A stretch of DNA of 64,000 nucleotides from Streptomyces koelreuteriae (lineage in GTDB: Bacteria; Actinomycetota; Actinomycetes; Streptomycetales; Streptomycetaceae), in NCBI RefSeq assembly GCF_018604545.1, contig NZ_CP075896.1, positions 434,001 to 498,000 on the forward strand. The letters are read 5' to 3'. This document shows, piece after piece, positions 1 through 64,000 of the stretch (positions are counted from its first letter, which is position 1; every line of letters begins with the position of its first letter). The notes beneath the pieces are model-generated. The model was given only the letters and a program-made list of their open reading frames with translations, did no database searches and was not told where the DNA came from. Position numbers and translations under genes: made by a program.

Positions 1-297
1 TTCTTCATGCATCTGTACTGGGCGGGCAGCGCGACCGCCGGGGCCCTGCTGGGCTCCCTGGTCCCGGACGGTGTCACCGGCCTGGACTTCGCGCTGACCG
101 CCCTGTTCGCCGTCCTCGCTCTCGACGCGATCCGTGACCTGCGGGGCGATCTGCCGACCCCGGTGCTCGCCCTGCTCTGCGCGCTGGCCGCCCGCCTGCT
201 CTTCCCCGGGCAGTTCCTGCCGGCCGCCTTCGCCCTGTTCACCGCCGGACTCCTGGCACGCCGGCTCGCCACCCGGAGGGAGCCCGCTCATGTCTGA
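1..297 (+). CDS. azlC: AzlC-family branched-chain amino acid exporter, large subunit (C-terminal part)
   Basis: The reading frame is open from the first base, so the N-terminal half lies outside the window. What remains is about 98 residues of hydrophobic helices ending in a short basic tail (RRLATRREPAHV). The frame overlaps the next gene, an AzlD-like protein, by 8 bases, the classic azlCD arrangement. AzlC and AzlD form an inner-membrane exporter of branched-chain amino acids and their analogues. The assignment rests on the helix pattern and the partner gene; the diagnostic N-terminal region is not visible. Confidence 0.8.
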   Translation, partial: FFMHLYWAGSATAGALLGSLVPDGVTGLDFALTALFAVLALDAIRDLRGDLPTPVLALLCALAARLLFPGQFLPAAFALFTAGLLARRLATRREPAHV

Positions 298-616
298 CAC
301 CTACGCGGTCGTCGCGGTCCTCGTCACCGCCGCCGTCACCTGGTCCCTGCGCGCCCTGCCGTTCGCCGCGCTGGCCCCGCTGCGGGCCAGCGACACCGTG
401 CGGTACCTCAGCACCCGGATGCCCGCCGGGGTCATGGTGATCCTGGTCGTCTACTGCCTGCGCGATCTGCCGGTCACCGACTCGCGCGCCGTGGCCCCGC
501 TGGCCGCCCTGGCCGTCACCGTCGGCCTGCATCTGTGGCTCCGCAACGCCCTGCTGAGCATCCTCACCGGCACGGCCGTCCATGTGGCCCTGGCCGGCGC
601 GCTCTTCGCCCACTGA
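290..616 (+). CDS. azlD: AzlD-family branched-chain amino acid exporter, small subunit
   Basis: A 108-residue membrane protein with about four hydrophobic helices, which is the normal AzlD size. Recognisable family features are the early TWSLRALPFAAL segment and the mid-protein MPAGVMVILVVYCLRD helix. The ATG at 290 lies inside the end of azlC, so translation is probably coupled. Its role is as partner of AzlC in exporting branched-chain amino acids across the membrane. Confidence 0.87.
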   Translation: MSDTYAVVAVLVTAAVTWSLRALPFAALAPLRASDTVRYLSTRMPAGVMVILVVYCLRDLPVTDSRAVAPLAALAVTVGLHLWLRNALLSILTGTAVHVALAGALFAH

Positions 617-644
617 CGTCCCTCGCCCGAAAGGCACACGCCCC

Positions 645-1442
645 TTGTACACCGACCACTACTACGAGCCGGTCGACACGCACCGCTTCAAGCCCACCGT
701 CCACGCGGGCGGGGCGTGGGACCCGGACGAGCAGCACTTCAGCCCGCTCGCCGGCCTCATCACGCACGCCGTCGACCGGTATCTGGCCACCCGACCGGAC
801 ACCGGCCTCGCGCTCTCCCGGATCAGCTTCGACATCCTCGGCCGGCTCGCCTTGGACGAGTGCGAGATCCGGGTGGAGAGCCTCCGGCCCGGCCGCACCA
901 TCGAACTGCTGGAGGCGGTCGCGCTCATCGCCGGCCGTCCCGTGGTGCGGGCCCGCGCCTGGCTGCTCGCCGACCACGACACCACGGAGGTCGCCGGTGG
1001 CGGCGCGGAGGCGCTCCCCTCTCCCGAGGCACTCGCCTTCTGGCCGCTGACCTCCGTGTGGCCCGGCGGATACATCGCCTCCCTGGACGTCCGTCCGCTC
1101 GCGCCGCCGCGGCCGGGCCGCACGACGGCCTGGGTCTCCACCCGGCTCGGCCTCGTCGCCGGACAGGCCGTGAGTCCTCTCGCGTCCTACATCGCGCTCG
1201 TCGACACCGCCAACGGCATCGCCGTACGCCGGCCGCCCAGCGCCTGGATGTTCCCCAACGTCGACCTCACCCTCCATCTGCACCGCCGGCCGGAAGGCCG
1301 CTGGACGGGGCTCGACACCACCGTCGCCTTCGGCCCCACCGGCCAGGGCGTCACCAGCACCGTCCTGCACGACCTCACCGGCCCTGTCGGGCACGCCCAG
1401 CAGATCCTCACCGTCCGGCCCCTGCTGCCTTCGACCGGCTGA
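645..1442 (+). CDS. Thioesterase family protein (TesB-like, double hotdog)
   Basis: The protein is 265 residues from a TTG start. I chose TTG 645 because GAAAGG lies about 10 bases upstream, while the in-frame ATG at 582 lies inside azlD. The N-terminal part (HAGGAWDPDEQHFSPLAGLITHAV) and the central RPGRTIELLEAVALIAGRPVVRARAWL stretch follow the acyl-CoA thioesterase II double-hotdog layout: two hotdog domains of about 120 residues. It probably hydrolyses acyl-CoA thioesters in the cytosol; the substrate cannot be told. It is 28 bases downstream of azlD in the same direction. Confidence 0.7.
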   Translation: MYTDHYYEPVDTHRFKPTVHAGGAWDPDEQHFSPLAGLITHAVDRYLATRPDTGLALSRISFDILGRLALDECEIRVESLRPGRTIELLEAVALIAGRPVVRARAWLLADHDTTEVAGGGAEALPSPEALAFWPLTSVWPGGYIASLDVRPLAPPRPGRTTAWVSTRLGLVAGQAVSPLASYIALVDTANGIAVRRPPSAWMFPNVDLTLHLHRRPEGRWTGLDTTVAFGPTGQGVTSTVLHDLTGPVGHAQQILTVRPLLPSTG

Positions 1443-1468
1443 ACGGCCCCGGAAGAAGGCCGCGTTCA
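1440..1468. terminator. Bulged hairpin between convergent genes
   Basis: TGAACGGCC and GGCCGCGTTCA face each other around a CCGGAAGAA loop with a 2-base bulge. The structure covers the stop codons of both the thioesterase gene and the facing VOC gene, so it may end transcription in both directions. There is no T-tract, as is usual in actinobacteria. Confidence 0.4.
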
Positions 1469-1858
1469 GCCCTGCTTGGGTGCCGTCGGCGCGGTGCGGC
1501 GCAGGGTGAAGGAGTGGCCCGCCGGGTCGGCGTAGCCGCGTTCCTCCAGGGGGCCCGAGGCGTCCTTGGCCTCCAGGGGGCGGCCGCCGAGGCTGATGAC
1601 CCGGCGTTCGACCGCGTCGAGATCGTCCACCACGAACTCCAGATGGGCCTGGAGGGAGTTCTCGGGGCGCGGCCAGCTCGGCGGGGTGGCGTTGACGTCC
1701 CGGCGCAGGGCGATCCGGAAGCCGTCCGCGCTCCTGATCTCCACCCGGTTGGCCGTCGCGTCCGACTCCTCCCCCTCCAGCAACTCCTTGTAGAACACGG
1801 CGAGCTTCTCGGGCTCGGCGCAGTCGAGCACCAGAACACCCGCTTTCACCAGGGCCAT
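1466..1858 (-). CDS. VOC-superfamily (glyoxalase/bleomycin-resistance fold) protein
   Basis: A 130-residue protein with two beta-alpha-beta-beta-beta modules. It opens with VLVLDCAEPEKLAVFYKELL and has the second module around AHLEFVVDDLDAVERRVISLGG and DPAGHSFTLRR. The size fits a one-chain VOC protein that dimerises. Members of this subfamily in actinobacteria are mostly uncharacterised; some bind metals or small ligands. It converges on the thioesterase gene and stands alone on its strand. Confidence 0.8.
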   Translation of the reverse strand: MALVKAGVLVLDCAEPEKLAVFYKELLEGEESDATANRVEIRSADGFRIALRRDVNATPPSWPRPENSLQAHLEFVVDDLDAVERRVISLGGRPLEAKDASGPLEERGYADPAGHSFTLRRTAPTAPKQG

Positions 1859-2259
1859 GTCTCCTCCGCAGGATTCCGGCCGCGGAGCGTCCTGCCCGGC
1901 GGCCTCGTACCTTGCGGATATCCCGGTACGGCCGATTCAGTCGGGCCGTCAACCACCTTCCGTCGCGCATGAGTTCACGACCGGACGGTGTCCGGTGTGA
2001 CGCCAGGAGGCCGGGGAGGCCCGGCGGGCGGGGCATGCCGGGTGAGGGACGAGGGAGTGTACGCAGCTCAAGCGCTTTCCGCAGTAACCGAGATCACGGC
2101 AGTGTCACGGAATGGCTCATTCACGCCATGGGCAGTCTCGTACCGCTTCTCGGTTCAACGTTCGGATCGCGAAGCCGAGTTCGAGTGTGCGGCCGGTCAA
2201 GACACCGTCCGCTCGCAGGGGCCGGGGGGCTCTGCGGTCCGTCTCCCGAAAGGAAGCAC
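1859..2259. other. Gene-free stretch upstream of the terpene-cyclase remnant
   Basis: About 400 bases between the VOC gene start and the ATG at 2260. I find no convincing reading frame, RNA gene or repeat here. Any promoters for the VOC gene and for the rightward unit starting at 2260 must lie in it, but I could not identify boxes with confidence. Confidence 0.5.
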
Positions 2260-2460
2260 ATGCTTCAGGACGTCCGGTTCGACCTCCCCTTCGACACCCC
2301 GGTCAGCCACCCACACGCCTCGGGCGAAGCAGCGCATCTCGGCTCCAGGGGTCGCGCTGGTCGTGCCTCTCGCGGTCGTTCGCAGCAGGAGCCGAAGCCG
2401 GTCGCATGAGGCCGGCTGTCCGGCGACGCCGTCGCGAAAAGTACAGACCACAGCTCATGG
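2260..2460 (+). pseudogene. Decayed N-terminus of a class I terpene cyclase
   Basis: ATG 2260 has a strong ribosome site (AAAGGAAG) and begins MLQDVRFDLPFDTPVS, then PHASGEAAHLG. This resembles the opening of actinobacterial class I terpene cyclases (Q-D-V-x-F-x-[LI]-P near the start, then a P-H-x-x-A-x-x-x-L segment). The frame stops at 2409 after 49 codons. The later part could continue the family only by switching frame (GVALVVPLAVVRS in one frame, RSFAAGAEAGRM in another), so I read it as a frameshifted remnant. The catalytic core is absent. It lies just upstream of the gene at 2471 and near a CYP157-like P450, a setting where terpene cyclases are often found. The family match is by recalled pattern, not alignment. 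Confidence 0.45.
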
Positions 2461-2470
2461 GGAGACCGGT

Positions 2471-4201
2471 GTGAAATCTCGAGTCGCAGATGTTGTTCCG
2501 AAGGCATCCGCCGACAGCTCGCTCCCGGCGCAGCCAAGCGCCCGGCTCCAGCCCACGGAGGCGGGGAACACCTTGGCCCGCCTCTTGGTGAAACAGATCA
2601 AGGGGAGCACGGAGCAGTACCGAAGGTCCCAGAACGCCGCTCAGCAGCGGCTGAACGCATTCGGCTCCCCCCACGCCGGCACGACGCTGCGTGTGGAGGG
2701 AGCCCTCCATCTGGCGCGGCCCGCGTTCCTCCCTCCCGACGAGGAGGGCCACGCCAGGTTGAGGCACCTCGACACCAGCCTGCGCCTGATCGAAGCAGCC
2801 TTCCCCCAAGTCAGCACCGACATCGAGGTCTGCAGACTGACCTGCACGATGCTGGAAGGGGCCTGGAGGAGCCGGGCACTCACCCCGCCGCGCGAGGAGG
2901 AGCAGACAACCGTCTGCTCCTGCCCTCTGTGCCGTCGGCTGCCCACGCCCCCCGCACGCACGCTGGACGACTACCGTTGGCGGCAGAGCGCCGGTCGTCC
3001 CCTCACCGTCAAGACCTGGCCGCACCGCCGGGAACTCGACAGCGTGCTGACCGGTGGATGGTCCTGGACCCGGCAGCTGAACGACCTCGAACGAGACCTC
3101 GGCCAGCGCCACCGCTTCGAGAACGACATCCTCGTCTTCCACGAATACAAACGTGTGGTCGACACCATCGACACCACGCGTCTCACCCAACACATCGAAG
3201 GCCGTCTGGCCGAGAATTTCAGCACCAACAGCGCACGGGCCCTGGTCTCCGGACTCTTCGCGGCCCACAAGCGATCCGTCGACGAGTACTGGCTCCAACA
3301 GCACGACGCGGGCAGCGTCACGCTCCCCCAGACCAACCCGCTGAACCAGAGCACCTACTCAGCCCTGCAGATGCTGGACTGCCTGTTCTGGCACGTCGCC
3401 CCCGACACCGAACTCTGGCAGGAGGAAAACCTCGCCTCCCTGCTGCTGTGCCGCGCCATCGACGACATGGCCGATGTACGGGCCGACGCCCTCACCGGCG
3501 AGATCAGCAACTTCTGGCTCGCCGACATGCCCACCCACACCAAGGCGCTCTACGCCGCCTGCGCGATAGCCGTCGTCAAGTACGGCTGCATGCCCGAGGC
3601 CCACAGCCCGATGTGGAACACCTGGCTGATGACCACCACCGTCGTCTGGATGGGGCTCACGGGCCGCCACGCCCTGTGGTTCGACGGCATCACCCAGGGC
3701 CTCCCCCCGGCCGAGGAGTGCCCGCTGTGCGACCTGCAGCCCAACCCGTGCACCGGCATCCTCACCGACGGCACCACCCTCACCATCGCCCCGCGGCCCA
3801 CCGCACCGGCACTGAGCACCCGGGCCGCCGAACTGTCCGCACGCTGTCGAGCCCAATACCCCCGGACATGGCGCCTCTTCGACGCCGAGCTCCATGCCTT
3901 CGAAGCACTGCACGGCCCCTGGTACGGCAACACGGACAGCACATGGGAGATCTTGCGCCGCACCTACATCGCCGCCGTGGAGGCGTCCAGCGCCGCACCG
4001 TCGCCGGACCGCGCCCGTCAGGTCCAACAGGACTCCGGCGTAGTCGGATCCGAGAGGTTCCACACCCTGCACGACCCTCGGACCGGGAGGGAAGACACCG
4101 CGCTGCTCGCCTACATGTTCGGCTGTGCCCACCCGCATTTCCTCTGGAACGCCACGGGATACCGTCCCACGGGCGTCGCGGGCGACTGGCTCGACGGCTG
4201 A
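2471..4201 (+). CDS. Unrecognised helical protein with DDxxD motif and two cysteine clusters
   Basis: The protein is 576 residues from GTG 2471, chosen because GGGGAG lies 6-7 bases upstream; the open frame extends further up without a better start. I do not recognise a family. It appears mainly alpha-helical. Notable features are a cluster C-S-C-P-L-C at residues 149-154, N-D-L-E-R-D at 204-209, a DDMAD motif at 331-335 with another Asp at 339, and a second cluster C-P-L-C plus Cys427 at 417-427. DDxxD binds Mg2+-diphosphate in class I terpene synthases and prenyltransferases, but here it sits far from the N-terminus and I find no NSE motif after it. The terpene-cyclase remnant upstream and the P450 facing it suggest, without proof, a role in isoprenoid chemistry. 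The paired C-P-L-C motifs could bind a metal. Confidence 0.6.
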   Translation: MKSRVADVVPKASADSSLPAQPSARLQPTEAGNTLARLLVKQIKGSTEQYRRSQNAAQQRLNAFGSPHAGTTLRVEGALHLARPAFLPPDEEGHARLRHLDTSLRLIEAAFPQVSTDIEVCRLTCTMLEGAWRSRALTPPREEEQTTVCSCPLCRRLPTPPARTLDDYRWRQSAGRPLTVKTWPHRRELDSVLTGGWSWTRQLNDLERDLGQRHRFENDILVFHEYKRVVDTIDTTRLTQHIEGRLAENFSTNSARALVSGLFAAHKRSVDEYWLQQHDAGSVTLPQTNPLNQSTYSALQMLDCLFWHVAPDTELWQEENLASLLLCRAIDDMADVRADALTGEISNFWLADMPTHTKALYAACAIAVVKYGCMPEAHSPMWNTWLMTTTVVWMGLTGRHALWFDGITQGLPPAEECPLCDLQPNPCTGILTDGTTLTIAPRPTAPALSTRAAELSARCRAQYPRTWRLFDAELHAFEALHGPWYGNTDSTWEILRRTYIAAVEASSAAPSPDRARQVQQDSGVVGSERFHTLHDPRTGREDTALLAYMFGCAHPHFLWNATGYRPTGVAGDWLDG

Positions 4202-4252
4202 CGCCTCGATGACGACCTGCTGAGCGTGTGAGCGACCGCTTGCACCCACGCA

Positions 4253-4283
4253 CGTTGCCCGGCCGGATTCCGGCCGGGCAACG
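4253..4283. terminator. Strong bidirectional hairpin terminator
   Basis: A 15-base arm starting CGTTGCCCGGCC is followed by one T and its exact reverse complement, so it folds as a 14-bp stem with a 3-base loop. It lies between the stop of the DDxxD gene (4201) and the stop of the facing P450 gene (4299), a suitable position to end transcripts from both sides. There is no T-tract. Confidence 0.75.
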
Positions 4284-4298
4284 GTCCGCCGGCGTGGC

Positions 4299-5549
4299 CT
4301 AGACGGCGAACTCGACCGGCAGGCTGTCCAGCCGGGACTCCCACGTGGAGGCCGTCGAGCTGAGTTCTTCCGGTGGTACGGCCAGCCGCAGGTCCGGCAG
4401 CCGGTGCAGCAGAACGTCCACGCCGATCTCGATGATGGACTGGCCGATGTTCTGCCCCGGGCACTCGTGCGGTCCGGCGCTGAACGCCAGGTGCGACTGG
4501 TTGCCCTGCACGGCGACGGCCGTGTCGGGCCGTACCTCCGGGTCGAGGTTGCCGGCGGCCAGGCCCAGGATGAGCAGTTCTCCCTCCTGGACGTGGTGGC
4601 CTCCGAGCTCCATGTCGGCGGTTGCGAACCGGCCCGGCAGCACGGACAGCGGCGGGGCGTCCCACATGACCTCTTCCACCACGGAGGAGACGTTCAGCTC
4701 CCCGCTGACCAGACCGGACAGCCGGGCGGTGTCGGTGAGGAGCCGTTGCAGGACCCGGGCCAGCAGATTGCTGGTGGTGGTGTGCGCGGCGATCAGCACC
4801 AGGCGCAGATGGCTGACGACCTCGTCGTGGTCGAGGCCGGCCGGGTGCTCCAGCAGGGCCGTGGCGAGGTCGGAGCCCGGCTCGGCCCGCTTGCGCTCGG
4901 CGAGTTCCGCGAGGATCTGCATGATCCGCTCGTTGTGCTCGAGGGCGCCCTCACCACCCTTGAAGACCTGGGCGCACGACTCGATCATGCGCAGCCCGTC
5001 CGCCGCGGGAAGGCCCAGCATCCTGGTCAGCACGAGCATCGGCAGCTGCTCGGCGTAGTCGGCCACGAGGTCGGTGTGCCCGGCGTCGGCGAACGCGTCG
5101 ATCTGCTTGTTCGCGAAGTACGTGACGTGCCGCCGGATGCCCCGGGCGGCCGCCGCCTGCAACCCGTCGGTGACGGCGCCGCGCAGCCTGCGGTGCGGTT
5201 CGCCGTCCTGGGACACACAGTCGGGGCGCCAGCCGACCATCGGCATGATCGGCGAGGTCTCCTCGATCCGGCCCTCCCGCCAGTCCCGCCAGATCCGCGC
5301 GTCCCGGCTGAACTGACGGGGATTGTCGAGCACCCGCCGGCTGTCGCGGTAGCCGAGGACCAGCCAGGCGGGCACGTCGCCTTCGAGGAGAACGGGCGCG
5401 ACCGAGCCGTGTTCCTTGCGCAGCCGCTCGTAGATGCCCACCGGGTCGGTCGCCGCCTCCGGCCCGTACAGCCGGGCGAGATCGGCCCCGTGATGGGCGA
5501 CGGGGCAGCCGCTCGGGACCTGGAGGTCGTTTTCGGTCGAGTCGTTCAT
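4299..5549 (-). CDS. cvnE: Conservon cytochrome P450, CYP157-like, lacking the ExxR arginine
   Basis: A 416-residue soluble P450. The heme loop FSAGPHECPG carries the cysteine ligand and the I-helix reads LIAAHTTTSN. The K-helix reads EEVMWDAPP: the arginine of the usual ExxR motif is replaced by tryptophan. Loss of ExxR is a known property of the CYP157 family found in Streptomyces conservons (E-x-x-x-W type), and it supports that assignment. The ATG overlaps the cvnD stop by 4 bases (ATGA), so it is the last gene of the conservon operon. Its substrate is unknown; it would need separate ferredoxin and reductase partners. Confidence 0.88.
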   Translation of the reverse strand: MNDSTENDLQVPSGCPVAHHGADLARLYGPEAATDPVGIYERLRKEHGSVAPVLLEGDVPAWLVLGYRDSRRVLDNPRQFSRDARIWRDWREGRIEETSPIMPMVGWRPDCVSQDGEPHRRLRGAVTDGLQAAAARGIRRHVTYFANKQIDAFADAGHTDLVADYAEQLPMLVLTRMLGLPAADGLRMIESCAQVFKGGEGALEHNERIMQILAELAERKRAEPGSDLATALLEHPAGLDHDEVVSHLRLVLIAAHTTTSNLLARVLQRLLTDTARLSGLVSGELNVSSVVEEVMWDAPPLSVLPGRFATADMELGGHHVQEGELLILGLAAGNLDPEVRPDTAVAVQGNQSHLAFSAGPHECPGQNIGQSIIEIGVDVLLHRLPDLRLAVPPEELSSTASTWESRLDSLPVEFAV

Positions 5550-6151
5550 CGGGGCTCCAGGGCCACGGCCGAGCGTTCCTTCAGGTGGTGGATCAGGGCG
5601 ACGAGGACGTCCCGGCTGGAGGCCCGGTCGCGGGCGTCGAAGGCCACGACCGGGGTGTGCTCGGGGATGTCCAGGGCGTCCCGGATCTCCTCGACCGGGT
5701 AGTTGGTCGAGTCGGGGAAGACGTTCAGGGCGACGACGAAGGGGACCTCCTGCCGCTCCATCTCCTCGATCGCCCGGAAACTGGACTCCAGGCGGCGGGT
5801 GTCCACCAGGACGATCGCGCCGAGCGCCCCCTTGAACAGCCCGTTCCACAGGAACCAGAAGCGCTCCTGCCCCGGCGTGCCGAACAGGTACAGCACCAGG
5901 CTCTCGTTGATGCCGATCTTGCCGAAGTCCAGGCTGACGGTGGTCTGCGTCTTGTCGGCGACGCCGATGAGACGGTCGACGTCGGCACTGGCCTGGGTGA
6001 GGGTCTCCTCGGTGGTGAGCGGCTTGATGTCGCTGACCGACCGGACCATGGTGGTCTTCCCGGTGCCGAACCCGCCGGCGATCATCACCTTCACCGAGCG
6101 GGCGTCCCCGCCCGCCCGCCCTCCGGGTTGGTCAAAGCCTTTCAAGTCCAC
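5546..6151 (-). CDS. cvnD: Conservon Ras-like GTPase CvnD
   Basis: The protein is 201 residues from a GTG start preceded by GGAGG. It has a P-loop (GGFGTGKTT), a switch-II region (LFGTPGQERFWFLW) and ALNVF in place of the NKxD motif, as in the CvnD/MglA-like bacterial small GTPases. It is believed to work with CvnB and CvnC as a membrane-associated complex responding to CvnA. The start lies 20 bases inside the end of cvnC, and the stop overlaps the P450 start. Confidence 0.92.
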   Translation of the reverse strand: MDLKGFDQPGGRAGGDARSVKVMIAGGFGTGKTTMVRSVSDIKPLTTEETLTQASADVDRLIGVADKTQTTVSLDFGKIGINESLVLYLFGTPGQERFWFLWNGLFKGALGAIVLVDTRRLESSFRAIEEMERQEVPFVVALNVFPDSTNYPVEEIRDALDIPEHTPVVAFDARDRASSRDVLVALIHHLKERSAVALEPR

Positions 6152-6503
6152 TGAGTACCTCCTCAAGGAGCGCGAGGTCGGGCCCGCGGCCGGCGTCGTG
6201 CGCCGGGATGGGGTTACGCGCTTCGACGCGACCTGCGACGAGCAGGTCCGACAGCAGCACTGCGAGAATGTTGAAGGGCAGCCCGAGGTGAGCGCCGAGT
6301 TCGGCGACCGACAGCGGGTCGCGGCACCGGCGGAGAATCTCCTCGTGCTCGTGCTGCATGCCCGGTAACGGGGCTGCGCGGGCGACGACGAGCGTCGCCA
6401 CGTCGAGGCTCGACGCCGAACCGCCCGGTCCGCTGCGTCCGCCCGTGAGGACGTAGTAGCGCTCGAGACCGGACGGGTCCGACGGCCTGCGGGGAGCACT
6501 CAT
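6132..6503 (-). CDS. cvnC: Conservon DUF742 protein CvnC
   Basis: A 123-residue DUF742 protein. Typical features are the N-terminal ERYYVLTGGR stretch, an HEEILRRCRDPLSVAELGAHLGLP winged-helix-like segment and a C-terminal LLEEVLSGLERL. The ATG overlaps the cvnB stop by 4 bases. In conservons CvnC associates with CvnB and CvnD; a direct biochemical activity is not established. Confidence 0.92.
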   Translation of the reverse strand: MSAPRRPSDPSGLERYYVLTGGRSGPGGSASSLDVATLVVARAAPLPGMQHEHEEILRRCRDPLSVAELGAHLGLPFNILAVLLSDLLVAGRVEARNPIPAHDAGRGPDLALLEEVLSGLERL

Positions 6504-6910
6504 CCAGAGTGCTCCTCCAGGCGCGGAGTGGTGCCGAGGAGCTCACCCATCCTGCGGGCCAGGTCTCTCATCTGGTGCCCGAGCAGGCCCTGGTCGAGGC
6601 CTTCCCTGGCAAGGACACCGAGGTAGGTCTCCACACCGGCGCGGACCACGAAGAGGTGCCCGCCGTCGACTTCGATCATCGCCAGGCGCAACTGCCCGGC
6701 GTACTTGGGGAACTGCTCGGCGACGGGCTGGGCGAGGGCCTGCAGGCCGGCCACCACGGCGGCGAAGCGGTCGACGTCGTCGGGGTCTTCGGCGCCGTAG
6801 GAGGTGATGGCCTTGCCGTCACTGGAGGCCACGAGGGCGAAGCGGATCTCCTGGATGCTCTCGACGAGATCGCGGAGCGCCCAGCTCACATCTGTTCCTT
6901 GCTGCGTCAT
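6500..6910 (-). CDS. cvnB: Conservon roadblock/LC7 protein CvnB
   Basis: A 136-residue roadblock/LC7-domain protein of the size expected for CvnB. The sequence runs from LRDLVESIQEIRFALVASSDGKAI through VVAGLQALAQPVAEQF to the conserved IEVDGGHLFVVRAG strand pair. Roadblock proteins dimerise and act as regulators of small GTPases, here presumably CvnD. It lies 5 bases after cvnA and overlaps cvnC by 4 bases. Confidence 0.93.
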   Translation of the reverse strand: MTQQGTDVSWALRDLVESIQEIRFALVASSDGKAITSYGAEDPDDVDRFAAVVAGLQALAQPVAEQFPKYAGQLRLAMIEVDGGHLFVVRAGVETYLGVLAREGLDQGLLGHQMRDLARRMGELLGTTPRLEEHSG

Positions 6911-6915
6911 GAGGA

Positions 6916-8640
6916 CTAGTCGCTCTCTTCGGTGCGGTGCTCAGTGGACTCGCGTCCGGCGTCGGTGTCGCGGTCGCCGGGCGCGCGGAACGCCTCTTCG
7001 GCGTCGCGTCCGGCGGTGGCGAAGGCGGCGAGACCCGAGAACGAGGCGTCCGGCGGGATGGCGGAGACGGTGCTCCGGGCCGTCCGCCCGGCCTCCTTGG
7101 GCTCGGCCTCTTCGTTCCGCCTGCTGCGGCGCCGGGGCAGTCCGCCGGGCGTGGTCTCCGCGGCGGCGGCCGGGGCGTCCGGGGCCGGGGCGGTGACCGT
7201 CTCGCGGGCCGGGGCCGCCTTGGCCGTACGGATCTCGGGGGCGGCGGGCGCGGCCGGTGCCGCGGCGGCGGGCAGCGGGCTGAAGTACTTGTGCGGAACC
7301 ACGACCACCACGGAGGTGCCGAGCCACGGGGAGTCCGCGAAGGTGACGCGGATGCCGTAGCGACGGGCGAGGGCACCGACGACGCGCAGACCGATGTTCG
7401 CGTCCTCGGTGATGCCGCCGAGTCCCGCTCCGGGGGCGGTGCCCGCGAGAGCGTGCTCGGCCTCGCGCTTCTTCTCCTCGCTCAGGCCCTTGCCGGAGTC
7501 CTGGATCTCGATGCCGACGCCGTTGGGCACCTCCTTGCCGGAGATGAGCACCGGCTCGGTGGGCGGCGAGTAGCGGGCCGCGTTGTCGAGGAGGTGGGCG
7601 AAGATTAGCGTGAGGTGGTCCACCAGACCGCCGTCGACGCCGAGTTCGGGCAGGTGACGGACCTGGATCCGGTGGAAGTCCTTGATCCGGCCGATGCCGC
7701 CGCGCGCCACGCTGAGCAGCCGCTGCGGCTCCTGCCACTGCCGGCCGGGCCGGTCCGAGCCGCCGAGCACACCGATGCTGGCGGCGAGACAGTCGGCGGG
7801 GCCGATCTCCTGGTCCAGTTCCATCAGGCCCCGGGCGACGGCCGGCAGCCTGCCGTGCTCGCCCTGCATCTCGTGCAGGCGGCCGCGGAGCTTGCTGGTC
7901 AGCACGTGGATGCGGTTGCCGATGCTGATGACGGCCTGCTCGGCGGAGGTGGAGCGGTCGAACTCCGACTCCAGGCCGATCAGGGCGGTGCGCAGCACCT
8001 TGCGCAGCTCGGCCTGGAGGTCGGAACTGACCTTGGCGCACTGGTTGAGCGTGGGCAGGACGTCGTCGATGGCGTCGCCGGAGCGCAGCGCCTCCATCGC
8101 GGAGGGCAGTTGCTCGTCGGCGAGCCGGGCGACGGCGGCGAGCTGGTGGGAGAGCTGTTCCTGCCAGACCTCGGCCTGGTCGGCGAGCTGGGCCTCGTAG
8201 GACGTGGCCTGCTCGGTCAGCCGTTCCTCATAGGCCCGGGAGGTGTCGGAGAGCTGCGTCTCGTACGAGGCGCTCTGGTCGGCCAGGCGCCGCTCGTAGG
8301 TCGCGTTCTGCTCGGTGAGCTGGGACTCCAGGGTGGCGCGTTCGGCGGAGAACTTCCGTTCCAGGCCCGCGACGTGCTGCTGCCACTGCTGGTTGTGCTC
8401 GGCCTGCGTGGTGCGGAAGGTGTTCTCCGCCTTGTGCAGGTGTGCCCGGGTGCGCAGCAGCAGGCGTACGCACACGGCACTGGCCGCCGTCGCCGCGAGT
8501 CCGGCGACGGCCGCGGTTATTCGCTCCGAGCTCATGAACGTGGCGGCAACGGTCCCGCCTCCCAAGCCCAGCGGCATCAACCACCAGCTGTACCAGGCGA
8601 CAGGGGCCCGCGCCGCCGGTGGCGGAGTGGCGAGTTCCAT
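6916..8640 (-). CDS. cvnA: Conservon sensor histidine kinase-like protein CvnA
   Basis: The protein is 574 residues. I chose ATG 8640 because GAAGG lies exactly 6 bases before it; ATG 8646 would have no spacing. In order: two membrane segments (about residues 16-35 and 41-62), a long coiled coil, a dimerisation-like region, an HATPase_c domain (LLDNAARYSPP, then DSGKGLS and GLRVVGALARRYG), and a disordered Ala/Pro-rich tail. No H-box histidine is obvious, as in other CvnA proteins. The coiled coil holds regular 11-residue repeats at about residues 105-166, Q/R-L-x-[ED]-Q-x-x-x-Y-E type. It heads the operon and probably senses a membrane signal passed to CvnB-D. Confidence 0.92.
   Translation of the reverse strand: MELATPPPAARAPVAWYSWWLMPLGLGGGTVAATFMSSERITAAVAGLAATAASAVCVRLLLRTRAHLHKAENTFRTTQAEHNQQWQQHVAGLERKFSAERATLESQLTEQNATYERRLADQSASYETQLSDTSRAYEERLTEQATSYEAQLADQAEVWQEQLSHQLAAVARLADEQLPSAMEALRSGDAIDDVLPTLNQCAKVSSDLQAELRKVLRTALIGLESEFDRSTSAEQAVISIGNRIHVLTSKLRGRLHEMQGEHGRLPAVARGLMELDQEIGPADCLAASIGVLGGSDRPGRQWQEPQRLLSVARGGIGRIKDFHRIQVRHLPELGVDGGLVDHLTLIFAHLLDNAARYSPPTEPVLISGKEVPNGVGIEIQDSGKGLSEEKKREAEHALAGTAPGAGLGGITEDANIGLRVVGALARRYGIRVTFADSPWLGTSVVVVVPHKYFSPLPAAAAPAAPAAPEIRTAKAAPARETVTAPAPDAPAAAAETTPGGLPRRRSRRNEEAEPKEAGRTARSTVSAIPPDASFSGLAAFATAGRDAEEAFRAPGDRDTDAGRESTEHRTEESD
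8145..8328 (-). repeat. Hendecad (11-residue) coiled-coil repeat within cvnA
   Basis: Residues 105-166 of CvnA carry about five 11-residue units. Leu recurs at 108, 119, 130, 141, 152 and 163, and Tyr or Trp at 115, 126, 137, 148 and 159. Units read like QLTEQNATYER and RLADQSASYET. The 33-base periodicity is visible in the DNA. An 11-residue period predicts a nearly straight or slightly right-handed coiled coil rather than a heptad one. Confidence 0.8.
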
Positions 8641-8902
8641 CTGCATCCTTCGAACAAACACGATCGAACAGGGGGGGTGTGGATCGCACTCATGAGTACG
8701 CACCGCGAGTCGACCGGACGCGATCGCGTCAACTCGCAGCGCCGATCGGAACCTTATCGGGTTTAGACCCGAAAGGATCAACCTCGTCACCCTGCGGACG
8801 TGAGGGTTCCGTCACGCTCCGACAGAAAGCGAAAGGTCGACAAATATCCACGCCAAGCAGCGGAGTTGACCAGGGACGGCCGCTCGCGACCGGCGGGTGG
8901 GG
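8641..8902. other. Conservon promoter region
   Basis: About 260 bases between the cvnA start and the end of the GlxA/AraC-type regulator gene. It must carry the conservon promoter. The only ordered element I see is the palindrome at 8757-8772, listed separately. Confidence 0.5.
8757..8772. promoter_or_regulatory. Palindrome TCGGGT-TTAG-ACCCGA upstream of cvnA
   Basis: Perfect 6-bp arms around a 4-base centre, about 117 bases before the cvnA start. It could be an operator for the conservon promoter or a short hairpin. No nearby regulator can be assigned to it. Confidence 0.35.
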
Positions 8903-9847
8903 TCAGCGGGCGGTCTGGAAGGTGCGGCGGTAGGCCTGCGGGGAGACCCCGATCGCCGCGTGGAGATGCTGGCGCAGGGAGGCGCCCGTCGCGAAGCCGA
9001 CCCGGCCCGCGATCTGGTCCACCGTGAGGTCGCTGGACTCCAGCAGGTGCTGGGCCCGGGCCACGCGCTGCTGGATCAGCCAGCGGCCGGGGCTGAGCCC
9101 CACCTCGCCCTGGAAACGGCGGGCGAAGGTGCGCCGGCTCATCCGGGCGTGGCCGGCGAGGTCGGTCAGGGTGAGGGGTTCGCCGAGTCGCTCCAGGATC
9201 CAGGCGCGGGTGGCCGCGGTGCTCGCGGCGCCCTGCTCGGGGACGGGCTGTTCGATGAACTGGGCCTGGCCGCCGTCCCGGAACGGCGGGACCACGCAGC
9301 GGCGGGCGACGCTGTTGGCCAGCAGGCTGCCGTGATCCTTGCGGACCAGGTGCAGGCAGATGTCCACGCCGGAGGCGGCCCCGGCGGAGGTGAGGAAGGG
9401 GTGGTCGTCGACGAACAGCACGTCCGGGTCGAGGTCGACCAGCGGGAACATGCTCCGGAACCGGTCGGCGACCTGCCAGTGGGTGGTCGCCCGGCGCCCG
9501 TCGAGGAGCCCGGCGGCGGCGAGGACGAAGGCGCCGGTGCAGATGGAGACGATGCGCGTGCCGGGCCGGATCAGCGCGAGGGCGGCGAGGACCTCGCCCG
9601 GCACCTCGTCGGTCAGACGGTCCGGCGCGACGGGCGCGATCACCACCGTGCCGGCCGTGGCCAGGACCTCGGGGCCGTGCTCCACGGTGACGCCGAAGTC
9701 CGCGTTGGTGCGCACCGGACCGCCGTCGACCGAGCAGGTCAGCACCTCGTAGCGGCCGTCGGCGGCGCCGAGGATCCGGCTGGGGATGCCCAGCTCGAAG
9801 GGGTACACCCCGTCCAGGGCCAGGACCACCACTCGTTCACGTCGCAT
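8903..9847 (-). CDS. GlxA-type transcriptional regulator (DJ-1/PfpI domain plus AraC HTH)
   Basis: The protein has 314 residues. The N-terminal 185 or so form a class I glutamine-amidotransferase-like (DJ-1/PfpI) domain, with the nucleophile-elbow-like SICTGAFVLAAAGLL. The C-terminal part has two helix-turn-helix motifs (LTDLAGHARMSRRTFARRF and VDQIAGRVGFATGASLRQH). This is the GlxA layout; such regulators often activate a neighbouring catabolic or redox gene. It is divergent from the oxidoreductase gene at 9919, with a palindrome between them. Confidence 0.9.
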   Translation of the reverse strand: MRRERVVVLALDGVYPFELGIPSRILGAADGRYEVLTCSVDGGPVRTNADFGVTVEHGPEVLATAGTVVIAPVAPDRLTDEVPGEVLAALALIRPGTRIVSICTGAFVLAAAGLLDGRRATTHWQVADRFRSMFPLVDLDPDVLFVDDHPFLTSAGAASGVDICLHLVRKDHGSLLANSVARRCVVPPFRDGGQAQFIEQPVPEQGAASTAATRAWILERLGEPLTLTDLAGHARMSRRTFARRFQGEVGLSPGRWLIQQRVARAQHLLESSDLTVDQIAGRVGFATGASLRQHLHAAIGVSPQAYRRTFQTAR

Positions 9848-9867
9848 GGCACGATCCTATCGAAGGT

Positions 9868-9881
9868 TGGCAATCTTGCCA
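9868..9881. promoter_or_regulatory. Palindrome TGGCAA-TC-TTGCCA between divergent genes
   Basis: Perfect 6-bp arms with a 2-base centre, 21 bases from the regulator start and 38 bases from the oxidoreductase start. Its position suits an operator controlling both genes, probably bound by the GlxA/AraC-type regulator. Binding is inferred from position only. Confidence 0.5.
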
Positions 9882-9918
9882 TTGGCGAGCGGGGCGCGAA
9901 CCGGCACGCTTGATCACC

Positions 9919-10869
9919 ATGAGCACACAGAACACGATGCGAGCCATCAGCCAGGACGTCCTCGGCGGTCCCGAGGTCCTCAGGGAGATCGAAGTCGAGC
10001 GCCCGGCCCCGGGGCCGAACCAGGTGCTGGTCCGGGTGCGGGCCGCCGGGGTCAATCCGACCGACTGGAAGCACCGCGCGACCGGCGGCTTCCTGGGCGA
10101 GGCGCCCTTCGTCCTCGGCTGGGACGTCTCCGGGGTGGTGGAGGCGGTCGGCATCGGCGTCGTGGCCTTCGCGCCCGGTGACGAGGTCTTCGGCATGCTG
10201 CCGTATCCCTACGGGCACGGCTCGCACGCGGAGTACGTCATCGCCCCGGTCCGCGCCCTCACGCGCAAGCCGGCCGGCATCGACCACGTCCAGGCGGGCG
10301 CGCTGCCGCTGGTCTCGCTCACCGCGTGGCAGGCGCTGGTGGAGCACGCGGACGTGCGGCCCGGGCAGCGGGTGCTGATCCACGCCGCGGCCGGCGGGGT
10401 CGGGCATGTGGCGGTGCAGATCGCCAAGGCGCGCGGCGCGTATGTGATCGGCACCGCGAGCGCGGGCAAGCACGAGTTCCTGCGCGGGATCGGCGTGGAC
10501 GAGACGCTGGACTACCGGGAGACGGACTTCACCGAGGCCGTGAAGGACGTCGACGTCGTCCTGGACACGATCGGCGGCGACAACGCCCTGCGCTCGCTGC
10601 GCGTCCTGCGCCCCGGCGGTGTCGTGGTCTCGATCCTCCCGGGCGGCTCGGACGAGTTCTACGAGGAGGCCGAGCGGCTCGGTGTACGGGGGCTCCGCAT
10701 GCTCGTGGACGCCGACCGCGCCGACATGCGGGCGATCGCGGAACTCGCCGAGGCGGGCAAGCTCCGCGCCACGATCGCGGGCACCTTCCCGCTGGCCGCT
10801 GCCGCGGAGGCGCACACGCTGGGCGACACCGGGCGCACCACGGGGAAGCTGGTGCTGGTGAACGACTAG
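9919..10869 (+). CDS. NADPH-dependent quinone oxidoreductase-like MDR protein
   Basis: A 316-residue protein of the zinc-free medium-chain dehydrogenase/reductase type. The N-terminal GroES-like domain includes VNPTDWKHRATG and GWDVSGVVEAVG; the Rossmann domain has AAAGGVGHVAVQIAKARGA. The structural zinc cysteines are absent, which points to quinone-reductase-like enzymes that reduce quinones or enones with NADPH in the cytosol. I chose ATG 9919; TTG 9910 and ATG 9937 are alternatives. It is divergent from the GlxA-type regulator, its likely controller. Confidence 0.88.
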   Translation: MSTQNTMRAISQDVLGGPEVLREIEVERPAPGPNQVLVRVRAAGVNPTDWKHRATGGFLGEAPFVLGWDVSGVVEAVGIGVVAFAPGDEVFGMLPYPYGHGSHAEYVIAPVRALTRKPAGIDHVQAGALPLVSLTAWQALVEHADVRPGQRVLIHAAAGGVGHVAVQIAKARGAYVIGTASAGKHEFLRGIGVDETLDYRETDFTEAVKDVDVVLDTIGGDNALRSLRVLRPGGVVVSILPGGSDEFYEEAERLGVRGLRMLVDADRADMRAIAELAEAGKLRATIAGTFPLAAAAEAHTLGDTGRTTGKLVLVND

Positions 10870-10882
10870 CCGGGCGGGACGG

Positions 10883-10907
10883 GCCGGCCGGACTCCAGGA
10901 GGCCGGC
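10883..10907 (+). terminator. Candidate hairpin terminator after the oxidoreductase gene
   Basis: GCCGGCC and GGCCGGC face each other across an 11-base loop, 14 bases after the stop. The stem is only 7 bp and there is no T-tract, so this is a weak call. Confidence 0.35.
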
Positions 10908-11108
10908 TTCGCCAAGGTCGATGGCAGGCACCCCGCTGTTCTCGGCGGGGGCCGGGCCGAAACGGACAGAGGAGAGAGGGCTCCCCCTCCCCTCCCCACC
11001 AGATCGCCACGTGGCGCAGGACACGCTCACGTCAGGATTGCACTTGGGAAGGTCCAGGGAAGTCATAGGGCGCCCATGACCCCATGATTGCCGTGAAGGT
11101 GATGACCC

Positions 11109-12476
11109 GTGACGTCCACTGCGCCTCCCCCCATACCTCGAGCCGCAGGATCGTTTCCGTTCATCGGCCACACTCTGAAAATGCGGGACAACCTCGGCTT
11201 CATCGACTCGCTGCGCGAGACACGAGAACCACTGGTCGAGATCGTCCTGCAACCCGGGACACGCACCATCGTGGTCCAGGACCCGGCCCTGATCCACCAG
11301 ATGCTCAAGGCCCTGGGGCCCAGCCTCGACAAGGGCCGGCTCTACGACAAGCTGGGCCAGCTGCTGGGCGACAGTGTCGTCACCGCCACCGGCCGGAACC
11401 ACGTACGCAAACGCCGCCAGCTGCAACCAGCGTTCGCCCACACCGAGATCAGCCGGTACGTCGACATCATGCGCGCCGAGGTGACGGCCACGGTCGCCGG
11501 CTGGGAGCCCGGGCGAACCCTCGACGTTCGCGAGGCGATGGTCGGGCTCAGCCTGGACATGCTGGCCAAGACGGTGTTCGCCGGCAGCCTCGACGACCGG
11601 GTCTTCCGCCGGCTGCGCAGCGACCTGTCGGTGGTGTTGAACGACGTCGGTGTGCGCATCATGCTGCCCGACTGGGCCGAGCGTCTGCCGCTGCCGTTCA
11701 ACCGCCGCTTCGACCGGGCCCGGGCCGGCGTACGCGCCACCATCAACACCGCCGTCGACGAACTGCAGGCCTCCGGGCACGACACCGGGGACATGCTCTC
11801 CATGCTGCTGCGCGCCATCGACGAGGAGACCGGCGAGCCGCTGACCGGGCATCAGATCTGCTCCGAGATCCTCACCCTGGCCGTCGCGGGCACCGAGACC
11901 ACCGCGTCGGTGCTGTCCTGGGCTCTGTACGAACTCGCCCGCCACCCCGACATCGAGGCCCGGGTCCTGGCCGAGCTGGACGAGGTCCTCGGCGAACGGC
12001 CGGTCGCCTTCGACGACGTGCTCCGGCTGCCGTACCTGAACCGGGTCATCACCGAGACCCTGCGGCTGCACCACCCTGGCTGGCTGGTCACCCGCCGCAC
12101 CACCGAGGAGACTCGGCTCGGCGAGTGGACGCTGCCCGCCGGCACCGAACTGGCCTACTGCCAGCACGCCCTGCACCGCGACCCCGAGCGCTTCCCCGAC
12201 CCGAACACCTTCGCCCCGGACCGGTGGACCGACCCCGCGCAGGAGCCTCCGCCGGGCGCGTTCCTGCCCTTCGGGGACGGCAAGCACAAGTGCATGGGGG
12301 ACCGTCTCGCCCTCACCGAGATGGTCACGGCGCTCGCGACGATGCTGCGTTCGGTACGGCTGGAACTCGCCGAGGGCCAGGTCATCCACCAGGTCGCCCG
12401 GCTCACCGTACGGCCGCACACCCTGCGGATGACGGTCCACCGCCGGAACCGTCCCCGAGCCGGGGGCGGTCTCTAG
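11109..12476 (+). CDS. Cytochrome P450, terpenoid-hydroxylase-like
   Basis: The protein is 455 residues from GTG 11109, preceded by AAGGTGA. Motifs are the I-helix LAVAGTETTAS, the ExxR sequence ETLRLHHP and the heme loop FGDGKHKCMG. The N-terminal PRAAGSFPFIGHTLKMRDN has no membrane anchor. The overall pattern resembles sesquiterpene oxidases such as CYP170 and CYP183 rather than the short CYP105/107 types; this is a similarity judged by eye. It stands alone on its strand between two oxidoreductase loci, and no redox partner is adjacent. Its substrate is unknown. Confidence 0.88.
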   Translation: MTSTAPPPIPRAAGSFPFIGHTLKMRDNLGFIDSLRETREPLVEIVLQPGTRTIVVQDPALIHQMLKALGPSLDKGRLYDKLGQLLGDSVVTATGRNHVRKRRQLQPAFAHTEISRYVDIMRAEVTATVAGWEPGRTLDVREAMVGLSLDMLAKTVFAGSLDDRVFRRLRSDLSVVLNDVGVRIMLPDWAERLPLPFNRRFDRARAGVRATINTAVDELQASGHDTGDMLSMLLRAIDEETGEPLTGHQICSEILTLAVAGTETTASVLSWALYELARHPDIEARVLAELDEVLGERPVAFDDVLRLPYLNRVITETLRLHHPGWLVTRRTTEETRLGEWTLPAGTELAYCQHALHRDPERFPDPNTFAPDRWTDPAQEPPPGAFLPFGDGKHKCMGDRLALTEMVTALATMLRSVRLELAEGQVIHQVARLTVRPHTLRMTVHRRNRPRAGGGL

Positions 12477-12513
12477 GGCCTGTTCCAGGGTAGGTGGAGT
12501 CCTGCCGGGCTGC

Positions 12514-12528
12514 CCGGCTCGGTCGCCG
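12514..12528. terminator. Short GC hairpin between convergent genes
   Basis: GCCGGG-CTG-CCCGGC forms a 6-bp stem between the P450 stop (12476) and the facing alcohol dehydrogenase stop (12532). It may serve both directions; its stability is modest. Confidence 0.4.
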
Positions 12529-12531
12529 GTG

Positions 12532-13638
12532 TCAGAACGTCAGCACCGGCTTGATCGTCTTGCCCGACCTCATGTCCTGGACCGCCCGGTCGATGTCCCC
12601 GAAGGGATACGTGCTGATCAGGCGGTGCAGCGGCAGGCGGCCCTCCTTCGCCAGGCGGACCAGGGCGGGGATCATGGTCTGGGTCTCGCTGTCGCCGAGG
12701 GTGAGGCCGACGATCCGCTTGCCGCCGAGCAGGCCGTTGACGTCGAGGGCGACCTCGGTGCCGAAGGGCGGGGCGCCGACGACGACCAGGGTGCCGCGGG
12801 CGGCGAGCGCGTCGACGCCCTGGCGCAGGACGCCGACGTTGCCGGTGGTCTCCACGACACCGTCCGCGCCCTGTCCGCCCGTGAGGGCGGCGAGGGCGTC
12901 GGCCAGGTCCTCCCGGCTGGTGTCGACGGTGTCCGTGGCGCCCAGCTCGGTGGCCAGCGACAGGCGTTCGGCGACCCGGTCGACGGCGACGATCCTCGTG
13001 GCCGGGGTGAGGGCCGCCGCCATCACGGCCGACAGGCCCACCGCTCCGGCGCCCAGGACGACGACCGTGCTGCCGGTGTCGGGTTTCAGGACGTTCCAGA
13101 CGGCGCCCACACCGGTCTGTACACCGCAGCCCAGCGGGGCGATGGACTCCAGCGGCACGTCCGGGTCGACCTTGACCAGGCTGCGCTCGTCGGCCAGGGC
13201 CCGCTCGGCGAAGGAGGACTGGCCGAAGAAGTGGCCGCCCAGGGCCGCGCCGTCCCGGCTGATGGTGTGCGAACCGTCGGCCCGGCTGCCGCCGAGCAGG
13301 TTCAGCGGCAGCCAGGTCGCGCAGTACGCGGGGTGCCCGCCGCGGCAGTTGCGGCAGTCGCCGCAGGAGGTGAAGGAGAGCAGGACGTGGTCGCCGGGCG
13401 CGACGCCGGTGACGGCGGGGCCGACGGCCTCGACGACGCCCGCGCCCTCATGGCCGAGGACCCCGGGCAGCGGGAAGGGCAGTCCCCCGCTCGCCACCCC
13501 GAGGTCGGTGTGGCACAGACCGGTGGCGACCATGCGGACCAGCGCCTCGTGCGGGCCGGGTTCGTCGAGGACGACATCGGAGAGGGTGAAGGGCGCGCCG
13601 CCGGACTCGACGACCGCGGCACGGGTGGTGGTGGGCAT
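12532..13638 (-). CDS. Zinc-dependent alcohol dehydrogenase (aryl-alcohol type)
   Basis: The protein has 368 residues. Catalytic zinc ligands are visible as C-H-T-D near residue 42, GHEGAGVVEAVG and the later Cys in APLGCGVQTG. The structural zinc lobe is CGDCRNCRGGHPAYC. The NAD-binding fold starts VVVLGAGAVGLSAV. The layout matches NAD-dependent benzyl/aryl-alcohol and related class III-like dehydrogenases. It is 23 bases downstream of an aldehyde dehydrogenase gene, so the pair can take an alcohol through its aldehyde to the acid. The MarR regulator divergent from the pair is the likely controller. Confidence 0.92.
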   Translation of the reverse strand: MPTTTRAAVVESGGAPFTLSDVVLDEPGPHEALVRMVATGLCHTDLGVASGGLPFPLPGVLGHEGAGVVEAVGPAVTGVAPGDHVLLSFTSCGDCRNCRGGHPAYCATWLPLNLLGGSRADGSHTISRDGAALGGHFFGQSSFAERALADERSLVKVDPDVPLESIAPLGCGVQTGVGAVWNVLKPDTGSTVVVLGAGAVGLSAVMAAALTPATRIVAVDRVAERLSLATELGATDTVDTSREDLADALAALTGGQGADGVVETTGNVGVLRQGVDALAARGTLVVVGAPPFGTEVALDVNGLLGGKRIVGLTLGDSETQTMIPALVRLAKEGRLPLHRLISTYPFGDIDRAVQDMRSGKTIKPVLTF

Positions 13639-13661
13639 CGCAATGGCTCCTTGACGGTGTC

Positions 13662-15116
13662 TCAGTCGAGCGAGACGACGACGGACTTGACCTTGGTGTA
13701 ACCGGCGAGGGCCTCGGGCCCGTACTCACGGCCGTAGCCGGAGTCCTTCACACCGCCGAAGGGCACGGCGGGGTCGAGCATCGCCCAGTCGTTGATCCAG
13801 ACGATCCCGGCCTGGAGCCGGTCGGCGACCCGGTGGGCGCGGGCGAGATGGCTGGTCTGGACGCCCGCGGCCAGGCCGTAGGGCGTGGAGTTGGCGAGGG
13901 CGATGGCCTCGTCCTCGTCGTCGAAGGGCTGCACGGTGAGGACGGGGCCGAAGATCTCCTCCTGGATCACGCGGGAGTCGTTCGACAGGTCGGCGATGAC
14001 GGTGGGCTTGTAGTAGTAGCCGCCGTCGAGGTCGAGCCGTTCGCCGCCGCAGACGACGCGGGCGCCCTCCTTGCGGGCGAGGGCGACGTACTCCTCGACC
14101 TTCTTCAGGTGCTTCTCGGCCGCCATCGGGCCGATGACCGTGGCCGGGTCGCGCGGGTCGCCGATGGGCACACCGGGCACGGCCTCGGCGAGGATGCCGA
14201 GCAGCGTCGGGTACACCGAGCGGGCCACCAGCAGGCGCGGGCCGCCCATGCAGAACTGGCCGGTGTTGAAGACGAAGCCCTTGATGACCGCCCCGACCGC
14301 CTTCTCCAGGTCGGCGTCCTCGAAGACGATGTGGGCCGCGTTCCCGCCCAGCTCCATGGTGACGGGCTTGAGCGCCTCGCCGGCGACGCTCGCCACATGC
14401 CGGCCGATCGCGGTGGAGCCGGTGAAGGCGACCTTGTCCACGCCGCGGTGGCGCAGCAGTGCCTCGCCGGCGACCGGGCCGCTGCCGGTCACGACGTTGA
14501 CCACACCGTCCGGTACGCCCGCCTCTTGGAGCAGCCGGGCCATGTACAGGGCGCTGAGCGGGGTCTCGTCGGCGGGCTTGTGGACGATCGTGTTGCCGGC
14601 CGCGAGCGCGGGGGCGAGCTTGGAGCCGGCGAGGATCAGCGGGAAGTTGAACGGGGTGATCGCGGCGACCACGCCGAGCGGCTCGCGCCTGGTGTAGGCG
14701 AGGGCGTTCATGGGGGTGTCGCGCAGGGCGCCGTCCTGGCTCTGGGCGAGGTTCGCGAAGTACTCGTAGTCGTTGGCCGCGTTCGTCACGTCGACCGCTC
14801 CGCACAGCGAGACGGGCTTGCCCACGTCGAGGCTCTCCAGGGCGGCCAGCTCGTCGGCGTTCTCGCGGATCAGCCGGGCGACGCGGTGCAGCACCCGGCC
14901 CCGCTCGCGGCCGCTCAGTCCGGACCAGGCGCCGTCGTCGTAGGCCTCGCGGGCGGCGCGTACGGCCGCGTCGACGTCGGCGGGGCCCGCCTCCGCGACG
15001 GTGGTGACGACCGTGCCCCGGGACGGGTCGACCACCTCGGTGCGCGCCCCGTCGGCGGCCTCGCGCCACCGGCCCCCGATGAACAGCTTCCCGGGTTCCT
15101 TCTCGAAGGTGGTCAT
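13662..15116 (-). CDS. NAD(P)-dependent aldehyde dehydrogenase
   Basis: The protein is 484 residues from ATG 15116, which has GGGGAG just upstream. It is a full-length ALDH with the catalytic Glu in VTMELGGNAAHIV, the catalytic Cys in NTGQFCMGG and the cofactor loop FTGSTAIGRHV. The sequence resembles betaine- and aromatic-aldehyde dehydrogenases. It is first in a two-gene unit with the alcohol dehydrogenase at 12532. The promoter region facing the MarR gene holds two near-identical palindromes. Confidence 0.93.
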   Translation of the reverse strand: MTTFEKEPGKLFIGGRWREAADGARTEVVDPSRGTVVTTVAEAGPADVDAAVRAAREAYDDGAWSGLSGRERGRVLHRVARLIRENADELAALESLDVGKPVSLCGAVDVTNAANDYEYFANLAQSQDGALRDTPMNALAYTRREPLGVVAAITPFNFPLILAGSKLAPALAAGNTIVHKPADETPLSALYMARLLQEAGVPDGVVNVVTGSGPVAGEALLRHRGVDKVAFTGSTAIGRHVASVAGEALKPVTMELGGNAAHIVFEDADLEKAVGAVIKGFVFNTGQFCMGGPRLLVARSVYPTLLGILAEAVPGVPIGDPRDPATVIGPMAAEKHLKKVEEYVALARKEGARVVCGGERLDLDGGYYYKPTVIADLSNDSRVIQEEIFGPVLTVQPFDDEDEAIALANSTPYGLAAGVQTSHLARAHRVADRLQAGIVWINDWAMLDPAVPFGGVKDSGYGREYGPEALAGYTKVKSVVVSLD

Positions 15117-15151
15117 CGCCGCTCCCCAGCGTCGTCGCCAAGATTTCAACA

Positions 15152-15166
15152 AACAGGATTCCTGTT
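15152..15166. promoter_or_regulatory. MarR-type operator 1, AACAGGA-T-TCCTGTT
   Basis: A perfect 7-bp inverted repeat around one base, 36 bases upstream of the aldehyde dehydrogenase start. It shares the core ACAGG-N3-CCTGT with the second palindrome at 15186, 34 bases away centre to centre. Both lie between the divergent dehydrogenase and MarR genes. Confidence 0.7.
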
Positions 15167-15185
15167 GGTTCGCAGTCTCTTTACA

Positions 15186-15200
15186 GACAGGTTTCCTGTC
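15186..15200. promoter_or_regulatory. MarR-type operator 2, GACAGG-TTT-CCTGTC
   Basis: A perfect 6-bp inverted repeat around TTT, 20 bases upstream of the MarR start codon. It matches operator 1 in its ACAGG/CCTGT arms. The placement suggests the MarR protein represses its own gene as well as the dehydrogenase pair. Confidence 0.7.
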
Positions 15201-15219
15201 AATGCTCTAGCCTGCTTCC

Positions 15220-15657
15220 ATGCTCGACACACAGGTGACCAAGGCGCCCCCTTCCCTGCTCTACATGGTCAAGCAGGTGGAGCTCGTCGTGCGCTCCCAC
15301 CTGGACGAGCTGGTCAGGCCTTCCGGAATCACCGCTCTTCAGTACACCGCGCTGACCGTCCTGGAGCGACACGACGGACTGTCGGCGGCCCAGCTGGCGC
15401 GCGACTCCTTCGTCACCGCGCAGTCCATCGCCGATCTGGTCCGCTCCCTGGAGGGCCGCGGGCTGGTGCGCCGGGAGCGCAATCCCCGCAACCGCCGGGA
15501 GCTGCTGATCCTGCTCACCGACGACGCCCGGGAGCTGCTCGCCCGGCACGCCGGGCCGGTCCGGGAGCTGGAGGAGCGGATGGTGCGCGACCTCACGGCA
15601 CACCAGACCGAGCAGTTCCGTCAGGCGCTCACCAAGGCCTGGCACGCCCTGTCGTAG
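15220..15657 (+). CDS. MarR-family transcriptional regulator
   Basis: A 145-residue winged-helix regulator. The DNA-binding core is LSAAQLARDSFVTAQSIADLVRSLEGRGLVRRERNPRNRRELLILLTDDARELL, with the wing at RNPRNRRE and dimerising helices at both ends. It is divergent from the aldehyde and alcohol dehydrogenase genes. MarR proteins usually repress until a phenolic or similar ligand binds, which fits an alcohol/aldehyde degradation pair. Confidence 0.92.
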   Translation: MLDTQVTKAPPSLLYMVKQVELVVRSHLDELVRPSGITALQYTALTVLERHDGLSAAQLARDSFVTAQSIADLVRSLEGRGLVRRERNPRNRRELLILLTDDARELLARHAGPVRELEERMVRDLTAHQTEQFRQALTKAWHALS

Positions 15658-15741
15658 CGGGGAGTGCACCCCGTCGCGGCCCGGAGCGCACGCCCGCGCA
15701 CTCCCCCGCGCGAACCTCGGCCAACTCGGCCGCAATTCAGA

Positions 15742-15751
15742 GACATATGTC
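15742..15751. promoter_or_regulatory. Short palindrome GACATATGTC
   Basis: A perfect 10-base palindrome 111 bases upstream of the STAS-protein start. It is short enough to arise by chance, but it is AT-rich in a GC-rich genome and lies in the only available promoter region. Confidence 0.25.
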
Positions 15752-15861
15752 AATCGAACATGCTCAAATTCACTCGTTGGAGGGTAACTTGCGGGACGGG
15801 GAACGGTGTTGAGCGCCGCACCCCCTTCCCACGCACGGAGCAAGCTGGAGGCGATCTCGTC

Positions 15862-16242
15862 GTGCGGCAGGAACCTGCACCGCTCACCCGGCATCTGCGC
15901 GTCCGCCAGGAACGCGGTCACACCGTGCTGGAGTTCCGCGGCGAGATCGACCTCGCCGCGGCCACGGAGATCGCCCCGCACCTGGACCGCGAGACGAACC
16001 GCCGCGCCGCCCGGGTCGTGATCGACCTCAGCCGGATCGAGTTCTTCGACTGCTCAGGGCTCCGGTTGCTGTACCGGGCCAGGAGCCGGGTCCTCGACCG
16101 GGACGGGCACCTGCTCCTCGTCTGCGCCCACCCGCTGACCCTGCGGGTGCTGCGCCTCACCGGCCTGTCCCGGCTGCTGCCGCCGCAGCCGACGCTGGAC
16201 GCCGCACTGGAACAGCCGGAGGCCACGTCCGGCTCGGTGTGA
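15862..16242 (+). CDS. STAS-domain anti-sigma factor antagonist
   Basis: The protein is 126 residues from GTG 15862, chosen because GGAGG lies 10 bases upstream; ATG 15760 in the same frame would add 34 residues outside the domain. It is a single STAS domain with the phosphorylation site region FFDCSGLRLL, where the serine is the usual target of an anti-sigma kinase. Such proteins free sigma-B-like factors in Streptomyces by binding the kinase. No kinase or sigma gene is adjacent, so its partner is unknown. Confidence 0.85.
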   Translation: MRQEPAPLTRHLRVRQERGHTVLEFRGEIDLAAATEIAPHLDRETNRRAARVVIDLSRIEFFDCSGLRLLYRARSRVLDRDGHLLLVCAHPLTLRVLRLTGLSRLLPPQPTLDAALEQPEATSGSV

Positions 16243-16352
16243 CACGCCCCGAATGCGCCCTTCGCGCTTCCGCGGAAGTCCTTCCCTCTTCAACCGGCCG
16301 GTCTGGCAGGGGATGTGGCGGGCATCCGGACAGTAGGAAGGAGGGCCGTCGC

Positions 16353-17015
16353 ATGACGACTCCCGTCAAGCGCCTCCCCAGGCGCATGCCCGGCTGGGCC
16401 AAGGTGGTGGGCGCGCTCGTCCTGGTGCTCATCGTGTTCTTCGCCGGGATCCGGCTCAGTGTGATCCCGGGCCTGAAGGACCTGTTCGGCACCGACACCC
16501 ACGACCGGTCCGGCCCCGCGCTGCTGAAGTCCATCCAGGACATCAGCCGTTACGACGCCGCCTCCGGCAACTTCCAGGTCGTCGTGGACCTGGAGAAGGA
16601 CGCCAGGTTCCTGCCCGACGCGATCCGCGGCACCCGCACCCTGTACGTCGGCGCGGGCACCGTCGACGCCTACGTCGACCTGGGCAAGGTCGGCGAGAAC
16701 GACGTGAAGGTCAACGGCGACCGCACGTCCGCCACGCTCCGGCTGCCGCACGCGCGATTGGGCAAGCCGGCCCTCGACCCCGACCGCTCCTACGCCGTCT
16801 CCAAGCAGCGCGGCCTCTTCGACCGCCTCGGCGACCTCTTCTCGGACAATCCCAACGGTGAGCAGGCCGTGCAGAAACTCGCGGTACGGCACATCGGCGA
16901 CGCGGCGAAGGAGAGCGAGCTGACCGCACGCGCCGAGAAGAACGCCACCGGCATGCTCGAAGGTCTGCTGCGCTCCCTGGGCTTCAAGGAGGTGCGCGTG
17001 TCGTACGGGAACTGA
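16353..17015 (+). CDS. DUF4230-type single-pass membrane protein
   Basis: The protein is 220 residues from ATG 16353, with AGGAAGGAG upstream. A basic N-terminus and one membrane segment (VVGALVLVLIVFFAGIRL) precede an outside domain of about 180 residues. The pattern of SIQDISRYDAASGNFQVVVDLEK followed by VDLGKVGENDVKVNGDRTSATLRLP is typical of DUF4230 proteins. Their function is not established. It is probably monocistronic. Confidence 0.8.
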   Translation: MTTPVKRLPRRMPGWAKVVGALVLVLIVFFAGIRLSVIPGLKDLFGTDTHDRSGPALLKSIQDISRYDAASGNFQVVVDLEKDARFLPDAIRGTRTLYVGAGTVDAYVDLGKVGENDVKVNGDRTSATLRLPHARLGKPALDPDRSYAVSKQRGLFDRLGDLFSDNPNGEQAVQKLAVRHIGDAAKESELTARAEKNATGMLEGLLRSLGFKEVRVSYGN

Positions 17016-17122
17016 CCCGGCCGGCGAGCACCTCGGACAGGGCGGAGTGCCCCGGCGGAACGCGGGCAACAGTGGCTGGGAACGCCCCCCGGCGGCATCG
17101 TCACCGCGCCCGTGGGTAACCG

Positions 17123-17137
17123 CCCTGTCACACAGGG
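17123..17137. promoter_or_regulatory. Inverted repeat CCCTGT-CAC-ACAGGG upstream of the VanZ gene
   Basis: Perfect 6-bp arms, 23 bases before the VanZ-family start codon. It could be an operator or part of the 5' leader. No regulator is adjacent. Confidence 0.35.
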
Positions 17138-17159
17138 AAGTTGAAGTCTGGAGGACCGT

Positions 17160-17705
17160 ATGGCCAGTGCAGCCTCACGTCCCCGTACCGTCGGGTCCGG
17201 GAGCGAGCGACGCCCACTCCCCCTGCCCGTCCGGCTGCTGGCGATGCTGTGCGCCTTCACGTTCATGGTCGCCTTCGCCGTGGTGCTGGCGCGGCTGACC
17301 CTGCAGCCCTCGCCCGCCTCGGAGGCACTGACCCACACCAACCTGCGACCCGGCGACTCGCTGAAGGCCTATCTCGACCAGCCGGAACTGCGGGACGCCT
17401 TCCGCCAGATCGGCGGCAACATCCTGCTCGGCGTCCCCTTCGGCATCCTCGTGCCCGTCGTCGCGCCCCGCACCCGCGGCATTCTGCGCGTCCTGCTGAT
17501 GACCGCGATCGTGATGCTGCTGGTGGAGTTCGCCCAGGGCGCCCTGGTCACCGGCCGCGCCTTCGACATCGACGACGTCATCCTCAACACGTCGGGCGCG
17601 CTGATCGGCTATCTGCTCCTCGGCCGCCGCCTGAGCCGGGCGGTCCACGCGCGCAGGCCCCGGCGCGGCCGGGCGGAGCGGAAGCCGTCGGCCGAGAAGG
17701 CCTAG
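17160..17705 (+). CDS. VanZ-family membrane protein
   Basis: The protein is 181 residues from ATG 17160, with GGAGG a few bases upstream. It has four hydrophobic helices; the conserved NILLGVPFGILVPV loop and the VEFAQ...GRAFDIDDVILNTSGALIGY motif are characteristic of VanZ-like proteins. VanZ itself gives low-level teicoplanin resistance, but most chromosomal members have no known role. Its stop overlaps the stop of the facing small gene by 3 bases (a shared CTAG). Confidence 0.9.
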   Translation: MASAASRPRTVGSGSERRPLPLPVRLLAMLCAFTFMVAFAVVLARLTLQPSPASEALTHTNLRPGDSLKAYLDQPELRDAFRQIGGNILLGVPFGILVPVVAPRTRGILRVLLMTAIVMLLVEFAQGALVTGRAFDIDDVILNTSGALIGYLLLGRRLSRAVHARRPRRGRAERKPSAEKA

Positions 17706-17938
17706 CGCGGCGTCCAGGTGTACTTGTCTCCGCCCACCCAGCGGACCACGTCCGGATCGTCCATGTCGTGGACCGTGATGCCGAACGCGGCCGCCGCCGC
17801 CAGTACGTCGGTGGCGGCCTTGGCCTCCCCGACCACCTGGCCGTCGATCTCCACGATCCGGAACGGCGGTGTGCCCGGCTGCACCCCGAGCACCAGGATC
17901 CGCGGGTGGGATATGTACGGGCTCGCGCTTTCGGTCAT
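17702..17938 (-). CDS. Small conserved-type protein of unknown function
   Basis: A 78-residue soluble protein starting MTESASPYISHPRI and ending DKYTWTPR. It mixes short strands (RILVLGV, FRIVEIDGQVVGEA) with an Ala-rich helix, which suggests a compact alpha/beta fold. I do not recognise a family. It converges on the VanZ gene and has its own short promoter region before the PHP-protein gene. Confidence 0.65.
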   Translation of the reverse strand: MTESASPYISHPRILVLGVQPGTPPFRIVEIDGQVVGEAKAATDVLAAAAAFGITVHDMDDPDVVRWVGGDKYTWTPR

Positions 17939-18031
17939 GCATCGAGGGTAGAGCGCAACCGGCGAGGGCGCGGGGTTCAGTCCGTCGTGCGGTCCGCCGG
18001 GCGCTGGGCAACCCTTGAGGTGGAGGTGGCG

Positions 18032-19072
18032 ATGGATCCCGTCAAGGCACTGGACCGGATCGCCTTCCTGCTGGAGCGGTCCCTGGCACCGACGTACCGC
18101 GTGCGCGCCTTCCGTACGGCGGCCCGGGTGCTGAAGGAGCTGGGCGACGAGGAGGTCCGCCGGCGGGCGGCGGACGGTTCGCTGGAGTCGCTCAAGGGCG
18201 TCGGCCCGAAGACCGCGCAGGTGGTGCGGGAGGCGCTGGCCGGTGAGGAGCCCGGCTATCTGCGCACGCTGGAGGGCGAGGACGCGGAGCGGCCCGCCGT
18301 GCGGGGCGGCGAGCGGCTGCGGGAGCTGCTGCGCGGCGACTGCCATCTGCATTCCGACTGGTCGGACGGCGGCAGCCCGATCGAGGAGATGGGCCGGGCC
18401 GCGGCGGCGCTGGGCCACGAGTGGGCGGCGCTGACCGATCATTCGCCGCGGCTGACGGTGGCGCGTGGTCTCACGGCCGAGCGGCTGCGCGAGCAGCTGG
18501 ACGTGGTCGCGGAGCTGAACGAGACCTGGGCGCCCTTCCGGCTGCTGACCGGCATCGAGTGCGACATCCTCGAGGACGGCTCCCTCGACCAGGAGCCGGA
18601 GCTGCTGGACCGGCTCGACGTCGTGGTGGTGTCGGTGCACTCCAAGCTGCGGATGGACGCCCGGTCGATGACCCGGCGGATGGTGGCCGCCGTCCGTGAC
18701 CCGCACTCCGACGTGCTCGGGCACTGCACGGGGCGGCTGGTGAGCGGGCGGGGGCGGCCCGAGTCGGAGTTCGACGCGGACGAGGTGTTCACGGCGTGCG
18801 CGGAGACCGGGACGGCCCTGGAGATCAACAGCAGGCCGGAGCGGCTCGACCCGCCGCGGCGGCTGCTGCGCCGGGCCGTGGACGCGGGGGTGCTGTTCTC
18901 CGTCGACACCGACGCGCACGCGCCGGGGCAGCTGGACTGGCAGATCAACGGGTGCGCGCGGGCGGAGGAGTGCGGGGTGCCGCCGGAGCGTGTGGTGACG
19001 ACGTGGTCCCTTCCTGAGTTGCTGGCCTGGACCCGTGAGCGGCGGGTGCCGTCCGGAGTGGCGGGCGGCTGA
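18032..19072 (+). CDS. PHP-domain phosphoesterase with HhH region (PolX C-half-like)
   Basis: The protein is 346 residues from ATG 18032, with GGAGGTGG upstream. Residues 1-80 form a helix-hairpin-helix region (SLESLKGVGPKTAQVVREAL); residues 105-340 form a PHP domain with metal ligands in DCHLHSDWSDGG, LTDHS, the GIECDIL strand and DTDAHAP. The order resembles the N-terminal helical part and C-terminal PHP part of bacterial PolX with the central nucleotidyl-transferase missing. It probably acts as a metal-dependent phosphatase or nuclease. Confidence 0.88.
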   Translation: MDPVKALDRIAFLLERSLAPTYRVRAFRTAARVLKELGDEEVRRRAADGSLESLKGVGPKTAQVVREALAGEEPGYLRTLEGEDAERPAVRGGERLRELLRGDCHLHSDWSDGGSPIEEMGRAAAALGHEWAALTDHSPRLTVARGLTAERLREQLDVVAELNETWAPFRLLTGIECDILEDGSLDQEPELLDRLDVVVVSVHSKLRMDARSMTRRMVAAVRDPHSDVLGHCTGRLVSGRGRPESEFDADEVFTACAETGTALEINSRPERLDPPRRLLRRAVDAGVLFSVDTDAHAPGQLDWQINGCARAEECGVPPERVVTTWSLPELLAWTRERRVPSGVAGG

Positions 19073-19112
19073 GGTGGTACCCGGGCCGGCCGGAGAGGAA
19101 GGGACCGCACCC

Positions 19113-19778
19113 ATGGACAGCGCCGAACGGGCGGCCGTGTTCGATGTCGACGGCACGCTGGTCGACACCAACCATCTGCACGTCGTGGCGTGGTGGGAGG
19201 CGTTGCGGCAGGCGGGCCACCAGGTGCCCATGCACGCCGTTCACCGGGCCGTGGGCCTGCCCTCCACCGACCTCGTCGCCCACCTGCTGGGCGACAGCCG
19301 CGACCAGGGCCAAGACGCCGGCATCAGCGCGGCCCACAAGGCGCTCTACGGGCAGTACGTCGACCGGCTGCCCGCGCTGCCGGGGGCCGGGCCGCTGCTG
19401 CGCCGGCTGCACCGGGAGGGCTGGGCGGTGGTGCTGGCCACCTCGGCGGGCGGCGCCGAACTGAGCGCGCTGCGCCGGGCCGTCGACGCGGACGACGCCA
19501 TCACCGCCACGGCGAGCGCCGACGACGTCGACGAGGGCAAGCCGTCCCCCGAGCCGGTCGAGCACGCGCTGGAGCTGGCCGGGGTGCATGCCGAGCGGGC
19601 GGTCTTCGTCGGCGACACGGTGTGGGACATGCTCGCGGGCAGCCGCGCCGGGGTGCGCTGTGTGGGCCTGCTGTGCGGCGGCATCCCGCGCGCCGACCTG
19701 GAGGAGTCCGGCGCCGCCGCGGTCTACGCCGACCCGGCGCATCTGCTGTCCGCCCTCCGCGACAGTCCCCTGGCATGA
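19113..19778 (+). CDS. HAD-superfamily hydrolase
   Basis: The protein is 221 residues from ATG 19113, with AGAGGAAGG upstream. Motif I is FDVDGTLVDT, motif II ATSAGG, motif III the Lys in DEGKPSPEP, and motif IV VFVGDTVWDM. A helical cap sits between motifs I and II. It is of the phosphoglycolate phosphatase/beta-phosphoglucomutase-like subclass. The substrate cannot be assigned. It follows the PHP gene by 40 bases in the same direction and may be co-transcribed. Confidence 0.88.
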   Translation: MDSAERAAVFDVDGTLVDTNHLHVVAWWEALRQAGHQVPMHAVHRAVGLPSTDLVAHLLGDSRDQGQDAGISAAHKALYGQYVDRLPALPGAGPLLRRLHREGWAVVLATSAGGAELSALRRAVDADDAITATASADDVDEGKPSPEPVEHALELAGVHAERAVFVGDTVWDMLAGSRAGVRCVGLLCGGIPRADLEESGAAAVYADPAHLLSALRDSPLA

Positions 19779-19829
19779 GGCCGGCATGAGGCGACGTGAG
19801 ACCGCCGCTCACGCGGATACCCGCAGCGC

Positions 19830-21125
19830 ATGACGCGCGTGAGGAGTGCGGTGCGGCGGGCCGGGGTGTCTCTGCCCTTCCGCCGGGGGAAGGACGCGGG
19901 CACCCCGGCCGATGAGGGCCAGGGAGAGATCCGCGCGCTGGAGCAGGGGGTCCGCGGTGCGCGGCCCCTGGACGCGGTGGGGCGGGAGAGCCGGGCCGCC
20001 TGGGACGCCCTGCGCGCGGCCTGGAAGGGGCCCGGGCGGGAACGCGATCTGGTCGTCCAGTCGCTGAAGGCCGCCGCGGCCGCGGTGCTGGCGTGGCTGG
20101 TGGGCGGCGTATGGATGGGAGACCCGCTGGCGCTGATGGCGCCCTGGGTGGCCCTGGTGCTGGTGCAGGCGACCGTCTACAGCTCGCTGGTGCAGGGCGC
20201 GCGGCAGTTCGGGGCGATCTGCGTCGGCACCGTGCTGGCCTCGGCCGCACTGGCGCTCACCGGTGACACGACGGGCGCGCTGGCCCTGTCCGTCCCGGTG
20301 CTGATGCTGCTCGCGAACTGGTCCCGCTTCGGCGACCAGGGCATCTACGCGGCGACCACCGCCCTGTTCACCCTCACCGCGGGCTCCGTGAGCATGTCCG
20401 GCGTCGGGCACCGGGTGGGGCAGGCGGCGCTGGGCGCCGTCATCGGCCTCGCGGTCAACGCGCTCGTCCTGCCGCCGGTCCATCTGCGGGACGTACGGGA
20501 GAACCTGGCGGGCCTCGCCCGGGAGGCGGGCGACGTCCTGCGCACCGTCGCCGCCGATCTGCGCGAGGGCGAGTGGGACGCGGGGACCGCGGCCGGCTGG
20601 CTCAGCGCGTCGTCCCGGCTGGACAACCGCCTGGAGGCGCTGCGCTCGGCACGCCGGTGGAGCCAGGAGAGTCTGCGCCTGACCTACGGCCCGTTGCGGC
20701 GCCTGCACCGCGTGCCGCACGGGGGCGCGCTGCCGCCGGTGGACGAGGACGAGCGGTTCGGCCGCGTCACCGGGCACGTCACCGCGCTGACCCGGGCCCT
20801 GGCGGTGTCGGTGGACGACAGCCGGACGCCCGCCCCGCCCGAGGGCCCGGCCCTCCAGGCGTACGCGCGTCTGCTGGATCTGATCGGGGAGGCCTGCCAC
20901 ACCGAGGCGGACAGTCTGCTCGACGGCAGTGTGCGGCCCCGTCCGGACGAGGAGACCGAGGAGGCGATGCGGGAGCTGCACCAGGAGCTGCAGGAGAAGC
21001 TGCGCCGGCACGCCGGGGAGGGGGCCGCGCACACGGCGGTCCTGGGCACGCTGCTGCTCCAGGCGGAGAACCTGTGGGCCGAGACGATTCCCGCCGAGAC
21101 CGTCCCGGACGACCGGGGGCGGTGA
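19830..21125 (+). CDS. FUSC/aromatic-acid-exporter-family membrane protein (first of two)
   Basis: The protein has 431 residues. Six hydrophobic helices lie at about residues 72-210 (the sequence VVQSLKAAAAAVLAWLVGG opens the first), followed by a long soluble helical region of about 220 residues. This is the layout of FUSC-like and DUF939 proteins proposed to export aromatic acids. A second member of similar size lies at 29654; both share the post-membrane VxLPPVxL/LLAPPVWV turn. It lies 51 bases downstream of the HAD gene. Confidence 0.82.
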   Translation: MTRVRSAVRRAGVSLPFRRGKDAGTPADEGQGEIRALEQGVRGARPLDAVGRESRAAWDALRAAWKGPGRERDLVVQSLKAAAAAVLAWLVGGVWMGDPLALMAPWVALVLVQATVYSSLVQGARQFGAICVGTVLASAALALTGDTTGALALSVPVLMLLANWSRFGDQGIYAATTALFTLTAGSVSMSGVGHRVGQAALGAVIGLAVNALVLPPVHLRDVRENLAGLAREAGDVLRTVAADLREGEWDAGTAAGWLSASSRLDNRLEALRSARRWSQESLRLTYGPLRRLHRVPHGGALPPVDEDERFGRVTGHVTALTRALAVSVDDSRTPAPPEGPALQAYARLLDLIGEACHTEADSLLDGSVRPRPDEETEEAMRELHQELQEKLRRHAGEGAAHTAVLGTLLLQAENLWAETIPAETVPDDRGR

Positions 21126-21188
21126 CATCCGTGTGCCCCGGGTACTCGGTGACCGCTGGCGGAACCACGCGGCCGAGAGGAGCGGACG

Positions 21189-22217
21189 GTGAGCAGCAGA
21201 ACGGGCAAGAGGATCGTCGTCACGGGCGCCACCGGCAATGTGGGGACCAGCGTGGTGCGCCTGCTCTCCGAGGATCCGGACGTCGCCTCCGTGCTGGGCC
21301 TGGCCCGGCGGATCCCCGAGTGGTCGCCGCCGAAGACGGACTGGTCCGCGGTCGATCTGGCCTTCGCGGAGTCCGACCTGGTGGAGCGGTTCACGGGTGC
21401 CGACGCGGTCGTCCATCTGGCCTGGGCGTTCCAGCCGACGCACGATCCCGCGAAGACCTGGCGCACCAATGTGCTCGGCAGTATGCGGGTGTTCGAGGCG
21501 GTGGCCGCCGCGGGGGTGCCGGCGCTGGTGCACGCCTCGTCGGTCGGCGCGTACTCGCCGGGTCCCAAGGACCGGACGGTGGACGAGTCGTGGCCGACGC
21601 ACGGCTGGCCGGACGCCGCGTACTGCCGGGAGAAGGCCTATCTGGAGCGGGCGCTGGACACGTTCGAGCGTGATCATCCCGGGACGCGGGTGGTGCGGAT
21701 GCGGCCCGCCTTCCTCTTCCAGCGGGAGTCCGCGAGTGAGCAGCGCCGGATCTTCGGCGGGCGTTTCCTGCCGGGCCAGTCCGCGCGTCCGGAGCTGCTG
21801 CCGTTCCTGCCCGACATCGCGGGGCTGCGGGTGCAGGCGCTGCACACGGACGACGCGGCGCTCGCGTACCGGCTGGCGGTGCACTCCGAGGTCCGGGGCG
21901 CGTTCAACCTGGCGGCCGAGCCGACGGTCGACGCGGAGCTCCTGGGCAGGATGTTCGGTGCCCGCCCGGTGCGGCTGCCGCGCACGGCGGCCCGTTCGGC
22001 GCTCGCCGCCGCCTGGGGCCTGCGTCTGCTGCCCGCCTCGCCGCATCTGTTCGACGCGGTGCTGCGGCTGCCCCTGATGGACTGCGCACGGGCGCGCAGG
22101 GAGCTCGGCTGGCGGCCGGAGCACACGGCGCCGGAGGTGCTGGAGCAGTTTCTGCAGGGCCTCCAGCAGGGTGCGGGCGCGCCGACGGAACCGATGCGGG
22201 GACACAAGGTGGGCTGA
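21189..22217 (+). CDS. NAD-dependent epimerase/dehydratase (extended SDR)
   Basis: The protein is 342 residues from GTG 21189, with GAGAGGAGCGG upstream. The cofactor loop is VTGATGNVGTSVV and the catalytic pair is in YCREK. The substrate half includes ARPELLPFLPDIAGLRVQALHTDDAALAY, seen in atypical SDRs of actinobacteria that act on sugar nucleotides or unknown substrates. It is 63 bases after the FUSC gene and may belong to the same transcript. Confidence 0.85.
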   Translation: MSSRTGKRIVVTGATGNVGTSVVRLLSEDPDVASVLGLARRIPEWSPPKTDWSAVDLAFAESDLVERFTGADAVVHLAWAFQPTHDPAKTWRTNVLGSMRVFEAVAAAGVPALVHASSVGAYSPGPKDRTVDESWPTHGWPDAAYCREKAYLERALDTFERDHPGTRVVRMRPAFLFQRESASEQRRIFGGRFLPGQSARPELLPFLPDIAGLRVQALHTDDAALAYRLAVHSEVRGAFNLAAEPTVDAELLGRMFGARPVRLPRTAARSALAAAWGLRLLPASPHLFDAVLRLPLMDCARARRELGWRPEHTAPEVLEQFLQGLQQGAGAPTEPMRGHKVG

Positions 22218-22269
22218 CCTGGGGCCACGCCGTCTCCCACGCCCCGCCTTCTCCCGCACCCCGCACATG

Positions 22270-22314
22270 GCCGATGGCCGCGGCCGGCCCCCACGGTCGG
22301 CTGCGGCCATCGGC
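22270..22314. terminator. Long bidirectional hairpin terminator
   Basis: The arms GCCGATGGCCGC and GCGGCCATCGGC pair over 12 bp and continue for 4 more after one wobble, with a loop of about 11 bases. It lies between the epimerase stop (22217) and the stop of the facing small acidic gene (22338). Confidence 0.75.
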
Positions 22315-22337
22315 GTCCGAGGGCGCTCCGGGGCGGC

Positions 22338-22613
22338 TCAGTCGGCGGGCTCGTCCGGCACCGGGTGCTCGGGGTGCACCGTCCCCCGTTGCGGCGCCTC
22401 CCCCTGCCGGCCCGTCCCCGCCTCGTCCGTGCCGGGGACGTCGTCGGCGGGCTCGTCGGCGCCGTCCTTGCCGTTCTTCTCGTCCTCGCCGGTGCCCGTG
22501 AAGCGCGAGGCGACCTCCCACGGGTCCTCGCCGGTGTCGGCCTGCTGGTCCGGCATGTCCCGCGGGACGGGCTCACCGTTCTCGCCGGGTCCTTCGAGGC
22601 GGTGGTCGGTCAC
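22338..22613 (-). CDS. Small acidic, disordered protein of unknown function
   Basis: The protein is 91 residues from GTG 22613, chosen because AAAGGAG lies 6 bases upstream. It is rich in Asp, Glu, Gly and Pro (GTGEDEKNGKDGADEPADDV), with no predicted fold, signal or membrane segment. Similar short acidic proteins are common in Streptomyces, and their functions are unknown. It lies downstream of the ROK gene on the same strand, 60 bases after it. Confidence 0.55.
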   Translation of the reverse strand: MTDHRLEGPGENGEPVPRDMPDQQADTGEDPWEVASRFTGTGEDEKNGKDGADEPADDVPGTDEAGTGRQGEAPQRGTVHPEHPVPDEPAD

Positions 22614-22673
22614 GACATACTCCTTTCGTGGTCCGGGCGTCACGCGAGTACCTCCGCCGTGACCTGCGAAACC

Positions 22674-23963
22674 TCAGCGTGGTGCCCGCTCCCGCAGCGC
22701 CGTGTGCCAGGCGGGGAGCGGAGGCTCCGGTGCGGGATGGGGACGCCGTCCGCCATGTGCGAAGAAGTCGGCGAGCGGCAGGATCGCGGCACCGACCGTG
22801 ACCGCGTCGGGCCCGAGCCGGCCCAGTCCGACGGTCACCTTCCCGGCCGGGTGGCGCAGCGCGTACGCCAGGGCGTGGCGGCGTACGGCGGGCAGGAAGC
22901 GGGCGCCGAGGGCCAGGCCCGCCCAGCCGCCGATGAGGACGCGCTCGGGCTGGAAGAGGTTGATCAGGCCGGAGAGACCGGCGCCCAGGTACTCGGCGGT
23001 CTCCTCCAGGACGGCCAGCGCGACCGGGTCGGCCTCGCCGTCCCCGGGCGGGTACGCGGCGGCGAGCATCGCGGTGAGCGCGGACTCCTCGTCGGTGCCG
23101 TCCGGGACGCGGCCGCCCTTCTCACGCCAGCGGGCGAGCAGCGACTCGGCGCCCGCGTAGGCCTCCAGGCAGCCGAGCGCCCCGCAGCGGCAGCGACGGC
23201 CCCGGACCCGGACGGTCAGGTGCCCCCATTCGACGGCCCTGCCCTGCTCCGCCTCGGGGGTGACGAGGCTCGCGCCGACGCCGGAGCCGAAGAGGACCAC
23301 CACGGCGTTGCGCGCGCCGCGTCCGGCGCCGAACCACATCTCGGCCTGGCCCAGCGTCTTGGCGCCGTTGTCGATGAAGTACGGGACGGTGTCCGGCAGC
23401 GGGGTCCCGGTGCGGAGCAGGGCCTCCAGCGGGACGGCGTCCCAGCCGATGGTCTGCCCGTGCACGAGCGCGCCGCCGTCGGGCGTGCGCTCGACGATGC
23501 CGGGGACGCCGATGCCGACGCCTAGGAGCCGTTCGGGCGCGAGGCCGGCGGTGTCGAGGACCTCGGCGATGCCCTGGCGGATGTGGGCGGCGACGACCTC
23601 GACCTCGTACCGCCCGCCGGCGAGCGGGCGCTCGACGCGGGCCAGTTCCGTGAGGGTGAGGTCGAACAGTTCGACACGCACCCGGGTCTCGCCGACGTCG
23701 ACGCCGATCATGTGGCCGCTGCCGGGCGCGACGCGCAGCAGGGTGCGGGGGCGGCCGCCGTCGGAGTCGACACTGCCGGCCTCCTCGACCAGTCCGTCGG
23801 CGAGCAGGTCGGCGACGACGTTGCTGACGGAGCCGGAGCTCAGTCCGGTCGCCGGGCCGAGCGCGAAGCGGCTGAGCGGGCCGTCGAAGTAGAGCCGTTG
23901 CAGCACGGCCGTGCGGTTGGCCCGCCTGAGATCGCGTACCGTGCGCCCGTTGCGCCCCGCCAT
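22674..23963 (-). CDS. ROK-family transcriptional regulator/sugar kinase
   Basis: The protein has 429 residues. The N-terminal winged helix (LSRFALGPATGLSSGSVSNVVADLLADGLVEEAG) is followed by a ROK kinase-like domain with the ATP-binding loop IGVDVGETRVRVELFD, GIGVPGIV, and the zinc motif C-R-C-G-A-L-G-C-L-E. Both parts being present indicates an NagC/Mlc/XylR-type regulator responding to a sugar or sugar phosphate. No sugar operon is adjacent, so the target is unknown. It is followed closely by the small acidic gene and lies downstream of the APH gene. Confidence 0.9.
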   Translation of the reverse strand: MAGRNGRTVRDLRRANRTAVLQRLYFDGPLSRFALGPATGLSSGSVSNVVADLLADGLVEEAGSVDSDGGRPRTLLRVAPGSGHMIGVDVGETRVRVELFDLTLTELARVERPLAGGRYEVEVVAAHIRQGIAEVLDTAGLAPERLLGVGIGVPGIVERTPDGGALVHGQTIGWDAVPLEALLRTGTPLPDTVPYFIDNGAKTLGQAEMWFGAGRGARNAVVVLFGSGVGASLVTPEAEQGRAVEWGHLTVRVRGRRCRCGALGCLEAYAGAESLLARWREKGGRVPDGTDEESALTAMLAAAYPPGDGEADPVALAVLEETAEYLGAGLSGLINLFQPERVLIGGWAGLALGARFLPAVRRHALAYALRHPAGKVTVGLGRLGPDAVTVGAAILPLADFFAHGGRRPHPAPEPPLPAWHTALRERAPR

Positions 23964-23985
23964 GTGGTTCCTTCCGCCCCTTGTT

Positions 23986-24966
23986 TCAGGCTGTGTGGTT
24001 GCCGCCGAGGAGTTCCTCGATCTCGTCCAGGGCCGCGAGGAGTTCCGGGGCGACCGCCTGCCGCACCCAGCGCATCTGGTCCTCGCCGGTCTCGCGCGGA
24101 ACGGTCTCGGTGAGCATGATCAGGTACAGATAGGCGCGGTACAGGGCGAGGCGGAGACGGGCCGGGGTGTCGAAGTCGGCCCGGCCGCCGGACTCCCGGT
24201 AGCCCGACAGGAACGCCTCGTCCTCCTTGATGTCCCCCAGCAGCGCCAGGGAGACGAATTCGGCGAGGGGGTCGCCCCAGAACATGCGCTCCCCGTCGAT
24301 GAGGCCGCCGACGCGGGCCGCTCCGTCCGAGCGGTCGACGAGGATGTTGCCCCGCCACAGGTCGAAGTGGACCAGGCACGGGACGGTGACCTCGTCGAGG
24401 GCGCCGTACGCGGAGCGGGCGGTACGGGCCACCGCGTCGGGCGGGAGCGGCAGCCAGGCCCCGTAGCGCCGGGCGTCGTCGAGGACGGCGTCGACCATGG
24501 CCGTGAACGCGGTCCGCCAGTCGGGGGCGAGCGGGCCGAGGGCGCCCGAGGGGTAGCCGAAGCCGGGGCCCGTCACACGGTGCAGACGGGCCGTCCGGCG
24601 TCCCAGTTCCGTACGCAGCGCGGTCTGTTCCGGGGCCGTGAGCGAGTCGTCCCAGGTGTCGCCGGGGCAGGCCGTCATCAGCAGGAAGTCGTCCCCGAGG
24701 GACACCAGCCGCGGCGCGGGAACCCCGGCGCGGGCGGCCGAGCGGTAGAACTCGGCCTCCGACACGAGCAGTCGGCGCTCGTGCCGGAGGCCGGGGACAG
24801 CGGCGGCGGGCGGGATCTTCAGCACGTAGCGGGTGCCGTCGGTGAGGCGGAGTTCCTCGACGGTGTTGTACGTGCCTCCGGTCAGCGGGCGGAGGTGGGC
24901 GAGGCCGCCGGGGTCCAGGCCCGCCCGCTCCAGGACGCGCCGGGCCCGTTCCCAGGAGTCCACCAC
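23986..24966 (-). CDS. Aminoglycoside phosphotransferase/fructosamine-kinase-like protein
   Basis: The protein is 326 residues from GTG 24966 (GTG 24963 is equally possible). It has a protein-kinase-like fold, with TGGTYNTVEELRL and the ATP lysine in YVLKIP. The catalytic loop is HFDLWRGNIL (HxDxxxxN) and the metal-binding Asp lies in GGLIDGERMFWGDP. Members phosphorylate small hydroxylated molecules; resistance to an aminoglycoside is only one possibility. It lies 22 bases upstream of the ROK gene on the same strand and may be co-transcribed with it. Confidence 0.85.
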   Translation of the reverse strand: MVDSWERARRVLERAGLDPGGLAHLRPLTGGTYNTVEELRLTDGTRYVLKIPPAAAVPGLRHERRLLVSEAEFYRSAARAGVPAPRLVSLGDDFLLMTACPGDTWDDSLTAPEQTALRTELGRRTARLHRVTGPGFGYPSGALGPLAPDWRTAFTAMVDAVLDDARRYGAWLPLPPDAVARTARSAYGALDEVTVPCLVHFDLWRGNILVDRSDGAARVGGLIDGERMFWGDPLAEFVSLALLGDIKEDEAFLSGYRESGGRADFDTPARLRLALYRAYLYLIMLTETVPRETGEDQMRWVRQAVAPELLAALDEIEELLGGNHTA

Positions 24967-24996
24967 CGTGCGCCCACCCCTCCCCTTCGGCTTCGG

Positions 24997-27900
24997 TCAG
25001 CCGGCCGCGTACACGTCCTCGACGTAACGCCCGTCCGCGACCAGCCCGTCGAGCCACTGCTCGGCGGCCTTCTCGTCCGTACCCGGTGTGTGCTTGCGGT
25101 ACAGCGTACGGAACGCCTCGCGCACCCCGGGCGCCATCCGTGAACCGTCGCCGCAGACGTACACCCGCGCTCCGGACTCCAGCAGGCCCCAGACCTCCTC
25201 GGCCTCGGCGGCGACGCGGTGCTGCACGAACCGCACCTCGCCCTCGGGGGTCTCGCTGAAGGCGGGGCGCAGCGAGACGGCCCCGGCCGCGTCGGCGGCG
25301 CCCAGTTCGTCGGCGTGCATGAAGTCGGCGTCGGGTGCGTCGCAGCCGAAGTAGCAGACGGCGGGGGCGAGTTCGGTGCCCGCCGCGAGGGCGGCCGTGC
25401 GGTCGGCGATGGCGCCGCGGAACGGGGCGAGGCCGGTGCCCGCCGCGACCATGACGACGGGTGCGGATCCGCCGGTGGCGTCGATGCGGAAGGCCTCCCG
25501 GCACGGCTGCACGCGCGCGTAGATCGTGTCCCCGGGCTGGACCGTGTTGAGGTGGCCGGATCCGGTGCCCCGGTAGACGCCCTTGCCGGACCGGGCGGGC
25601 GCCTGCAGCAGCGAGACCATCAGGTCCACGTGGCCGAGGTCGACGGCGGGCGAGGAGGAGACGGAGTAGTGGCGGGGGCGCAGCGGGGTGAGGAGGTCGA
25701 GGAGCTGCGGCCAGTCCAGGGCGCCTCGCAGGGCCGGGTGGTCCTCGATGATCTCCACGAGGGTGCGCGGGTCGTCGGTGAGGGCGGCCAGGGCGATGCG
25801 CTCCGGCGGGCACGGGTTGGCCTCGGCGAGCACGGCGAGCTGCCCGGCGCTCGGGCGCTCCTGCAGCTCCACGTGGTGGGTGAGGAGCTGCCGTACCGTC
25901 ACGGGCCGGTCGACGGCGATGCCGTCGCGGCGCGGGCGGGTGGCGCGGATGTCCAGGACGGTGTCGAGGTCGAGGCCGAGCGCGGTGGCGGTGCGGGTGA
26001 CGAGGTCCGGGTCGTTGGCGGGCAGCACGGTGAGGTGGTCGGCCGTGCGGTAGGTGACGCCGTCGGGGAGCGCGACGCGCAGGAACCTCTTGCGGCGGGC
26101 GTAGCCGGGCGCGGTGAGGTCGTAGGCCTCGGTGACCTTCATGGGGACGAGTTCGTGCCGTGCGGCGAGGGCGTCCAGCGGGCCGCCGGTGAGGGTGCGG
26201 ACCTCGTAGGCGACGGTGGGCTCGGGGTCCGGGGTCGTGGCGTCGGGGTCGCCGTACTGCCGCAGGAGGGCGGTGCGCAGGTCCGTCGTGAACTGCCGGA
26301 CGGTGCCGGTGAGGTCGCCGGAGGCGTCGGCGGCGGCGCGGTCGAGCAGCCGGGTGGCGCCGGACTCCGCGAGCCGCTCGTCGATGCGGGTGGGGACGTG
26401 CTGGTAGGTGGCGGCCCAGTTGCGGTCGCCGACACCGAGGACGGCGTAGGTCACGCCGGACAGGTCGTGGTCCTCTTCGAGGCGGGCGGCGAAGGCGGTG
26501 GCGTCGTCGGTGGGGCGGCCGTTGTAGGAGGCGGCGGCGATGACGACGGGCCGGTCGGTGGGCAGGCCACCGGCGTAGGCGTCCAGGGCTGCCACCTGCG
26601 TCTCGCAGCCCACGGCGGCGGCCTCGTCGGCGAGCTGGGCGGCGAAGTCGCGGCAGGTGCCGTAGTTGCTGCCGTGCAGGAAGAGGGCGGCGGTGCCGGG
26701 GCGGACACGCGCGGGCAGGTCCTGTGGCTCGGCCGCGCCGGTGTCCTGGAGCGGGGCGGCGCCGGGCAGCGGCGTGTGGACGCGGTCGGCGGAGGTGCGC
26801 GGGGTGAGCGCGAGGGTGAAGCCCTCGGGCTTGAGGGTGAGGGTCTCCTTGACGTCGAGGCGGTAGTCGGCGTGGTCGCTCAGCCGGTAGCGGTGCACGA
26901 GCATGGCCAGCAGCATGGTCGCCTCGTGCAGCGCGAACTGGCGTCCGATGCAGGCGCGCTCGCCGGTGCCGAACGGCTTGAAGGCGTGCACCGGGCGCTC
27001 CGCCTCCGCCTCGGCGGTGAAGCGGGAGGGGTCGAACAGCTCCGGGTTGTCGCCCCAGACGGGCTGCCGGTGCAGCATCGGCGTGAGCACCAGGGCGGAG
27101 TCCCCGGCGCGCATCGGGATGCGGCCGCCGAGCAGCGTGTCCTCGCGGGCCTTCCGGGCGAACACGGCGGCGGTGGGCCAGAGCCGGAGCGCCTCGTTGA
27201 GGACCTGGCGGGTGTAGGTCAGCCGGCCGACCTCGTCGTACGTCGGCTCGACGTCCGCCGCGTCGCCCCACATCTCGTCGACCTCGCGCTGCACCATCTG
27301 GAGCGCGGTCGGGTGCTTGGCGAGGTAGTACATCGCGAAGGACATGGCGCCGGAGGTGGTCTCGTGCCCGGCGATGAGGAAGGTGATGACCTGGTTGCGG
27401 ATGTTGGCCGTGTCGAGCGTGGTGCCGTCGGCCGGGTGCTCGGCGGTGAGCATCAGGCCGAGGAGGTCGTCGGCCTGGCTCTGGTCGGTGCCGGTGCGGG
27501 CGGCGATGACCTCGTCGACGACCTGGGCGAGATAGGCGGAGTCGTCGCGGAAGGCCGCGTCCTGCGCCGAGTAGTCCTGGCCCGGGACGCGGGCGAGGCG
27601 GGTCATGCTCCATTCCAGGCAGCGGACCATCGACTCGACGAAGGGGTGCGGCTCGGCCCGCTCGAAGGAGCCGAAGTCGTACCCGAAGCCGGCGAGACCG
27701 ATGGTGTCGAGCGTCATGCGGGTCATGTCGCCGGGCACGTCGACGGGCTTGCCGGCACCGGCGTCGCGGTCCCAGGACGCGATGAGCCGCTGGGCCACCC
27801 GCAGCATCACGGGGTGGTACGTCCGCATCGAGCCCAGCGCGAAGGCGGGCATGAGGATGTCGTGCGCCTTGGCCCAGTTGGGCTCGTCGTTGTAGGCGGT

Positions 27901-28179
27901 GAACAGGCCGTCGGCGGCGAACTCGCGGACGTTCTCCAGACCGGGCCCGATGTGCTTGGCGAACCGCTGCTCGTCAGCGAGGTCGGCGACCAGGTCCAGG
28001 TCGCCCACGAACAGGGTGTCCCGCCCGTACAGCCGCCGGACGAACGCGGAACCGTGCTCGCGCATCAGATCCATGGCCTGCTGGATGGGCGAGGGGCCGG
28101 GTCCGGTGGCGGTGATGTCGGCGACGGGGATGTCGTCGAGGGTGTCTGCGGTGCGGGAGGTCTGTCCGGTGGGGGGCAT
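24997..28179 (-). CDS. Self-sufficient P450-reductase fusion (CYP102-like)
   Basis: The protein is 1060 residues from ATG 28179, close to the usual length of CYP102 enzymes. Residues 1 to about 465 are the P450 domain: I-helix [10 protein letters not shown], ExxR in NEALRLWP, heme loop FGTGERACIG. Next is a flavodoxin-like FMN domain (LHGSNYGTCRDFA), then the FAD/NADPH reductase with RPRHYSVSSS, GTGLAPFRG and the C-terminal VYVCGDGSRMAPGV. The family hydroxylates fatty acids and related chains with NADPH without separate partners. It is divergent from a PAS/LuxR-type regulator, with a palindrome between them. A heme-only relative is encoded at 33721. Confidence 0.95.
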   Translation of the reverse strand: MPPTGQTSRTADTLDDIPVADITATGPGPSPIQQAMDLMREHGSAFVRRLYGRDTLFVGDLDLVADLADEQRFAKHIGPGLENVREFAADGLFTAYNDEPNWAKAHDILMPAFALGSMRTYHPVMLRVAQRLIASWDRDAGAGKPVDVPGDMTRMTLDTIGLAGFGYDFGSFERAEPHPFVESMVRCLEWSMTRLARVPGQDYSAQDAAFRDDSAYLAQVVDEVIAARTGTDQSQADDLLGLMLTAEHPADGTTLDTANIRNQVITFLIAGHETTSGAMSFAMYYLAKHPTALQMVQREVDEMWGDAADVEPTYDEVGRLTYTRQVLNEALRLWPTAAVFARKAREDTLLGGRIPMRAGDSALVLTPMLHRQPVWGDNPELFDPSRFTAEAEAERPVHAFKPFGTGERACIGRQFALHEATMLLAMLVHRYRLSDHADYRLDVKETLTLKPEGFTLALTPRTSADRVHTPLPGAAPLQDTGAAEPQDLPARVRPGTAALFLHGSNYGTCRDFAAQLADEAAAVGCETQVAALDAYAGGLPTDRPVVIAAASYNGRPTDDATAFAARLEEDHDLSGVTYAVLGVGDRNWAATYQHVPTRIDERLAESGATRLLDRAAADASGDLTGTVRQFTTDLRTALLRQYGDPDATTPDPEPTVAYEVRTLTGGPLDALAARHELVPMKVTEAYDLTAPGYARRKRFLRVALPDGVTYRTADHLTVLPANDPDLVTRTATALGLDLDTVLDIRATRPRRDGIAVDRPVTVRQLLTHHVELQERPSAGQLAVLAEANPCPPERIALAALTDDPRTLVEIIEDHPALRGALDWPQLLDLLTPLRPRHYSVSSSPAVDLGHVDLMVSLLQAPARSGKGVYRGTGSGHLNTVQPGDTIYARVQPCREAFRIDATGGSAPVVMVAAGTGLAPFRGAIADRTAALAAGTELAPAVCYFGCDAPDADFMHADELGAADAAGAVSLRPAFSETPEGEVRFVQHRVAAEAEEVWGLLESGARVYVCGDGSRMAPGVREAFRTLYRKHTPGTDEKAAEQWLDGLVADGRYVEDVYAAG

Positions 28180-28259
28180 GACGCGGCAACTGCCTTTCGC
28201 GGTACGGAAGTACTGCGATCCAGCGTGATCCACGGGGCCCGGCGGGCAGTGCCGTACCC

Positions 28260-28275
28260 CTACATGATTGTGTAG
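28260..28275. promoter_or_regulatory. Palindrome CTACA-N6-TGTAG at the regulator start
   Basis: Perfect 5-bp arms around TGATTG. It ends on the first base of the GTG start of the PAS/LuxR-type gene and lies 80 bases upstream of the CYP102-like gene. It could be the regulator's own binding site. The arms are short, so chance is possible. Confidence 0.35.
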
Positions 28276-28961
28276 TGCAAGCAGATGCGTCGCTCTTGCG
28301 CGGGAGCGACCCGGCGTGGCAGGAGACGCTCATGGACCTGTCCCGGCACGAGGCCGTGACCTGGCGCAACCGCGCCCTGCTCCTCTTCGACCGGGTCGCG
28401 ATGCCGGTCGCGGTGTGCGATGTGTACGGCGCGGTCCTGCTCGCGAACCCGGCGATGGCGGCGGAGTGCGGTACGACGCCGGGGCGGCTGCGCGGCCGTG
28501 ATGTGCTGGAGCTGTTCCGGCCGCGGGAGGCGACGCAGGTGGAGCGGATCGCCGAGGCGCTGCGGCTGCGGCACCGCTCGCGGTACCAGGTGTCGGTGCG
28601 CTGGCAGGCACCCGGCGGGGCGGAGCGGTACGGGGAGCTGACGGCGGACCCGGTGAGCGACACGGTGGAGGAGACGCCCGCGCTGCTGGTGATGCTGCGG
28701 GTGGACGGCGAGCACGAGGCCGCGAGCACTCCGCCGGCCGAGCGGGTCACCCCGGCGGAGGCCCGCATCCTGGCCCTCCTGGCCGCGGGCGCCACCACGG
28801 CCCGGGCCGCCCGCGAGACCGGCCTCACCACCGACGGCGTGACGTATCACCTGCGCCGTCTGTCCTCCCGCTGGCAGGCCGCCAACCGCACGGAACTGGT
28901 GGCCCGCGCCTACGCCCTGGGAGTGCTGGCCGCCGGGGTGTGGCCGCCGGAGCCGGGGTGA
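28275..28961 (+). CDS. PAS-domain LuxR/HTH transcriptional regulator
   Basis: The protein is 228 residues from GTG 28275. A PAS-like sensor domain spans about residues 35-150 (VAMPVAVCDVYGAVLLANPAMA). A C-terminal helix-turn-helix follows (VTPAEARILALLAAGATTARAARETGLTTDGVTYHLRRLSSRW) of the LuxR/GerE type. There is no receiver domain, so it probably senses a ligand or redox state directly. It is transcribed away from the CYP102-like gene, its most likely target. Confidence 0.85.
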   Translation: MQADASLLRGSDPAWQETLMDLSRHEAVTWRNRALLLFDRVAMPVAVCDVYGAVLLANPAMAAECGTTPGRLRGRDVLELFRPREATQVERIAEALRLRHRSRYQVSVRWQAPGGAERYGELTADPVSDTVEETPALLVMLRVDGEHEAASTPPAERVTPAEARILALLAAGATTARAARETGLTTDGVTYHLRRLSSRWQAANRTELVARAYALGVLAAGVWPPEPG

Positions 28962-29024
28962 GACCGCCTTCCGGAAATCCACTCGCCCCGTTCGTCGCGG
29001 CTGTCTAACCTGACCTGGCCCGCA

Positions 29025-29045
29025 AAACCTAGGACCCCTAGGTTT
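29025..29045. promoter_or_regulatory. Perfect 9-bp inverted repeat upstream of the FBP gene
   Basis: AAACCTAGG, then ACC, then CCTAGGTTT. It ends 26 bases before the FBP start codon and lies in the 110-base gap after the PAS/LuxR-type gene. It could be an operator, or a transcript hairpin that either ends the upstream message or controls the downstream one. A T-rich arm without a following T-run argues slightly for an operator. Confidence 0.55.
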
Positions 29046-29071
29046 GGCCGAAGAGAAGCAGGAGCCCTCCC

Positions 29072-29566
29072 ATGAAGCCGCTCACCGAGCAGGACATCCG
29101 CAGCTCGTTCATCAACTGCTCCAAGGGAGAGGCCAAGCGTCTGGCCGTCCCCCGGGATCTCGGGGAACGCCCCTGGGACGATCTCGACTTTCTCGGGTGG
29201 CGGGATCCGGGAGCGCCCGATCGGAGCTATTTGGTGACCGAGCGGGACGGCCGTCTCGTCGGGGTGACGATGCGGTTCCAGGCCGCGCAGCGGGCATCCC
29301 TCCAGCGCAGCATGTGTTCGCTGTGCCTGACGACCCACCCTCGGGGCGGTGTCTCGCTGATGACCGCGCGGAAGGCGGGGGCGGCCGGGCGTGAGGGGAA
29401 CTCCGTCGGGGTGTACATGTGCACCGACCTCGCCTGTTCCCTCTACGTACGCGGGAAGAAGACGCCGGAGAGCGGCTCCCGCCTCGAGGAGAGCCTCACC
29501 CTCGCGGAGCAGATCGAGCGGACCACGGAAGGGCTGGCCGCCTTCCTCGACAAGGTGCACGCCTGA
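29072..29566 (+). CDS. FBP-domain (FusB/EF-G-binding-type) zinc-finger protein
   Basis: A 164-residue protein with the C-terminal treble-clef layout of the FBP domain. The first cysteine pair is CSLCLTTH, the second is CTDLACSLYVRG, and the segment between them is rich in strands. FusB-type proteins bind elongation factor G and release it from the ribosome, giving fusidic acid resistance in staphylococci; actinobacterial relatives are mostly untested. It stands alone, 106 bases before the second FUSC gene. Confidence 0.85.
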   Translation: MKPLTEQDIRSSFINCSKGEAKRLAVPRDLGERPWDDLDFLGWRDPGAPDRSYLVTERDGRLVGVTMRFQAAQRASLQRSMCSLCLTTHPRGGVSLMTARKAGAAGREGNSVGVYMCTDLACSLYVRGKKTPESGSRLEESLTLAEQIERTTEGLAAFLDKVHA

Positions 29567-29653
29567 GCGTCCACGGTCGCCCCTGTTTTCCCTCGGCGCT
29601 AACGTCCTTCATGGATGCGTTCGATGCGCCACGCGAAGGGGAACGGCCCGAGG

Positions 29654-30913
29654 ATGCGAGAGGTACGTGAGTGGAGGGCGCACGCCACTCGGATCATGCA
29701 CAAGCGCCGGGATCCCGTGGTCGTCCAGACGTTCCGGTCCGCGACGGCGGCGACGATCGCGTACGCCATCGCGCTCCGGCTGAGCCCCGAACCGACGGCC
29801 CCACCTCTCACCGCTCCCCTGACCGCCCTGCTGGTCGTCCAGGTGACGCTGTACGCCACGCTCACCAACGGCTTCCGCCGGGTGAACGCCGTGGTCACGG
29901 GAGTCCTCGTCGCCATCGCGTTCAGCCTGCTGGTGGGGCTGACCTGGTGGAGCCTGGCGATGCTCCTCGTGGCCGCGCTGGTCGTGGGGCGGCTGGTCAA
30001 GGTGGAGGAGTACGTCCCCGAGGTGGCGATCAGCGCGATGCTGGTCCTCGGGGTCACCACCGTCGGGAACACCGCCTGGGCCCGGGTGGTGGAGACGCTC
30101 ATCGGCGCGAGCGTCGGACTCGCCTGCAATCTGCTGCTGGCCCCGCCGGTGTGGGTGGAGGAGGCGGGCGAGTCGATCGACGGTCTGGCGCGCCGGCTGC
30201 GGCAGCTGATGCTGCGCATGGGCGAGGAGGCCGCCGGCGGTACGCCCGTGGACCGCGCGGCGGAGCAGTTGCACGAGGCGCGACGCCTGGACCACGACAT
30301 CATCGAGGTGGATACCGCCCTGAGGCGGGCCGAGGACAGTCTGCGGCTGAATCCGCGTGTACAGGACAGCGTGCTGCACCGGGTGGTGATGCGCACCGGC
30401 CTGGACACGCTGGAGATCTGCACGGTCGTCCTGCGCGTGCTCGCGCGCTCCCTCACCGATCTCGCCAAGGAGCGCGAACCCGAGCCGCTGTTCGAGCCCG
30501 AGACGGGCGCCGCCCTGGAGCAGTTGCTGTCCGAGATCGCCGATGCCGTGGTGAGCTTCGCGGTGCTGGTCACCACGCACCTCAGCACGAGCGCCGAGTC
30601 GGCCGAGGAACGCCTCGCCGCGGAGCTGCACACCGCGGCGGGCACTCGCGACAAGCTGGGCCTGCTGCTGCGCGAGGAGGCCGAGCGCGGCCCCGGGCAC
30701 TGGCAGCTTCCCGGCGCCGTCCTGACGGAGGTCAACCGCATCCTCGACGAACTCGACACCGAGCACCGCACCCGGCGCCTGTTCGAGGAGCTGGACCGCG
30801 TGTCGCGCGAACAGCGCGCGCGGATGCCCCGGCTGACGCGCCTGCGTGAGCGGCTGGGCGTCACGGAAGAGCTGTGGCGCAACCGCGCCGGGTTCGACGC
30901 GCGTTCCCACTGA
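29654..30913 (+). CDS. FUSC/aromatic-acid-exporter-family membrane protein (second of two)
   Basis: The protein is 419 residues from ATG 29654, chosen because AAGGGGA lies upstream; ATG 29615 would add 13 residues but has no ribosome site. About six membrane helices span the first 165 residues, starting TFRSATAATIAYAIALRL, followed by a long soluble helical domain ending with a basic tail. It has the same layout as the gene at 19830 but they are clearly diverged. The predicted role is export of aromatic or similar acids. Confidence 0.82.
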   Translation: MREVREWRAHATRIMHKRRDPVVVQTFRSATAATIAYAIALRLSPEPTAPPLTAPLTALLVVQVTLYATLTNGFRRVNAVVTGVLVAIAFSLLVGLTWWSLAMLLVAALVVGRLVKVEEYVPEVAISAMLVLGVTTVGNTAWARVVETLIGASVGLACNLLLAPPVWVEEAGESIDGLARRLRQLMLRMGEEAAGGTPVDRAAEQLHEARRLDHDIIEVDTALRRAEDSLRLNPRVQDSVLHRVVMRTGLDTLEICTVVLRVLARSLTDLAKEREPEPLFEPETGAALEQLLSEIADAVVSFAVLVTTHLSTSAESAEERLAAELHTAAGTRDKLGLLLREEAERGPGHWQLPGAVLTEVNRILDELDTEHRTRRLFEELDRVSREQRARMPRLTRLRERLGVTEELWRNRAGFDARSH

Positions 30914-30921
30914 CAGTCGGC

Positions 30922-30952
30922 ACCGCGCGTTGCGTCCCGCGCAACGCGTGGT
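30922..30952 (+). terminator. Strong hairpin terminator after the second FUSC gene
   Basis: CGCGTTGCG and CGCAACGCG pair around TCCCG, and the stem extends 4 more bp including one G-T pair. It begins 9 bases after the stop codon. Confidence 0.75.
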
Positions 30953-31029
30953 GCCGTTGTTGCACCCGGTGGGTGATCCACGCGAAGGTGGCTGTCGCGA
31001 CGGGGACGAGTGACGACCTGAGGGGCGAC

Positions 31030-32220
31030 ATGGGCAGTGATGGCTGGAGCAGGCGCCGGTTCGTCGGCGCGCTGGCCGGAGGTTCCGCCGCGGCGGCGCT
31101 CCCGGCCTGTGACAAGGCGCCCGCGCCCTCGGCCTCGACGACTCCGTCGGCCCCCGAGCCGAGCACGTCCGCGCAGGCCCGGCGACCTTCGGGACCACGC
31201 CCCCTCTACCTCGGCACCTACACCTCCGTGGAAGGCGGCGGGAAGGGCATCGGCCTCGCGACCTACGACGCGCGGACGGGCCGGATCACCGCCGCGGGCA
31301 CCGTCACGGGCGTCGGCGACCCGTCGTATCTCGCGGTCCACCCGGACCGTCGCACGCTGTACGCGGTGGACGAGCGCGAGGACGGTGCCGTGACCGCCGT
31401 CCGGCTGTCCGACCGGAAGGTGCTGGGCAGCCGGAGCACCGGGGGCGCGGCTCCCTGCCATCTGTCGGTGCATCCGGGCGGGCGCTGGCTGTTCAGCGCG
31501 AACTACGGCTCGGGCAGTGTGGCCGTGCATCCGATCGACTCCTCGGGAGCCCTCGGCGAGCGCACCGACCTCGTACGGCACTCCACTCCGCCGCCCGGTC
31601 CGGGCCAGGACGGGCCGCACGCCCACCAGATCTTCACCAGCCCCGACGGGCGGCATGTGCTCGCCGTCGACCTCGGCACGGACACCGTGTACACGTACCG
31701 GCTCGACGAGAAGGCCGGAACGCTCAGCGAGGTGTCGCAGGCGAAGACCCGGCCGGGTGCCGGGCCGCGGCACCTCACGTTCCACCCCGGCGGCCGGTAC
31801 GCCTACCTCGCCGACGAGGTCGACAACACGGTGGCGGTCTGCTCGTACGACCCGGCCTCGGGGCGCGTGCGCGTCGGCGAGCCGCAGTCCACGGGCACGG
31901 GTTCGGGCACGAGCTATCCGGCGCAGCTCCTGGTGACCGCGAACGGCCGGTTCGCCTATCTGGCCAACCGCGGCGCCAACAGCCTCACGCGCTACGCGGT
32001 CGAGGCGGACGGTGCCCGGCTCCGACTGCTGGACACCGTGCCGGTGGACGGGGACTTCCCCCGCCAGGTCGCCTTCTCGCCGGAGGGCACGCTGCTGTTC
32101 GCGGCGAACCAGAAGTCCTCCGCCGTCACCGTCTTCCACGTGGACGAGACGAACGGTGCGCTGCGGCGCGCCGGCGAACCGTTTCCCTCACCCGTCGCCG
32201 TCTGTGCGCTGCCGCTGTAG
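31030..32220 (+). CDS. Secreted lactonase-family beta-propeller protein (6-phosphogluconolactonase-like)
   Basis: The protein is 396 residues from ATG 31030, with GAGGGG upstream. The N-terminus has a twin-arginine-type signal with lipobox (WSRRRFVGALAGG ending LPAC), so it is probably an exported lipoprotein. A Ser/Pro/Ala linker precedes a seven-bladed propeller of the Pgl lactonase family: YLGTYTSVEGG, HLSVHPGGRWLFSANYGSGSV, RHLTFHPGGRYAYLADE. Cytosolic homologues hydrolyse 6-phosphogluconolactone; an exported version more likely acts on another lactone. Its 3' end overlaps the facing DUF2470 gene by 33 bases. Confidence 0.87.
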   Translation: MGSDGWSRRRFVGALAGGSAAAALPACDKAPAPSASTTPSAPEPSTSAQARRPSGPRPLYLGTYTSVEGGGKGIGLATYDARTGRITAAGTVTGVGDPSYLAVHPDRRTLYAVDEREDGAVTAVRLSDRKVLGSRSTGGAAPCHLSVHPGGRWLFSANYGSGSVAVHPIDSSGALGERTDLVRHSTPPPGPGQDGPHAHQIFTSPDGRHVLAVDLGTDTVYTYRLDEKAGTLSEVSQAKTRPGAGPRHLTFHPGGRYAYLADEVDNTVAVCSYDPASGRVRVGEPQSTGTGSGTSYPAQLLVTANGRFAYLANRGANSLTRYAVEADGARLRLLDTVPVDGDFPRQVAFSPEGTLLFAANQKSSAVTVFHVDETNGALRRAGEPFPSPVAVCALPL

Positions 32221-32916
32221 GGCCCGCGGGCAGGACGCCGCGCTCGCCTGTGTGAGCAGGACGTGCATGCGCTCGGTGAGCTGTGCGACGTCGTCGGCGG
32301 GCGCGTGGAACGCCAGGCGTACGTCGCCGTGGGCGCGGGCCCGCTCGATGCGCAGCGTCAGTCCGTGCCGGTCCACGGCGAGCGGCTGGACGCGGACCGC
32401 GCCGTGCAGGCTGTCGTGCTCCACGAGCCGGGTGAGCCGCTCGACCGCGTCGGCGTGGCAGTCGGCGAGGTGCGTCAGCAGCCGGGCCTCGGCCGTGGTG
32501 AGCGGGTCGGGCACGGCGGCGGCGAACTCGTCGAGGTCCACGACCACGGCGCCGGACGCCTGGCGCAGCACGACACGGGTGGGCCTGAAGGCCAGCTGCC
32601 CCTCCTCCACGCTGAACCAGCCCGCGAGCCACAGCCGGGCCCGGATCCGGCCGCGCACGGGGACGGGGGCCACATCGGCGAACTCCAGCACCGCGGACGG
32701 CTCGCCGCGGGGCGCGCAGATCGCCGCCGCCAGCAGGGCGCTGTCCTCCGGCACGGTCACGAGTACCCTGCCGTCCTCGGTCACCGTGTGCGCGCCGACC
32801 AGCTCCTCGCGCGTGCCCTCCGCGGTCACCGAGCAAGACCACGCGGCGGCGAGCACCGAGCGCGCCCGCTCCGCCGCGGCAGGGGCCGCCGTCCAGCTTT
32901 GGCTGTCGTCACCCAT
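32188..32916 (-). CDS. DUF2470-domain protein, iron-regulated
   Basis: The protein is 242 residues from ATG 32916, with AAGGAGG upstream. The N-terminal half resembles the split-barrel of pyridoxamine-phosphate-oxidase-like heme-handling proteins (RVLVTVPEDSALLAAA and the RGRIRARLWLAGW strand). The C-terminal half contains the DUF2470 signature LTTAEARLLTHLADCHADAVERL. Such proteins are linked to heme or iron use. An iron box directly upstream of the ribosome site supports regulation by a DmdR/IdeR-type repressor. Confidence 0.82.
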   Translation of the reverse strand: MGDDSQSWTAAPAAAERARSVLAAAWSCSVTAEGTREELVGAHTVTEDGRVLVTVPEDSALLAAAICAPRGEPSAVLEFADVAPVPVRGRIRARLWLAGWFSVEEGQLAFRPTRVVLRQASGAVVVDLDEFAAAVPDPLTTAEARLLTHLADCHADAVERLTRLVEHDSLHGAVRVQPLAVDRHGLTLRIERARAHGDVRLAFHAPADDVAQLTERMHVLLTQASAASCPRALQRQRTDGDG

Positions 32917-32927
32917 CCCGAACCTCC

Positions 32928-32946
32928 TTAGGTAAGCCTTGCCTAA
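32928..32946 (-). promoter_or_regulatory. Iron box (DmdR/IdeR-type operator)
   Basis: The + strand reads TTAGGTAAGCCTTGCCTAA. It matches the actinobacterial iron-box consensus TTAGGTTAGGCTAACCTAA at 15 of 19 positions by eye, with both TTAGG/CCTAA ends intact. On the coding strand it runs straight into the GGAGG of the DUF2470 gene, so a bound repressor would sit over the start of the message. Confidence 0.8.
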
Positions 32947-33001
32947 CCTACCGAAGATCCGGGTGTGAGCCAACCACGTCACGTGATCTTTACGAGGCCT
33001 T

Positions 33002-33610
33002 TCAGGGAGTGAGCACACCCAGCAGGGCGCGGGCGCACAGTTCGCGCACCTGCTCCCGGCCCAACTCCGCGTCGCGCAGCCACTCCAGACAGACGGCCGT
33101 GGTGAACGCCAGCCAGCCGCGCACGGCGAGCCGCACCTCCGGCCGCTCCTCGAAGGCCGGGCCGAACTCGGGGTCCGCCGCGAGGGCGGCGAGGATCTGC
33201 CGCTCCTGCGCGGCCAGGGCCCGCTGATAGACCCGCCGCACCGCCTGGTCCCCGGCCGCGTCCGCGCGGTGGAAGGCGCGATAGCCGTGCGCGTGGGCCT
33301 GTACGTACTCCAGGAACGTGTCGAGACCGGCCGCGAGTTGCTCACGCACGGGGATGCCCGGAACCGCCGCCGTCATGCGCAGCATCCGCTCGCTCTCGCG
33401 CTCCACGACCGCCGCGAAGAAGTCCCGCTTGGTCGGGAAGTAGTGGTACAGCAGCCCCCGCGACACCCCGGCGATCTCGGCGACCTGCTCGATCCACACG
33501 TCGTCGTACGGGCTCTCCGAGAACAGCCGGGCCCCGACCGACAGGAGCTGCTCCCGGCGCTCCTCGGTGCTGAGCCGGCGGCGGACGCGCCCGCTCTGGT
33601 TCGCGGCCAT
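33002..33610 (-). CDS. TetR-family transcriptional regulator
   Basis: The protein has 202 residues. The N-terminal helix-turn-helix reads VWIEQVAEIAGVSRGLLYHYFPTKRDFF; the rest is an alpha-helical ligand domain. It is divergent from the heme-only CYP102-like P450 at 33721, with a 110-base gap holding repeated GGTTCAA/TTGAACC half-sites, so it probably represses that P450 gene and its own. Confidence 0.9.
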   Translation of the reverse strand: MAANQSGRVRRRLSTEERREQLLSVGARLFSESPYDDVWIEQVAEIAGVSRGLLYHYFPTKRDFFAAVVERESERMLRMTAAVPGIPVREQLAAGLDTFLEYVQAHAHGYRAFHRADAAGDQAVRRVYQRALAAQERQILAALAADPEFGPAFEERPEVRLAVRGWLAFTTAVCLEWLRDAELGREQVRELCARALLGVLTP

Positions 33611-33631
33611 GCCGGCACTTTACTTGACGCC

Positions 33632-33672
33632 GGTTCAACAACGGGATCAGACTGAACCCGCGCTATTGAACC
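33632..33672. promoter_or_regulatory. GGTTCAA/TTGAACC half-sites between TetR and P450 genes
   Basis: GGTTCAA lies at 33632-33638, TGAACC within 33653-33658, and TTGAACC at 33666-33672. The first faces the other two, forming inverted pairs with different spacings. The set fills the centre of the divergent intergenic region, the expected place for a TetR operator. Confidence 0.5.
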
Positions 33673-33720
33673 CACGTACAACACGTGCGAACCGGTCGCC
33701 GGATCAAGGGAGATCGCGTC

Positions 33721-35217
33721 ATGACGGAGGCGCCGATACGGGCCGTAGGGCCCAAGGGGTTCCGGAGTGCCGAGCTGGGCTGGCCCGAGCTGGAGCGCAT
33801 TCCGCATCCGCCGCGCCGGATCCCGCTGCTCGGTGACGTGGTGGGCGTGAACCGGCGCACTCCCCTGCAGGACTCCCTGCGGTACGCCCGGCAGCTCGGG
33901 CCGGTGTTCCGCCGCAAGGCCTTCGGCAAGGAGTTCGTGTTCGTGTGGGGCGCCCGGGAGGCGGCCGACTTCGCGGACGAGTCACGGTTCGCCAAGCACG
34001 TGGGGCTCGGCATCGCCAATCTGCGGCCCGTCGCCGGGGACGGCCTGTTCACGGCGTACAACCACGAGCCGAACTGGCAGTTGGCGCACGATGTGCTGGC
34101 CCCGGGGTTCAGCCGCGAGGCCATGGCCGGCTACCACCCGATGATGCTGGACGTCGCGCGGCGGCTGACGGAGCACTGGGACCGGGCTGCGGCGACGGGC
34201 CGCTCGGTGGACGTGCCTGGCGACATGACGAAGCTGACGCTGGAGACGATCGCCCGGACCGGCTTCGGGCACGACTTCGGGTCCTTCGAGCGCTCCCGGC
34301 CGCACCCCTTCGTGACCGCGATGATCGGCACGCTGACCTACGCGCAGCGGCTCAACACCGTGCCCTTCCCGCTGGCCCCGCTGCTGCTGCGGAGCGCGAG
34401 CCGCCGCAACGCGGCCGACATCGCCCACCTCAACCGCACGGTCGACGAGCTGGTCCGGGCCCGGCGCGCGACCGGCGGCGGCGACGGCGACCTGCTGGAC
34501 AGGATGCTGGAGACGGCCCACCCGGAGACCGGGGAGCGGCTCGCGCCGGAGAACGTCCGCCGGCAGGTGATCACCTTCCTCGTCGCGGGCCACGAGACCA
34601 CCTCCGGCGCGCTCTCCTTCGCCCTGCACTACCTCTCCCGGCACCCCGAGGCCGCGGCCCGGGCCCGCGCCGAGGTGGACCGGGTGTGGGGCGACACGGC
34701 GGAACCGGCCTACGAGCAGGTGGCCAGGCTGCGTTACCTGCGGCGGGTGCTGGACGAGTCGCTGCGGCTGTGGCCCACGGCGCCCGCCTTCGCCCGGGAG
34801 GCACGCGAGGACACCGTGCTGGCCGGGGAGCACCCCATGCGGCGCGGGGCGTGGGCGCTGGTGCTGACGCCGATGCTGCACCGGGACCCCGAGGTGTGGG
34901 GCACGGACGCCGAGCGGTTCGACCCGGACCGCTTCGACGCAGGGGCCGTGCGGTCCCGGGCCCCGCACACCTTCAAGCCGTTCGGGACCGGGGCGCGGGC
35001 GTGCATCGGGCGCCAGTTCGCGCTGCACGAGGCGACGTTGGTCCTCGGCCTGCTGCTGCGCCGCTACGAGCTGCGGCCCGACCCGGCCTACCGGCTGCGC
35101 GTCACGGAACGGCTGACGCTGATGCCGGAGGGTCTGCGGCTGCACCCGGAGCGCCGGACCCCGGTGCGGGAGGCGGCCTCAGACCTGCGCTGTCCAGTGC
35201 CCGGGCCGGGTGACTGA
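33721..35217 (+). CDS. Heme-only CYP102-like cytochrome P450
   Basis: The protein is 498 residues from ATG 33721, with GGGAG upstream. It is clearly related to the P450 half of the fusion encoded at 24997: the two share RFAKHxG, [13 protein letters not shown], [12 protein letters not shown] and FGxDFGSFER segments. The motifs are intact: I-helix [10 protein letters not shown], ExxR in DESLRLWP, heme loop [10 protein letters not shown]. No reductase domain follows, only a short tail. It would need separate redox proteins. TetR control is likely from the divergent neighbour. Its 3' end overlaps the facing gene by 39 bases. Confidence 0.93.
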
Positions 35218-36024
35218 CTCCGGCAGCAGGGTCCCGGCACTCCCCCGGGCCGCGTTCAGCTGCGGCTGGGTGAGGAAGAACGCCCCGGTCAGGTCGGCGT
35301 CGGTGAGGTCAGCGTCGCGCAGGTCGGCGCCGATCAGGTCCGCGCCCCTGAGGTCCGCTCCGGTGAGGTCGGCGGCGATGAGGTAGGCGCCGCGCAGGTT
35401 GGCCCCGCGCAGGTCGGCGCCCTTGAGGCGGGCCCCCATGAGGTCCGCGCCCCGGCGGTTCTTCTTCTTGGCGCCCTTGGTGCCGGCCCTGGCCAGCTCG
35501 CTCGTCCTCAGCAGCAGGACGTTGATCTCCTGACGGTGCGCCGCCACGTCCAGCTCGGCGAGTTCCTCGGGGGTCCCGTCGGTGAGCGCCTCGGTCTTCT
35601 CCAGGGCCGTGCGCAGATCCGCGTGGACCGGCCGGGCCGCGGGCAGGGCGAGCGCCTCGGTCAGGTACCACAGCAGCTCGTGCAGCTGCCGGACGACCGG
35701 GAACACGTCGAACATACGGCGGGCGTGGTCCGGAGGCCCGGACCTCCAGCCCTGCCCGCCGAAGGTGATCTGCGAGACCTGCTGCCCGGCGCCGAAGCAG
35801 TCATAGACGGTGCAGCCGGTGAACCCTTTCTGCCGCAGTCCGGCGTGGATCCCGCAGCGGTGGTCGTCCTGGAGGTTGCGGCAGGGCGTTCCGGCGTCCT
35901 TGTCGACCGCGAAGTCGGCCGATCGCGCGAAGGGCAGGGCGACACAGCACAGCCCGAAACACCGCTCGCAGTCACCGCGCAGTTCCGCTCGCGCGGCTTG
36001 AAGATCTCGCATGACGTTCAGCAT
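35179..36024 (-). CDS. Cysteine-rich protein fused to pentapeptide repeats
   Basis: The protein is 281 residues from ATG 36024 (ATG 36012 is an alternative; neither has a clear ribosome site). Residues 1-75 are rich in cysteine ([29 protein letters not shown]), recalling YkgJ-like zinc/iron-binding domains. A basic linker ([10 protein letters not shown]) leads to a run of about ten A-[DN]-L-x-G pentapeptide repeats ([14 protein letters not shown]), which should form a right-handed quadrilateral helix. The function is unknown. Its end overlaps the P450 gene on the other strand. Confidence 0.82.
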
Positions 36025-36043
36025 ACGAAACGATGAACGCCGG

Positions 36044-36937
36044 TCAGCCCGTGAGTCCGGGCACCTCCAGACGCTCCAGCCGCTCCGGGTCGGCCAGGAT
36101 GTACATGCCGGTGATCCGGCCGTCGGCGATCGTGACCCCCATGACCGACAGCACCCGTCCCTCGGGCGCGTGGACGAGGCCGACCGAGCCGTTGACCAGC
36201 ACCAGCCGCGCGGACGTCGCGTACCGGGCGAACATGAGCGCCTGCTCCGCCACCGTCTTCGCGCCCTGGACGGCCTTGGAAGCGGCCGCGCCCCGTACGA
36301 GGGCTCCCGAGTCGGCGCGCAGCACCACATCCGGGTGCAGCAGCGCGAGCAGCGCCTCGAAGTCGCCGCCGCGCGAGGCGGCCAGGAAGGCGTCGAGCAC
36401 CTCCTTCTGCCGGCCGAGGTCCGGCTCGGCCGACGGGGTGGCGCCGCGTACCCGGCGCCGGGCGCGGCTCGCCAGTTGCCGGGTCGCCGCCGGGCTGCGC
36501 TCCACGACCGGGGCGATGTCGTCGAACGGCACGGCGAACATGTCGTGCAGCACGAACGCCAGCCGCTCGGCGGGCTCCAGGTTCTCCAGGACGACCAGCA
36601 GGGCCAGGCCGACCGAGTCGGCCTGCATGACCTCCTCCGCCGGGTCGAGGTGCGTGAGGGGCCTGAGCACCGGGTCCGGGACGAAGGCGTCGCCCATCGG
36701 CTCCTCGCGGCGTGCGGTGCGCGAGCGCAGCAGGTCGAGGCAGACGCGGCCGGTCACCGTGGTGAGCCAGCCGCCGAGGTTCTGGATGTCGTCCGGGTCG
36801 GTACGGCTCAGCCGCAGCCAGGCCTCCTGGACGGCGTCCTCCGCCTCGGTCAGCGAACCCAGCATGCGGTACGCGACCGCTCTGAGGTGCCCACGGTGCT
36901 CCTCGAACCGGTCGGCCAGTTCCACGCTGCCTGTCAT
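36044..36937 (-). CDS. sigJ: ECF41-type RNA polymerase sigma factor (SigJ-like)
   Basis: The protein has 297 residues. Sigma region 2 ([27 protein letters not shown]) and region 4 ([26 protein letters not shown]) are followed by a SnoaL-like C-terminal domain of about 110 residues. This layout defines ECF41 factors, whose activity is controlled by that extra domain instead of a classical anti-sigma factor. I could not find the ECF41 promoter motif upstream. It precedes no obvious target, though the PIG-L gene upstream on the same strand is close. Confidence 0.92.
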
Positions 36938-36949
36938 GGTCTCCCCCGT

Positions 36950-36982
36950 CGTACGTCAGTCGTGCGTCAGTCGTGCGTCACG
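36950..36982. repeat. 11-bp tandem repeat, three copies
   Basis: CGTACGTCAGT, CGTGCGTCAGT and CGTGCGTCACG follow each other without gaps. The run fills the space between the PIG-L stop (36983) and the sigma factor start (36937). Confidence 0.8.
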
Positions 36983-37717
36983 TCATCTGCTGAACAGTTC
37001 GAACGCCACCGCGGGCCTGCCCCCGAACCGCTCGCCCGTGGCCTCGGCGTGCTGGGTCAGGAAGCCGCGGACGTACGTCTCCGGGTCCTGGTCGGTCAGC
37101 ACCTCGATATAGGTGCGGTGTTCGAGCAGCGAGGCCACCGCGCGCTCCAGGCCGGGCGTCGCGTCGACGGCGTGGGTGGGGGTGCTGGAACCGGCGACGG
37201 CGACCCAGCGCACTCCGTCCCACGGCTCCAGACCCTGCTCGACGAGTTCCGGGAAGATCCACCGGTTGCCCGCGTCGCCGGCCGCGTCGAGCGTGGCGCG
37301 GCCGACGGCGACATGGTCCGGGGTGTTCCAGGCGACGCCGCCCCAGGTGTCCCGGTGGTTGAGGGTGATGACCAGCTCGGGCCGGTGCCTGCGGATGGCG
37401 GCGGCGATGTCGCGGCGCAGGGCGGTGCCGTACTCGATGACGCCGTCCTTGTGGTCGAGGAACTCCACGGTCGAGACGCCGACCACCGCCGCGCTCGCCC
37501 GCTGCTCGCGCTCCCGCAGCGGGCCGCACTTCTGCGGCTCCAGCGTGTCGATGCCCGCCTCGCCCCGGGTCGCCAGCACATAGGCGACCTCGCGGCCCCC
37601 GTCGGTCCAGGCCGCGATCGCCGCCGAGCAGCCGTACTCGAGGTCGTCCGGGTGGGCCACGACCGCGAGGGCACGCCGCCAGTCGTCGGGCATGGGCTGG
37701 AGTTGAGTGGTCGTCAT
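36983..37717 (-). CDS. PIG-L-family deacetylase
   Basis: The protein has 244 residues. The zinc site is visible as AVVAHPDDLEYGCSA (AHPDD) with a later histidine in NTPDHVAVGR. PIG-L/LmbE enzymes remove N-acetyl groups from GlcNAc conjugates such as mycothiol precursors. It is similar in style to mycothiol S-conjugate amidase-like proteins, but the substrate is not assignable. It lies upstream of sigJ on the same strand, separated by a tandem repeat. Confidence 0.9.
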   Translation of the reverse strand: MTTTQLQPMPDDWRRALAVVAHPDDLEYGCSAAIAAWTDGGREVAYVLATRGEAGIDTLEPQKCGPLREREQRASAAVVGVSTVEFLDHKDGVIEYGTALRRDIAAAIRRHRPELVITLNHRDTWGGVAWNTPDHVAVGRATLDAAGDAGNRWIFPELVEQGLEPWDGVRWVAVAGSSTPTHAVDATPGLERAVASLLEHRTYIEVLTDQDPETYVRGFLTQHAEATGERFGGRPAVAFELFSR

Positions 37718-37744
37718 GTCCGCAGACTAGTCCGGGGACCCGTC

Positions 37745-39046
37745 TCAGGCCTCGTCACGCGCCATGGCCAGCAGCCGGTCGAGGACGCGGGGGCCGCCGG
37801 TGCGCACGCCGTCGTGCTCGAACTCGTCCGTGATCCAGGTGCGCAGACCGCGGATCGTGCGGGCGGTGCGCAGGGAGTGGTCCGTGTCGACGTACATGTC
37901 GTCGTGGTAGACGGCCGCGACGACCGGCACCCTGTTGGCGGCCAGGCGGGCCGGGTCGTACAGGGGTGTCCAGTCGGTGCGGGCGGCGAGCAGGTCGGCG
38001 GTCTCGCGCAGGGGGCGCAGGGCCGGGTCGCAGTCGAACATCCAGGGGTGGATCGACTCGCCGGTGAACAGCAGCGGCTCGTCACCCGCGAGTGCCTTGG
38101 CGGCGTCGAACTGCGGGAACTCGGCGCGGACCCGCTCGGCCGACCAGGCGGTGGGCCGGCCGTCCTGGCCGTAGATCGACTCGTGGACGAGGGCGTACAG
38201 CGGGTGGCGGGCGTAGGACAGCATGCCCTGCACCTGCTCCTGGAAGGTGTCGGACAGGGTGAAGCCCTGCGGGGTGCGGACGAAGGCGTCCTCCAGGAGG
38301 TAGTGGAGGCGGTGGGTGCCGTCGCCGGTGCCGAGGAGGATGCCGAGGGACTGGAACGCCTCGACGGTGAGCCGGTAGCCGTTCGGCAGGACCACGTCGT
38401 GGGTCAGCAGGTGGTCGGCGATCCGACGGGCGCGTTCGGCGTCCTGCGGGTAGCGGGCGTAGTGGGCGACGACCTTGCGCTCGATACGCGGGAAGGCGGC
38501 CCGGTAGACGTCGTCGGCGTGGGCGTCCAGGGCGGGCAGCCCGCCGGTGAGCACGGCGGTGGCCAGGCCCTCGGGGGCGAGGGACAGGTAGCTGGTGGCG
38601 CAGAAGCCGCCGAAGCTCTGGCCGAGGACGGTCCAGGGCGCGCCGCCCGTGACCAGCGGGCGGATGGCCTCGCAGTCGCGGACGATCGAGTCGGCGCGGA
38701 AGCGGGTGAGGTAGTCGGCCTGCTCGGCGGGGCCGCCGCGCAGCGGGAGCGTCTGCCGGTTGGCGGGCGTGGAGTGGCCGGTGCCGCGCTGGTCGAGGAG
38801 CAGGACGCGGAACTCCTTCAGCGCCCTGCCCAGCCAGCCGGGCCTGCCGACGGAGCGGTCCGCGCCGAAGCCGGGGCCGCCCTGCAGATACAGCAGCCAG
38901 GGCAGCTCCTGGTGGGCCTTGTCGCTCGCCACGACCTCGCGGGCGTACAGCTCGATCGTGTCGCCCTCGGGGCGGTCGTGGTCGAGGGGGACGGTGAAGC
39001 GGCGGTCGGTGAGGACGACTCCGGGCTGGCGGTAGCTGACGGTCAA
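37745..39046 (-). CDS. Alpha/beta hydrolase, proline iminopeptidase-like (peptidase S33)
   Basis: The protein is 433 residues from a TTG start at 39046, preceded by GGGAG. The oxyanion region is [12 protein letters not shown], then DQRGTGHST and the nucleophile elbow [10 protein letters not shown]. The length and motifs fit the S33 prolyl aminopeptidase group, cytosolic enzymes that free N-terminal proline or act on related amides and esters. A perfect palindrome lies 92 bases upstream. Confidence 0.9.
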
Positions 39047-39137
39047 CAGGGCTCCCGGGACGGACGGACTTTCGGACCGCGTCCCAGTTCATCACAGGGA
39101 ACGTCCGTGGGTGGGCCCTTCGGATCATGAAACCTTG

Positions 39138-39153
39138 CTGAACGGCCGTTCAG
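39138..39153. promoter_or_regulatory. Perfect 16-base palindrome upstream of the S33 hydrolase gene
   Basis: CTGAACGGCCGTTCAG, within the 145-base gap between the hydrolase start and the LacI gene stop. It has the look of a TetR-type operator. No TetR gene is adjacent. It could also act as a hairpin ending the LacI-side transcript. Confidence 0.5.
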
Positions 39154-39189
39154 GCTCGGTGGGCTCGGTGGGCTCGGTGCGCTCTGTGG
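39154..39189. repeat. 9-bp tandem repeat, four copies
   Basis: GCTCGGTGG twice exactly, then two copies with one change each. It runs from the palindrome at 39138 to just before the LacI gene stop. Confidence 0.75.
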
Positions 39190-39191
39190 GC

Positions 39192-40217
39192 TCAGCGCGC
39201 GGACAGGCTGGAGCGGCGGACCACCAGCTCCGGCTGGAGGACGACCCGGCGGTGCTCGTGCGGCTTCACCGCGCCCTCCGCCTCCGTCTCCTCCAGAAGC
39301 AGATCGGCCGCCATGGCGCCCATGGTGACGGCGGGCTGCCGTACGGAGGTGAGCGGGACGGCAGCGGCGGCCGCGAACTCGATGTCGTCGTAGCCGACGA
39401 TGGCGAGGTCGTCGGGGACGCCCACGCCCGCCGCGTACATGGCCTGCAGCACGCCGAGCGCGAGCAGGTCGTTGGCGCAGAACACGGCGGTCGGCCGGTC
39501 GGCGAGGCCGAGCAGCCGGGCCCCCGCGTCACGGCCCGCGGCGACGTCCAGCCGTTCGGTGGGCAGCTCGCGCAGCGCGTCGGGTCCGAGCCCGGCCTCG
39601 GCGAGCGCCTCCAGGGCGCCGGTGCGCCGGTCGCGGACCTGGTTGAGGCCGGGCGGGCCGCTGACATAGGCGATCGAGCGGTGCCCGGCGTCGACGAGAT
39701 GGCGTACGGCCAGGGCGCCGCCCGCCACATCGTCGACGGAGACCGAGCACTCCGTGGTGCCCTCGGCCACCCGGTCGACCAGGACGAACGGGATGCCGTG
39801 CCGGCGGAACGTCTCGATGTTGCGGCCCGTGGCGTCGGCGGGGGTGAGCAGCACGCCGCGCACCCGCTGCTCGGCGAAGAGCGACAGATAGTCGGCCTCC
39901 TCGCCGGGGTTCTGGGCGCTGTTGCAGACCATCACGCCGAGTCCGGCCTGACGGGCGGCGCGCTCGGCGCCGCGGGCCACGTCGACGAAGAAGGGGTTGC
40001 CCATGTCGAGGACGAGCAGCCCCATGATGCGGCTGCGGCCCGCGCGCAGTTGCCGAGCGGACTCGCTGCGGACGTAGCCGAGCCGGTCTATCGCGGACTG
40101 CACGCGGGCCCGGGTCTCGGTCGCGACCGTGTCCGGGCGGTTGATCACGTTCGACACCGTGCCGACGGAGACTCCGGCGGCACGGGCGACGTCCTTGATA
40201 CCCACCGACTGGGACAT
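39192..40217 (-). CDS. LacI-family regulator of the rhamnose locus
   Basis: A 341-residue LacI protein. It has an N-terminal helix-turn-helix with hinge (IKDVARAAGVSVGTVSNVINRP, then SARQLRAGRS) and a periplasmic-binding-like sugar domain. It lies downstream of the transport, mutarotase and lyase genes on the same strand, so it is probably in their operon. LacI-type palindromes lie in the divergent rhaT/rhaI promoter region, its likely target. The inducer is presumably L-rhamnose or a pathway intermediate. Confidence 0.9.
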   Translation of the reverse strand: MSQSVGIKDVARAAGVSVGTVSNVINRPDTVATETRARVQSAIDRLGYVRSESARQLRAGRSRIMGLLVLDMGNPFFVDVARGAERAARQAGLGVMVCNSAQNPGEEADYLSLFAEQRVRGVLLTPADATGRNIETFRRHGIPFVLVDRVAEGTTECSVSVDDVAGGALAVRHLVDAGHRSIAYVSGPPGLNQVRDRRTGALEALAEAGLGPDALRELPTERLDVAAGRDAGARLLGLADRPTAVFCANDLLALGVLQAMYAAGVGVPDDLAIVGYDDIEFAAAAAVPLTSVRQPAVTMGAMAADLLLEETEAEGAVKPHEHRRVVLQPELVVRRSSLSAR

Positions 40218-40307
40218 CGGGCAGGGACCTCCAGAAGGGGCGAAAGAGGGGGCGGCGGCCGGGGCGGCTTCACATTACCGGCATGCCGCCCCGGCGACCG
40301 GGTCCGG

Positions 40308-41732
40308 TCAGGCGGGCAGCCGGAAGTCGATGACGTGCAGCGCCGAGGGCGTCGTACCGCTGGATTTCTCCTGGTACATGAAGGACAGCACCCCGTCCTG
40401 CGCGACCCGTGTCTCGTCGATGACGACCTCGCCGAAGGCGTTGAGGCCGTTGCCGTCGAACAGGATCCTCCAGTCGGTGTACCCGGAGGCAGCCGAAGCC
40501 CCGGCGATCCGGCCGAAGGGGAAGACCGCGTACGCGTTGTCGTACTTGTCCAGGATCAGCTTGGTGCGCTGGCTGGAGTTCAGCGGGACCGGGATCTCGG
40601 TCTTCTGCCAGGTGCCCGAGGCGTTTCTGCGGACGTGGAAGGCGCGCCCGTTGGCGGTCCGATTCGCGACATAGTTCGTGGTGCACTGCCCGAAGCGGCC
40701 GGGGACGTAGGAGATGATCGCGTGCGGCCGTCCGGCGGAGTCGGTGAACTGGCTCTCCTGGTTCATCAGGGAGTGGTCCGCGTTGAGCGGGTCGACGACC
40801 AGGCCGGTGTCGTTCACGGACACCTTGTCGGAGCCGCCGGTGGTGCCGACGACGGTGCCGGCGTTGTTGCGCCAGGTGCGGCCCCGGTCGTCGGAGTAGA
40901 CGTAGCCGGTGTCGTGGTTGCTGATGCCGCCGCCGTTGCACATCACCGCGCCGTTCTGCTCACGCCAGGTGAAGAAGGAGTGCAGCCGCCCGTTCCGGTC
41001 GTAGTCGATGCCGTGCAGGTACATGTTCCGGGCGGTCGAGGAGCCGTGCTCGCTGGAGTACGTACCCGTGGAGCTGGACCATTCGCCGAGGTTGGTCCAC
41101 TGGGTGCCGTCGTACTCGGCGAGCGCGTTGCGGCCGTTGCCGGAGACGGCGACGCGGTAGCTCAGCTGGAGCTTGCCGTCGGGTGTGGAGACGAACTGCG
41201 GGTAGGTGAACTGCGAGGTCAGCGCCAGGCCGTCGAGAGTGGACTGCGGCGCCCCGAAACGGGCGGCGGTCCAGCTCAGCCCGCCGGGGTTGTCCATGAG
41301 CCCGGCGACGGACTTGACGTAGGTGAAGCCGTCGCTGTGGGAGTCCATGTTGAGGTGCAGCCGGCCGTCGACCTTGGAGACGCCCATGGAGATGACGTTG
41401 TGGGAGTCGTTGTACCGCAGGGTGTGCCCGACCTTCACGGTGGACCAGGTGCTCGACCCGAGGGCGCGGCGGCCGACGACGGCGTTGCGGTCGGCGGTGT
41501 ACCAGACGGCGTACTGGTAGCCCTTGTAGGTCAGCAGGCCGTTCTTCTGGAACGCGTTGTTGTTGACCAGCCCGTCGTACGACACGAAGAAGACGGCCTG
41601 GCCGTCGAGCGTGGTGGTGCCGGTCCGGGTCACGGAGGGGCCGGGGTCAGCGGCCCGGGCGGTGCCGGAGGCGAGGGCGGGGGTCACCACGGCTCCGGCG
41701 AGGGCGGCGGCCAGCAGCGTACGTCTGTGCAT
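40308..41732 (-). CDS. Secreted BNR_4 beta-propeller protein, possible rhamnosyl-glucuronate lyase
   Basis: A 474-residue protein with a Sec signal peptide (MHRRTLLAAALAGAVVTPALA, cut near ARA-AD). The mature part follows the BNR_4 propeller pattern, with an Asp-box YSDDRGRTW and conserved NDSHNVISMG and HGIDYD segments. BNR_4 propellers include polysaccharide lyases; the fungal L-rhamnose-alpha-1,4-glucuronate lyase (family PL42) is one. The position right after rhamnose mutarotase and the rhamnose transporter genes (17 bases after rhaM) makes release of rhamnose from a plant gum or pectic polymer the best guess. Enzyme activity is inferred from context. Confidence 0.75.
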   Translation of the reverse strand: MHRRTLLAAALAGAVVTPALASGTARAADPGPSVTRTGTTTLDGQAVFFVSYDGLVNNNAFQKNGLLTYKGYQYAVWYTADRNAVVGRRALGSSTWSTVKVGHTLRYNDSHNVISMGVSKVDGRLHLNMDSHSDGFTYVKSVAGLMDNPGGLSWTAARFGAPQSTLDGLALTSQFTYPQFVSTPDGKLQLSYRVAVSGNGRNALAEYDGTQWTNLGEWSSSTGTYSSEHGSSTARNMYLHGIDYDRNGRLHSFFTWREQNGAVMCNGGGISNHDTGYVYSDDRGRTWRNNAGTVVGTTGGSDKVSVNDTGLVVDPLNADHSLMNQESQFTDSAGRPHAIISYVPGRFGQCTTNYVANRTANGRAFHVRRNASGTWQKTEIPVPLNSSQRTKLILDKYDNAYAVFPFGRIAGASAASGYTDWRILFDGNGLNAFGEVVIDETRVAQDGVLSFMYQEKSSGTTPSALHVIDFRLPA

Positions 41733-41748
41733 CTCATGGACTCCATCG

Positions 41749-42069
<321 letters not shown>

Positions 42070-42086
42070 CAACAGATCTCCAGGGA

Positions 42087-43169
42087 CTAGAAGTTGAACT
42101 GGTCGATGTTCTCGGCGTCGAAGACGGTCGGCTTGCCGAGGCTGATCACGCCGTCCTTGCCGATGGTGTACTCGCCCATGGAACCGGCCTTGAAGGTCTC
42201 GCCCTCCTTGCCGGTGATCTGCCCGGAGGACAGGGCGACAGCGGTACGGGCGGCCAGCTCGCCGAGCTTGGCCGGGTCCCACAGCTCGAACGCCTCGACG
42301 GTGCCGTTCTTGACGTACTTGCGCATGTCGTTGGGGGTGCCGAGGCCGGTCAGCTTGACCTTGCCCTTGTACTTGGAGCCCGACAGGTACTGGGCGGCGG
42401 CCTTGATGCCGACGGTGGTCGGGGAGATGATCCCCTTCAGGTTCGGGTACTCCTGGAGCAGGCCCTGGGTCTGCTGGAAGGACTGCTGGGCGTCGTCGTT
42501 GCCGTACGCGGTCTTCACCAGCTTCATGTTCTTGTACTCGGGCTTCTTCAGCTCGTCCTTCATGAAGTCGATCCAGGTGTTCTGGTTCGTCGCCGTCTGC
42601 GCGGCGGACAGGATCGCGATCTCGCCCTTGTAGTCGAGCTGCTTGGCGAGCAGCTGCACCTCGGTACGGCCCAGGTCCTCGGCGGAGGCCTGCGACACGA
42701 AGGCGTTGCGGCAGCCGGCCGTGGTGTCGGAGTCGTAGGTGACGACCTTGATGCCGTTCTTCATGGCCTGCTTGAGCGCGGTGCACAGCGCGCCCGGGTC
42801 CTGCGCGGAGACGGCCATCGCGTCGACCTGCTGCTGGGTGAGCGTGTTGACGTAGCTGACCTGCCCGGCGGTGTCGGTGGCGCTGGACGGCCCGACCTCC
42901 TTGTAGCTGGAGCCGAGCTCCTTCAGCGCCTTCTCGCCGCCCTTGTCGGCGGAGGTGAAGTACGGGTTGTTGACCTGCTTGGGCAGGAACCCGACGGTGA
43001 GCCCCTTCTTGGTGGCCGCGTTCGGATCGGCCTTACCGGCGGTGGCGGCGGACGCCCCTTCGTCCGCCACGTCCTTCTTGGTGGTCCCACCGCAGGCGGT
43101 GAGGGCCAGGGCGAGAGAGGTGGCGGTGGCGAGGGCCGCACAGCATCGGCGGAGGGTTGTCTTACGCAT
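42087..43169 (-). CDS. rhaS: Rhamnose ABC transporter substrate-binding lipoprotein
   Basis: The protein is 360 residues from ATG 43169, with AAAGGAAA upstream. A lipoprotein signal (LALALTACGG) anchors a periplasmic-binding-protein type 1 domain: KGLTVGFLPKQVNNPYFTSADKGGEKAL, DAMAVSAQDPGAL and the C-terminal GVISLGKPTVFDAENIDQFNF. The sequence type matches RhaS of other rhamnose transporters. It follows the permease genes by 82 bases, a gap holding the 22-bp Streptomyces repeat. Confidence 0.92.
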   Translation of the reverse strand: MRKTTLRRCCAALATATSLALALTACGGTTKKDVADEGASAATAGKADPNAATKKGLTVGFLPKQVNNPYFTSADKGGEKALKELGSSYKEVGPSSATDTAGQVSYVNTLTQQQVDAMAVSAQDPGALCTALKQAMKNGIKVVTYDSDTTAGCRNAFVSQASAEDLGRTEVQLLAKQLDYKGEIAILSAAQTATNQNTWIDFMKDELKKPEYKNMKLVKTAYGNDDAQQSFQQTQGLLQEYPNLKGIISPTTVGIKAAAQYLSGSKYKGKVKLTGLGTPNDMRKYVKNGTVEAFELWDPAKLGELAARTAVALSSGQITGKEGETFKAGSMGEYTIGKDGVISLGKPTVFDAENIDQFNF

Positions 43170-43212
43170 GACGGTTTCCTTTGGACGAGGTTGAGGGAAG
43201 CGCCCTTCTCTT

Positions 43213-43234
43213 AGGGGCGCGGGGAACTGCGCGA
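43213..43234 (+). repeat. 22-bp intergenic repeat, copy 1
   Basis: Starts AGGGGCGCGGGGAACT and ends GCGCGA. The reverse complement occurs exactly at 48259-48280, with looser similarity for about 11 bases beyond. I recall this sequence as a frequent intergenic element in Streptomyces genomes. Here it lies between the permease stop and the rhaS start. Confidence 0.8.
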
Positions 43235-43251
43235 CCAGCCACAGCGGACGG

Positions 43252-44229
43252 TCAGCCGGACGACGATTGAGCACGCAAAACGGCGATCTGCCGAGCCACC
43301 CGAGGCCCAAGAACAGAAAGCACAAGCAACACACCGGTCACGACGATCTGCGACTGGGCGGACACATCCTGAAGGCTCATCACGTTCTGCAGAGCCCCGA
43401 GCAGAAACACCCCGGCGATCGCACCCCCCAACGTGCCCTTGCCCCCGTCGAAGTCGATCCCCCCGAGCAACACCGCCGCCACCACCGACAGTTCGAGCCC
43501 CGTCGCGTTGTCATAGCGCGCACTCGCGTAGTGCAGCGCCCAGAAGACGCCGGTCAGCGAGGCCATCACCCCGGTCAGCGTGAACAGGAGCAGCTTCTGC
43601 CGCTTGACGCGGACACCGGCGAACCGCGCCGCCTCCTCATTCGCCCCGATCGCGAACAGCGACCGCCCGAACGGCGTGGCGTGCAGCGCGACCACGGCGA
43701 TGGCGAGCAGGACCAGGAACGGCAGGAAGGCGTACGGGATGAACGTGTCGCCGAGACGCCCGGCCGCGAAGTCCAGGTACTGCGTGGGGAAGTCGGTCAC
43801 CGCGTCGGACCCGAGCACGATCTGCGCGATACCCCGGTAGGCGGCAAGGGTTCCGATGGTGACGGCGAGGGACGGCAGCCCGAGCCTGGTCACCAGCAGC
43901 CCGTTGACCAGCCCGCACACCACACCCAGCAGCAGGCAGATCGGGATGATCGTCTCGATGGCCATGCCCTGGTTCCACAGGGCGCCCATCACCGCTCCCG
44001 ACAGGCCGGCCGTGGAGGCGACCGACAGATCGATCTCCCCGGACACCACCAGCAGCGTCATCGGCAGGGCGATCAGCGCGATCGGCAGCGTGTTGCCGAT
44101 GAGGAACGACAGGTTGAGCGCGTTGCCGAACCCGTCGACGAATCCGAAGGAGAACAGCAGCACCACGAGGAGCAGGGCGCCGACCACCGTGTCCCAGCGG
44201 ACCGCTCGGCTCAGGGAGATGTCAGCCAT
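43252..44229 (-). CDS. rhaQ: Rhamnose ABC transporter permease
   Basis: A 325-residue permease with about ten membrane helices and the sugar-ABC permease signature LLVVSGEIDLSVASTAGLSGAVMG. The loop IGANEEAARFAGVRVKRQKL is the contact site for the ATPase. Its ATG overlaps the end of the preceding permease gene by 8 bases. It pairs with RhaP to make the rhamnose channel. Confidence 0.92.
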   Translation of the reverse strand: MADISLSRAVRWDTVVGALLLVVLLFSFGFVDGFGNALNLSFLIGNTLPIALIALPMTLLVVSGEIDLSVASTAGLSGAVMGALWNQGMAIETIIPICLLLGVVCGLVNGLLVTRLGLPSLAVTIGTLAAYRGIAQIVLGSDAVTDFPTQYLDFAAGRLGDTFIPYAFLPFLVLLAIAVVALHATPFGRSLFAIGANEEAARFAGVRVKRQKLLLFTLTGVMASLTGVFWALHYASARYDNATGLELSVVAAVLLGGIDFDGGKGTLGGAIAGVFLLGALQNVMSLQDVSAQSQIVVTGVLLVLSVLGPRVARQIAVLRAQSSSG

Positions 44230-45262
44230 GGCGGGCGTTCCTCTTCTTCAGGGCGGAGGCCACGCGCAGCGCGACGACCCGGTCGACGGCGATGGCGAGG
44301 ATGAGCAGGATGCCATTGATGGCGAGCACCCAGACCGAGCTGACACCGAGGGCGGGCAGCACACTGTTGATGGAGGTCAGCAGCAGCGCGCCGAGGGCCG
44401 CGCCGTAGACGCTGCCGGAGCCGCCGGTGAAGACGACGCCGCCGACCACGACCGCGCTGACGACGGTCAGTTCGTAGCCGCTGCCGGTGCCGGAGTCGAC
44501 GTTGCCGAACCGGGCGAGGTACATCGCGCCGGCGAGTCCGGCGAGGGCGCCGCAGAAGGTGTACGCGGCGAGGATCCGCTTGCGGACGGGGATGCCGGCG
44601 AGGCGCGCGGCCTCCGGGTTGGAGCCGAGGGCGTAGAGCTCGCGGCCGCTGCCGTAGTGCTTGAGGTAGTACGCCGTCGCCACCAGCACCGCCAGGGCGA
44701 TCAGTGCCAGGTACGGCACCGCCCAGATGCCGCCGGAGCCGAAGTCGACGAACCCGCCGGGCAGATCGGCCGCGGTGATCTGGCGGGAGCCGACCCAGAT
44801 GGAGTCGATGCCGCGGATGATGTAGAGCGTGCCGAGGGTGACGACGAGCGCGGGCACCTGGCCCAGGCTGACGAGCAGGCCGTTGAGCAGGCCGAAGCCG
44901 ATGCCGAGCAGGACGGCCAGCGCGATCGCCACGACCGGGTTGCCGCCGCCCTGGAGATACGTTCCGGCGGCGAAGGCGCTGATGCCGAGCGTGGATCCGA
45001 CGGACAGGTCGACGTTCCGCGTGATGACCACCAGGGACTGGCCCGTGGCGACCAGCACGAGGATCGTCGCGTTCAGCAGCAGGTCCTTGATGCCCTGTTC
45101 GGACAGGAACTCGCTGTTTCCGGCCTGGGTGACGGCGATCATCGCCAGGAAGACGACCAGGATGGCGAGTTCGCGCATCTTGAAGACCCGGTCGACCAGC
45201 CGTGTGCCGCTGGACTTGGGCACGTCGGCCACGGGGGCCTCTCGGGGAGTGACGACCGTCAT
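44222..45262 (-). CDS. rhaP: Rhamnose ABC transporter permease
   Basis: A 346-residue permease, paralogous to the next gene, with the signature [24 protein letters not shown] and the ATPase-contact loop [20 protein letters not shown]. The ATG overlaps the ATPase stop by 4 bases, and the end overlaps the next permease start, so the genes are translationally coupled. Confidence 0.92.
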
Positions 45263-46776
45263 GCGGCGGCCCTCCCGGTGGCTGCGGCCATCACGGTTTC
45301 CTCGGTGGCGTCGGAGCGCGGGATCTCGGCGGTGAGGCGGCCCTCGTGCATCACCAGCACGCGGTCGGCCATGCCGAGGATCTCGGGCAGGTCGGAGGAG
45401 ATCATCAGGACGGCCACGCCGTCGGCGGCCAGTTGGGACAGCAGCCGGTGCACCTCGGCCTTGGTGCCGACGTCGATGCCCCGGGTCGGTTCGTCGACGA
45501 TCAGCACCTTGGGGCCGGTGGCCAGCCACTTGGCGAGCACGACCTTCTGCTGGTTGCCGCCGGAGAGGGTGTTGACGGTGTCGGCGATCCGGGCGAACTT
45601 CACCTGGAGCTTGACGGCCCAGTCGAGGGAGCGGCTGCGCTCGGCGCCCCGGTCCATCAGCCCTGCCTTGACGGTCGTACGGAGCCCGGTGAGGCCGATG
45701 TTGCGCTCGATGGACATGTCCATCACCAGGCCCTGGGCGCGCCGGTCCTCGGGGACCAGGGCGAGTCCGGCGGACATCGCGGTGGAGGGGGCGCCGTTGA
45801 CGAGGGCCTTGCCCTGGACGGAGACCTCGCCGGCGTCCCAGCGGTCGATGCCGAACACGGCCCGGGCGACCTCGGTGCGGCCCGCGCCGACGAGCCCGGC
45901 GAGGCCGACGATCTCGCCGTGCCGCACCTCGAAGGAGACGTCGGTGAAGACGCCCTCGCGGGTCAGGCGGCGCACGCTCAGGGCGACTTCGCCCGGTGTC
46001 ACGTCCTGCTTGGGGTACAGCTCGTCGAGGTCGCGGCCGACCATGCGGCGCACGAGGTCGTCCTCGGTCATGCCGTCCAGGGGCTCGCTGGCGATCCGGG
46101 CGCCGTCGCGCAGGGTGGTGACCGTCCGGCAGATCTCGAAGATCTCCTCCAGCCGGTGGGAGATGAACAGCACGGCGGCGCCCTGGTCGCGCAGGGTGCG
46201 TACGACGCCGAAGAGGCGGGCGACCTCGTTGCCGGTGAGGGCGGCGGTCGGCTCGTCCATGATCAGGACGCGGGCGTCGAAGGAGAGGGCCTTGGCGATC
46301 TCGACGATCTGCTGGTCGGCGATGGACAGGCCGCGGGCGGGCCGGTCGGGGTCGAGTTCGACGCCGAGGCGCTCCATGAGGGCGGCGGTCGCGTTGTGCG
46401 TGGCCTGGTGGTCGATCCGGCCGAGGGCGCGCTTGGGCCTGCGGCCCATGTAGATGTTCTCGGCGATCGACAGGTCGGGGAAGAGCGTGGGCTCCTGGTA
46501 GATCACGGCGATCCCGGCGTCGCAGGCGTCGCCGGGGCCGTTGAAGACGACGGGCGCACCGTCGAGCAGCACCTGGCCGGCGTCCGGCCGGTGCACTCCG
46601 GCGAGCGCCTTGATGAGGGTGGACTTGCCGGCACCGTTCTCGCCGGCCAGGGCGTGCACCTCCCCGGGGAACAGCTCCAGGGAGACGTCCCGCAGCGCGC
46701 GGACCGCGCCGAAGGACTTGGACACGTCCCTCAGTGCCAGAACCGGGGCCGGACCCGTGGTGGACGGGTGGGTCAT
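45259..46776 (-). CDS. rhaT: Rhamnose ABC transporter ATP-binding protein (double ATPase)
   Basis: The protein has 505 residues with two ABC cassettes in one chain. The first has Walker [10 protein letters not shown] and LSIADQQ as its signature; the second has a degenerate GLVGAGRTE in place of Walker A and LSGGNQQ. This asymmetry is normal for RbsA/XylG/RhaT ATPases of monosaccharide importers. It is the first gene of the leftward rhamnose operon, with its promoter and LacI-type operators in 46820-46900. Confidence 0.93.
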
Positions 46777-46819
46777 GAGGGCTCCTCGACGACGCCGGCG
46801 GGAGGCCCTCCCGGCGTCG

Positions 46820-46831
46820 TGAAAGGTTTCA
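46820..46831. promoter_or_regulatory. LacI-type operator TGAAA-GG-TTTCA
   Basis: A perfect 5-bp inverted repeat around GG, 44 bases upstream of the rhaT start and about 15 bases downstream of the putative rhaT -10 box. A LacI protein bound here would block the leftward operon. Confidence 0.65.
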
Positions 46832-46845
46832 ACTGGATTGCCGGG

Positions 46846-46875
46846 ACGTTAGGCGGGCCGCGCATGTCACGTCAA
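46846..46875 (-). promoter_or_regulatory. Putative promoter of the leftward rhamnose operon
   Basis: On the minus strand, a -35 box TTGACG (46875-46870) and a -10 box TAACGT (46851-46846) are spaced by 18 bases, a good match to the main vegetative promoter type. Confidence 0.6.
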
Positions 46876-46885
46876 TGGGTACCGG

Positions 46886-46900
46886 TCGAAAATATTTCGA
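46886..46900. promoter_or_regulatory. Palindrome TCGAAA-ATA-TTTCGA in the rha promoter region
   Basis: Perfect 6-bp arms around ATA, midway between the two divergent promoters and just upstream of the leftward -35 box. It shares the GAAA/TTTC core with the other two palindromes and may be a third LacI-type site that lets the repressor bridge both promoters. Confidence 0.55.
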
Positions 46901-46960
46901 GCCCGATTCGAGGAGTGAAGGTCACGCGCCGGTCACGGGTAACCGTGTGAGCCGGAGGGG

Positions 46961-46989
46961 TTGACACCCCTTCGGGGGGCCCATAGCTT
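46961..46989 (+). promoter_or_regulatory. Putative promoter of the rhaI operon
   Basis: The -35 box TTGACA (46961-46966) and the -10-like TAGCTT (46984-46989) are 17 bases apart. The spacer holds a small CCCC-TTC-GGGG hairpin. The LacI-type palindrome at 46996 follows directly. Confidence 0.65.
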
Positions 46990-46995
46990 CGCGTC

Positions 46996-47013
46996 CTGAA
47001 TCGTTTCATTCAG
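46996..47013. promoter_or_regulatory. LacI-type operator CTGAAT-N6-ATTCAG
   Basis: An 18-base palindrome with perfect 6-bp arms; its centre GAATCGTTTC is one base from the classic LacI-type core GAAACGTTTC. It lies immediately after the rhaI -10 box and 35 bases before the start codon. Confidence 0.65.
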
Positions 47014-47048
47014 TGGTCGTTACGACCCGATGCCACAGGAGCCCTGAC

Positions 47049-48209
47049 GTGACCGAGCTCGCCGCGGCGAAGACCGCGCTCAAGACCCAGGCCGTCGAGA
47101 CGCCGTCGTGGGCGTACGGGAACTCGGGCACCCGGTTCAAGGTGTTCGCGCAGGCGGGTGTGCCACGTGATCCGTACGAGAAGCTGGACGACGCGGCGAA
47201 GGTGCACGAGTTCACGGGGGTCGCCCCGACGGTGGCGCTGCACATTCCGTGGGACAAGGTCGACGACTACGCGGCGCTGGCGAAGCACGCGGAGCGGCGT
47301 GGTGTGCGGCTCGGCGCGATCAACTCCAACACCTTCCAGGACGACGACTACAAGCTCGGGAGCATCTGTCATCCGGACGCGGCGGTGCGGCGCAAGGCCG
47401 TGGACCATCTGCTGGAGTGCGTCGACATCATGGACGCGACGGGGTCGACGGATCTGAAGCTGTGGTTCGCCGACGGAACGAACTATCCCGGGCAGGACGA
47501 CATCCGTGGGCGGCAGGACCGGCTGGCCGAGGGGCTCGCGGAGGTCTACGAGCGGCTGGGCGAGGGGCAGCGGATGCTGCTGGAGTACAAGTTCTTCGAG
47601 CCGGCCTTCTATACGACGGATGTTCCGGACTGGGGCACCGCCTATGCGCACTGTCTGAAGCTCGGGCCTCAGGCGCAGGTCGTGGTCGACACGGGGCATC
47701 ACGCGCCGGGGACCAATATCGAGTTCATCGTGGCGACGCTGTTGCGTGAGGGGAAGCTCGGGGGGTTCGATTTCAATTCGCGGTTCTACGCGGATGACGA
47801 CCTGATGGTGGGGGCGGCGGATCCGTTCCAGTTGTTCCGGATCATGTATGAGGTGATTCGGGGTGGGGGGTTCACGCCTGACGTGGCGTTCATGCTCGAT
47901 CAGTGTCACAACATCGAGGCGAAGATTCCGGCGATCATTCGGTCGGTGATGAATGTGCAGGAGGCTACGGCGAAGGCGTTGCTGGTTGATGAGGGTGCGC
48001 TGCGCGCGGCTCAGGGGGTGGGGGATGTTCTTGAGGCGAATGCCGTGGTGATGGATGCGTACAACACGGATGTGCGGCCGTTGCTGCGGGAGGTGCGGGA
48101 GGAGATGGGGTTGGACCCCGACCCTGTTGCGGCGTATCGGCGGTCTGGGTGGGCGGAGAAAATCGTTGCTGAGCGGGTTGGTGGGGAGCAAGCCGGTTGG
48201 GGGGCGTGA
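47049..48209 (+). CDS. rhaI: L-rhamnose isomerase
   Basis: The protein is 386 residues from GTG 47049, with AGGAG upstream. It has the xylose-isomerase-like TIM barrel, with metal and substrate residues around ADGTNYPGQDD, LEYKFFEPAFYTTD, VVDTGHHAPGTNIEFIVA and FMLDQCHNIEAKIP. It converts L-rhamnose to L-rhamnulose. It is the first gene of the rightward rhamnose unit. The last half of the gene uses more T-ending codons (GAT, AAT, TTG, CGG runs) than its neighbours. Confidence 0.94.
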   Translation: MTELAAAKTALKTQAVETPSWAYGNSGTRFKVFAQAGVPRDPYEKLDDAAKVHEFTGVAPTVALHIPWDKVDDYAALAKHAERRGVRLGAINSNTFQDDDYKLGSICHPDAAVRRKAVDHLLECVDIMDATGSTDLKLWFADGTNYPGQDDIRGRQDRLAEGLAEVYERLGEGQRMLLEYKFFEPAFYTTDVPDWGTAYAHCLKLGPQAQVVVDTGHHAPGTNIEFIVATLLREGKLGGFDFNSRFYADDDLMVGAADPFQLFRIMYEVIRGGGFTPDVAFMLDQCHNIEAKIPAIIRSVMNVQEATAKALLVDEGALRAAQGVGDVLEANAVVMDAYNTDVRPLLREVREEMGLDPDPVAAYRRSGWAEKIVAERVGGEQAGWGA

Positions 48210-48258
48210 GCGTCTGCCGGGTTCTGTTTGATTCGGGGTGCGGGTGCGTTGTGGTTGT

Positions 48259-48280
48259 TCGCGCAGTTCCCCGCGCCCCT
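48259..48280 (-). repeat. 22-bp intergenic repeat, copy 2 (inverted)
   Basis: Exact reverse complement of the element at 43213-43234, lying between rhaI and the aldolase/dehydrogenase gene. The surrounding GTTGTGGTTGT also resembles the flank of copy 1 when inverted. In this position it would be transcribed within the rhamnose message. Confidence 0.8.
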
Positions 48281-48320
48281 GAGGGAAGCCTCCACTCTCC
48301 GTTGAAAGGAAATGGCATTC

Positions 48321-50360
48321 ATGGCACTCCATTCTGAGGCCGCTGATCTGCTCGCTCGGTCGCATCGGCTCGGGGGCGATCCCCGTAACACCAATTACGC
48401 GGGAGGCAATGCCTCCGCCAAGGGCACCGAGACCGATCCCGTCACCGGGGGTGATGTGGAGTTGATGTGGGTCAAGGGATCCGGTGGGGATCTGGGGACG
48501 TTGACCGAGGGTGGGCTGGCCGTGTTGCGGCTGGATCGGATGCGGGCGCTGGTCGATGTGTATCCGGGGGTGGAGCGCGAGGACGAGATGGTGGCCGCGT
48601 TCGACTACTGCCTGCACGGGAAGGGTGGGGCGGCTCCTTCGATCGACACCGCCATGCACGGGCTGGTCGGGGCCGCGCATGTCGATCATCTGCATCCTGA
48701 TTCGGGGATCGCGCTCGCCTGTGCGGCCGACGGGGAGAAGCTGACCGCCGAGTGTTTCGGGGACCGTGTGGTGTGGGTGCCGTGGCGGCGGCCCGGGTTT
48801 CAGCTGGGGCTGGACATCGCGGCGGTGAAGGAGGCCAATCCGGGGGCCATCGGGTGTGTGCTCGGCGGGCACGGGATCACGGCCTGGGGTGACACCTCCG
48901 AGGAGTGCGAGCGGAACTCACTGCACATCATCCGGACCGCCGAGGCGTTCCTCGCCGAGCGGGGGAAGGCCGAGCCCTTCGGGCCGGTGATCGAGGGGTA
49001 TGCCGCGGTGAGCGCCGGAGAGCGCCGGGAGCGGGCCGCCGCGCTCGCGCCGTACGTCCGCGCCCTCGCGTCCCAGGACCGGCCGCAGGTCGGGCACTTC
49101 GACGACTCCGAGGTCGTCCTCGACTTCCTGGCGAGCGCGGAGCATCCGCGGCTGGCCGCGCTGGGCACCTCCTGCCCCGACCACTTCCTGCGGACCAAGG
49201 TCCGGCCGCTCGTCCTCGATCTGCCTCCGTCCTCGACACTCGACGAGGCCGTCGACCGGCTCAAGGAGCTGCACGCCGCGTACCGCGAGGAGTACGCCGC
49301 CTACTACCAGCGGCACGCCCTGCCCGACTCCCCCGCGATGCGCGGCGCCGACCCGGCGATCGTGCTGGTCCCGGGGGTGGGGATGTTCTCGTTCGGCAAG
49401 GACAAGCAGACCGCGCGGGTGGCCGGGGAGTTCTACGTCAACGCCATCAATGTGATGCGGGGCGCCGAGGCCGTCTCGACGTATGCGCCGATCGAGGAGT
49501 CGGAGAAGTTCCGTATCGAGTACTGGGCGCTGGAGGAGGCCAAGCTTCAGCGGATGCCGAAGCCCAAGGCACTGGCCACGCGGGTCGCGCTCGTCACCGG
49601 GGCGGGCAGCGGGATCGGGAAGGCCATCGCGCGGCGGCTCGTGGCCGAGGGCGCGTGTGTGGTCGTCGCGGATCTCAACGGGGAGAACGCCCAGGCCGTC
49701 GCCGAGGAGCTGGGCGGGTCGGACAAGGCCGTGGCGGTGACGGTGGACGTGACGTCCGAGGAGCAGATCGCCGAGGCGTTCCGGGCGGCCGTGCTGGCCT
49801 TCGGCGGAGTCGACCTCGTCGTCAACAACGCGGGGATCTCGATCTCCAAGCCGCTGCTGGAGACCTCGGCCAAGGACTGGGATCTGCAGCACGACATCAT
49901 GGCGCGCGGGTCGTTCCTGGTGTCGCGGGAAGCGGCGCGGGTGATGATCGCGCAGGGGCTCGGGGGCGACATCGTCTACATCGCGTCGAAGAACGCCGTG
50001 TTCGCCGGGCCCAACAACATCGCCTACTCGGCCACCAAAGCCGACCAGGCCCACCAGGTGCGGCTGCTCGCCGCCGAGCTGGGCGAGCACGGGGTCCGGG
50101 TCAACGGGATCAACCCGGACGGTGTCGTGCGCGGGTCGGGGATCTTCGCCGGCGGGTGGGGGGCGAAGCGGGCCGCCGTGTACGGGGTGGAGGAGGAGAA
50201 GCTGGGCGAGTTCTACGCGCAGCGGACCATCCTCAAGCGTGAGGTGCTGCCCGAGCATGTGGCGGGCGCCGTCTTCGCCCTGACCGGCGGGGACCTGACC
50301 CACACCACCGGACTGCACATCCCGGTCGACGCCGGCGTCGCGGCCGCTTTCCTGCGATGA
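48321..50360 (+). CDS. rhaD: Bifunctional rhamnulose-1-phosphate aldolase/lactaldehyde dehydrogenase
   Basis: The protein is 679 residues. ATG 48321 is favoured because GAAAGGA lies 10 bases before it; ATG 48312 is too close. Residues 1 to about 410 are a class II aldolase (GGNASAKGTETDP, and the zinc histidines in DHLHPDSG and GGHGITAWG). About 415-679 is an SDR: VTGAGSGIGKAIARRL, NNAGIS and YSATKADQAHQ. The fusion splits L-rhamnulose-1-phosphate to DHAP and L-lactaldehyde and oxidises the latter to L-lactate. It overlaps the kinase gene by 4 bases. Confidence 0.94.
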   Translation: MALHSEAADLLARSHRLGGDPRNTNYAGGNASAKGTETDPVTGGDVELMWVKGSGGDLGTLTEGGLAVLRLDRMRALVDVYPGVEREDEMVAAFDYCLHGKGGAAPSIDTAMHGLVGAAHVDHLHPDSGIALACAADGEKLTAECFGDRVVWVPWRRPGFQLGLDIAAVKEANPGAIGCVLGGHGITAWGDTSEECERNSLHIIRTAEAFLAERGKAEPFGPVIEGYAAVSAGERRERAAALAPYVRALASQDRPQVGHFDDSEVVLDFLASAEHPRLAALGTSCPDHFLRTKVRPLVLDLPPSSTLDEAVDRLKELHAAYREEYAAYYQRHALPDSPAMRGADPAIVLVPGVGMFSFGKDKQTARVAGEFYVNAINVMRGAEAVSTYAPIEESEKFRIEYWALEEAKLQRMPKPKALATRVALVTGAGSGIGKAIARRLVAEGACVVVADLNGENAQAVAEELGGSDKAVAVTVDVTSEEQIAEAFRAAVLAFGGVDLVVNNAGISISKPLLETSAKDWDLQHDIMARGSFLVSREAARVMIAQGLGGDIVYIASKNAVFAGPNNIAYSATKADQAHQVRLLAAELGEHGVRVNGINPDGVVRGSGIFAGGWGAKRAAVYGVEEEKLGEFYAQRTILKREVLPEHVAGAVFALTGGDLTHTTGLHIPVDAGVAAAFLR

Positions 50361-51805
50361 GCGCGGTTGTGAAGTCGTACGCCGCGGTCGACCTCGGCGC
50401 GTCCAGCGGGCGCGTCATGGTCGGCCGCGTCGGCCCGGACTCGCTGGAGCTCAGCGAGGCCCACCGCTTCCCCAACCGGCCGGTGCGGGTGCCGGAGGGG
50501 CTGCGCTGGGATGTACTCGGGCTCTACGCGGGGGTGCTGGACGGACTGCGGGCGGCCGGGCCGGTCGACTCCGTCGGCATCGACAGCTGGGCCGTGGACT
50601 ACGGGCTGCTGGACGCCGACGGGGCGCTGCTCGGCAACCCCGTGCACTACCGCGACCGCCGTACCGAGGGCGTCGCGGAGAAGGTGTGGGCGACCCTGCC
50701 CGCCGAGGAGCTGTACACGGCGACGGGGCTTCAGTACGCGCCCTTCAACACCCTGTACCAGCTGACCGCCGCCCGCTCCACGGCCCAACTCGACCGGGCC
50801 CGGCGGCTGTTGCTGATGCCGGATCTGCTGACGTACTGGCTCACCGGTGAGCAGGGCACGGAGCTGACCAACGCCTCGACGACCCAGTTGATCGATCCGC
50901 GCACCCGGGACTGGGCGTACGGGGTCGCGGAGCGGCTGGGCATCGATCTCGGGCTGTTCGCGCCGCTGCGGCGGCCCGGGGATCCGGCGGGGGTGCTGCG
51001 GCCGGAGGTGCTGGAGGAGACGGGGCTGACCGGGCCCGTGCCGGTGACGGCCGTCGGGTCGCACGACACCGCGTCGGCGGTGGCCGCCGTACCGGCTTCG
51101 GGCGAGCGGTTCGCGTACATCTGCACCGGCACCTGGTCCCTGGCCGGTCTGGAGCTGGACGCGCCGGTGCTGACCGAGGAGAGCCGGGCGGCCAACTTCA
51201 CCAACGAACTGGGGCTGGACGGCACGGTTCGCTATCTGCGCAACATCATGGGGCTCTGGCTGCTCCAGGAGTGTGTGCGGGCCTGGGGCGAGACGGATCT
51301 GGGCGCGCTGTTGCTGGAGGCGTCCAAGGTGCCGGCGCTCCGGTCCGTGGTCGACGCCGGTGACTCGGCGTTTCTCGCGCCGGGGCGGATGCCCGAGCGG
51401 ATCGCCGAGGCGTGCCGGGCCTCAGGGCAGCCCGTACCCGGGTCACCGGCCGAGGTGACACGGTGCATCCTCGACTCCCTCGCCCTCGCCCATCGGAAGG
51501 CGGTCCAGGACGCGCAGCGGCTCGCCGGGCACACGGTCGACGTGGTGCATGTGGTGGGCGGTGGCACGCGCAACGCCCTGCTGTGCCAGCTCACCGCCGA
51601 CGCCTGCGGGCTGCCGGTGGTCGCCGGGCCGACGGAGGCAGCCGCCCTGGGAAACGTGCTGGTGCAGGCCCGGGCGCACGGGCTGGTCGGTGACCTGGCG
51701 GGGATGCGGCGGCTGCTCGTGCGGACGCAGCCGCTCACGCGGTACGAGCCGCGCGGCGGGACCGAGCGGTGGCGCGCCGCGCAGAACCGGCTCGCCGGGG
51801 ACTGA
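50357..51805 (+). CDS. rhaB: L-rhamnulokinase
   Basis: A 482-residue FGGY-family sugar kinase. Motifs are AAVDLGASSGRVMVG for phosphate binding, GIDSWAVDYGLLD for substrate binding, AVGSHDTASAVAAVP and the adenosine motif VVGGGTRNALLCQLTADA. The match is specifically to the rhamnulokinase branch. It phosphorylates L-rhamnulose at C1 with ATP. The start overlaps the rhaD stop (ATGA), and lutA follows after 70 bases. Confidence 0.94.
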   Translation: MSAVVKSYAAVDLGASSGRVMVGRVGPDSLELSEAHRFPNRPVRVPEGLRWDVLGLYAGVLDGLRAAGPVDSVGIDSWAVDYGLLDADGALLGNPVHYRDRRTEGVAEKVWATLPAEELYTATGLQYAPFNTLYQLTAARSTAQLDRARRLLLMPDLLTYWLTGEQGTELTNASTTQLIDPRTRDWAYGVAERLGIDLGLFAPLRRPGDPAGVLRPEVLEETGLTGPVPVTAVGSHDTASAVAAVPASGERFAYICTGTWSLAGLELDAPVLTEESRAANFTNELGLDGTVRYLRNIMGLWLLQECVRAWGETDLGALLLEASKVPALRSVVDAGDSAFLAPGRMPERIAEACRASGQPVPGSPAEVTRCILDSLALAHRKAVQDAQRLAGHTVDVVHVVGGGTRNALLCQLTADACGLPVVAGPTEAAALGNVLVQARAHGLVGDLAGMRRLLVRTQPLTRYEPRGGTERWRAAQNRLAGD

Positions 51806-51875
51806 CGGGGTCTCCCCCGGATCTTGTCCGCGCACTACGCTTCACTCATCCGATGATCGACCACGAGGAGCCGCG

Positions 51876-52631
51876 ATGCGTGTCGCCCTGTTCCTGACCT
51901 GCGTCAACGACACGCTGTATCCGGACACGGGGCGCGCCGTGGTGAAACTGCTGACCAGACTGGGCGTCGACGTCGACTTCCCGATGGCGCAGACCTGCTG
52001 CGGACAGGCGCACTACAACACCGGATACCGTCACGAGGCCGAGCCGCTCGCCCGGCATTTCTCCGATGTATTCGGCGAGTACGAGGCGATCGTGACACCG
52101 TCCGGGTCGTGCGGGTCCATGGTGCGCGAGCTGTATCCGCGGATGGGCGAGCGGGCCCGGGCCGAGGGGCGCGGGGACACCCTCGCTGCGACGCTGGCGC
52201 CGGTGGTGCCGAAGACGTACGAACTCACGGAGTTCTTGGTCGACGTGCTGGGCGTGACGGACGTCGGGGCGTACTACCCGCACACGGTGACGTACCACCC
52301 GACCTGTCACGGACTGCGCGGACTCGGACTCGGCGACCGGCCGCGGCGGCTGCTCCAGGCGGTGAAGGGGCTGGAGCTGGCCGAACTGCCGGGGGCCGAC
52401 GAGTGCTGCGGGTTCGGCGGCACCTTCGCGCTGAAGAACTCCGATGTCTCGGCGGCGATGGGCACCGACAAGGTGCGCAACGCCGAGTCGACGGGCGCGG
52501 AGGTGCTGTGCGCGGCCGACAACTCCTGTCTGATGCACATCGGCGGGACGATGACCCGGCTGCGGACCGGCATGCGGCCGGTGCACATCGCGGAGATCCT
52601 GGCGAGCACGGAGGAGGAACCGGCCGTATGA
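51876..52631 (+). CDS. lutA: L-lactate utilisation protein LutA (CCG-domain iron-sulfur protein)
   Basis: The protein is 251 residues from ATG 51876. It has two CCG domains: QTCCGQAHYNTGYR with PSGSCGSMV, and YHPTCHGLRGLG with DECCGFGGTF, which bind an iron-sulfur cluster or quinone-like cofactor. It is the first gene of a lutABC set whose products oxidise L-lactate to pyruvate. The set follows rhaB directly, and L-lactate is the product of the RhaD fusion protein, so the position makes metabolic sense. Confidence 0.94.
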   Translation: MRVALFLTCVNDTLYPDTGRAVVKLLTRLGVDVDFPMAQTCCGQAHYNTGYRHEAEPLARHFSDVFGEYEAIVTPSGSCGSMVRELYPRMGERARAEGRGDTLAATLAPVVPKTYELTEFLVDVLGVTDVGAYYPHTVTYHPTCHGLRGLGLGDRPRRLLQAVKGLELAELPGADECCGFGGTFALKNSDVSAAMGTDKVRNAESTGAEVLCAADNSCLMHIGGTMTRLRTGMRPVHIAEILASTEEEPAV

Positions 52632-54106
52632 GCGGGACGTATCTCGGTATGCCGGCGTTTCCGGAGGCCGCGCGGGAGGCCGTGGGGAACGAGACCCTGC
52701 GCGGCAATCTGCGGCACGCCACACACACCATCCGCGCCAAGCGGGCGAAGGCCGTGACGGAGGTGTCCGACTGGACCGAGCTGCGCGAGGCGGGCAAGCG
52801 GATCAAGGACCACACGCTGCGCCATCTCGACCGCTATCTCGAGCAGTTGGAGGAGTCGGTCACGGCGGCGGGCGGCATCGTCCACTGGGCCGCCGACGCG
52901 GACGAGGCCAACGAGATCGTCACCCAGCTGGTGCAGATGACCGGCGAGTCGGAGGTCGTCAAGGTCAAGTCGATGGCCACACAGGAGATCGGGCTCAACG
53001 AGGCGCTGGAGGCCGAGGGCATCCACGCCTACGAGACCGATCTCGCCGAGCTGATCGTGCAGTTGGGCAAGGACCGGCCCTCGCACATCCTCGTCCCGGC
53101 CATCCACCGCAACCGGGGCGAGATCCGGGACATCTTCCGCGCCGAGATGAGCGAGTGGGGCCGCCCGGCCCCCGAGGGCCTCACCGACACGCCCGCCGAA
53201 CTCGCCGAGGCGGCCCGGCTGCATCTGCGGGAGAAGTTCCTGCGCGCCAAGGTCGGCATCTCCGGCGCCAACTTCATGGTCGCCGAGACGGGCACGCTGG
53301 TGGTCGTGGAGTCCGAGGGCAACGGCCGGATGTGCCTGACCCTGCCCGAGACGCTGATCTCGGTCGTCGGCATCGAGAAGATCGTGCCGACGTGGCGGGA
53401 CCTGGAGGTGTTCCTCCAGACCCTCCCCCGCTCCTCCACGGCCGAGCGGATGAACCCGTACACCTCGACGTGGACCGGCACCACCGAGCAGGACGGGCCC
53501 AGCACCTTCCATCTGGTGCTGCTGGACAACGGCCGCACCGACACCCTCGCCGACGAGGTCGGCCGGCAGGCGCTGCGCTGTATCCGCTGCTCGGCGTGTC
53601 TCAACGTCTGCCCGGTGTACGAGCGGGCTGGCGGCCACGCGTACGGCTCGGTGTACCCGGGCCCGATCGGCGCGATCCTCAGCCCTCAGCTGCGAGGCAC
53701 GGGCAGCGAGATCGACGCCTCGCTGCCGTACGCGTCCTCGCTGTGCGGGGCGTGCTACGAGGTGTGCCCGGTCGCCATCGACATCCCCGAGGTGCTGGTG
53801 CATCTGCGGGAACGGGTCGTGGAGGGCGGAGAGGTCACCCGGGAGGGCAACAAGGTGGTGCTGCGGCCCGCGAAGGGGCATGCCGCCGAGCGTGCGGCGA
53901 TGCGGGCCGCCCGCTGGGCGTTCACACACCCGGGCGCGCTGCGCACCGGCCAGCGCGCCGCCTCCCGGACCCGGCGCTTCCATCCCCGTACGCTGCCGGG
54001 GCCCGGCCGGGCCTGGAGCGGGACCCGGGACCTGCCGCCGGTGCCGGCCGAGCCGTTCCGGGACTGGTGGCTGCGGACACGCGGCGGGAAGGACGGGGCC
54101 AAGTGA
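52628..54106 (+). CDS. lutB: L-lactate utilisation protein LutB (ferredoxin-like iron-sulfur subunit)
   Basis: The protein has 492 residues. The N-terminal LUD domain includes KVKSMATQEIGLNEALEAEGI and VGISGANFMVAETGTLV. The C-terminal region has two 4Fe-4S motifs, CIRCSACLNVCPVY and CGACYEVCPVAIDIP. It is expected to pass electrons from lactate to LutA and the respiratory chain. The start overlaps lutA by 4 bases and the end overlaps lutC by 4. Confidence 0.95.
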   Translation: MSGTYLGMPAFPEAAREAVGNETLRGNLRHATHTIRAKRAKAVTEVSDWTELREAGKRIKDHTLRHLDRYLEQLEESVTAAGGIVHWAADADEANEIVTQLVQMTGESEVVKVKSMATQEIGLNEALEAEGIHAYETDLAELIVQLGKDRPSHILVPAIHRNRGEIRDIFRAEMSEWGRPAPEGLTDTPAELAEAARLHLREKFLRAKVGISGANFMVAETGTLVVVESEGNGRMCLTLPETLISVVGIEKIVPTWRDLEVFLQTLPRSSTAERMNPYTSTWTGTTEQDGPSTFHLVLLDNGRTDTLADEVGRQALRCIRCSACLNVCPVYERAGGHAYGSVYPGPIGAILSPQLRGTGSEIDASLPYASSLCGACYEVCPVAIDIPEVLVHLRERVVEGGEVTREGNKVVLRPAKGHAAERAAMRAARWAFTHPGALRTGQRAASRTRRFHPRTLPGPGRAWSGTRDLPPVPAEPFRDWWLRTRGGKDGAK

Positions 54107-54750
54107 ACAGCAGGGAGCGGATCCTGGGCCGGGTGCGGCGCGCGCTGGTGGATGTGCCTCGGGACGACTCGCCGTACGAGCAGGCGGTCGAGCGTGACTA
54201 TGCGCGTGAGCACGGGGACCGGAGTGTCGAGCAGACCGTCGAGCTGCTGGCCGAGAACCTGGCGGACTACCGGGCGATCGTGCACCGCACGGACGCCGAG
54301 GGGCTGGCCGCGCTGATCGCGGGGCTGCTGGACAAGCGCGGGTCGGCTTCGGTGCTGGCGCCGCCCGGGCTGGACCCGGCGTGGCTGGAGCGGACCGGGG
54401 TGACACGGGTGGCGGACCGGGTGGAGAGCACTCCGGCCGAACTCGACCGGGTGGACAGCGTCGTGACGGCCTGTGCGGTGGCGATCGCGGAGACCGGCAC
54501 GATCGTGCTGGACGGCTCGCCCGACCAGGGGCGGCGCCGGATCACCCTCGTCCCGGACCATCACATCTGCGTGGTCCGTGTCCCCGGGCAGGTCGTGTCG
54601 TCGGTGCCGCAGGGCCTCGAACGGCTCGATCCGGCACGGCCGTTGACGTGGATCTCCGGGCCGTCGGCGACCAGTGACATCGAGCTGGACCGGGTCGAGG
54701 GGGTGCACGGTCCGCGCACCCTGGAGGTGATCCTCGTCGGCGAGGACTGA
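54103..54750 (+). CDS. lutC: L-lactate utilisation protein LutC (LUD domain)
   Basis: The protein is 215 residues from GTG 54103, sharing a GTGA overlap with lutB. It is a single LUD domain with the conserved ACAVAIAETGTIVLDGSPDQGRR stretch and the HHICVVRVPGQVVSSVPQ segment. It completes the lutABC set. Its stop is followed directly by a 7-bp tandem repeat. Confidence 0.94.
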   Translation: MNSRERILGRVRRALVDVPRDDSPYEQAVERDYAREHGDRSVEQTVELLAENLADYRAIVHRTDAEGLAALIAGLLDKRGSASVLAPPGLDPAWLERTGVTRVADRVESTPAELDRVDSVVTACAVAIAETGTIVLDGSPDQGRRRITLVPDHHICVVRVPGQVVSSVPQGLERLDPARPLTWISGPSATSDIELDRVEGVHGPRTLEVILVGED

Positions 54751-54751
54751 C

Positions 54752-54800
54752 TCAGGGCTCAGGGCTCAGCGCTCAGGGCTCAGGGCTCAGGGCTCAGGGC
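54752..54800. repeat. 7-bp tandem repeat, seven copies
   Basis: The heptamer TCAGGGC occurs seven times in a row; only the third copy differs (TCAGCGC). The last copy contains the stop codon and final two codons of the facing SDR gene, so the array reaches into that gene. Copy number may vary between strains. Confidence 0.92.
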
Positions 54801-55588
54801 AGGATCGAGTCGACGTAGCCGCCGTCGACACGCAGGGCGCCGCCCGTGGTCGCCGAGGCCTGGTCGGAGCCGAGATAGACGACCATGTTGGCGATCTCCT
54901 CCGGCTCGATCAGCCGCTGGAGCAGGGACTGCGGCCGGTGCTGTCGCATGAAGGCGCGCTGGGCCTCGTCCCAGGGCAGATCGCGGTCGACGAGCTGGTA
55001 GACGAAGTCCTCGACGCCGCCCGTGTGGGTCGGCCCGGCGATGACGGAGTTGACCGTGACGCCGGTCCCGGCCGCCTGCTTGGCGAAACCCCGGCTCACC
55101 GCGAGCAGGGCGGTCTTCGACATTCCGTAGTGGATCATCTCGGCGGGGACGACGACCGCCGAGTCGCTGGCGATGTACTGCACGCGTCCCCAGCCGCGTT
55201 CGGTCATGCCGGGCAGGACGAGCCGGGTGAGGCGTACGGCGGCCAGGACATTCACCTCGAAGTAGCGCCGCCACTCGTCGTCACTGATCTCCAGGGGGTC
55301 GGCGGACTCGAAGACGCCGAGGTTGTTGACGAGGATGTCCACCTGGCCCAGGGCGTCCACCGCCTGCCGCGCACCCTCCTCGGTCGTCACGTCGGCGGCC
55401 ACGGGCACCAGGTCGGCGCCGGAGACCTCGCCCCGCATCCGGTCCACGGCCTCCCGCACCCGTCCGGGCGAGCGGCCGTTGACACCCACCCTGGCGCCCG
55501 CCCGGGCCAGGCCCGAGGCGATCGCGGCGCCGATGCCCTGCGTGGAACCGGTCACCAGAGCGGTGCGGCCCTTCAGATCGATCCGCAT
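54794..55588 (-). CDS. Short-chain dehydrogenase/reductase
   Basis: A 264-residue classical SDR with the cofactor loop VTGSTQGIGAAIASGL, NNLG in place of NNAG, the catalytic Ser in YIASDSAVV and Tyr/Lys in YGMSKTAL. The RVGVNGRS strand end suggests NADP. Its substrate is unknown. The last residues and stop are made from a copy of the 7-bp tandem repeat. It is divergent from an ABC exporter operon. Confidence 0.9.
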   Translation of the reverse strand: MRIDLKGRTALVTGSTQGIGAAIASGLARAGARVGVNGRSPGRVREAVDRMRGEVSGADLVPVAADVTTEEGARQAVDALGQVDILVNNLGVFESADPLEISDDEWRRYFEVNVLAAVRLTRLVLPGMTERGWGRVQYIASDSAVVVPAEMIHYGMSKTALLAVSRGFAKQAAGTGVTVNSVIAGPTHTGGVEDFVYQLVDRDLPWDEAQRAFMRQHRPQSLLQRLIEPEEIANMVVYLGSDQASATTGGALRVDGGYVDSILP

Positions 55589-55630
55589 GCCGTGTCAACC
55601 CCTTCCGTGCTGGTGTGCTCGGGTACCCCC

Positions 55631-55652
55631 GGGGTGTCACTGAGTACACCCC
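55631..55652. promoter_or_regulatory. Inverted repeat GGGGTGT-N8-ACACCCC
   Basis: Perfect 7-bp arms around CACTGAGT, in the 162-base gap between the divergent SDR and ABC-exporter genes. It could control either or both. No regulator gene is directly adjacent. Confidence 0.45.
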
Positions 55653-55750
55653 CCGATACGGGTTCTGCGGCCAGTGTGGCCACGTCCCCTTCTCCGTAGC
55701 GTCGAGGACGCGACACAGGGCGTGTCGGACGAGGGACGAGGGGGACGACG

Positions 55751-56536
55751 ATGAGGCGCACCGGCCCACGACAGGACCAGGACCCGGGACCCGCCGCCGA
55801 GGCACTGCGGCTGGTCAAGGTCACCAAGACGTACGGGAGCGCCGACAGCGCCGTGACCGCCCTGGACGGTGTGACGCTCGGTCTGGGGCGTGGCACGTTC
55901 ACGGCGGTGATGGGGCCCTCCGGTTCCGGCAAGTCGACACTGCTGCAGTGCGCGGCGGGGCTCGACCGGCCCGACAGCGGGATCGTGCAGGTCGACGGCA
56001 CCGAGCTGACGGGCGGCGGCGAGGCCGAGCTGACGAGGTTCCGGCGCGGCCGGATCGGGTTCGTGTTCCAGCAGTACAACCTGCTGGAGACGCTGACCGT
56101 CGCCCAGAACACGGTGCTGCCGCTCAAGCTGGCCGGGCGGAAGGTGGACCGGCAGCGGGTCCGCGAGGTGCTGACGGCGGTGGGACTGGGTGACCGGCTC
56201 GGGCACCGGCCCGATCAGCTCTCGGGCGGTCAGCGCCAGCGGGTCGCGATCGCCCGGGCCCTCGTCACCGAACCGCGGGTGATCTTCGCGGACGAGCCGA
56301 CGGGCGCGCTGGACACCCGCAGCGCGCGGGACGTGCTGCGGCTGCTCCAGCAGGCGGTGCGGGTGCACGGGCGGACCGTGGTGATGGTGACGCACGACCC
56401 GGTCGCCGCCGCGTACGCCGACACCGTGCTGTTCCTGGCGGACGGCCGGCTCGCGGGCCGGATGGACGCGCCGACGGCCGACGCGGTCGCGGAGCGGCTG
56501 GCGCACCTGGGCGACGACGTGCGGGCGGGGGTGTGA
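55751..56536 (+). CDS. ABC exporter ATP-binding protein (MacB/LolD type)
   Basis: A 261-residue ATPase with Walker A GPSGSGKST, Q-loop VFQQYNLLETLTV, signature LSGGQRQRVAIARAL and Walker B VIFADEPTGALD. This is the type that pairs with FtsX-like permeases. The permease gene follows after 3 bases. Such two-gene exporters commonly move peptides, lipids or antibiotics outward in actinobacteria; the cargo is not assignable. Confidence 0.93.
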   Translation: MRRTGPRQDQDPGPAAEALRLVKVTKTYGSADSAVTALDGVTLGLGRGTFTAVMGPSGSGKSTLLQCAAGLDRPDSGIVQVDGTELTGGGEAELTRFRRGRIGFVFQQYNLLETLTVAQNTVLPLKLAGRKVDRQRVREVLTAVGLGDRLGHRPDQLSGGQRQRVAIARALVTEPRVIFADEPTGALDTRSARDVLRLLQQAVRVHGRTVVMVTHDPVAAAYADTVLFLADGRLAGRMDAPTADAVAERLAHLGDDVRAGV

Positions 56537-56539
56537 GCC

Positions 56540-57847
56540 GTGTTCGTTCTCGCGATGCGGTCGATACGGCAGCGGCCCGGGCGGTTCCTCGCGACCCTGC
56601 TGTCCGCGTTCCTCGGCGCGGTGATCGTCATGACGTTCAACTCGATGCACGACACGGCCGGGCAGCCGGGTGTGGACCCGGTGAGCCGGGAGACCCTGTC
56701 CACCGCGGCGGGTGTGGTCGGCGGCTACGGCACCCTGCTGGTGTTCTTCGCGATCGCCTCGACGCTGACGGTGAACGTGCGTCAGCGGGCGGCCGAGAGG
56801 GAGCTGTTGCGCTGCTCGGGGGCGACTCCGGCGCAGATCAAGCGGATGGTCGTCGGTGAGGCGGTGGCCGTGGCGCTGGTGGGCGCCGCGCTGGCGATCG
56901 GCCCCGCGTTGCTCGGCGGGCGGGCGCTGCTGGAGGTGTTCCAGGACAGCGGTCAGGTCGCCCAGTCCGTCGAGTACTCCTTCGGTCCGGTGGCGTCGGC
57001 GTCCGGTGTCGGCATCACACTGCTCGCCGCCGCGGGGGCCGCGTTCCTCGCCGTGCGGCGGGCGACGGGCGAGGGCCGGCAACGGGGCCGGGCTCGGACG
57101 GTCCTCCCCTACGCGGCTCTGGTGGCCGGTGCCGCGTCTGCCACCTCGACGTTCGTGTTCTCGGCGACGGACGCCGCGCTGATGGCGCCGCCGGCGTACG
57201 GGGCGATCCTGCTGTCCGTCGGGTGCGCGCTGCGGGCGCCGCGGCTGCTCGCGGTCGTGCTGGACCGGCTGCCGTTCGACGGTCCGAGCGGATGGCTGGC
57301 GGTGCGCAATCTGCGCGAGCGGGCCGGGCAGCTCGCCGGGATCCTGATGTCGCTGATCCTGTTCACGGCGGTCGCCACGGCGACACTGACCATGCAGGCC
57401 GTGGAGAGCGACGCCGTCGAGGCTTCGGGCCTGGTCAAGTCGGTCGACGCGAAGAACCTCGAGACGCTCAACTTCACGGTCGTCGGGATCATCGTGGTCT
57501 TCGTGTGCGTCATGCTGGTCAACTCGCTTTATGCGGCGACCGGTTACCGGCTCCGCGAGTTCGGGCAGCAGCGTCTCGCGGGGGCGACTCCGGGGCAGGT
57601 GCTCACTCTGGTGGGGGTCGAGGGGCTGATCCTGATGGTCACGGGGGTGGTCTTCGGCACGCTGGCGGCGCTGGCGGGGGTCGTGCCCTTCACCGTGGCA
57701 CGCACCGACGAGGTGCTGCCGGGCGAGTTCTTCGGCATCGGGGCGGCGGTCGTCGCGGTCGCGGCGGTGGTGACGCTGGGCACGAGCCTGGTCACGGCCC
57801 GGCGGACGCTGCGTACTCCGGCGGTCGGGGCGGTCGCGGTGGCGTGA
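56540..57847 (+). CDS. FtsX-like ABC permease
   Basis: The protein is 435 residues from GTG 56540, which is short for Streptomyces members, often near 800. It has about nine or ten hydrophobic segments, including RFLATLLSAFLGAVIVMTF and GTLLVFFAIASTLTVNVRQRAAERELLRCSGATP, the typical FtsX coupling loop; a second such loop appears at REFGQQRLAGATPGQVL. Two half-units are therefore fused with only small outside loops. It works with the ATPase encoded directly upstream. Confidence 0.88.
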   Translation: MFVLAMRSIRQRPGRFLATLLSAFLGAVIVMTFNSMHDTAGQPGVDPVSRETLSTAAGVVGGYGTLLVFFAIASTLTVNVRQRAAERELLRCSGATPAQIKRMVVGEAVAVALVGAALAIGPALLGGRALLEVFQDSGQVAQSVEYSFGPVASASGVGITLLAAAGAAFLAVRRATGEGRQRGRARTVLPYAALVAGAASATSTFVFSATDAALMAPPAYGAILLSVGCALRAPRLLAVVLDRLPFDGPSGWLAVRNLRERAGQLAGILMSLILFTAVATATLTMQAVESDAVEASGLVKSVDAKNLETLNFTVVGIIVVFVCVMLVNSLYAATGYRLREFGQQRLAGATPGQVLTLVGVEGLILMVTGVVFGTLAALAGVVPFTVARTDEVLPGEFFGIGAAVVAVAAVVTLGTSLVTARRTLRTPAVGAVAVA

Positions 57848-57892
57848 GGAACAGGGCGGCGATGAGGGGCGGTTGCTGCGGCTGCCGCCCCT

Positions 57893-58465
57893 TCACCGCA
57901 TGCCGGACGCGTCCAGCAACGCGCTCACGGTCGCCGTGGTCAGGCCGTCCAGGGTCTCGATCCCCGCCCCCGCCCGGGCGCCCGCCCCGTCGAAGACCAG
58001 CATCAACTGCCGGGCGAGCAGTTCCGCGTCCCGCGCCCCGCCCTCCTCGGCCCGGGCGCGGAAGAAGCCAAGCAGCCACTCCTTCGCCTCGCGGGCCACC
58101 GTGCTGGCCGGGTGCTCGGGGTCCTTGAGTTCGACCAGTGCGGCGAGGTAGGGACAGCCCTGGTAGGCGGGCTCGGCGGAGGCCTTCTCCAGTTGTCCGA
58201 AGACGTGCAGGATCCGCTCGCGCGGAGTGCCGGTCTCCTCCTGCGGGCCGGGCACCAGCCGTGCCTCGTACTCCGGGAGCAGCCGGGCCAGGCTCGCCGC
58301 CAGGACCTCGTCCTTGCTCGCGAAGAGCTGGTACATGGACCGCTTCGAGACCCCGGCGCCGCGGCACAGCGCCTCCACACCGACGGAGACGCCCTCGCGG
58401 TAGAAGATCTCGGCTGCCGCGTCGAGCAGCCGGTCCCGGGTGGACGCCTTGTCTGTGGTGGCCAT
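57893..58465 (-). CDS. TetR-family transcriptional regulator
   Basis: A 190-residue TetR protein with the helix-turn-helix VGVEALCRGAGVSKRSMYQLFASKDEVLAASL. A palindrome related to GAAACCGATCGGT lies 33 bases upstream of its start. The same sequence, as a perfect palindrome, occurs twice in front of the SDR gene at 60841-61545. It therefore probably controls itself and that distant SDR gene. It is divergent from the MoxR/VWA pair, which may also respond to it. Confidence 0.9.
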   Translation of the reverse strand: MATTDKASTRDRLLDAAAEIFYREGVSVGVEALCRGAGVSKRSMYQLFASKDEVLAASLARLLPEYEARLVPGPQEETGTPRERILHVFGQLEKASAEPAYQGCPYLAALVELKDPEHPASTVAREAKEWLLGFFRARAEEGGARDAELLARQLMLVFDGAGARAGAGIETLDGLTTATVSALLDASGMR

Positions 58466-58498
58466 GAAGGTGAGGCTACCTCGCCACGGGGTGTCGGG

Positions 58499-58512
58499 AA
58501 ACCGATCGGTCT
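58499..58512. promoter_or_regulatory. AAACCGATCGGT-type operator upstream of TetR
   Basis: AAACCGATCGGTCT, one base short of the full palindrome seen at 61573 and 61606. It lies 33 bases upstream of the TetR start and 95 bases upstream of the MoxR start. Confidence 0.7.
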
Positions 58513-58606
58513 ACCACCTTCCGGTACCCGGAACCCCCGTGACATCATCGCTGAACAAGCGCTTGGAAACCTGTTCCGCACTGCCGCCCGCCCTCTGGAG
58601 GCCCCG

Positions 58607-59464
58607 TTGTTCACATCCGTCGACGACGTCTCCGCACGTCTGGCCGAGACCGGGTATCTCGCCTCGCCGGCCGTCGCCACGACCGTCTTCCTCGCCGACC
58701 GCCTCGGCAAGCCGCTGCTGGTCGAGGGCCCGGCCGGGGTCGGCAAGACGGAGCTGGCCAAAGCCGTCGCCGAGGTCGCGGACGCGCGGCTCGTGCGCCT
58801 GCAGTGCTACGAGGGGGTCGACGAGTCCCGGGCGCTGTACGAGTGGAACCACGCCAAGCAGCTCCTGCGCATCAGCGCGGGCCGCGACGAGTCGTGGGAC
58901 GAGACGCGCACGGACATCTTCAGCGAGGAGTTCCTGCTCACCCGGCCGCTGCTGACCGCCATCCGGGGCGACGACCCGAAGGTGCTGCTGATCGACGAGA
59001 CCGACAAGGCGGACGTCGAGGTGGAGGGCCTGCTCCTGGAGGTGCTCAGTGACTTCCAGGTGACGGTGCCCGAGCTGGGCACCATCACCGCGACGCGCCG
59101 CCCCTTCGTCGTCCTCACCTCCAACGCGAGCCGGGAGCTGTCCGAGGCGCTGCGCCGCCGCTGCCTCTTCCTCCACATCGGCTTCCCGGACGAGGAGTTG
59201 GAGCGCCGGATCGTACGGCTGAAGGTGCCGGGGCTCGACGAGGCGCTGGCCCGCTCGGTCGTCCGGGTGGTGGGCGCGCTGCGGGCGATGGACCTGCGCA
59301 AGGTGCCGTCGGTCGCCGAGACCATCGACTGGGCGCGCACCCTGCTCGCGCTGGGCGCCGGCACCCTGGACGAGACGGTCGTGCGGGCCAGCCTCGGCGT
59401 GCTCCTCAAGCATCAGGAGGACGTCCTCAAGGCGAGCGCCAAGCTCGACCTGGACGCCCTGTGA
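58607..59464 (+). CDS. MoxR-type AAA ATPase
   Basis: The protein is 285 residues from TTG 58607, chosen because GGAGG lies 6 bases upstream and the family domain begins here. Walker A is GPAGVGKTELAKA and Walker B VLLIDETDKAD; LTSNASRELSEALRRRC carries sensor 1 and the arginine finger. MoxR proteins act as chaperones that insert cofactors or activate enzymes, usually with a VWA partner. Here the partner follows at once, overlapping by 4 bases. Confidence 0.93.
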   Translation: MFTSVDDVSARLAETGYLASPAVATTVFLADRLGKPLLVEGPAGVGKTELAKAVAEVADARLVRLQCYEGVDESRALYEWNHAKQLLRISAGRDESWDETRTDIFSEEFLLTRPLLTAIRGDDPKVLLIDETDKADVEVEGLLLEVLSDFQVTVPELGTITATRRPFVVLTSNASRELSEALRRRCLFLHIGFPDEELERRIVRLKVPGLDEALARSVVRVVGALRAMDLRKVPSVAETIDWARTLLALGAGTLDETVVRASLGVLLKHQEDVLKASAKLDLDAL

Positions 59465-60825
59465 CCACCCCGGCGGGCGAGGGTGTCGCCGAGCGGCTGA
59501 CGTCCCTGGTCGGGGCGCTGCGCGCGCACGGCATCCGGGTCGGCACGGGCGAGACGGTCGACGCGGGGCAGGCGATCGAGGCGCTCGGCCTCACGGACCG
59601 GGAGCTGCTGCGCGAGGGGCTGGCGGCGACGCTGCTGCACGGCACCGGGCAACGGCTGGTGTTCGACCCGGTCTTCGACCTGTACTTCCCGCGCGGTGTC
59701 GGCGGCCCGGAGGGGAAGAGCGCGGGCAGGGAGAACCTGCGTGACCGGCTGGCGGCCGCGCTCGCCGCCGACGACCAGGCACTGCTGGGGCGGCTGGCGG
59801 TCGAGGCGGTCGACGGTTTCGGGGGCTACGGCTCCTCGCCGGAGTCGGACGGCTGGTCGTCGTACCAGACGCTCGAACGGCTGCGCCCGCAGACCCTGCT
59901 CGCCCGGGTCCGCGACGATGTGCGCGGGCAGGGCGGCAGTTCGGGGTTCGCGGACCGGCTGCTGGAGGACGAGATCCGGCGACGGATCGACAGCTTTCGC
60001 GCGCTGGTGGCCACGGAGGCGCGGCGGCGGGTCGCCGAGCGGCGCGACCGGGACGAGCTCGCCCGGCGGGCGGTGGCGCCGACCGCCGACCGGGTCGATT
60101 TCCTGTTCGCCGGGAAGGCCCGGCTGGCCGAGCTGCGCAGGGCGGTCCAGCCGCTCGCCCGCAAGCTCGCGACCCGGCTCGCGGCCCGGCGCCGCCGCGC
60201 CTCCCGGGGCACGATCGACCTGCGGCGGACGCTGCGCGGTTCGCTGTCGACGGGCGGGGTGCCGATGAAGCCGGTGCTGCGCAGGCGCCGCCCGGCGCGG
60301 CCCGAACTGGTGCTGCTGTGCGATGTGTCGGGGTCGGTGTCGGGTTTCTCGGACTTCACGATGCTGCTGGTCCAGGCGTTGCACGACCAGTTCAGCAAGG
60401 TGCGGGTGTTCGCCTTCGTCAACCGGGTCGACGAGGTGACCGCGCTCCTGCGGCACGGCACCGCGGACCCGGAGGGGCTCAGTGCCCGGATCGGGGCGGA
60501 GGCCACGCTCACCGGATGGCACGACAGCAGCGACTACGGCACGGCGCTGGGCGAGTTCGCCGAGATCCACGGCGACGCGGTCGGTCCCCGCACGACGGTG
60601 TTCGTCCTGGGTGACGCCCGGACGAACCGGAGCGACCCGAATCCGCCCGCCGTACGGCGGATCGCCGAACGGGCGCGCCGCGTCTACTGGCTGAACCCCG
60701 AGCAGCGCTCCCTGTGGGGCACGGGCGATTCCGTCGCGCCGCTCTACGCCGAGCTGGTCGAGATGCACGAGTGCCGCAATGTCGGACAGCTCAGCGCGCT
60801 GGTGGCGCGACTGCTGCCGGTGTGA
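59461..60825 (+). CDS. VWA-domain protein (CoxE-like)
   Basis: The protein is 454 residues from GTG 59461. The N-terminal half is helical and basic; the C-terminal half is a von Willebrand A domain with the metal site DVSGSVSGFS and a later FVLGDARTNRSDP. This is the CoxE/YehP style partner of MoxR ATPases, for example in carbon-monoxide dehydrogenase maturation. No dehydrogenase is adjacent, so the client is unknown. Confidence 0.92.
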   Translation: MTTPAGEGVAERLTSLVGALRAHGIRVGTGETVDAGQAIEALGLTDRELLREGLAATLLHGTGQRLVFDPVFDLYFPRGVGGPEGKSAGRENLRDRLAAALAADDQALLGRLAVEAVDGFGGYGSSPESDGWSSYQTLERLRPQTLLARVRDDVRGQGGSSGFADRLLEDEIRRRIDSFRALVATEARRRVAERRDRDELARRAVAPTADRVDFLFAGKARLAELRRAVQPLARKLATRLAARRRRASRGTIDLRRTLRGSLSTGGVPMKPVLRRRRPARPELVLLCDVSGSVSGFSDFTMLLVQALHDQFSKVRVFAFVNRVDEVTALLRHGTADPEGLSARIGAEATLTGWHDSSDYGTALGEFAEIHGDAVGPRTTVFVLGDARTNRSDPNPPAVRRIAERARRVYWLNPEQRSLWGTGDSVAPLYAELVEMHECRNVGQLSALVARLLPV

Positions 60826-60840
60826 CGACCCGGGGCGTGA

Positions 60841-61545
60841 TCAGGCGACGGCGAGCTGCGGGTAGAGGGCGGCGGGGTCGGCCGCCAGCCCGGCCTTGAC
60901 CTGCCGGGAGAGGTCGTCGGCCAGGACCTCGTAGGCGCCCGAGGCGATCCCGTCGAGGGCCTGGGCCGCGACACTCTCGGCCGTGGACTTCGGGGCGTCG
61001 ACGGCGGCGGTCAGATCGGTGTCGACGTACCCGACGTGCAGGCCGGTGACCTCGATGCCCCGCGGCTTCAGGTCGAGGCGCAGCGAGTTGGTCTGGGACC
61101 AGAAGGCCGCCTTGGACGCGCTGTAGGAGCCGGCGAGGCCGATCCACGACAGCACGGAGTGGAGGTTCAGGATGTGGCCGCCGCCGTTGCGCTCGATGAC
61201 GGGGACGAAGGCCCGGGTCACCAGGAGCGGCCCGTAGAAGTTGGTTTCGAACTCGCGGCGGACGTCCTCGACGGGCGAGTCGAGGAAGTTCGCGTTCACC
61301 GACGCGCCCGCGTTGTTGATCAGCAGGGTGACGTCCTGCGCCTGCTCGGCCGCCGCCGCGACGGACGCGGGGTCGGTGACCTCCAGGGCGAGCGGCACAG
61401 CGTCGGGGTGGGTGACGGTGCGCGGGTCACGGGCGGTGGCGTACACCTTCTCGGCACCGCGCTCGTACAGGGCCTCGACCAGGGCCCGGCCGATGCCGCG
61501 GCTGCCGCCGGTGACGAGTGCGACGGAACCTTCGATGGCGGTCAT
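60841..61545 (-). CDS. Short-chain dehydrogenase/reductase under TetR control
   Basis: The protein is 234 residues from ATG 61545, chosen as the first start next to the SDR fold. The cofactor loop is VTGGSRGIGRALVEAL, then NNAGAS, Ser in LHSVLSW and YSASKAAF. Two copies of AAACCGATCGGTTT lie 28 and 61 bases upstream, the same motif as in front of the TetR gene at 57893. TetR-controlled SDR genes of this kind often respond to a toxic carbonyl or quinone; the true substrate is unknown. Confidence 0.9.
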   Translation of the reverse strand: MTAIEGSVALVTGGSRGIGRALVEALYERGAEKVYATARDPRTVTHPDAVPLALEVTDPASVAAAAEQAQDVTLLINNAGASVNANFLDSPVEDVRREFETNFYGPLLVTRAFVPVIERNGGGHILNLHSVLSWIGLAGSYSASKAAFWSQTNSLRLDLKPRGIEVTGLHVGYVDTDLTAAVDAPKSTAESVAAQALDGIASGAYEVLADDLSRQVKAGLAADPAALYPQLAVA

Positions 61546-61572
61546 GGGTGTCTCCCTCGTGTTCTCCACACA

Positions 61573-61590
61573 GGAAACCGATCGGTTTCC
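61573..61590. promoter_or_regulatory. TetR operator, perfect 18-base palindrome
   Basis: GGAAACCGATCGGTTTCC, 28 bases upstream of the SDR start. It contains the motif of the TetR gene's own upstream site. Confidence 0.8.
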
Positions 61591-61605
61591 CACGAGGGGA
61601 AGCGT

Positions 61606-61619
61606 AAACCGATCGGTTT
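61606..61619. promoter_or_regulatory. TetR operator, second copy
   Basis: AAACCGATCGGTTT, a perfect 14-base palindrome, 32 bases centre to centre from the first copy (about three helical turns), so two dimers could bind the same face of the DNA. Confidence 0.8.
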
Positions 61620-61637
61620 CCGCAGAGCAAGAGGGTG

Positions 61638-61994
61638 CTACTTCTTCGCGTACTCCCTCGCCATCTGTCCCTGGAAGTCGTAGACCACGGCCTGCTCGTC
61701 GCCCACCACCCAGGCGTCGTGTCCGGGCGAGCAGACGAAGACGTCGCCCGGGCCGACCTCGGCCTCGCCGCCGTCGTCCATGCGGATGTGCATCCGGCCC
61801 TGGAGCATGTAGCAGTTGTGGTGCACCTGGCAGGTGGCGGTGCCCGCGATCGGGGCCACGGACTCGGTCCAGCGCCAGCCGGGCTCGAAGGTCGCCACGG
61901 CGAAGTCGAGATCCGTCATATGGACGGCTTCGAGGTGGCCACGGGGGAAATCACGCCGCTCATCCGGCTTGTCGAGCGTCTTCACTTCCAACAT
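61638..61994 (-). CDS. Cupin-domain protein
   Basis: The protein is 118 residues from ATG 61994, with GGAAGGGAG upstream. It is a single cupin barrel with CQVHHNCYMLQGRMHIRMDD and GPGDVFVCSPGHDAWVV, giving the usual histidine and glutamate-type metal site, though the first motif is loose. It may bind a small ligand or act as an isomerase or dioxygenase; I cannot tell. It lies between the SDR and dehydratase genes on the same strand and ends 19 bases before the TetR operators. Confidence 0.85.
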   Translation of the reverse strand: MLEVKTLDKPDERRDFPRGHLEAVHMTDLDFAVATFEPGWRWTESVAPIAGTATCQVHHNCYMLQGRMHIRMDDGGEAEVGPGDVFVCSPGHDAWVVGDEQAVVYDFQGQMAREYAKK

Positions 61995-62133
61995 GACGCG
62001 CTCCCTTCCGGCCACGGCGCACCGCGGCCGGGGCCGGTCTCCCCGGCGGCCCTGGACACCGCGCGTCGGCGGCCGGCCTCCTCCTCTCCATCGTCCGCCC
62101 GTCGCTCCGGGGCCGCCAACAGGGGAACTCCGG

Positions 62134-63111
62134 TCAGGCCGGGTGTCCGCAGAGTTCGGCGAAGCGTCCGGCGTCGATGTTGCCCCCGGAGAGGATGACG
62201 CCGACGCGGCGTGGGAGAGAGCCCGCGCGGCCGGTCAGCAGGGCGGCTAGCGGGGTGGCCCCGCTGGGCTCGAGGACGATCTTCAGGCGTTCGAAGGCGA
62301 ACCGCATCGCGTCCCGGATCTCGTCGTCGGTGACCAGCGCGATCGCGTCGACGAGCCGCCGGTTGACGGAGAAGGTGAGTTCGCCGGGGGTGTGCAGGGC
62401 CTGCCCGTCGGCGATGGTGTGCGGCACCGGAATGCTGATGCGCCGTCCGGCCTCCAGTGAGCGCTTGGTGTCGTCCCCGGCTTCCGGTTCGACGCCGATC
62501 ATCCGGATGGCCGGGTGCAGCCCCTTGGCCACCGTGGCGCTCCCGGCCATGAGCCCGCCGCCGCCCACCGGTGTCACTATCGCACCCAATTCCCCTGTTT
62601 CTTCGAGGAGTTCGAGTGCTGCCGTGCCCTGGCCGGCCATCACGTGCGGGTGCTCGTACGGCGGGATGACGGTGAGCCCCCGCTCGGCGGCCAGGGCCTC
62701 GGCGATGGTCACACGGTCGCCGGTGTAGCGGTCGTAGGTGACGATCTCGGCGCCGTAGCCCGCGGTGGCCGCCCGCTTCGACGGCGGGGCGTCCTCGGGC
62801 ATGACGATCACTGCGGTGGTGCCGAGCTCCCGGGCGGCCAGGGCGACGGCCTGGGCGTGGTTGCCCGAGGAGTAGGCGGCGATACCGCGGGACAGCTGCT
62901 CGGGGGTGAGGCGGGAGGCGGCGTTGTAGGCGCCGCGGAACTTGAAGGCGCCGACGCGCTGGAGGTTCTCGCACTTGAGGTGGATCTCGGCACCGGCGAG
63001 CGCGTCGAGGGTGCGGGAGCGCAGCACCGGGGTGCGGTGGGCGACGCCCTTGAGCCGGGCGGCGGCGTCCCGGACGTCGTCGAGGCTGACCGGTGGGGTG
63101 GTGGTCGTCAC
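62134..63111 (-). CDS. PLP-dependent serine/threonine (or hydroxyaspartate) dehydratase
   Basis: The protein is 325 residues from GTG 63111. The PLP lysine is in GAFKFRGAYNA, the substrate loop is SSGNHAQAVA, and the Gly-rich phosphate loop is GGGGLMAG. There is no ACT regulatory domain, so this is the short catabolic type: threonine/serine dehydratase or threo-3-hydroxyaspartate ammonia-lyase. It releases ammonia and a 2-oxo acid. It overlaps the upstream YheO-type regulator gene by 4 bases, which implies control by that protein. Confidence 0.92.
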   Translation of the reverse strand: MTTTTPPVSLDDVRDAAARLKGVAHRTPVLRSRTLDALAGAEIHLKCENLQRVGAFKFRGAYNAASRLTPEQLSRGIAAYSSGNHAQAVALAARELGTTAVIVMPEDAPPSKRAATAGYGAEIVTYDRYTGDRVTIAEALAAERGLTVIPPYEHPHVMAGQGTAALELLEETGELGAIVTPVGGGGLMAGSATVAKGLHPAIRMIGVEPEAGDDTKRSLEAGRRISIPVPHTIADGQALHTPGELTFSVNRRLVDAIALVTDDEIRDAMRFAFERLKIVLEPSGATPLAALLTGRAGSLPRRVGVILSGGNIDAGRFAELCGHPA

Positions 63112-63788
63112 GCGGGTCCTCCGGTGGGAGTGTCGTGGGCGGCCCGGGCCTGGGAGAGGTAGTTGTAGGCGGAGGCGCGGGAGATGCCGAGCCGGGCGGC
63201 GACCTGCTCGACCGCGCCGCGCACGGCGAAGACACCGCGCGTGTCCAGCCCGCCGAACAGCTCCAGGCGCTCGGCGCGGTCCAGTTCCGCCCAGCTCCCC
63301 CGCTGCTTCGACTGATGGACGTCGACGAGGGCGTCGACCACGGCGTCGATGTCGTTGCCGAAGGTGGTGGTCGGCAGCTCCGCCGGCTCGGGCCGGACTC
63401 CGGCGAGCGCGCCGAGCAGACCGTGGACCTGACTGACGGCACCGACGTCCACGTTGACGCAGAGCGCGCCGAAGACGGCTCCCGTGGAGTCCCGCAGCAC
63501 CATCGTTGAGGACTTCACCAGCGTCCCGCCCCGGGTGCGGGTGACGTAGTTCAGCTCGTCGGCCGCCTCGTCGCCGCGGGCGAGGACGCGTATGCCGATC
63601 TCGCTCATCGCGCCGCCCACCGTCCGCCCGGTCACCGACCCGGCGACGGCGACCACGGACTTCTCCGGGGTGCGGTAGTCGTGCAGCACGACGTCGCAGA
63701 GCGGCCCGAAGGTCGCGGCGATTCCTTCGACGACCGGTGTCAGCGCGGCGAGGATCGCATCCCGTTCCGCGGCCAGAGTCTCTCCCAT
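63108..63788 (-). CDS. YheO-type PAS/helix-turn-helix regulator
   Basis: The protein has 226 residues. The N-terminal YheO-like PAS domain runs through FGPLCDVVLHDYR and AVFGALCVNVDVG. The C-terminal helix-turn-helix reads VRGAVEQVAARLGISRASAYNYLSQAR. Relatives such as DauR regulate amino-acid degradation genes. It is co-transcribed with the dehydratase gene. Repeated GTCCAG words lie upstream of its start. Confidence 0.9.
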   Translation of the reverse strand: MGETLAAERDAILAALTPVVEGIAATFGPLCDVVLHDYRTPEKSVVAVAGSVTGRTVGGAMSEIGIRVLARGDEAADELNYVTRTRGGTLVKSSTMVLRDSTGAVFGALCVNVDVGAVSQVHGLLGALAGVRPEPAELPTTTFGNDIDAVVDALVDVHQSKQRGSWAELDRAERLELFGGLDTRGVFAVRGAVEQVAARLGISRASAYNYLSQARAAHDTPTGGPA

Positions 63789-63802
63789 GGATTTAGACTA
63801 CG

Positions 63803-63842
63803 CGTCCAGTCATTGGATTTCTAGTCCAGATATTCAGTCCAG
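63803..63842. promoter_or_regulatory. Three GTCCAG direct repeats upstream of the YheO-type gene
   Basis: CGTCCAG and two AGTCCAG words occur within about 40 bases, starting 15 bases before the regulator start codon. TCCA-GTCAT-TGGA also forms a short inverted repeat. They may form a binding region for the regulator itself. Confidence 0.4.
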
Positions 63843-63975
63843 AACGGTCCGACTGGCTACTTCAACACTTGGCAATGGTTTTCACATGACTTCGACCGGA
63901 ACCCGCTTTTGACATTCATTCCCATCTAGCGTGGCGCTGCCCAGTACCCCGGTGCACATCCGTCCTGGAGGAGCC

Positions 63976-64000
63976 ATGCCCCTGTCCACGTCCCGCCGCC
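63976..64000 (+). CDS. Start of a truncated gene at the window edge
   Basis: ATG 63976 follows a strong GGAGGAG ribosome site with good spacing and encodes MPLSTSRR before the sequence ends. A basic start like this could precede a signal or membrane segment, but nothing can be said of the product. It is divergent from the dehydratase operon, and the YheO-type regulator might control it too. Confidence 0.55.

Follow-up and report, generated by a model that had tools for sequence, protein, structure and literature searches.

The window, by which we mean the whole stretch of DNA that was analysed, covers 64,000 nucleotides of Streptomyces koelreuteriae (contig NZ_CP075896.1, positions 434,001 to 498,000). 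Near its start, an intact open reading frame (ORF) on the forward strand follows the remnant of a terpene synthase gene and converges with the P450 gene of a conservon. The features discussed here, with residues numbered along the ORF protein, were the following.

2262 to 2409, forward strand: remnant of a terpene synthase N-terminus, MLQDVRFDLPFDTPVS, read directly.
2471 to 4201, forward strand: intact ORF with a GTG start, 576 aa; candidate non-canonical class I terpene synthase.
2915 to 2932, forward strand: first cysteine cluster, CSCPLC (residues 149-154), possibly half of a zinc site.
3080 to 3097, forward strand: NDLERD (204-209), of the form [N/S]DxxxD; proposed equivalent of DDxxD/DDxxxD.
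3269 to 3286, forward strand: KRSVDE (267-272), a basic/acidic pair on a helix between the two putative metal motifs.
3461 to 3511, forward strand: DDMADVRADALTGEISN (331-347), an NSE/DTE-like second metal motif matching canonical terpene synthases in register.
3647 to 3679, forward strand: W393...R399-H400..W403 (W-x5-RH), possible counterpart of the RY pair.
3719 to 3751, forward strand: second cysteine cluster, CPLC...C (417-427, with CPLC at 417-420 and then C427), possibly the other half of the zinc site.
4299 to 5549, reverse strand: CYP157-like P450 gene (PF00067), a conservon accessory gene of the cvnE type, convergent with the ORF.
5546 to 8790, reverse strand: conservon genes cvnA-D (GTPase, DUF742, roadblock and histidine-kinase-like), with a HATPase match within 6916 to 8640; the P450 gene ends the conservon.

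The reading in the frame of the ORF was open upstream to 1988, and homology started only at 2471. The ORF protein matched no Pfam or NCBIfam model at E ≤ 10, and neither the protein (best E 0.5) nor its family profile had a significant sequence match in the PDB. Relatives were encoded at 56 loci of species-representative genomes, and the family alignment held 55 homologues, mostly from Streptomyces, at 53-95% identity. The family was present in 27 of 295 genomes sampled from the order, one spurious weak match being left out, and in 2 of 397 genomes sampled evenly across the phylum; the plasmid collection that was searched held no homologue. The most divergent members, at 53-56% identity, came from Actinomadura rudentiformis (L053), Allorhizocola rhizosphaerae (L054) and Nocardia wallacei (L055). 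The main N. wallacei copy stood isolated, near genes for a FabH-like ketosynthase, two small alpha/beta hydrolases, a menaquinone-type MenD and an isochorismate synthase. Comparison of the window gene with ten homologues gave dN/dS values of 0.25-0.60, and the ORF is therefore under purifying selection, although not of an extreme kind; the low synonymous distances among the homologues are probably an effect of strong GC codon bias. One weak match elsewhere (L085, E 0.003; 460-1989, reverse strand) was a CATRA-N/CATRA-C protein that had only the patch FEALHGPWxG in common with the window protein (residues 477-486), and it was set aside as a local coincidence.

The initial annotation had pointed to DDMAD at residues 331-335, NDLERD at 204-209 and cysteine clusters at 149-154 and 417-427, all of which are present in the translation. 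It had taken DDMAD for the DDxxD of a class I terpene synthase, lying too late in the protein for any canonical order; both points probably have to be revised. Helix H of bacterial class I terpene synthases carries (N/D)D(L/I/V)x(S/T)xxxE, often followed by G(E/D)xxN at a fixed distance, and an intact canonical example is NDIHSYERETSRHEAHN, from the terpene synthase encoded beside the Actinomadura homologue. Set against this extended NSE motif, DDMADVRADALTGEISN showed the same positions and the same flanking G, E and N, with Asp in place of both Ser and Glu and with Met at position 3. Position 331 varied only between D and N, as in canonical NSE/DTE motifs. A reading of DDMAD as a class I DDxxD that no further motif follows was rejected, since its flanks match the NSE helix and residue 331 is Asn in five homologues. 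When the six-frame ORFs of all loci were scanned (1,444,319 residues), the pattern [NDQH]D[LIVMFWH].[STGDC]...[ED]...[GEHD][EDA]..N matched only the window family, a second unannotated family described below as family 3, and canonical terpene synthases; because this pattern was composed after the sequences had been seen, and because the sample was enriched for these families, the informative part of the result is the empty background. Upstream, the form [N/S]DxxxD was found at residues 204-209 in all 55 homologues, the first Asp of the canonical motif being Asn or Ser here. NDLERD lies 127 aa upstream of DDMADVRADALTGEISN, compared with 141 residues between DDQFD and NDIHS in the Actinomadura terpene synthase. 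Canonical class I order thus fits once NDLERD is placed first, and DDMAD is probably the second of two acidic motifs.

A single DDxxD is expected 0.108 times in the ORF protein from its composition, so the motif alone is weak evidence and its strict conservation weighs more. The residues invariant in all 55 homologues were C149, C151, C154, D205, D209, D219, E225, K267, R268, D271, E272, D303, D332, D335, D339, G343, E344, N347, W393, R399, H400, W403, C417 and C420. Position 331 was D in 50 and N in 5, and position 204 was N in 54 and S in 1. This conservation of acidic and cysteine residues is not due to chance. Of DDMAD and the clustered cysteines, D332, D335 and five cysteines were thus invariant, D331 was replaced in five homologues and C427 was lost in two. 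A loss of the aspartates from most homologues, which the initial annotation had named as grounds for abandoning a prenyl-diphosphate enzyme, was not what we found, as they were kept across the alignment. The pair R399-H400 stands in place of the C-terminal RY pair, 68 aa past the second motif; in the Actinomadura terpene synthase the distance from NSE to RY is 94 aa. The KRSVDE region, with K267 and R268, may contact the diphosphate.

Isoprenoid genes surrounded the ORF in its divergent relatives. In Actinomadura, a tight run consisted of a P450, a terpene synthase (PF19086, E 2.8e-45), the ORF homologue and a GMC oxidoreductase, alongside genes for a mevalonate kinase-like protein, a diphosphomevalonate decarboxylase and an HMG-CoA reductase. 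Because a canonical terpene synthase adjoins it there, the ORF product could be an accessory protein in that cluster. In Allorhizocola, the order was DXS, IspG, a polyprenyl synthetase resembling GGPP synthase, the ORF homologue and an alpha/beta hydrolase, and a terpene synthase profile search of about 35 kb around the ORF found no canonical terpene synthase. The view that the window ORF lies behind a terpene-cyclase remnant was confirmed: MLQDVRFDLPFDTPVS resembles MPQKVRFEIPFAPHVS, from the N-terminus of the intact synthase in Actinomadura, and four other Streptomyces loci (L042, L020, L023 and L035) carried broken pieces of a terpene synthase and a P450 upstream of an intact ORF, fuller than the remnant in the window. 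At the S. fulvoviolaceus locus (L042:8106-8249, forward strand), a C-terminal terpene synthase fragment, EDIQHWVNGTYEWALTTGRC, lay downstream of the ORF by transposase-like sequence, with the N-terminal fragment upstream. The simplest history would be an ancestral cluster of P450, terpene synthase and ORF, of which the first two genes decayed in Streptomyces and the ORF was kept. One of the loci (L047) came from the olindenone producer S. olindensis; the olindenone study does not name a cyclase and describes chemistry that points to a type II mechanism (PMC12453296), and we therefore claim no connection between the ORF and olindenone.

Two further unannotated families resembled the window family at the level of motifs. 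N. wallacei also had a second copy of the window protein, now decayed (L099:11399-12322, forward strand), which lay among two terpene synthases and adjoined the gene for an unannotated 597-aa protein (family 2; L099:11870-13663, reverse strand), in a cluster that also contained a P450, an AMP-ligase and a reductase. A homologue 47% identical to this protein was encoded on the megaplasmid of Streptomyces clavuligerus (L100), and a profile of both proteins found family 3 (L101 and L102; E 4.5e-9 and 3.7e-7), whose unannotated members have about 640 aa and the motif NDVIDLGYDWxSGD. The order D-x2-D-x3-D-x4-[ED] followed by W-x5-RH, a pattern chosen after the sequences had been seen, was common to the window family and families 2 and 3 (L099-L102) and occurred nowhere else in the sample. 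Comparisons of the window family with families 2 and 3 by hhalign gave P values of 0.24-0.56, in the same register each time and never significant, and HMM searches did not rank them above decoys. Overall similarity is thus not significant, and no pair of cysteine clusters was seen in either family, in contrast to the window family; kinship among the three is likely but unproven, being a resemblance of motifs only. The Nocardia family 2 locus had isoprenoid neighbours, and so had family 3, which in two Streptomyces genomes (L104 and L105) was divergent, on the opposite strand, from the cassette also seen in Allorhizocola, of DXS, IspG and GGPP synthase (54%, 71% and 48% in L104; 57%, 71% and 47% in L105), the L104 cluster also carrying a UbiA gene. 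Family 3 may itself consist of non-canonical terpene synthases.

Structural comparison was less informative. An AlphaFold2 model built from 55 sequences was mainly helical (pLDDT 69, pTM 0.76), with pLDDT below 50 at residues 208-235 and 336-348, the segments flanking the proposed active site; a further run that started from the Allorhizocola protein gave a poorer model (46.7). The model was weakest at the motifs, and Foldseek returned no match at E < 0.001 in the PDB or BFVD, whether to the class I alpha-bundle that the initial annotation had named as supporting evidence or to another fold. By the same searches, with the same weakness of the model at the motifs, no confident match to a non-isoprenoid fold appeared. 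The Foldseek hits, some of which were terpenoid synthases, all lay far from significance and were not used. Alignment of the window family with 40 terpene synthases by hhalign gave a P value of 0.35, the best alignment covering only 11 columns, which lay elsewhere than the motifs. The lack of any significant sequence or fold match to an isoprenoid enzyme would suit a protein unrelated to terpenes, in which the acidic motifs and the isoprenoid neighbours had come together by chance and the cysteines formed a zinc-binding structural core, and its 14 cysteines with two CxxC clusters are indeed unlike canonical terpene synthases. We regard such a protein as very doubtful, given the independent isoprenoid contexts in Actinomadura and Allorhizocola, the decayed terpene synthase in Streptomyces and the absence of the NSE-register motif from the rest of 1.44 million aa.

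Among known enzymes, the ORF protein is like the canonical bacterial class I terpene synthases (PF19086, Terpene_syn_C_2) in the order of two acidic motifs, the NSE register with G(E/D)xxN and the isoprenoid context. It differs from them (PF19086/PF03936) in having no profile similarity, [N/S]DxxxD as its first motif, Asp for the Ser and Glu of NSE, RH for RY, about 200 extra residues and two conserved cysteine clusters. Non-canonical class I terpene synthases have been described as classes IB (BalTS), IC (AsR6), ID (PeuTPS), IE (SalTPS) and IF (NpsTPS); classes ID to IF came to light through structure prediction in the neighbourhood of E-prenyl diphosphate synthase genes, and several homologues of ID, IE and IF have an E-prenyl diphosphate synthase gene or a P450 gene nearby (PMC11234867). 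The main text of that study mentions no paired cysteine clusters such as those of the ORF protein for classes IB-IF (PMC11234867). The ORF protein is like these classes in lacking recognisable class I sequence similarity and in having replacement metal motifs. The class IB motifs DYLDNLxD and DY(F,L,W)IDxxED were found in 0 of 55 homologues, and the class ID set of D(N/D), ND and RxxKD was not matched, RxxKD occurring in only 2 of 55. For class IC, no PDB chain matched the ORF protein or its profile in the copy that we searched, which presumably contained AsR6. Most likely, judging from motifs and context, the ORF product works like a class I terpene synthase yet stands outside the canonical family and classes IB and ID, while IE (SalTPS) and IF (NpsTPS) entered the comparison by description only.

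Among other isoprenoid enzymes, the E-prenyl diphosphate synthases (PF00348) offer a further parallel, as DDxxDxxxD in the ORF protein resembles their second aspartate-rich motif. The protein differs from them in having no Pfam match, only one DDxxD, and a first motif without DDxx(xx)D and the RR that follows it; the Allorhizocola cluster, moreover, already contains a separate GGPP synthase. A broader alternative is that the ORF encodes some other prenyl-diphosphate enzyme, such as a prenyltransferase, a diphosphatase or a coupling enzyme that acts together with the GGPP synthase or with a neighbouring terpene synthase. The motifs and context would be the same, and in Actinomadura, where the cluster has its own canonical terpene synthase, one would expect the ORF to supply a different activity. 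The Allorhizocola cluster and the two family 3 clusters (L104 and L105) have a separate GGPP synthase and no canonical terpene synthase, so the missing step there is cyclisation, although the UbiA gene of L104 tempers the argument for that cluster. On balance, we consider an activity of this kind distinctly unlikely.

In Streptomyces, the most persistent neighbour of the ORF was a conservon. The initial annotation had the ORF facing a CYP157-like conservon P450, and the convergent PF00067 gene agrees with this. Its product has EVMW in place of the expected ExxR and an intact heme-binding region, FSAGPHECPGQ; EVMW at the ExxR position fits the CYP157 type. A P450-bearing conservon lay within about 6 kb of the ORF at 46 of the 51 Streptomyces loci with enough flanking sequence. 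The arrangement of the window, with the ORF convergent with the P450, was seen at 41 of the Streptomyces loci; at four others (L048, L050, L051 and L057) the conservon was on the opposite side of the ORF with CvnA nearest, and at L049 the nearby conservon was a much more divergent one (36-58% identity). A conservon next to the ORF was absent from five Streptomyces loci and from the Actinomadura, Allorhizocola and Nocardia members. The occurrence of three arrangements suggests more than inertia. Conservon P450s (cvnE) have been proposed as inputs or modulators of the kinase, with their function, like the ligands of conservons, still unknown (PMC13343842). The ORF is a persistent neighbour of conservons with such accessory P450s in Streptomyces, but it is unlike conservon accessory proteins in encoding neither a P450 nor a GAF protein and in lying on the opposite strand.

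The conservon association raises the alternative that the ORF product has a class I terpenoid enzyme as its ancestor and no longer cyclises, or never did, serving instead as a binding partner for a terpenoid or prenyl diphosphate and reporting, for example, to the conservon through its P450. Persistence of the ORF beside the P450-bearing conservon at most Streptomyces loci and in three arrangements, after decay of the terpene synthase and its P450, would agree with such a role, as would the proposal that the accessory P450s modulate the kinase (PMC13343842) and the degenerate first metal motif (N204). Against it, the putative metal ligands are all invariant, which a non-catalytic relic would not need; the Allorhizocola and Actinomadura members lie in isoprenoid clusters without a conservon; and the ORF and the conservon, being on opposite strands, do not form one operon. 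A non-catalytic partner is therefore unlikely in our view.

We hold with moderate confidence that the ORF protein represents a new family of non-canonical class I terpene synthase, its fold and activity being predicted from sequence. The reading rests on the NSE register, the invariant acidic sites, the order and spacing of the motifs, the isoprenoid contexts, the companion families and the decayed neighbours. Against it stand the absence of a significant profile, Pfam, NCBIfam or PDB match, the degenerate first motif and the Asp that replaces the Ser and Glu of NSE. The suggestion of a new prenyl-diphosphate enzyme with a structural metal site thus gained from gene context, motif register and strict conservation, but not from the fold, the model being weak at the motifs. 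The substrate is probably a C15-C20 prenyl diphosphate, GGPP or FPP, and GGPP is favoured because of the Allorhizocola context. For a terpene synthase of this kind, [N/S]DxxxD (204-209) and (D/N)DMxDxxxD (331-339) would lie on opposite sides of a helical bundle, facing one another, and coordinate Mg2+, and K267/R268 and R399/H400 would grip the diphosphate together with both metal motifs. The diphosphate would then leave and the carbocation would cyclise in the cavity. The CxxC clusters at 149-154 and 417-420 may together coordinate a single zinc ion in tetrahedral geometry and so hold two loops of the protein in place. The enzyme would work inside dedicated isoprenoid clusters in Actinomadura and Allorhizocola; in Streptomyces, it would be retained beside the conservon, and the conservon P450 might then either modify its product or detect it.

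A more far-reaching version of the terpene synthase reading would make the family an undescribed class with its own zinc site, spread across actinomycetes, and in Streptomyces uncoupled from its cluster and paired with the conservon. The terpenoid product, which the CYP157-like P450 might oxidise or bind, would then act as the ligand controlling G-protein signalling; we think this whole picture quite unlikely. Searches for terpene synthases rely on sequence profiles, which miss the ORF family despite its presence in about a tenth of the genomes sampled from the order. If it does consist of terpene synthases, the ORF and the two companion families would point to more hidden terpene chemistry and would supply a motif by which to search for it. 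A conserved candidate terpenoid enzyme beside a conservon would also make a small-molecule input to these signalling systems directly testable.
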